Source: Gammaproteobacteria bacterium
Lineage (GTDB): Bacteria > Pseudomonadota > Gammaproteobacteria > Chromatiales > Chromatiaceae
NCBI GenBank assembly: GCA_029287695.1
Contig: JARFQQ010000199.1
Location: 1-15,160 of the forward strand
Reading direction: 5' to 3'
DNA length: 15,160 nucleotides
A program made the position numbers and the translations under genes. The notes beneath the pieces were generated by a model. That model did not search any database and was not told the origin of the DNA. It saw nothing but the letters and a program-made list of their open reading frames with translations. Shown one piece after another: positions 1-15,160 of the stretch. Each line of letters opens with the position of its first letter. Within the stretch, counting starts at the first letter, position 1.

Positions 1-596
1 ATGAGCTTGTCGAGGTCGGTACGCTGCTCGACACGGGCAGCCTCAACGGTATAGGAGACGCGACGGATCGGCGAATAGGTTGCATCGACCTTGAGCCAGC
101 CAACGAGATTCTCTTCTTCTTCCTCGCGCATGGTTGCAGGCTCGTAACCGCGGCCCTTGCGGACCTTCATGGTCATGTTGAGGGCGATGTCCTTCGTCAG
201 CGTCGCAATGACGTGATCGGGATTGGCCACCTCGACATCGTGATCCAGGGTGATGTCGCCCGCTGTCACCACTGACGGACCCTGCTTGGAAAGCTTGAGT
301 GTCGCCTCGTCGCGATTATGCAGTGCAATGGCCATGTCCTTGAGATTCAGCAGGATATCCAGCACATCCTCCTGGACACCGTCGATGCCGCTGTATTCGT
401 GAAGCACGCCGTCAATGGATGCACCGATGACAGAGCTGCCCTGCATGGATGAGAGCAGGATGCGGCGCAGCGCGTTGCCCAGCGTGTGGCCAAAACCGCG
501 CTCGAATGGCTCCAGCACGACCCTGGAGTGCGTGTTGGAAATATTGTCTACCTTGACAATACGCGGCTTTAGAAAATCTGTGATTGCATCTGTCAT
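1..596 (-). CDS. rpoA: DNA-directed RNA polymerase subunit alpha, N-terminal part (cut by window edge)
   Basis: This is the alpha subunit of RNA polymerase, whose dimer nucleates assembly of beta and beta'. About 198 codons are visible, against about 329 residues in E. coli. They cover the N-terminal dimerisation and assembly domain. The protein opens [12 protein letters not shown] and carries the family block [20 protein letters not shown] at residues 32-51, including Arg45, known in E. coli to be needed for assembly. The frame is still open at base 1, just after EQRTDLDKL, so the linker and promoter-contacting C-terminal domain lie outside the window. The ATG at 596 follows a GAGGC ribosome-binding sequence and sits 20 nt after the rpsD stop. 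It is the usual distal part of the alpha operon, and nothing in the visible part looks abnormal. Confidence 0.97.
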
Positions 597-616
597 GTAT
601 GCGCCTCGATGGTTCC

Positions 617-1237
617 TTACTTGGAGTAGAGTTCGACGATGAGCTGTTCGGTGATTTCAGCTGGCAGCTCTGCACGATCCGGCACACGCTTGTAGGTGCC
701 GCTCATGCCCTTGGCATCGACCTCGACCCACTCCGGAAATTCATACTGCTCGGCCAGTGCCAGCGAGTTCTGGATGCGCACCTGGTTGCGCGATTTCTCG
801 CGCACACTGACGACATCTTCCGGGGAGACCTGGTAAGAAGCAATATTGACCGTCTTGCCATTCACGAGAATCGCCTTGTGGCTGACAAGCTGGCGCGCCT
901 CGGCACGCGTGGAGCCGAAGCCCATGCGGTATACGACGTTGTCGAGACGGCCTTCGAGCAGTTTCAACAGGTTGTCACCGGTCGCGCCTTTCTTCTGGGC
1001 GGCCTTTTTATAGTAGTTGCGAAACTGCTTTTCGAGCACGCCATAGATCCGGCGAACTTTCTGCTTTTCACGGAGCTGCAGTCCATAGTCTGACTGGCGG
1101 CGGCGACGCTCACCCTGCTGACCGGGAACTTTCTCCATGTTGCACTTGGAGTCGAGAGCGCGGACACGGCTCTTGAGTCCGAGATCTGTGCCTTCACGAC
1201 GGCTCAGTTTGCATTTTGGACCAATGTATCTTGCCAT
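617..1237 (-). CDS. rpsD: 30S ribosomal protein S4 (uS4)
   Basis: S4 is a primary 16S rRNA binder that starts assembly of the 30S body; in E. coli it also represses translation of the alpha operon. The product is 206 residues, the same as E. coli, beginning [20 protein letters not shown] and ending VELYSK. The S4 RNA-binding domain lies at about residues 96-157, with [12 protein letters not shown] at 96-107 and the block [15 protein letters not shown] at 113-127. Only Cys9 and Cys32 remain in the N-terminal region, so this is the form without the four-cysteine zinc site, as in enterobacteria. The ATG is preceded by GGAG at good spacing, 12 nt after the rpsK stop. The gene is complete. Confidence 0.98.
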
Positions 1238-1249
1238 GTTCGACTCCGT

Positions 1250-1639
1250 TTAGACGCGACGCTTTTTCGGTGGACGGCAGCCATTGTGCGGAATGGGCGT
1301 CACATCGGAAATGCTTGTGATCTTGAAACCAACAGCATTGAGTGCACGGACAGCCGATTCGCGACCCGGACCGGGACCCTTGATCTCGACATCCAGGCTC
1401 TTCATGCCAAATTCCCTTGCCATCTCGCCGCAGCGCTCGGCCGCGACCTGCGCAGCGAACGGGGTGCTCTTGCGTGAACCGCGAAATCCGGATCCACCGG
1501 CAGTGGTCCAGCACAGGGCATTGCCCTGGCGATCAGAGATGGTGATGATGGTGTTGTTGAAAGACGCGTGGATATGCGCCACACCGTCGGTGACCGTCTT
1601 TCTGACCTTCTTTTTGGTACTACGAGTTGGTTTTGCCAT
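1250..1639 (-). CDS. rpsK: 30S ribosomal protein S11 (uS11)
   Basis: S11 sits on the platform of the 30S subunit near the mRNA exit channel, next to S7 and S18. The protein has 129 residues, identical in length to the E. coli protein. Hallmarks are [15 protein letters not shown] near residues 22-36, the central [16 protein letters not shown] block, the [13 protein letters not shown] segment and the basic tail [11 protein letters not shown]. It lies 23 nt after rpsM and 12 nt before rpsD, inside the alpha operon. The ribosome-binding sequence before its ATG is weak compared with its neighbours. No defects are visible. Confidence 0.98.
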
Positions 1640-1662
1640 TTTGCACTTAGCCTGTTAATGGA

Positions 1663-2019
1663 TCACTTCTTGATCGCACGACGCGGGCCCTTGCGGGTAC
1701 GCGCATTTGTTTTGGTACGCTGACCGCGAACGGGCAGACCACGACGATGACGGATTCCGCGGTTGCAGCCGAGGTCCATCAGTCGTTTGATATTCATCGA
1801 AATTTCACGACGAAGATCACCTTCGACCATGAATTTCTCCACTTCGACACGCAGGGCATCGATCTCGTTTTCGGCGAGTTCCTGGATCTTGCGATCCCGC
1901 GGAACGCCGGCAGCATCGCAAATCTGCGCCGCACGGGTACGGCCGATGCCGTAAATCGACGTCAGTGCAATGACTGTGTGTTTTCTGTCCGGTATGTTTA
2001 CACCAGCAATTCGGGCCAT
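1663..2019 (-). CDS. rpsM: 30S ribosomal protein S13 (uS13)
   Basis: S13 lies in the head of the 30S subunit, forms intersubunit bridges and touches the P-site tRNA with its basic tail. The protein has 118 residues, as in E. coli. It begins [20 protein letters not shown] and ends with the tail [15 protein letters not shown]. The block [20 protein letters not shown] is typical. The reading frame extends 17 codons further upstream to 2070, but that extension has no family counterpart. The ATG at 2019 has AGGAG seven bases upstream, so it is the chosen start. This is the first gene of the alpha operon, 75 nt beyond rpmJ, and the spacer folds into a candidate leader structure. Confidence 0.97.
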
Positions 2020-2045
2020 TATGAGCTCCTGAATCCTATCTAAAT

Positions 2046-2080
2046 CACGCCGCGCGAGCGAAACGCGCAATGGTAGCGTG
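2046..2080 (-). promoter_or_regulatory. Candidate alpha-operon mRNA leader hairpin upstream of rpsM
   Basis: On the gene strand the rpmJ-rpsM spacer contains an outer stem, CACGC (2080-2076) with GCGTG (2050-2046). Inside it is an inner stem, GCGCG (2068-2064) with CGCGC (2056-2052), around a 7-nt loop. It lies about 26 nt before the rpsM start, with the AGGAG ribosome-binding site in between. In E. coli the same position holds the pseudoknot through which S4 represses the alpha operon. The position and a nested stem are seen directly; S4 binding is inference. There is no U-run after the stem, so it is not an intrinsic terminator. Confidence 0.4.
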
Positions 2081-2094
2081 GAAACCTTGTTAAA

Positions 2095-2208
2095 TCAACC
2101 TTGGCGCTGCTTGTGACGCGGATCCTTGCAGATCACGCGGACAGTACCATTTCGTTTGATGACCTTGCAGTTACGGCATATCTTTTTGACCGATGCACGC
2201 ACTTTCAT
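2095..2208 (-). CDS. rpmJ: 50S ribosomal protein L36 (bL36), zinc-ribbon form
   Basis: L36 is the smallest protein of the large subunit and stabilises 23S rRNA folding. The product has 37 residues, beginning [20 protein letters not shown] and ending [10 protein letters not shown]. It keeps the complete zinc ligand set Cys11, Cys14, Cys27 and His32, so it is the C+ form rather than the zinc-independent paralogue. The ATG is preceded by GGAGAG. It begins 23 nt after the secY stop, the standard place in gammaproteobacteria, and closes the spc operon. Its small size makes it easy to miss. Confidence 0.96.
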
Positions 2209-2231
2209 AATCGTCTCTCCAGCAAAGTTGC

Positions 2232-3578
2232 TCAGTGAATACGGCCAGCGCCGCCAACACCTGAAAAGTTAGCCTTTTTCATGAGGCTCTCGTACTGGTG
2301 CGACATCAGATGCGCCTGTAGCTGAGCCATGAAGTCCATCACCACGACCACGATGATGAGCAGGGACGTTCCACCAAAATAGAATGGAATGTTCCACTGA
2401 AACTGCAGCAAATCAGGCAAAAGCGCGACCGCGGTGATATACAGCGCGCCTACCAGTGTCAGTCTTGTCAGCACTCCGTCGATGTAGTGTGCTGTTTGCT
2501 GCCCGGGGCGTATTCCCGGAATAAATGCACCTGAACGCTTCAGGTTATCTGCTGTTTCGCGGGAATTGAAAACAATTGCCGTGTAGAAAAAGCAGAAGAA
2601 TATGATCGCCGCGGCAAAGGCGATGGTGTAGACCGGCTCGCCGCGCGAGAAGGTCGCACTGATTTCCTGCAACCAGCGCATGTTTTCGTTGCTACCGAAC
2701 ATCTGCCCGAGTGTTGCGGGGAACAGTATGATGCTCGATGCGAAGATCGGCGGGATAACGCCCGACATATTGAGCTTCAGGGGCAGAAAACTGCTCTGCG
2801 CCTGGTACATCTTGCGCCCCTGTTGACGTTTCGCATAGTTGATCTTGATGCGGCGCTGCCCGCGCTCCACGAAGACAACGAATGCCGTCACAGCGATGAC
2901 GCCGATCAGGAGCGCGATCAGAACGAGTGGATTCATCTCGCCACTGCTGACACGCTCGAATGTTGCGCCGATTGCCGATGGCAGGCCGGCGACGATACCC
3001 GCGAAAATGATAATAGAGATACCGTTGCCAAGACCGCGCTCCGTGATCTGCTCACCCAGCCACATCAGGAACATTGTGCCTGTCACGAGTGCAACAGTGG
3101 CGATGACGACAAAACCGATTCCCTGATTGACGACGACATTCTCGCCACCCGCTGTCTGTCCCTGCAGCGCGATTGCGATGCCGACAGACTGGAAAACACC
3201 CAGGACCACAGTGCCGTAGCGTGTGTACTGGGTAATCTTGCGACGTCCGGCTTCTCCCTCTTTCTTGAGCTGTTCAAGCGACGGAATCACCGCAGACATC
3301 AGCTGCATGATGATGGATGCAGAGATGTAGGGCATGATGCCGAGCGCAAAGAGTGAAGCACGCTCGAGCGCGCCACCCGAGAACATGTTGAACATGTCCA
3401 GGATGGTGCCTTCCTGCTGGCTGTAGAGTAAGGCAAATGCCGTAGGATCCACACCAGGCACCGGCACGAAGGTTCCGATCCGGTAAACGATCAGGGCTCC
3501 GAGCAGAAAGAAGATACGCTGGCGCAGTTCTTTCAGATGCCCGAGATCGCCGAGACCTCCTGTTCCGCGGTTTGCCAT
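2232..3578 (-). CDS. secY: Preprotein translocase subunit SecY
   Basis: SecY is the channel-forming subunit of the SecYEG translocon in the inner membrane, which exports unfolded proteins with SecA and inserts membrane proteins from ribosomes. The protein has 448 residues, against 443 in E. coli, with ten hydrophobic segments; the first is at about 22-38 and the last at about 404-416. Family marks include [20 protein letters not shown] at 99-118, the motif ERGLGNGIS at 180-188, and the cytosolic loop [14 protein letters not shown] at 349-362. That loop contains Arg357, a residue known to matter for SecA-driven export. The start ATG has AAGGA overlapping the rplO stop, 13 nt away, which suggests translational coupling. 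The gene is complete. Confidence 0.98.
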
Positions 3579-3591
3579 GCTTCAGCGTTCC

Positions 3592-4026
3592 TTATGCTTC
3601 GACCGATCCGCCGGCCTTTTCGATTGCCTCACGAGCACCCTTTGAGGCTTTGATGCCTTTCAGGGTTTTCGCCACGCCGATCTCCCCGGACAGGATTACC
3701 TTGGCGCGCTTCATGCTGCGAGGCAGAATGTCTGCTTCGTAGAGCGCGTTCATGTCGACAATACCGGCCTCGACGCCTGCGATTTCGGAGAGTGTCACTT
3801 CCGCGGTGATACGGGCTTTTCTGGAATTGAAGCCGACCTTGGGCAGACGGCGCTGAAGGGCCATCTGGCCGCCTTCGAAACCGACCTTGTTAAAACCGCC
3901 AGATCGCGATTTCTGACCCTTGTGGCCACGGCCACAGGTCTTGCCAAGCCCGCTGCCGATACCGCGACCAACGCGCTTGCGGCTCTTCTGACTGCCTTCT
4001 GCAGGTTTGATTGTATTGAGACGCAT
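3592..4026 (-). CDS. rplO: 50S ribosomal protein L15 (uL15)
   Basis: L15 is a late-assembling 23S rRNA binder of the large subunit. The product has 144 residues, as in E. coli. It begins [20 protein letters not shown] and has the glycine- and arginine-rich N-terminal extension with [20 protein letters not shown] near residues 21-40, followed by the family block [17 protein letters not shown]. The C-terminal globular part ends [11 protein letters not shown]. The start follows an AGGAAGG ribosome-binding site that lies within the end of rpmD; only one base separates the rpmD stop from this ATG, so the two are probably coupled. Confidence 0.98.
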
Positions 4027-4027
4027 A

Positions 4028-4219
4028 TCAGCCTTCCTCGACTACCTGGACCATGTAGGGGACCTTGTTAACCATGCCGCGGGTGGCAGCTGTATCTTCC
4101 ACTTCCACAACCTGGTGCATACGGCGCAATCCGAGGCCCGTAACGCAAGCCCTGTGGGACTTCAGGCGACCGTGCATGCTGCGTACCAGCTTGACTTTCA
4201 TCATTTTTTTGTCGCTCAT
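4028..4219 (-). CDS. rpmD: 50S ribosomal protein L30 (uL30)
   Basis: L30 is a small protein of the large subunit. The chosen start at 4219 gives 63 residues, beginning [18 protein letters not shown], close to the usual 58-62. The frame stays open 20 codons further upstream, but that stretch lies inside rpsE and has no family match. Core motifs are [11 protein letters not shown] at 28-38 and [13 protein letters not shown] at 41-53, matching the E. coli GLGLRRIGHTV and RGMIN blocks. The ATG lies 4 nt after the rpsE stop. An internal ATG (Met6 or Met7) is a possible alternative start. Confidence 0.95.
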
Positions 4220-4223
4220 GGGA

Positions 4224-4733
4224 TCACTCCAGAATCTCTTCGACGCTCTTGCCACGCTTGAGTGCGACTGTTTCCGCATTCACCATGCCGGTGAGCCCGC
4301 TCATGGTCGCGCGAATGACGTTGATCGGGTTGTTGGTGCCGATACACTTTGCAAGTACGTTGTGTACGCCAACAGCCTCGAATACAGCGCGCATGGCGCC
4401 GCCGGCAATGATGCCCGTACCTTCAGAGGCCGGTTGCATATAGACCTTGGCTGCACCGTGGCGCCCCACAAGCGGATATTGCAGGGTGTCGCCCTTGAGC
4501 CCGACACTCTTCATATTCTTGCGTGCACTTTCCATCGCTTTCTGGATGGCGATAGGCACCTCGCGAGCCTTGCCCTGGCCGAAACCGACCTTGCCGTTGC
4601 CGTCTCCGACAACAACGAGCGCCGCGAAACCAAAAATGCGGCCACCCTTGACGGTCTTGGCGACACGGTTCACGGCAACCAGCTTTTCGATAAACTCTTC
4701 GCTTTCAGCCTGCTGTGCTTGAAATTTTGACAT
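4224..4733 (-). CDS. rpsE: 30S ribosomal protein S5 (uS5)
   Basis: S5 lines the mRNA entry channel with S3 and S4 and affects decoding fidelity and mRNA helicase activity. The protein has 169 residues, against 167 in E. coli. The N-terminal double-stranded-RNA-binding-like domain includes [20 protein letters not shown] at 28-47 and [13 protein letters not shown] at 48-60; GGRIFGF replaces the more common GGRIFSF. The C-terminal domain has [25 protein letters not shown] sequence and ends EEILE. The ATG follows AAGGGGAA, which overlaps the rplR stop 11 nt upstream. The gene is complete. Confidence 0.98.
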
Positions 4734-4744
4734 TGCCGTTCCCC

Positions 4745-5101
4745 TTAGAAATCCAGACCGTTTTCACGCGCGGCGTCAGCCAGTGCCTTCACCCTGCCGT
4801 GATACTTGAAACCGGAGCGGTCGAAAGCGACCTGCTCGATCCCCTTGTCCCGGGCCCTTTCAGCAATTGCCTTGCCGACAACTGCAGCCGCGGCAACATT
4901 GCCCGAGGAGCCCTCGATACCACCACGCAGACTTTTGTCGACCGTAGACGCAGAGACGATGACTTCGGCGCCGTTGGGCGCGATGACCTGCGCGTAGATA
5001 TGACGGGGCGTGCGAAAGATGGTCAGACGATGCCGGCCAACCTCACGGATCCTGGCACGTGCCTTGCGGGCACGACGCAGACGAGTTTGCTTTTTATCCA
5101 T
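4745..5101 (-). CDS. rplR: 50S ribosomal protein L18 (uL18)
   Basis: L18 binds 5S rRNA with L5 and L25 and ties it to the central protuberance of the 50S subunit. The core motif [17 protein letters not shown] and the C-terminal [20 protein letters not shown] are almost as in E. coli. There are two in-frame ATGs, at 5107 (MAMDKK) and 5101 (MDKK). I chose 5101: the AGAGG ribosome-binding sequence is 8 nt from it but only 2 nt from the upstream ATG, and the family begins MDKK. This gives 118 residues, against 117 in E. coli. It lies 12 nt after rplF and 11 nt before rpsE. Confidence 0.95.
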
Positions 5102-5113
5102 CGCCATAACCTC

Positions 5114-5647
5114 TTACTTTTTCTTCGCTTCTTTACGCAGGACGTATTCGTCGCTGTAACGGACACCCTTGCCCTTGTAGGGTTCAGGTGGGCGATAGGA
5201 GCGGATTTCAGCCGCGACCTGCCCGACTTTCTGCTTGTCAGAACCGGAGACAACAATTTCTGTGTTGGAAGGCGTTTCGATCGTAATGCCTTCAGGAACC
5301 GCGTAATCGACCGGGTGTGAAAAACCCAGGTTGAGCGTCAGTTTCTTGCCCTGTGCCTGCGCACGATAACCAACACCGATAAGGTTGAGGCGTTTTTCGA
5401 AACCTTCCGAGCAACCAACAACCATGTTATTGAGGAGCGCGCGCGCTGTACCTGCATGCGCCCATGACTCCCTGGTCTCCTCGCCTGGCCTGACGCCAAG
5501 AACGCCATCCTCGAACTGAACAGAGACATCAGGATGTACGGTCATCTCGAGTGAGCCCTTGGGGCCCCTGGTCGTGACGTGCTGGCCGTCAACCTTGACC
5601 TCGATGCCGGAAGCGACGGTGATTGGTGCTTTTGCAATACGTGACAT
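5114..5647 (-). CDS. rplF: 50S ribosomal protein L6 (uL6)
   Basis: L6 sits near the factor-binding site at the base of the L7/L12 stalk and contacts the sarcin-ricin loop region. The protein has 177 residues, as in E. coli, with the usual two repeated alpha/beta domains. It begins [20 protein letters not shown]. The C-terminal signature [17 protein letters not shown] is at 148-164, followed by a lysine-rich tail ending EAKKK. The ATG has a strong GGGAGG five bases upstream. It follows rpsH by 11 nt. No defects are seen. Confidence 0.98.
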
Positions 5648-5658
5648 GACCGCCTCCC

Positions 5659-6051
5659 TTAAGCAACGTAGGCAACGACTTCGCCGCCATGGCCCGCCTT
5701 GCGAGCGGCGCGGTCAGTCATGAGGCCTTTGGATGTTGAGATGATGGCGATACCCAGACCGTTGCGTACGGAGGGAATTTCGTCCTTGTTCTTGTAGATA
5801 CGAAGACCCGGACGACTCACGCGCTGGATAAAGTCGATAACCGGCGCCCCCTGGAAGTACTTGAGCTCGATATTCAGCTCGGGCTTGGGGCCCTCGGTTG
5901 ACGAAAAACCTGAAATGTAGCCCTCATCGAGAAGCACGGCCGCAACCGACTTTTTCAGCTTCGAAGATGGCATGGTGACAGAAATCTTGTTTCGTGCCTG
6001 AGCATTGCGAATACGCGTCAACATATCCGCAATCGGATCTGACATACTCAT
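5659..6051 (-). CDS. rpsH: 30S ribosomal protein S8 (uS8)
   Basis: S8 is a primary 16S rRNA binder in the central domain; in E. coli it also represses the spc operon by binding the mRNA at rplE. The product is 130 residues, as in E. coli, beginning [20 protein letters not shown]. The hallmark [13 protein letters not shown] falls at 105-117 and the end is GGEVVAYVA. It is preceded by a 168-nt gap, ten times the usual spacing here, that holds a near-consensus promoter, so this gene probably heads its own transcription unit. GGGAG is upstream of the ATG. The ATG at Met3 is a possible alternative start, although the family usually keeps MSM. Confidence 0.98.
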
Positions 6052-6126
6052 TCGAGTCTCCCGGGGTCAGGCCGTCTTCTCGACGCGATACCCAATAAAT
6101 TAAACAACCTTCAGAGAAGGCCGCGA

Positions 6127-6156
6127 ATTATATAGGAAAACGGCTGGCGCTGCCAA
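6127..6156 (-). promoter_or_regulatory. Candidate sigma-70 promoter upstream of rpsH
   Basis: On the gene strand, TTGGCA (6156-6151, five of six matches to TTGACA) is followed after 18 nt by a perfect TATAAT (6132-6127). A start near 6120 would give a leader of about 70 nt before the rpsH ATG at 6051. The element lies in the only long spacer of the spc operon, between rpsN and rpsH. The boxes are seen directly; promoter activity is inferred. It would let rpsH and the eight genes behind it be transcribed independently of rplN-rpsN. Confidence 0.65.
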
Positions 6157-6159
6157 CCG
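6135..6159 (-). terminator. Candidate weak intrinsic terminator overlapping the rpsH promoter
   Basis: The gene-strand RNA can form an 8-bp GC-rich stem, CGGUUGGC (6159-6152) with GCCAGCCG (6148-6141), including one G-U pair. It has a 3-nt loop and is followed by UUUUCC (6140-6135). The wobble pair makes it better in the gene direction than in the opposite one. The U-run is only four long, so termination is probably partial if it occurs. The same bases carry the -35 box of the promoter. Confidence 0.4.
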
Positions 6160-6179
6160 CTGTCCACAACTAATTTTTC

Positions 6180-6205
6180 GTCTCCCGGCACCGGAACCGG
6201 GAGAC
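6180..6205 (-). other. Perfect 9-bp inverted repeat (hairpin) after rpsN
   Basis: GTCTCCCGG (6180-6188) pairs exactly with CCGGGAGAC (6197-6205) around an 8-nt loop, starting 14 nt downstream of the rpsN stop. Such a stem would be stable in RNA from either strand. On the gene strand it is followed by GAAAAATTAG rather than a U-run, so it is not a standard intrinsic terminator. It could protect the 3' end of the rplN-rpsN message, or be a processing or protein-binding site; the sequence does not decide which. Confidence 0.5.
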
Positions 6206-6219
6206 ATTTGAAAACGCTA

Positions 6220-6525
6220 TTACCAGCTGGCCTTTTTCAGGCCGGGTACGTCACCACGCATTGCTGCCTCGCGCAGCTTGTTGCGGCAGAGACCGAACTT
6301 GCGGTAAACCGCATGCGGACGACCGGTCTGACGGCATCGATTCTGCTGACGGGACGGGCTCGCATCACGTGGCAGCTGTTGCAGCTTGAGCACAGCCTCA
6401 TCGACCTGCTCGGGTGAACTGCTCCGATCGTTGATGATCGCCTTGAGTTGTGCGCGTTTTGCCGCGTATTTGCGTGCCGTCTTGGCGCGCTTGTTTTCGC
6501 GGGCAATCATGCTCTTTTTTGCCAT
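6220..6525 (-). CDS. rpsN: 30S ribosomal protein S14 (uS14), zinc-free long form
   Basis: S14 is a protein of the 30S head that joins late in assembly. The product has 101 residues, matching the long zinc-free form of E. coli; the short form has about 61 residues and four cysteines. It begins [20 protein letters not shown]. The core [20 protein letters not shown] is at 62-81, and the end is [11 protein letters not shown]. Cys64 and Cys80 remain without partner CxxC pairs. It follows rplE by 13 nt. The AGG before its ATG is unusually close. It is the last gene before the spacer that splits the spc operon. Confidence 0.98.
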
Positions 6526-6538
6526 AACCTGTTACCGA

Positions 6539-7075
6539 TTACTTGAACGGAAAGTTGAATGCTTCAAGCAGCGCACGACCCTCTTCGTCGTTCTTTGCCG
6601 AAGTCGTGATCGTGATATCCATGCCGCGCAGTGCATCGACCTTGTCATACTCGATCTCGGGGAAGATGATCTGCTCGCTGACCCCCATGCTGTAATTTCC
6701 AAGCCCGTCGAAGGACTTGCCGTTGAGGCCGCGGAAATCACGGATGCGGGGAATTGCAATGTTGATGAGGCGATCCAGGAACTCGTACATCTGCTCACGG
6801 CGCAGGGTGACCTTGCAACCAATTGGCCAGCCTTCACGTATCTTGAAGCCGGCAACGGATTTGCGCGCCTTGGTAACCACGGGCTTCTGCCCGGCGATCT
6901 TTTGCATCTCCTCGACAGCGTTCTGGAGAATCTTCTTGTCGCCGACTGCCTCACCGACCCCCATGTTGAGGGTGATCTTTTCGATTCGCGGAACTGCCAT
7001 CACGCTCGAGTAGCCGAATTTCTCGACCAGACCCGGGACGATTTTCTCGCGATAATGTTCTTTCAACCTAGCCAT
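6539..7075 (-). CDS. rplE: 50S ribosomal protein L5 (uL5)
   Basis: L5 binds 5S rRNA with L18 and forms a bridge from the central protuberance to the small subunit head. I chose the ATG at 7075, giving [16 protein letters not shown] and 178 residues, against 179 in E. coli (MAKLHDYYK). A GTG three codons upstream (7084) is also in frame but adds MTD, which the family lacks. Family blocks are [34 protein letters not shown], and the C-terminal [20 protein letters not shown]. It starts 14 nt after the rplX stop codon. In E. coli the S8 repressor site is at this junction; I could not establish an equivalent fold here. Confidence 0.96.
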
Positions 7076-7089
7076 GTCTGTCACTCTGC

Positions 7090-7410
7090 TTAAACGTCTA
7101 CGACTTCGCCGTTTGACTTGTAGTAACGCACCTTGCGGCCGTCATCGAGAATCTTGAAACCAACACGATCGGCCTTGTCAGCCAGCGGGTTATACAACCC
7201 GACATTGGAGACGTGGATAGGCATCTCCTTGTCAACGATACCGCCGGGCTCACCCTTGTTAGGGTTGGGTTTCATGTGTTTCTTCGCCATGTTGACATTT
7301 TCAACGACAACACGGTCGTCGATGACGCGAAGAACGGTGCCACGCTTGCCCTTGTCCTTGCCTGCAAGAACGACGACATCGTCACCTTTTCTGATCTTGT
7401 TCATTGCCAT
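7090..7410 (-). CDS. rplX: 50S ribosomal protein L24 (uL24)
   Basis: L24 starts 50S assembly by binding the 5' domain of 23S rRNA, and lies near the exit of the peptide tunnel. The product has 106 residues, against 104 in E. coli. The KOW motif occupies about residues 8-35, with [20 protein letters not shown]. The later block [20 protein letters not shown] matches the family. There are two in-frame ATGs (7410 and 7404). The upstream one has GAGG seven bases before it, overlapping the rplN stop, so it is preferred. It starts 9 nt after rplN. Confidence 0.97.
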
Positions 7411-7419
7411 GTTATGACC

Positions 7420-7788
7420 TCACAGCACTTCTGGTGCGAGAGAAATGATCTTCATGAAGTTTCCGGTGCGCAGCTCTCGCGTCACCGGGCCGAAGATACG
7501 TGTACCGATTGGCTGCAGCTGGTTGTTGAGCAATACTGCTGCATTTCCGTCGAAACGGATCAGGGAGCCATCCTGGCGGCGAACACCCTTGCGCGTGCGC
7601 ACAACGACCGCGTTGTAGACATCGCCTTTCTTGACCTTGCCACGCGGAATTGCTTCCTTGACACTCACCTTGACGATATCGCCGATACCGGCATAGCGGC
7701 GATGGGACCCACCAAGAACCTTGATGCACTGAACACGTCGCGCACCGCTGTTGTCGGCGACACTCATCATTGATTGCATCTGAATCAT
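7420..7788 (-). CDS. rplN: 50S ribosomal protein L14 (uL14)
   Basis: L14 lies at the subunit interface near L19 and makes an intersubunit bridge; it is the target of the RsfS silencing factor. The protein has 122 residues, against 123 in E. coli, beginning [20 protein letters not shown]. Hallmarks are [34 protein letters not shown], and the C-terminal [20 protein letters not shown]. Its ATG overlaps the rpsQ stop by one base (TGATG), which suggests coupled translation. By E. coli naming it is the first gene of the spc operon, but there is no spacer before it, so transcription from the S10 operon can run straight in. Confidence 0.98.
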
Positions 7789-8081
7789 CAGCTTACTCCA
7801 CGTAATACTGTCACTTTGGCCCGAGCCGGGCGTTCTACGATTTCAACCAGCTGCCAGCATTTATGCTTGGACAGCGGGCGGCACAGTTCGACAACAACGA
7901 GGTCGCCCTGGCGACAGGAATTCTCCTCGTCGTGCGCATGCACCTTGGTTGAACGCTTGATAAATTTGCCGTACAGGGGGTGCTTGACCTGGCGTTCGAC
8001 AAGAACGGTAATCGTCTTGTCCATCTTGTCACTGACAACACGACCCTGCAGCGTGCGGTTTGTTGGCTGCTTGTCCGTCAT
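7788..8081 (-). CDS. rpsQ: 30S ribosomal protein S17 (uS17) with a C-terminal extension
   Basis: S17 is an early-binding OB-fold protein of the 30S body. The core is typical: [20 protein letters not shown] near residues 10-29, then [20 protein letters not shown] and the signature [17 protein letters not shown]. The protein is 97 residues long, against 84 in E. coli. The extra length is about four residues near the N-terminus (KQPTN) and about nine at the C-terminus, which ends [14 protein letters not shown]. The start overlaps the rpmC stop by four bases (ATGA) with AAGGT upstream. The tail then overlaps the rplN start. Confidence 0.97.
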
Positions 8082-8275
8082 GACGCATTACCTTTCTGTT
8101 CGTTCATCACTGTCTTCACTCGTGCAATATTCTTGCCGACCTCTTGCATGAGGTGAGGGCGCGCGAGTTGGCCTGTTCCCTGCTGCATACGCAGGTTGAA
8201 CTGTTCCTGGAGCAGTTCATGCAGGGTCTCCCGCAGCTCCGCCTGGGATTTGTTACGAAGTTCACTAGCTTTCAT
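8078..8275 (-). CDS. rpmC: 50S ribosomal protein L29 (uL29)
   Basis: L29 is a small two-helix protein at the polypeptide tunnel exit, where with L23 it forms a docking site for trigger factor and SRP. The product has 65 residues, against 63 in E. coli, beginning [20 protein letters not shown]. It carries the family segment [20 protein letters not shown], followed by the second helix [15 protein letters not shown]. The ATG overlaps the rplP stop by one base, and its stop overlaps the rpsQ start by four. It is clearly translated as part of a coupled rplP-rpmC-rpsQ-rplN run. Confidence 0.97.
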
Positions 8276-8688
8276 CAGAGTATCGTCCGCTTGACGAAGG
8301 TTGTATCGACGGGCAGTTTGGCTGCCGCAAGCTTGAACGCCTCGCGTGCCATCTCTTCGGATACACCTTCAATTTCGTACAACATGCGTCCCGGTTGAAT
8401 CTGGGCGACCCAGTATTCAACGTTACCCTTACCCTTACCCATCCGGACCTCGAGAGGCTTCTTGGATACCGGCTTGTCAGGAAAGACGCGGATATAAAGC
8501 TTGCCGCCACGCTTGACGGTACGCGTAATCGTACGTCGCGCAGATTCGATCTGGCGTGACGTGAGCCTGCCACGTGTCGTGGCCTTCAGGCCGAAGTCAC
8601 CGAAGCTTACCTTGTTGCCGCGCTGGGCATAGCCACGGTTGCGCCCGGTCTGGACCTTGCGGAATTTTGTGCGTTTCGGTTGTAGCAT
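8275..8688 (-). CDS. rplP: 50S ribosomal protein L16 (uL16)
   Basis: L16 is a late assembly protein near the A site that helps position aminoacyl-tRNA. The product has 137 residues, against 136 in E. coli. It begins [20 protein letters not shown] and keeps the conserved loop [18 protein letters not shown] at 78-95. Arg82 there corresponds to E. coli Arg81, the residue hydroxylated by the RoxA/YcfD oxygenase in bacteria that have it. The ATG follows AAGGA, 3 nt after the rpsC stop. The gene is complete. Confidence 0.98.
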
Positions 8689-8691
8689 GAC

Positions 8692-9390
8692 TTAGTCCTT
8701 CTTGCCACGGCCCTTGCCACGGCCCTTGGGTGATTTCGGCTCCTCTTCGGCTTGCGGCATGCCAGGATAAATCTCGCCCTTGAAGATCCAGACCTTGATG
8801 CCGAGGATGCCGTATGTGGTCAGCGCTTCTGCAGTGCCATAATCGATATCAGCACGCAGTGTATGCAGTGGCACCCGCCCTTCGCGATACCACTCGCTTC
8901 GCGCAATCTCGGCGCCGTTCAGGCGCCCGGCGATATTGATCTTGACGCCCTGTGCGCCCAGACGCATGGCCGTTTGAACGGCACGTTTCATAGCACGGCG
9001 AAACATGACGCGGCGCTCGAGCTGCTGGGCAATGCCGTCTGCCACGAGGGTGGCGTCGAGTTCCGGCTTGCGAATCTCCTCGATACTGATCTGCACCGGG
9101 CAACCCATCCTTCTCGCAACATCGGCGCGCAGTGCGTCGATATCCTCGCCCTTTTTCCCGATTACCACACCGGGACGAGCTGTATGTATGGTGATATGCG
9201 CGTTGTTTGCCGGGCGGTCAATCTGGATACGGCTCACGGATGCCTGTGCCAGTTTCTTCTTGAGGTAATCTCGCACCTCGATATCCTGGTTAAGCAGATC
9301 GGCATAGTCGTTGCTATTGGCATACCAGCGCGAATTGTGTTCTTTGGTGACCCCGAGACGGAAACCAACCGGATGTACTTTCTGACCCAT
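8692..9390 (-). CDS. rpsC: 30S ribosomal protein S3 (uS3)
   Basis: S3 forms part of the mRNA entry tunnel and ribosomal helicase. The protein has 232 residues, against 233 in E. coli, starting [26 protein letters not shown]-binding domain spans about residues 40-110, with the GxxG loop in VIGKKGED at 76-83. The C-terminal domain has [20 protein letters not shown] and [20 protein letters not shown], both nearly invariant in the family. A basic low-complexity tail of repeated GRGKG units ends the protein. AGGA precedes the ATG, 13 nt after the rplV stop. Confidence 0.98.
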
Positions 9391-9403
9391 AATCTTTCCT
9401 GCC

Positions 9404-9736
9404 TTACTCGTCTGCCACAGTCACTGTGATGTGGCTGGTACGCTTGAGAATGCGTGAGGCACGGCCTTTGGCACGTGCACGGATGCGCTTCAGCGTCGGA
9501 CCCTCGTCAACACAGATCGTCTTGACCTTGAGCTCGTCGATATCGGCACCTTCGTTGTTCTCTGCGTTAGCAATCGCAGAGTCGAGAACCTTCTTGACCA
9601 GTGACGCACCTTTTTTCTTGCTGAATGTCAGGACATCCAGCGCCTGCTCCACGGGCAGTCCACGAATCTGGTCTGCTACCAGGCGGCCCTTCTGGGCGGA
9701 GAGACGTGCGAAACGATGTTTAGCAACAGCTTGCAT
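9404..9736 (-). CDS. rplV: 50S ribosomal protein L22 (uL22)
   Basis: L22 lines the peptide exit tunnel; its extended beta-hairpin forms the constriction together with L4. The product has 110 residues, as in E. coli, and begins [20 protein letters not shown]. The segment [20 protein letters not shown] is typical, and the hairpin is within [20 protein letters not shown]. The protein ends [11 protein letters not shown]. Changes in this hairpin are known to cause macrolide resistance in other bacteria; I see no insertion or deletion in it. The ATG follows GGGAG, 12 nt after rpsS. Confidence 0.98.
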
Positions 9737-9748
9737 GATGTACTCCCG

Positions 9749-10024
9749 TTACCTCTTCGCCTTCTTGTCCGCAGCATGGCCACGGTAGGTGCGCGTCAAG
9801 GCGAATTCACCCAGCTTGTGACCAACCATGTTTTCGTTGACCAGCACTGGAACATGCTGACGACCATTGTGTACTGCGATTGTCAAACCAACCATTTCCG
9901 GACTGACCATTGAACGGCGCGACCATGTCTTGATCGGTCGGCGATCATTGCTTGCTACAGCAGCTTCCACCTTCTTCATCAGGTGGTGATCGATAAATGG
10001 ACCCTTATGTACTGAACGTGGCAT
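9749..10024 (-). CDS. rpsS: 30S ribosomal protein S19 (uS19)
   Basis: S19 sits at the top of the 30S head beside S13 and contributes to intersubunit bridges. The product has 91 residues, against 92 in E. coli. It begins [20 protein letters not shown] and has the core [20 protein letters not shown] at 35-54. The C-terminal signature is [20 protein letters not shown] at 67-86, followed by a basic tail. The ATG is preceded by GAGGT in the 15-nt spacer after rplB. The gene is complete. Confidence 0.98.
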
Positions 10025-10039
10025 ATTGCTCTACCTCGA

Positions 10040-10867
10040 TTATTTACGGCCGCGGCGACGGACAATCATGTTGTCTGTCCGCTTGTTTTTGCGCGTTTTG
10101 TAACCCTTGGTTGGCACACCCCAGGGACTGACCGGATGACGGCCACCGGAAGTACGCCCCTCGCCACCACCATGCGGGTGATCGACCGGGTTCATCGCAA
10201 CACCACGGACTGTCGGGCGTATTCCGCGCCAGCGCGTAGCACCCGCCTTGCCGAGCGAACGCAAGTTGTGTTCACCGTTGCTGACCTCGCCAATAACGGC
10301 GCGGCAGCGTGCAGGAACCTTGCGCATTTCACCAGATCGCAGACGCAGCGTGGCATGTTCTGCTTCACGTGCAACGAGCTGCACCGAAGTTCCGGCACTG
10401 CGCGCCATCTGGGCTCCCTTGCCAGGCTTCATCTCCACGCAATGCACGACCGAACCGAGCGGAATGTTGCGCAGCGGAAGGCAGTTGCCCGCGGAGATCG
10501 GCGCCTCGCGGCCCGAGGAAACCTTGTCACCTGCTGCCAGGCCTTTCGGTGCGATGATGTAGGCTCGCTCACCGTCTGCATACTTGAGCAATGCGATGTA
10601 AGCGGTCCTGTTCGGATCGTACTCGAGACGCTCGACAGTCGCAGGCACGCCATCTTTCGTGCGCTTGAAATCGATAACGCGGTAACGCTGCTTGTGACCG
10701 CCTCCACGATGACGCGTGGTGATGCGCCCCTTGTTATTGCGACCACCGCTCTTGGTTTTCTTCTCGACCAGCGGTTCGTAGGGACCACCCTTGTGCAGGT
10801 CAGGCGCTGACACCTTGACGACGAAGCGACGTCCTGCTGATGTTGGTTTTGACTTTAAAATTGCCAT
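10040..10867 (-). CDS. rplB: 50S ribosomal protein L2 (uL2)
   Basis: L2 is one of the largest and most conserved 50S proteins, needed for subunit association and the peptidyl transferase region. The product has 275 residues, against 273 in E. coli. The N-terminal OB-fold part includes [20 protein letters not shown], and the SH3-like domain follows. The C-terminal signature [20 protein letters not shown] lies at 222-241. His230 there corresponds to the His229 of E. coli linked to peptidyl transfer. The start lies 22 nt after rplW, with AGG upstream. No defects are visible. Confidence 0.98.
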
Positions 10868-10889
10868 GTTTGCAACCTGTTATGTGTGC

Positions 10890-11183
10890 TCACGCGCCAG
10901 GCATGAGATCGATGTCCTGGCCTTCTTTCAGGCGGACATAGGCTTTTCTGGTACCCGAGCGCTTGCCCAGGGTCTGTCCGAATCGTTTGTTTTTGCCCTT
11001 GATGTTGACGACGCGGACATCCTCGACATCAACCTCGAAGAGCATTTCAACGGCGCGGCGAATCTCCGGCTTGGTCGCATCGGAGGCGACACGAAACACA
11101 ACCTGGCTCATCTCACCGGCCGCGGCGCTCTTTTCGGAAACGAGTGGTGCTTTCAGCACTTTCAGCAGACGTTCTTTGTTCAT
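10890..11183 (-). CDS. rplW: 50S ribosomal protein L23 (uL23)
   Basis: L23 lies at the exit of the peptide tunnel and is the main docking point for trigger factor and SRP. The product has 97 residues, against 100 in E. coli. It begins [20 protein letters not shown], continues with [20 protein letters not shown], and has [19 protein letters not shown] before the basic loop. The ATG overlaps the rplD stop by four bases (ATGA), with GAGGAG inside the end of rplD, so it is probably translationally coupled. The gene is complete. Confidence 0.98.
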
Positions 11184-11782
11184 GCCAGACGCTCCTCGAT
11201 TTTCTTCAGTGCCGCCGACGTCACGACAACCTTGTCATAGGCGATCAGGCTTGCGGGATCGATGTCCGTGTTGTCGCGCACATCGATTCCGTAGACGTTG
11301 CGTGCGGCCAGGATGAGGTTCTCATCGAGGTCCTCGACAATGACGAGACCGTCTGTGATGTTCATTTCACGGAGCTTGCCAAGCAGCTCCCTGGTCTTGG
11401 GTGCAGAGATGCTCAGATCGTCAACGACGATCAGTCGCTCCTGTCGAAGCAGCTCGGAGAGGATCGCGCGCATGGCGCCGCGATACATCTTGCGGTTGAC
11501 CTTCTGTTCGTAGTTGCGCGGCTCGGCAGCGAATGTCGCACCACCGGAACGCCAGATCGGGCTGCTCGATGTACCGGCACGGGCGCGACCTGTGCCTTTC
11601 TGGCGCCACGGCTTGGCGCCGCCCCCGCGCACTGCGGCCCGGTTTTTCTGCGCCTTGGTGCCGGCGCGTGCCGCGTTGAAATAGGCCTTGACGACCTGGT
11701 GAATCAGCGACTCGTTATAATCGGCACCAAAGACCTGGTCGGAGACCTGGAGTGCGCTACCGTTGTGTGTAGTGAGATCCAT
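11180..11782 (-). CDS. rplD: 50S ribosomal protein L4 (uL4)
   Basis: L4 starts 50S assembly and its long loop reaches the tunnel constriction. In E. coli it also represses its own operon through the S10 leader. The chosen ATG at 11782 gives 200 residues ([19 protein letters not shown]), against 201 in E. coli, and lies 9 nt after AGGGG. A TTG three codons upstream is in frame but abuts that AGGGG directly, so it is unlikely. The tunnel loop [14 protein letters not shown] is near residues 57-70, followed by [13 protein letters not shown]. The C-terminal part has [20 protein letters not shown] and ends [10 protein letters not shown]. It is 5 nt downstream of the rplC stop. Confidence 0.96.
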
Positions 11783-11787
11783 GGTTA

Positions 11788-12438
11788 TCAACCCCTGTTC
11801 TTCATCTTGACCGCGGGAGTCACGATGACATCGCCACCCTTGGAACCCGGAACCGAACCCTTGACCAGGATCAGGTTGCGTTCTGCATCGACCCTGACGA
11901 TTTCGAGGTTCTGTGCGGAACGCCTGGCGTTACCCATGTGTCCGGCCATTTTCTTGCCCTTGAAGACGCGCCCCGGCGTCTGGCACTGGCCGATTGAACC
12001 CGGTGCACGATGCGACAGCGAGTTACCATGTGTTGCACGCTGCATGTGGAAGTTGTGTCGCTTGACGACACCGGCGAAACCGGCACCCTTTGACGTTCCG
12101 CGGACATCGACCTTCTGGCCCTCCTGGAACTGTTCAACGGTCAGCGTACCGCCAACTTCCGGAATCTCTTCCCCATCGTCCTCGAGGCGGAGTTCCCACA
12201 TGCCACGACCTGCCTCGACACCTGCCTTGGCAAGGTGACCGGCTTCCGGCTTGTTGATTCGTGATGCCTTGCGCTCGCCGACAGCGACCTGGACAGCCTG
12301 GTAGCCGTCGTTATCCAGCGTCCGCACCTGGGAGACACGGTTCGGTGTTGCTTCAATCACGGTCACAGGAACTGAGACGCCATCTTCGGTGAAGATGCGT
12401 GTCATGCCTGCCTTACGACCTACGATACCCATCGCCAT
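11788..12438 (-). CDS. rplC: 50S ribosomal protein L3 (uL3)
   Basis: L3 is an assembly initiator that approaches the peptidyl transferase centre with its long loop. The product has 216 residues, against 209 in E. coli. It begins [20 protein letters not shown]; the first ATG has GAGGT seven bases upstream, and a second ATG two codons later would match the family start more closely. The core [20 protein letters not shown], followed by [15 protein letters not shown], includes the glutamine methylated by PrmB in E. coli. An acidic segment, [12 protein letters not shown], marks a small insertion compared with E. coli. It begins 10 nt after the rpsJ stop. Confidence 0.97.
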
Positions 12439-12448
12439 GATCTTTACC

Positions 12449-12763
12449 TCAATTCAGCTTGATCTGTACGTCCACACCGGCGGCCAGATCCAGCTTCATC
12501 AGAGAATCGACAGTCTTGTCGCTCGGATCAACGATCTCAAGCAGACGCTTGTGTGTACGGATTTCATACTGATCGCGCGCGTCCTTGTTGACGTGCGGTG
12601 AAATCAGCACTGTGAAACGCTCCTTGCGCGTCGGCAGCGGGATCGGACCCCTGACGACAGAACCGGTAAGCTTGGCGGTTTAAACGATTTCGCGCGCCTA
12701 CTGATCAATCAGGCGATGATCTAACGATTTCAGTCGGATACGTATTCTCTGACCTGTTTCCAT
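12449..12763 (-). pseudogene. rpsJ: 30S ribosomal protein S10 (uS10), interrupted by two in-frame stops as sequenced
   Basis: S10 is an essential protein of the 30S head and, as NusE, a transcription antitermination factor. Read from the ATG at 12763, the frame gives 104 codons aligned with the whole family: METGQRIRIRLK at the start, [20 protein letters not shown] at 39-58, and [14 protein letters not shown] at the end. However, codon 22 is TAG (12698-12700, after LIDQ) and codon 28 is TAA (12680-12682, within REIV-TAK, where the family has Glu). Nearby residues are also odd: Ser13-Leu14 for the usual Ala-Phe, Leu32 for Arg, and Ser35 for Ala. Every one fits a G:C to T:A change, while codons 36-104 look intact. 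There is no frameshift. TAA ends many neighbouring genes, so recoding is not plausible. A sequence or assembly error is the simplest explanation; a real pseudogene would need a second copy. Confidence 0.9.
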
Positions 12764-12768
12764 TGTAT

Positions 12769-13959
<1,191 letters not shown>

Positions 13960-13991
13960 TTTACTTGCCCCTCGGCCTCTTCAATTGCTTG

Positions 13992-15119
13992 TTACTCAAG
14001 GCTGCCCGCGATATTGGACGGCAGCTCACTGTACTTGACGAACTCCATCGAGTAGGTCGCCCTGCCCTGGGTCGCGCCGCGCAGCGATGTCGCATAACCG
14101 AACATCTCCGCCAGCGGCACTTCCGCTCTCACCAGCTTGCCGGCAGGGCTGTCTTCCATGCCCTGGACCGTGCCGCGGCGAGAGTTGAGGTCGCCAATGA
14201 CGTCACCCATGTTCTCTTCAGGGGTGACGACTTCAACCTTCATGATCGGCTCCAGTATGACCGGCCCGGCTTTCACCGCGCCCTCCTTGAAGCAGATCGA
14301 ACCGGCGATCTTGAACGCCTGTTCCGACGAATCCACGTCGTGGTACGAACCGTCGTACAGGGTCACCTTGACATCGACGACCGGGTAACCGGCCTTGACG
14401 CCACTCTTCATGGCCTCCTGTACGCCCTTGTCGACCGCCGGGATGTACTCCTTCGGCACGACGCCGCCAACGATGTCGTTGACGAACTCGTAGCCGCTTC
14501 CCGACTCGCCAGGCTCGATGCGCAGGTAGACGTGGCCATACTGGCCGCGGCCGCCCGACTGGCGGACGAACTTGCCTTCCTGCTCGACGGCTTTACGAAT
14601 CGTCTCGCGGTAGGCGACCTGCGGATGACCGACGTTCGCCTCGACGTGAAACTCGCGCTTCATCCTGTCGACGATGATCTCGAGGTGCAGTTCGCCCATT
14701 CCCGAGATGATCGTCTGGCCGGACTCCTCGTCCGTATGTACGCGGAACGACGGATCTTCCTGCGCCAGCTTCTGCAGCGCAATGCCCATCTTCTCCTGGT
14801 CGGCCTTCGTCCTGGGCTCGACCGCCACCGAGATGACAGGCTCCGGAAAATCCATCCTTTCCAGAATAATCACGTTGTTGATGTCGCACAGGGTCTCGCC
14901 CGTGGTGACATCCTTGAGACCCACCGCGGCCGCGATATCGCCGGCGCGCACTTCCTTGATCTCCTCGCGCGAATTCGCATGCATCTGCAGAATCCGCCCG
15001 ACACGCTCCTTCTTGCCCTTGACCGAGTTCAGGATCGTGTCACCCGACTTCAGCACGCCCGAGTAGACGCGGAAGAAAGTCAGCGTACCGACAAACGGGT
15101 CGGTCGCGATCTTGAACGC
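13992..15119 (-). CDS. fusA: Translation elongation factor G, C-terminal part (5' end missing)
   Basis: EF-G is the GTPase that drives translocation and, with RRF, ribosome recycling. The genuine sequence is 375 residues, from [20 protein letters not shown] to the C-terminus NIAGSLE, covering domains II to V of a protein of about 700 residues; the GTPase domain is absent. Landmarks are [37 protein letters not shown] in domain [17 protein letters not shown], and [20 protein letters not shown] in domain V. The frame continues to a GTG at 15134 that would add MYKRQ, but those codons lie in adapter sequence, so the gene is simply truncated by the end of the contig. It is followed by tuf after 32 nt, as in the str operon. 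Confidence 0.97.
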
Positions 15120-15160
15120 CTGTCTCTTATACACATCTCCGAGCCCACGAGACGAGCTTG
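15120..15160. other. Nextera/Tn5 sequencing adapter contamination at the contig end
   Basis: Bases 15120-15138 read CTGTCTCTTATACACATCT, exactly the 19-bp Tn5 mosaic end used in Nextera libraries. Bases 15139-15153 (CCGAGCCCACGAGAC) are the standard continuation of the read-2 adapter. The last seven bases, GAGCTTG, are where an index would start. This is library sequence, not genome and not a natural transposon. It creates the false MYKRQ N-terminus on the fusA fragment. The C at 15120 could belong to either side of the junction. Confidence 0.97.

Follow-up and report, generated by a model that had tools for sequence, protein, structure and literature searches.

The window, by which we mean the whole stretch of DNA analysed (15,160 bases), corresponds to contig C36 in a draft genome whose 226 contigs total 1,355,251 bases and which is 56.5% complete. 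Its minus strand carries the 3' part of fusA (13992-15119), tuf encoding EF-Tu in an open frame of 396 aa (12769-13959), and the S10, spc and alpha ribosomal operons as far as rpoA, where gene names are presumed ones that draw on tblastn matches. The contig ends in an untrimmed Illumina Nextera adapter (15120-15160, no strand). An Alpha operon ribosome binding site (Rfam RF00140) was placed upstream of rpsM at 1987-2075 on the minus strand with a score barely above gathering, and a tRNA scan of the window identified no tRNA. Between rpsN and rpsH lie 168 bases (6052-6219) in which no gene was noted and at which the alignments to two related loci (L116 and L117) break.

The rpsJ gene encoding ribosomal protein S10 (uS10) occupies 12449-12763 on the minus strand, with tuf and rplC on either side, and consists of 104 codons plus a stop. 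Positions 1-98 matched PF00338 with 115.4 bits against a family cut-off of 21.2, and the match includes both an in-frame TAG at codon 22 (12698-12700, minus strand) and an in-frame TAA at codon 28 (12680-12682, minus strand), so that the frame is not open across the whole domain. The original prediction had described a frame continuous over 104 codons and interrupted by these two stops, and translation revealed both stops and no indel. It had also proposed that the first usable start downstream would leave about 53 residues, which corresponds to a GTG-started remnant of 53 aa (12449-12610, minus strand) in the list of open reading frames of at least 50 aa. Profile searching of the bin, at 56.5% completeness, found no second rpsJ.

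Among the related loci compared, the stops were peculiar to C36. Among 55 genomes searched, 44 yielded S10 including the one holding C36, and none of the 44 relatives' loci, from 43 genomes, contained a stop; relatives have serine at codon 22, and codon 28 encodes Glu in the same genus and either Glu or Asp across the broader sample. F14, S22, E/D28 and R32 were all kept in 119 of 120 S10 proteins among the matches listed, the exception being P0197 with Leu at residue 14. The closest S10 among the matches listed, P0121 (found on 95 contigs), differs from C36 only at codons 2, 14, 22, 28 and 32, and its protein is identical over codons 33-104. These five differences define patch C (91 bases; 12669-12759, minus strand), and their confinement to codons 2-32 of 104 gave p = 0.003 in a test that was picked post hoc. 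The best L3 besides C36's own reached 91% among the 120 matches listed; P0121 may thus come from another species than C36, which counts against reading the differences as artefact.

At the codon level rpsJ was compared with five of six relatives, the row for L115 being excluded as one codon out of register. Six odd codons had been predicted, of which 14, 22, 28 and 32 stand, residues kept by the relatives being lost there in C36. Serine occurs at positions 13 and 35 in all four same-genus S10 loci (G001, two loci in G002, and G003), and codons 13 (TCG) and 35 (TCT) are therefore ordinary sense variation. The predicted list had missed codon 2, which is Glu in C36 and Ala in P0121, a C-to-A type difference. 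The further claim that every change was G-to-T or C-to-A was supported for codons 22 and 28, each of which is one G:C-to-T:A change from the same-genus codons, and applies to codons 14 and 32 only if the strain used TTC and CGT, the same-genus relatives having TTT and CGC. TTC makes up 69% of Phe codons in the long open reading frames of this bin.

The neighbouring tuf had been considered normal, a description that could not be upheld, as it carries two patches of like kind. A second tuf in the bin (contig C14, 1-1182; L131) is normal-looking, begins with its contig at tuf codon 4, is 93.4% identical to C36 and is followed by a probable tRNA-Trp gene recognized by eye. Relative to it, patch A (80 bases; 13835-13914, minus strand) affects tuf codons 16, 40 and 42 with two G>T changes and one T>A, and patch B (31 bases; 13467-13497, minus strand) affects codons 155, 162, 163, 164 and 165 with four C>A changes and one G>A. 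Residues 16, 42, 155 and 163-165 were all kept in 101 of 104 EF-Tu proteins of 396 aa among the matches listed (the first eight matches listed were longer proteins and were left aside), and the remaining three differ at residue 42 only. This variation at EF-Tu 42, together with the Leu 14 of P0197, means that some patch residues can vary.

Two EF-Tu records from other contigs, P0010 (a 16,293-base contig) and P0011 (a 123,062-base contig), lack the patches. Over the stretch shared with C36 they differ only at residues 16, 40, 42, 155, 162, 163, 164, 165 and 209, apart from the start residue of P0010 (V for M), P0011 beginning at residue 4. Both agree with C36 at residues that vary among near EF-Tu proteins, for example 172, 239, 245, 306, 317 and 364, and they therefore seem to represent this same species in a patch-free form.

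Departures from conservation were counted across the operon at amino-acid columns conserved in at least 95% and at nucleotide sites conserved in at least 97% of the relatives, the nucleotide test excluding matches below 60% identity as well as L003-L007, whose contigs are those already covered by L112-L117. Amino-acid departures numbered six in tuf and three in rpsJ, in comparison to eight across the 16 other deeply sampled genes; rpsJ residue 28 fell below the 95% threshold because Asp is common there. Nucleotide departures were found at 5 of 567 sites in tuf and 3 of 149 in rpsJ, seven of these eight being G:C-to-T:A, and at 8 of 2,539 sites in the 16 other genes, two of them in that class. 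The class thus accounted for 7 of 716 sites in tuf and rpsJ together versus 2 of 2,539 elsewhere (Fisher p = 6e-4). On either side of the pair, fusA had one departure at 428 nucleotide sites, which was outside the class, and rplC had none at 193 conserved sites, as its predicted normality had implied. The ten genes from rplF to rpoA, with five relatives each, lay outside the conserved-site test and displayed no excess of the class (26 of 159 departures, where 2 of 12 substitution types would be expected).

The substitution class also separates the patches from natural divergence. Eleven of the 13 patch differences are G:C-to-T:A, the other two being T>A and G>A, in comparison to 8 of 233 differences between C36 and C14 or C69 outside the patches (Fisher p ~1e-12), these two sets having been chosen differently in that patch differences alter amino acids and natural ones are mostly synonymous, and the class of rpsJ codons 14 and 32 depending on assumed starting codons. 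Natural nonsynonymous differences in tuf included none in the class (0 of 7). Arranged in strand order, the 11 class events read as two G>T, seven C>A and two G>T, which is three runs (P = 0.033 for three or fewer). One sense per fragment would be expected under 8-oxoguanine damage, and this blocked order mildly fits single-strand damage per fragment, but patch C mixes both senses. As C>A and G>T both occur on the coding strand, a single oxidized strand of one fragment would be insufficient, and the presence of both senses inside patch C would need two fragments or two damaged strands.

The site itself appears to have been difficult to assemble. The survey covered 134 of the 226 contigs in the bin, of which 17 read as N (47,028 bases) and 117 were readable. 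A Nextera adapter lies near the end of six of the readable contigs (C36, C11, C26, C45, C63 and C122). When the ends of these 117 were scanned for exact overlaps between 25 and 399 bases long, six contig pairs emerged, every one overlapping by exactly 141 bases and one of them, C69/C14, doing so inside tuf; such uniformity is apparently a sign of graph assembly with k = 141, the largest default of MEGAHIT. Other contigs of the bin break in tuf, and 14 of 29 relatives' loci end within 1.3 kb upstream of rpsJ, the place of tuf in the C36 gene order. In four more contig pairs the overlapping ends are about 97% identical, with 47 mismatches of scattered strain variation, which means that related strains are mixed within the bin; no G:C-to-T:A patches were present in these four overlaps, a point against the error reading. 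In addition, contig C69 carries another fusA-tuf start (1-1318; L186) that is 85.9% identical to C36 13810-15120, indicating that two organisms or strains contribute to the bin.

Across the bin, none of 65 sampled domain matches contained an in-frame stop (ABC_tran 21, GTP_EFTU 10, HATPase_c 15 and Response_reg 19), one of these matches being the tuf of C36 itself. In the 134 contigs (17 of them unreadable) 57 same-frame pairs of open reading frames are split by a stop, and by eye these resemble normal gene termini with another start after them. A codon-usage scan for in-frame stops listed many antisense frames and was uninformative, and a plasmid search gave nothing of use. A mutator was rejected because the remaining deeply sampled genes of the operon have normal-looking departures, as do the 65 stop-free domain matches sampled.

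Taken together, these results suggest that the two stops and their companion changes are absent from the living genome and represent a local sequence error in the draft assembly, a reading which we infer from sequence comparison and to which we assign a probability of roughly 0.87. The stops are judged likely to be errors because the same odd class clusters in the neighbouring tuf and because no relative examined has them. The patches also have the scale and setting of reads at a hard-to-assemble site, being 80, 31 and 91 bases long, in or beside tuf, on a contig that carries adapter in an assembly with 141-base overlaps. The original prediction had favoured error in one transversion class beside a duplicated tuf over a pseudogene, and the proportion of 11 of 13 against 8 of 233, the records of near relatives that lack the changes and the contig breaks in tuf all agree with it. 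The organism presumably makes normal S10 and EF-Tu.

A possible mechanism would begin with the path of this strain around the multi-copy, strain-shared tuf, which would rest on few fragments. Some of these may have carried oxidized guanines or been poorly base-called and still have entered the consensus, and their errors would have been kept because low depth could not outvote them, the physical source being either damage or base-calling. An assembler working at k = 141 normally drops singletons, which weighs against this account; the errors would have had to pass by way of smaller-k contigs or through overlapping or duplicate read pairs.

Alternatively, C36 may be a chimera in which the fusA-tuf of one strain was joined via tuf to the S10 operon of another, with errors arising at the joins. 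The second fusA-tuf start at 85.9% identity, the four contig pairs with ends about 97% identical and the 141-base meeting of C14 and C69 in tuf would all accommodate such a join, yet a chimera by itself makes neither stops nor G:C-to-T:A changes at conserved sites. Outside the patches, moreover, the EF-Tu of C36 departs from P0010 and P0011 only at residue 209 of the shared stretch (the start aside), which argues that tuf itself came from one strain, and we regard a chimera as improbable.

A genuine burst of G:C-to-T:A mutation across tuf and rpsJ in one lineage, with S10 coming from a further gene copy or else the lineage dying out, would take the changes as they stand in the deposited sequence, and in a bin 56.5% complete a second rpsJ could be missing. 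We consider this quite improbable, as the S10 of C36 is the sole one found in the bin and lies at the usual site between tuf and rplC, its codons 33-104 are unchanged in protein relative to P0121, and selection seems to be normal in the 16 further genes with deep sampling. Three separate patches inside 1.25 kb, none of them as long as the 141-base overlap unit, would also be odd for biology, and a mutator would be expected to mark the whole genome, yet the sampled domains are all free of stops. The form of this explanation in which a local burst, for example by oxidation of exposed single strands at a very highly transcribed junction, left a cell S10-less or S10-duplicated and with crippled EF-Tu appears very improbable. 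Recoding or readthrough of TAG and TAA, for which the frame continuing without an indel could be cited, deserves almost no weight given that two different stops replace different residues (Ser and Glu) in one gene, all 44 relatives' loci have sense codons, tuf terminates with TAA and rpsJ with TGA, missense changes of like class adjoin the stops, and stops that should recur in other conserved genes were found in none of the 65 domains sampled.

Interpreted as sequence error, the locus is biologically ordinary rather than a broken essential gene; were the stops real, it would be highly surprising for a cell to lack usable S10. The result can be taken as a warning that this draft genome seems to have read-scale patches of error in the universal markers rpsJ and tuf, and such patches would bias gene catalogues and marker trees, as well as any claim of a pseudogene or of recoding.

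In comparison with known systems, the C36 rpsJ is like a bacterial rpsJ pseudogene in having nonsense codons within its frame, and unlike one in being the only S10 found in its bin, in an otherwise intact operon, with changes mostly of one class that are limited to the first 32 codons and a tuf that is likewise altered. Clustered Illumina errors offer a second comparison. PMC4787001 describes substitutions that tend to cluster, with an error rate climbing towards the read end, and a Nextera/HiSeq profile in which G is misread mostly as T and errors at A, C and T go mostly to G. The clustering and the G-to-T changes of C36 are alike in kind, but errors at C in that profile go mostly to G and not to A, and plain base-calling error therefore does not predict the C>A changes. 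The third comparison is oxidative library damage by 8-oxoguanine, ex vivo damage being characterized in PMC12390751 by G>T without a matching C>A on the opposite strand. C36 resembles this artefact in substitution class (G>T or C>A) and in its weakly strand-blocked order, and differs from it in that its changes belong to an assembled consensus and are packed in patches of 31-91 bases, in both senses and with two changes outside the class.
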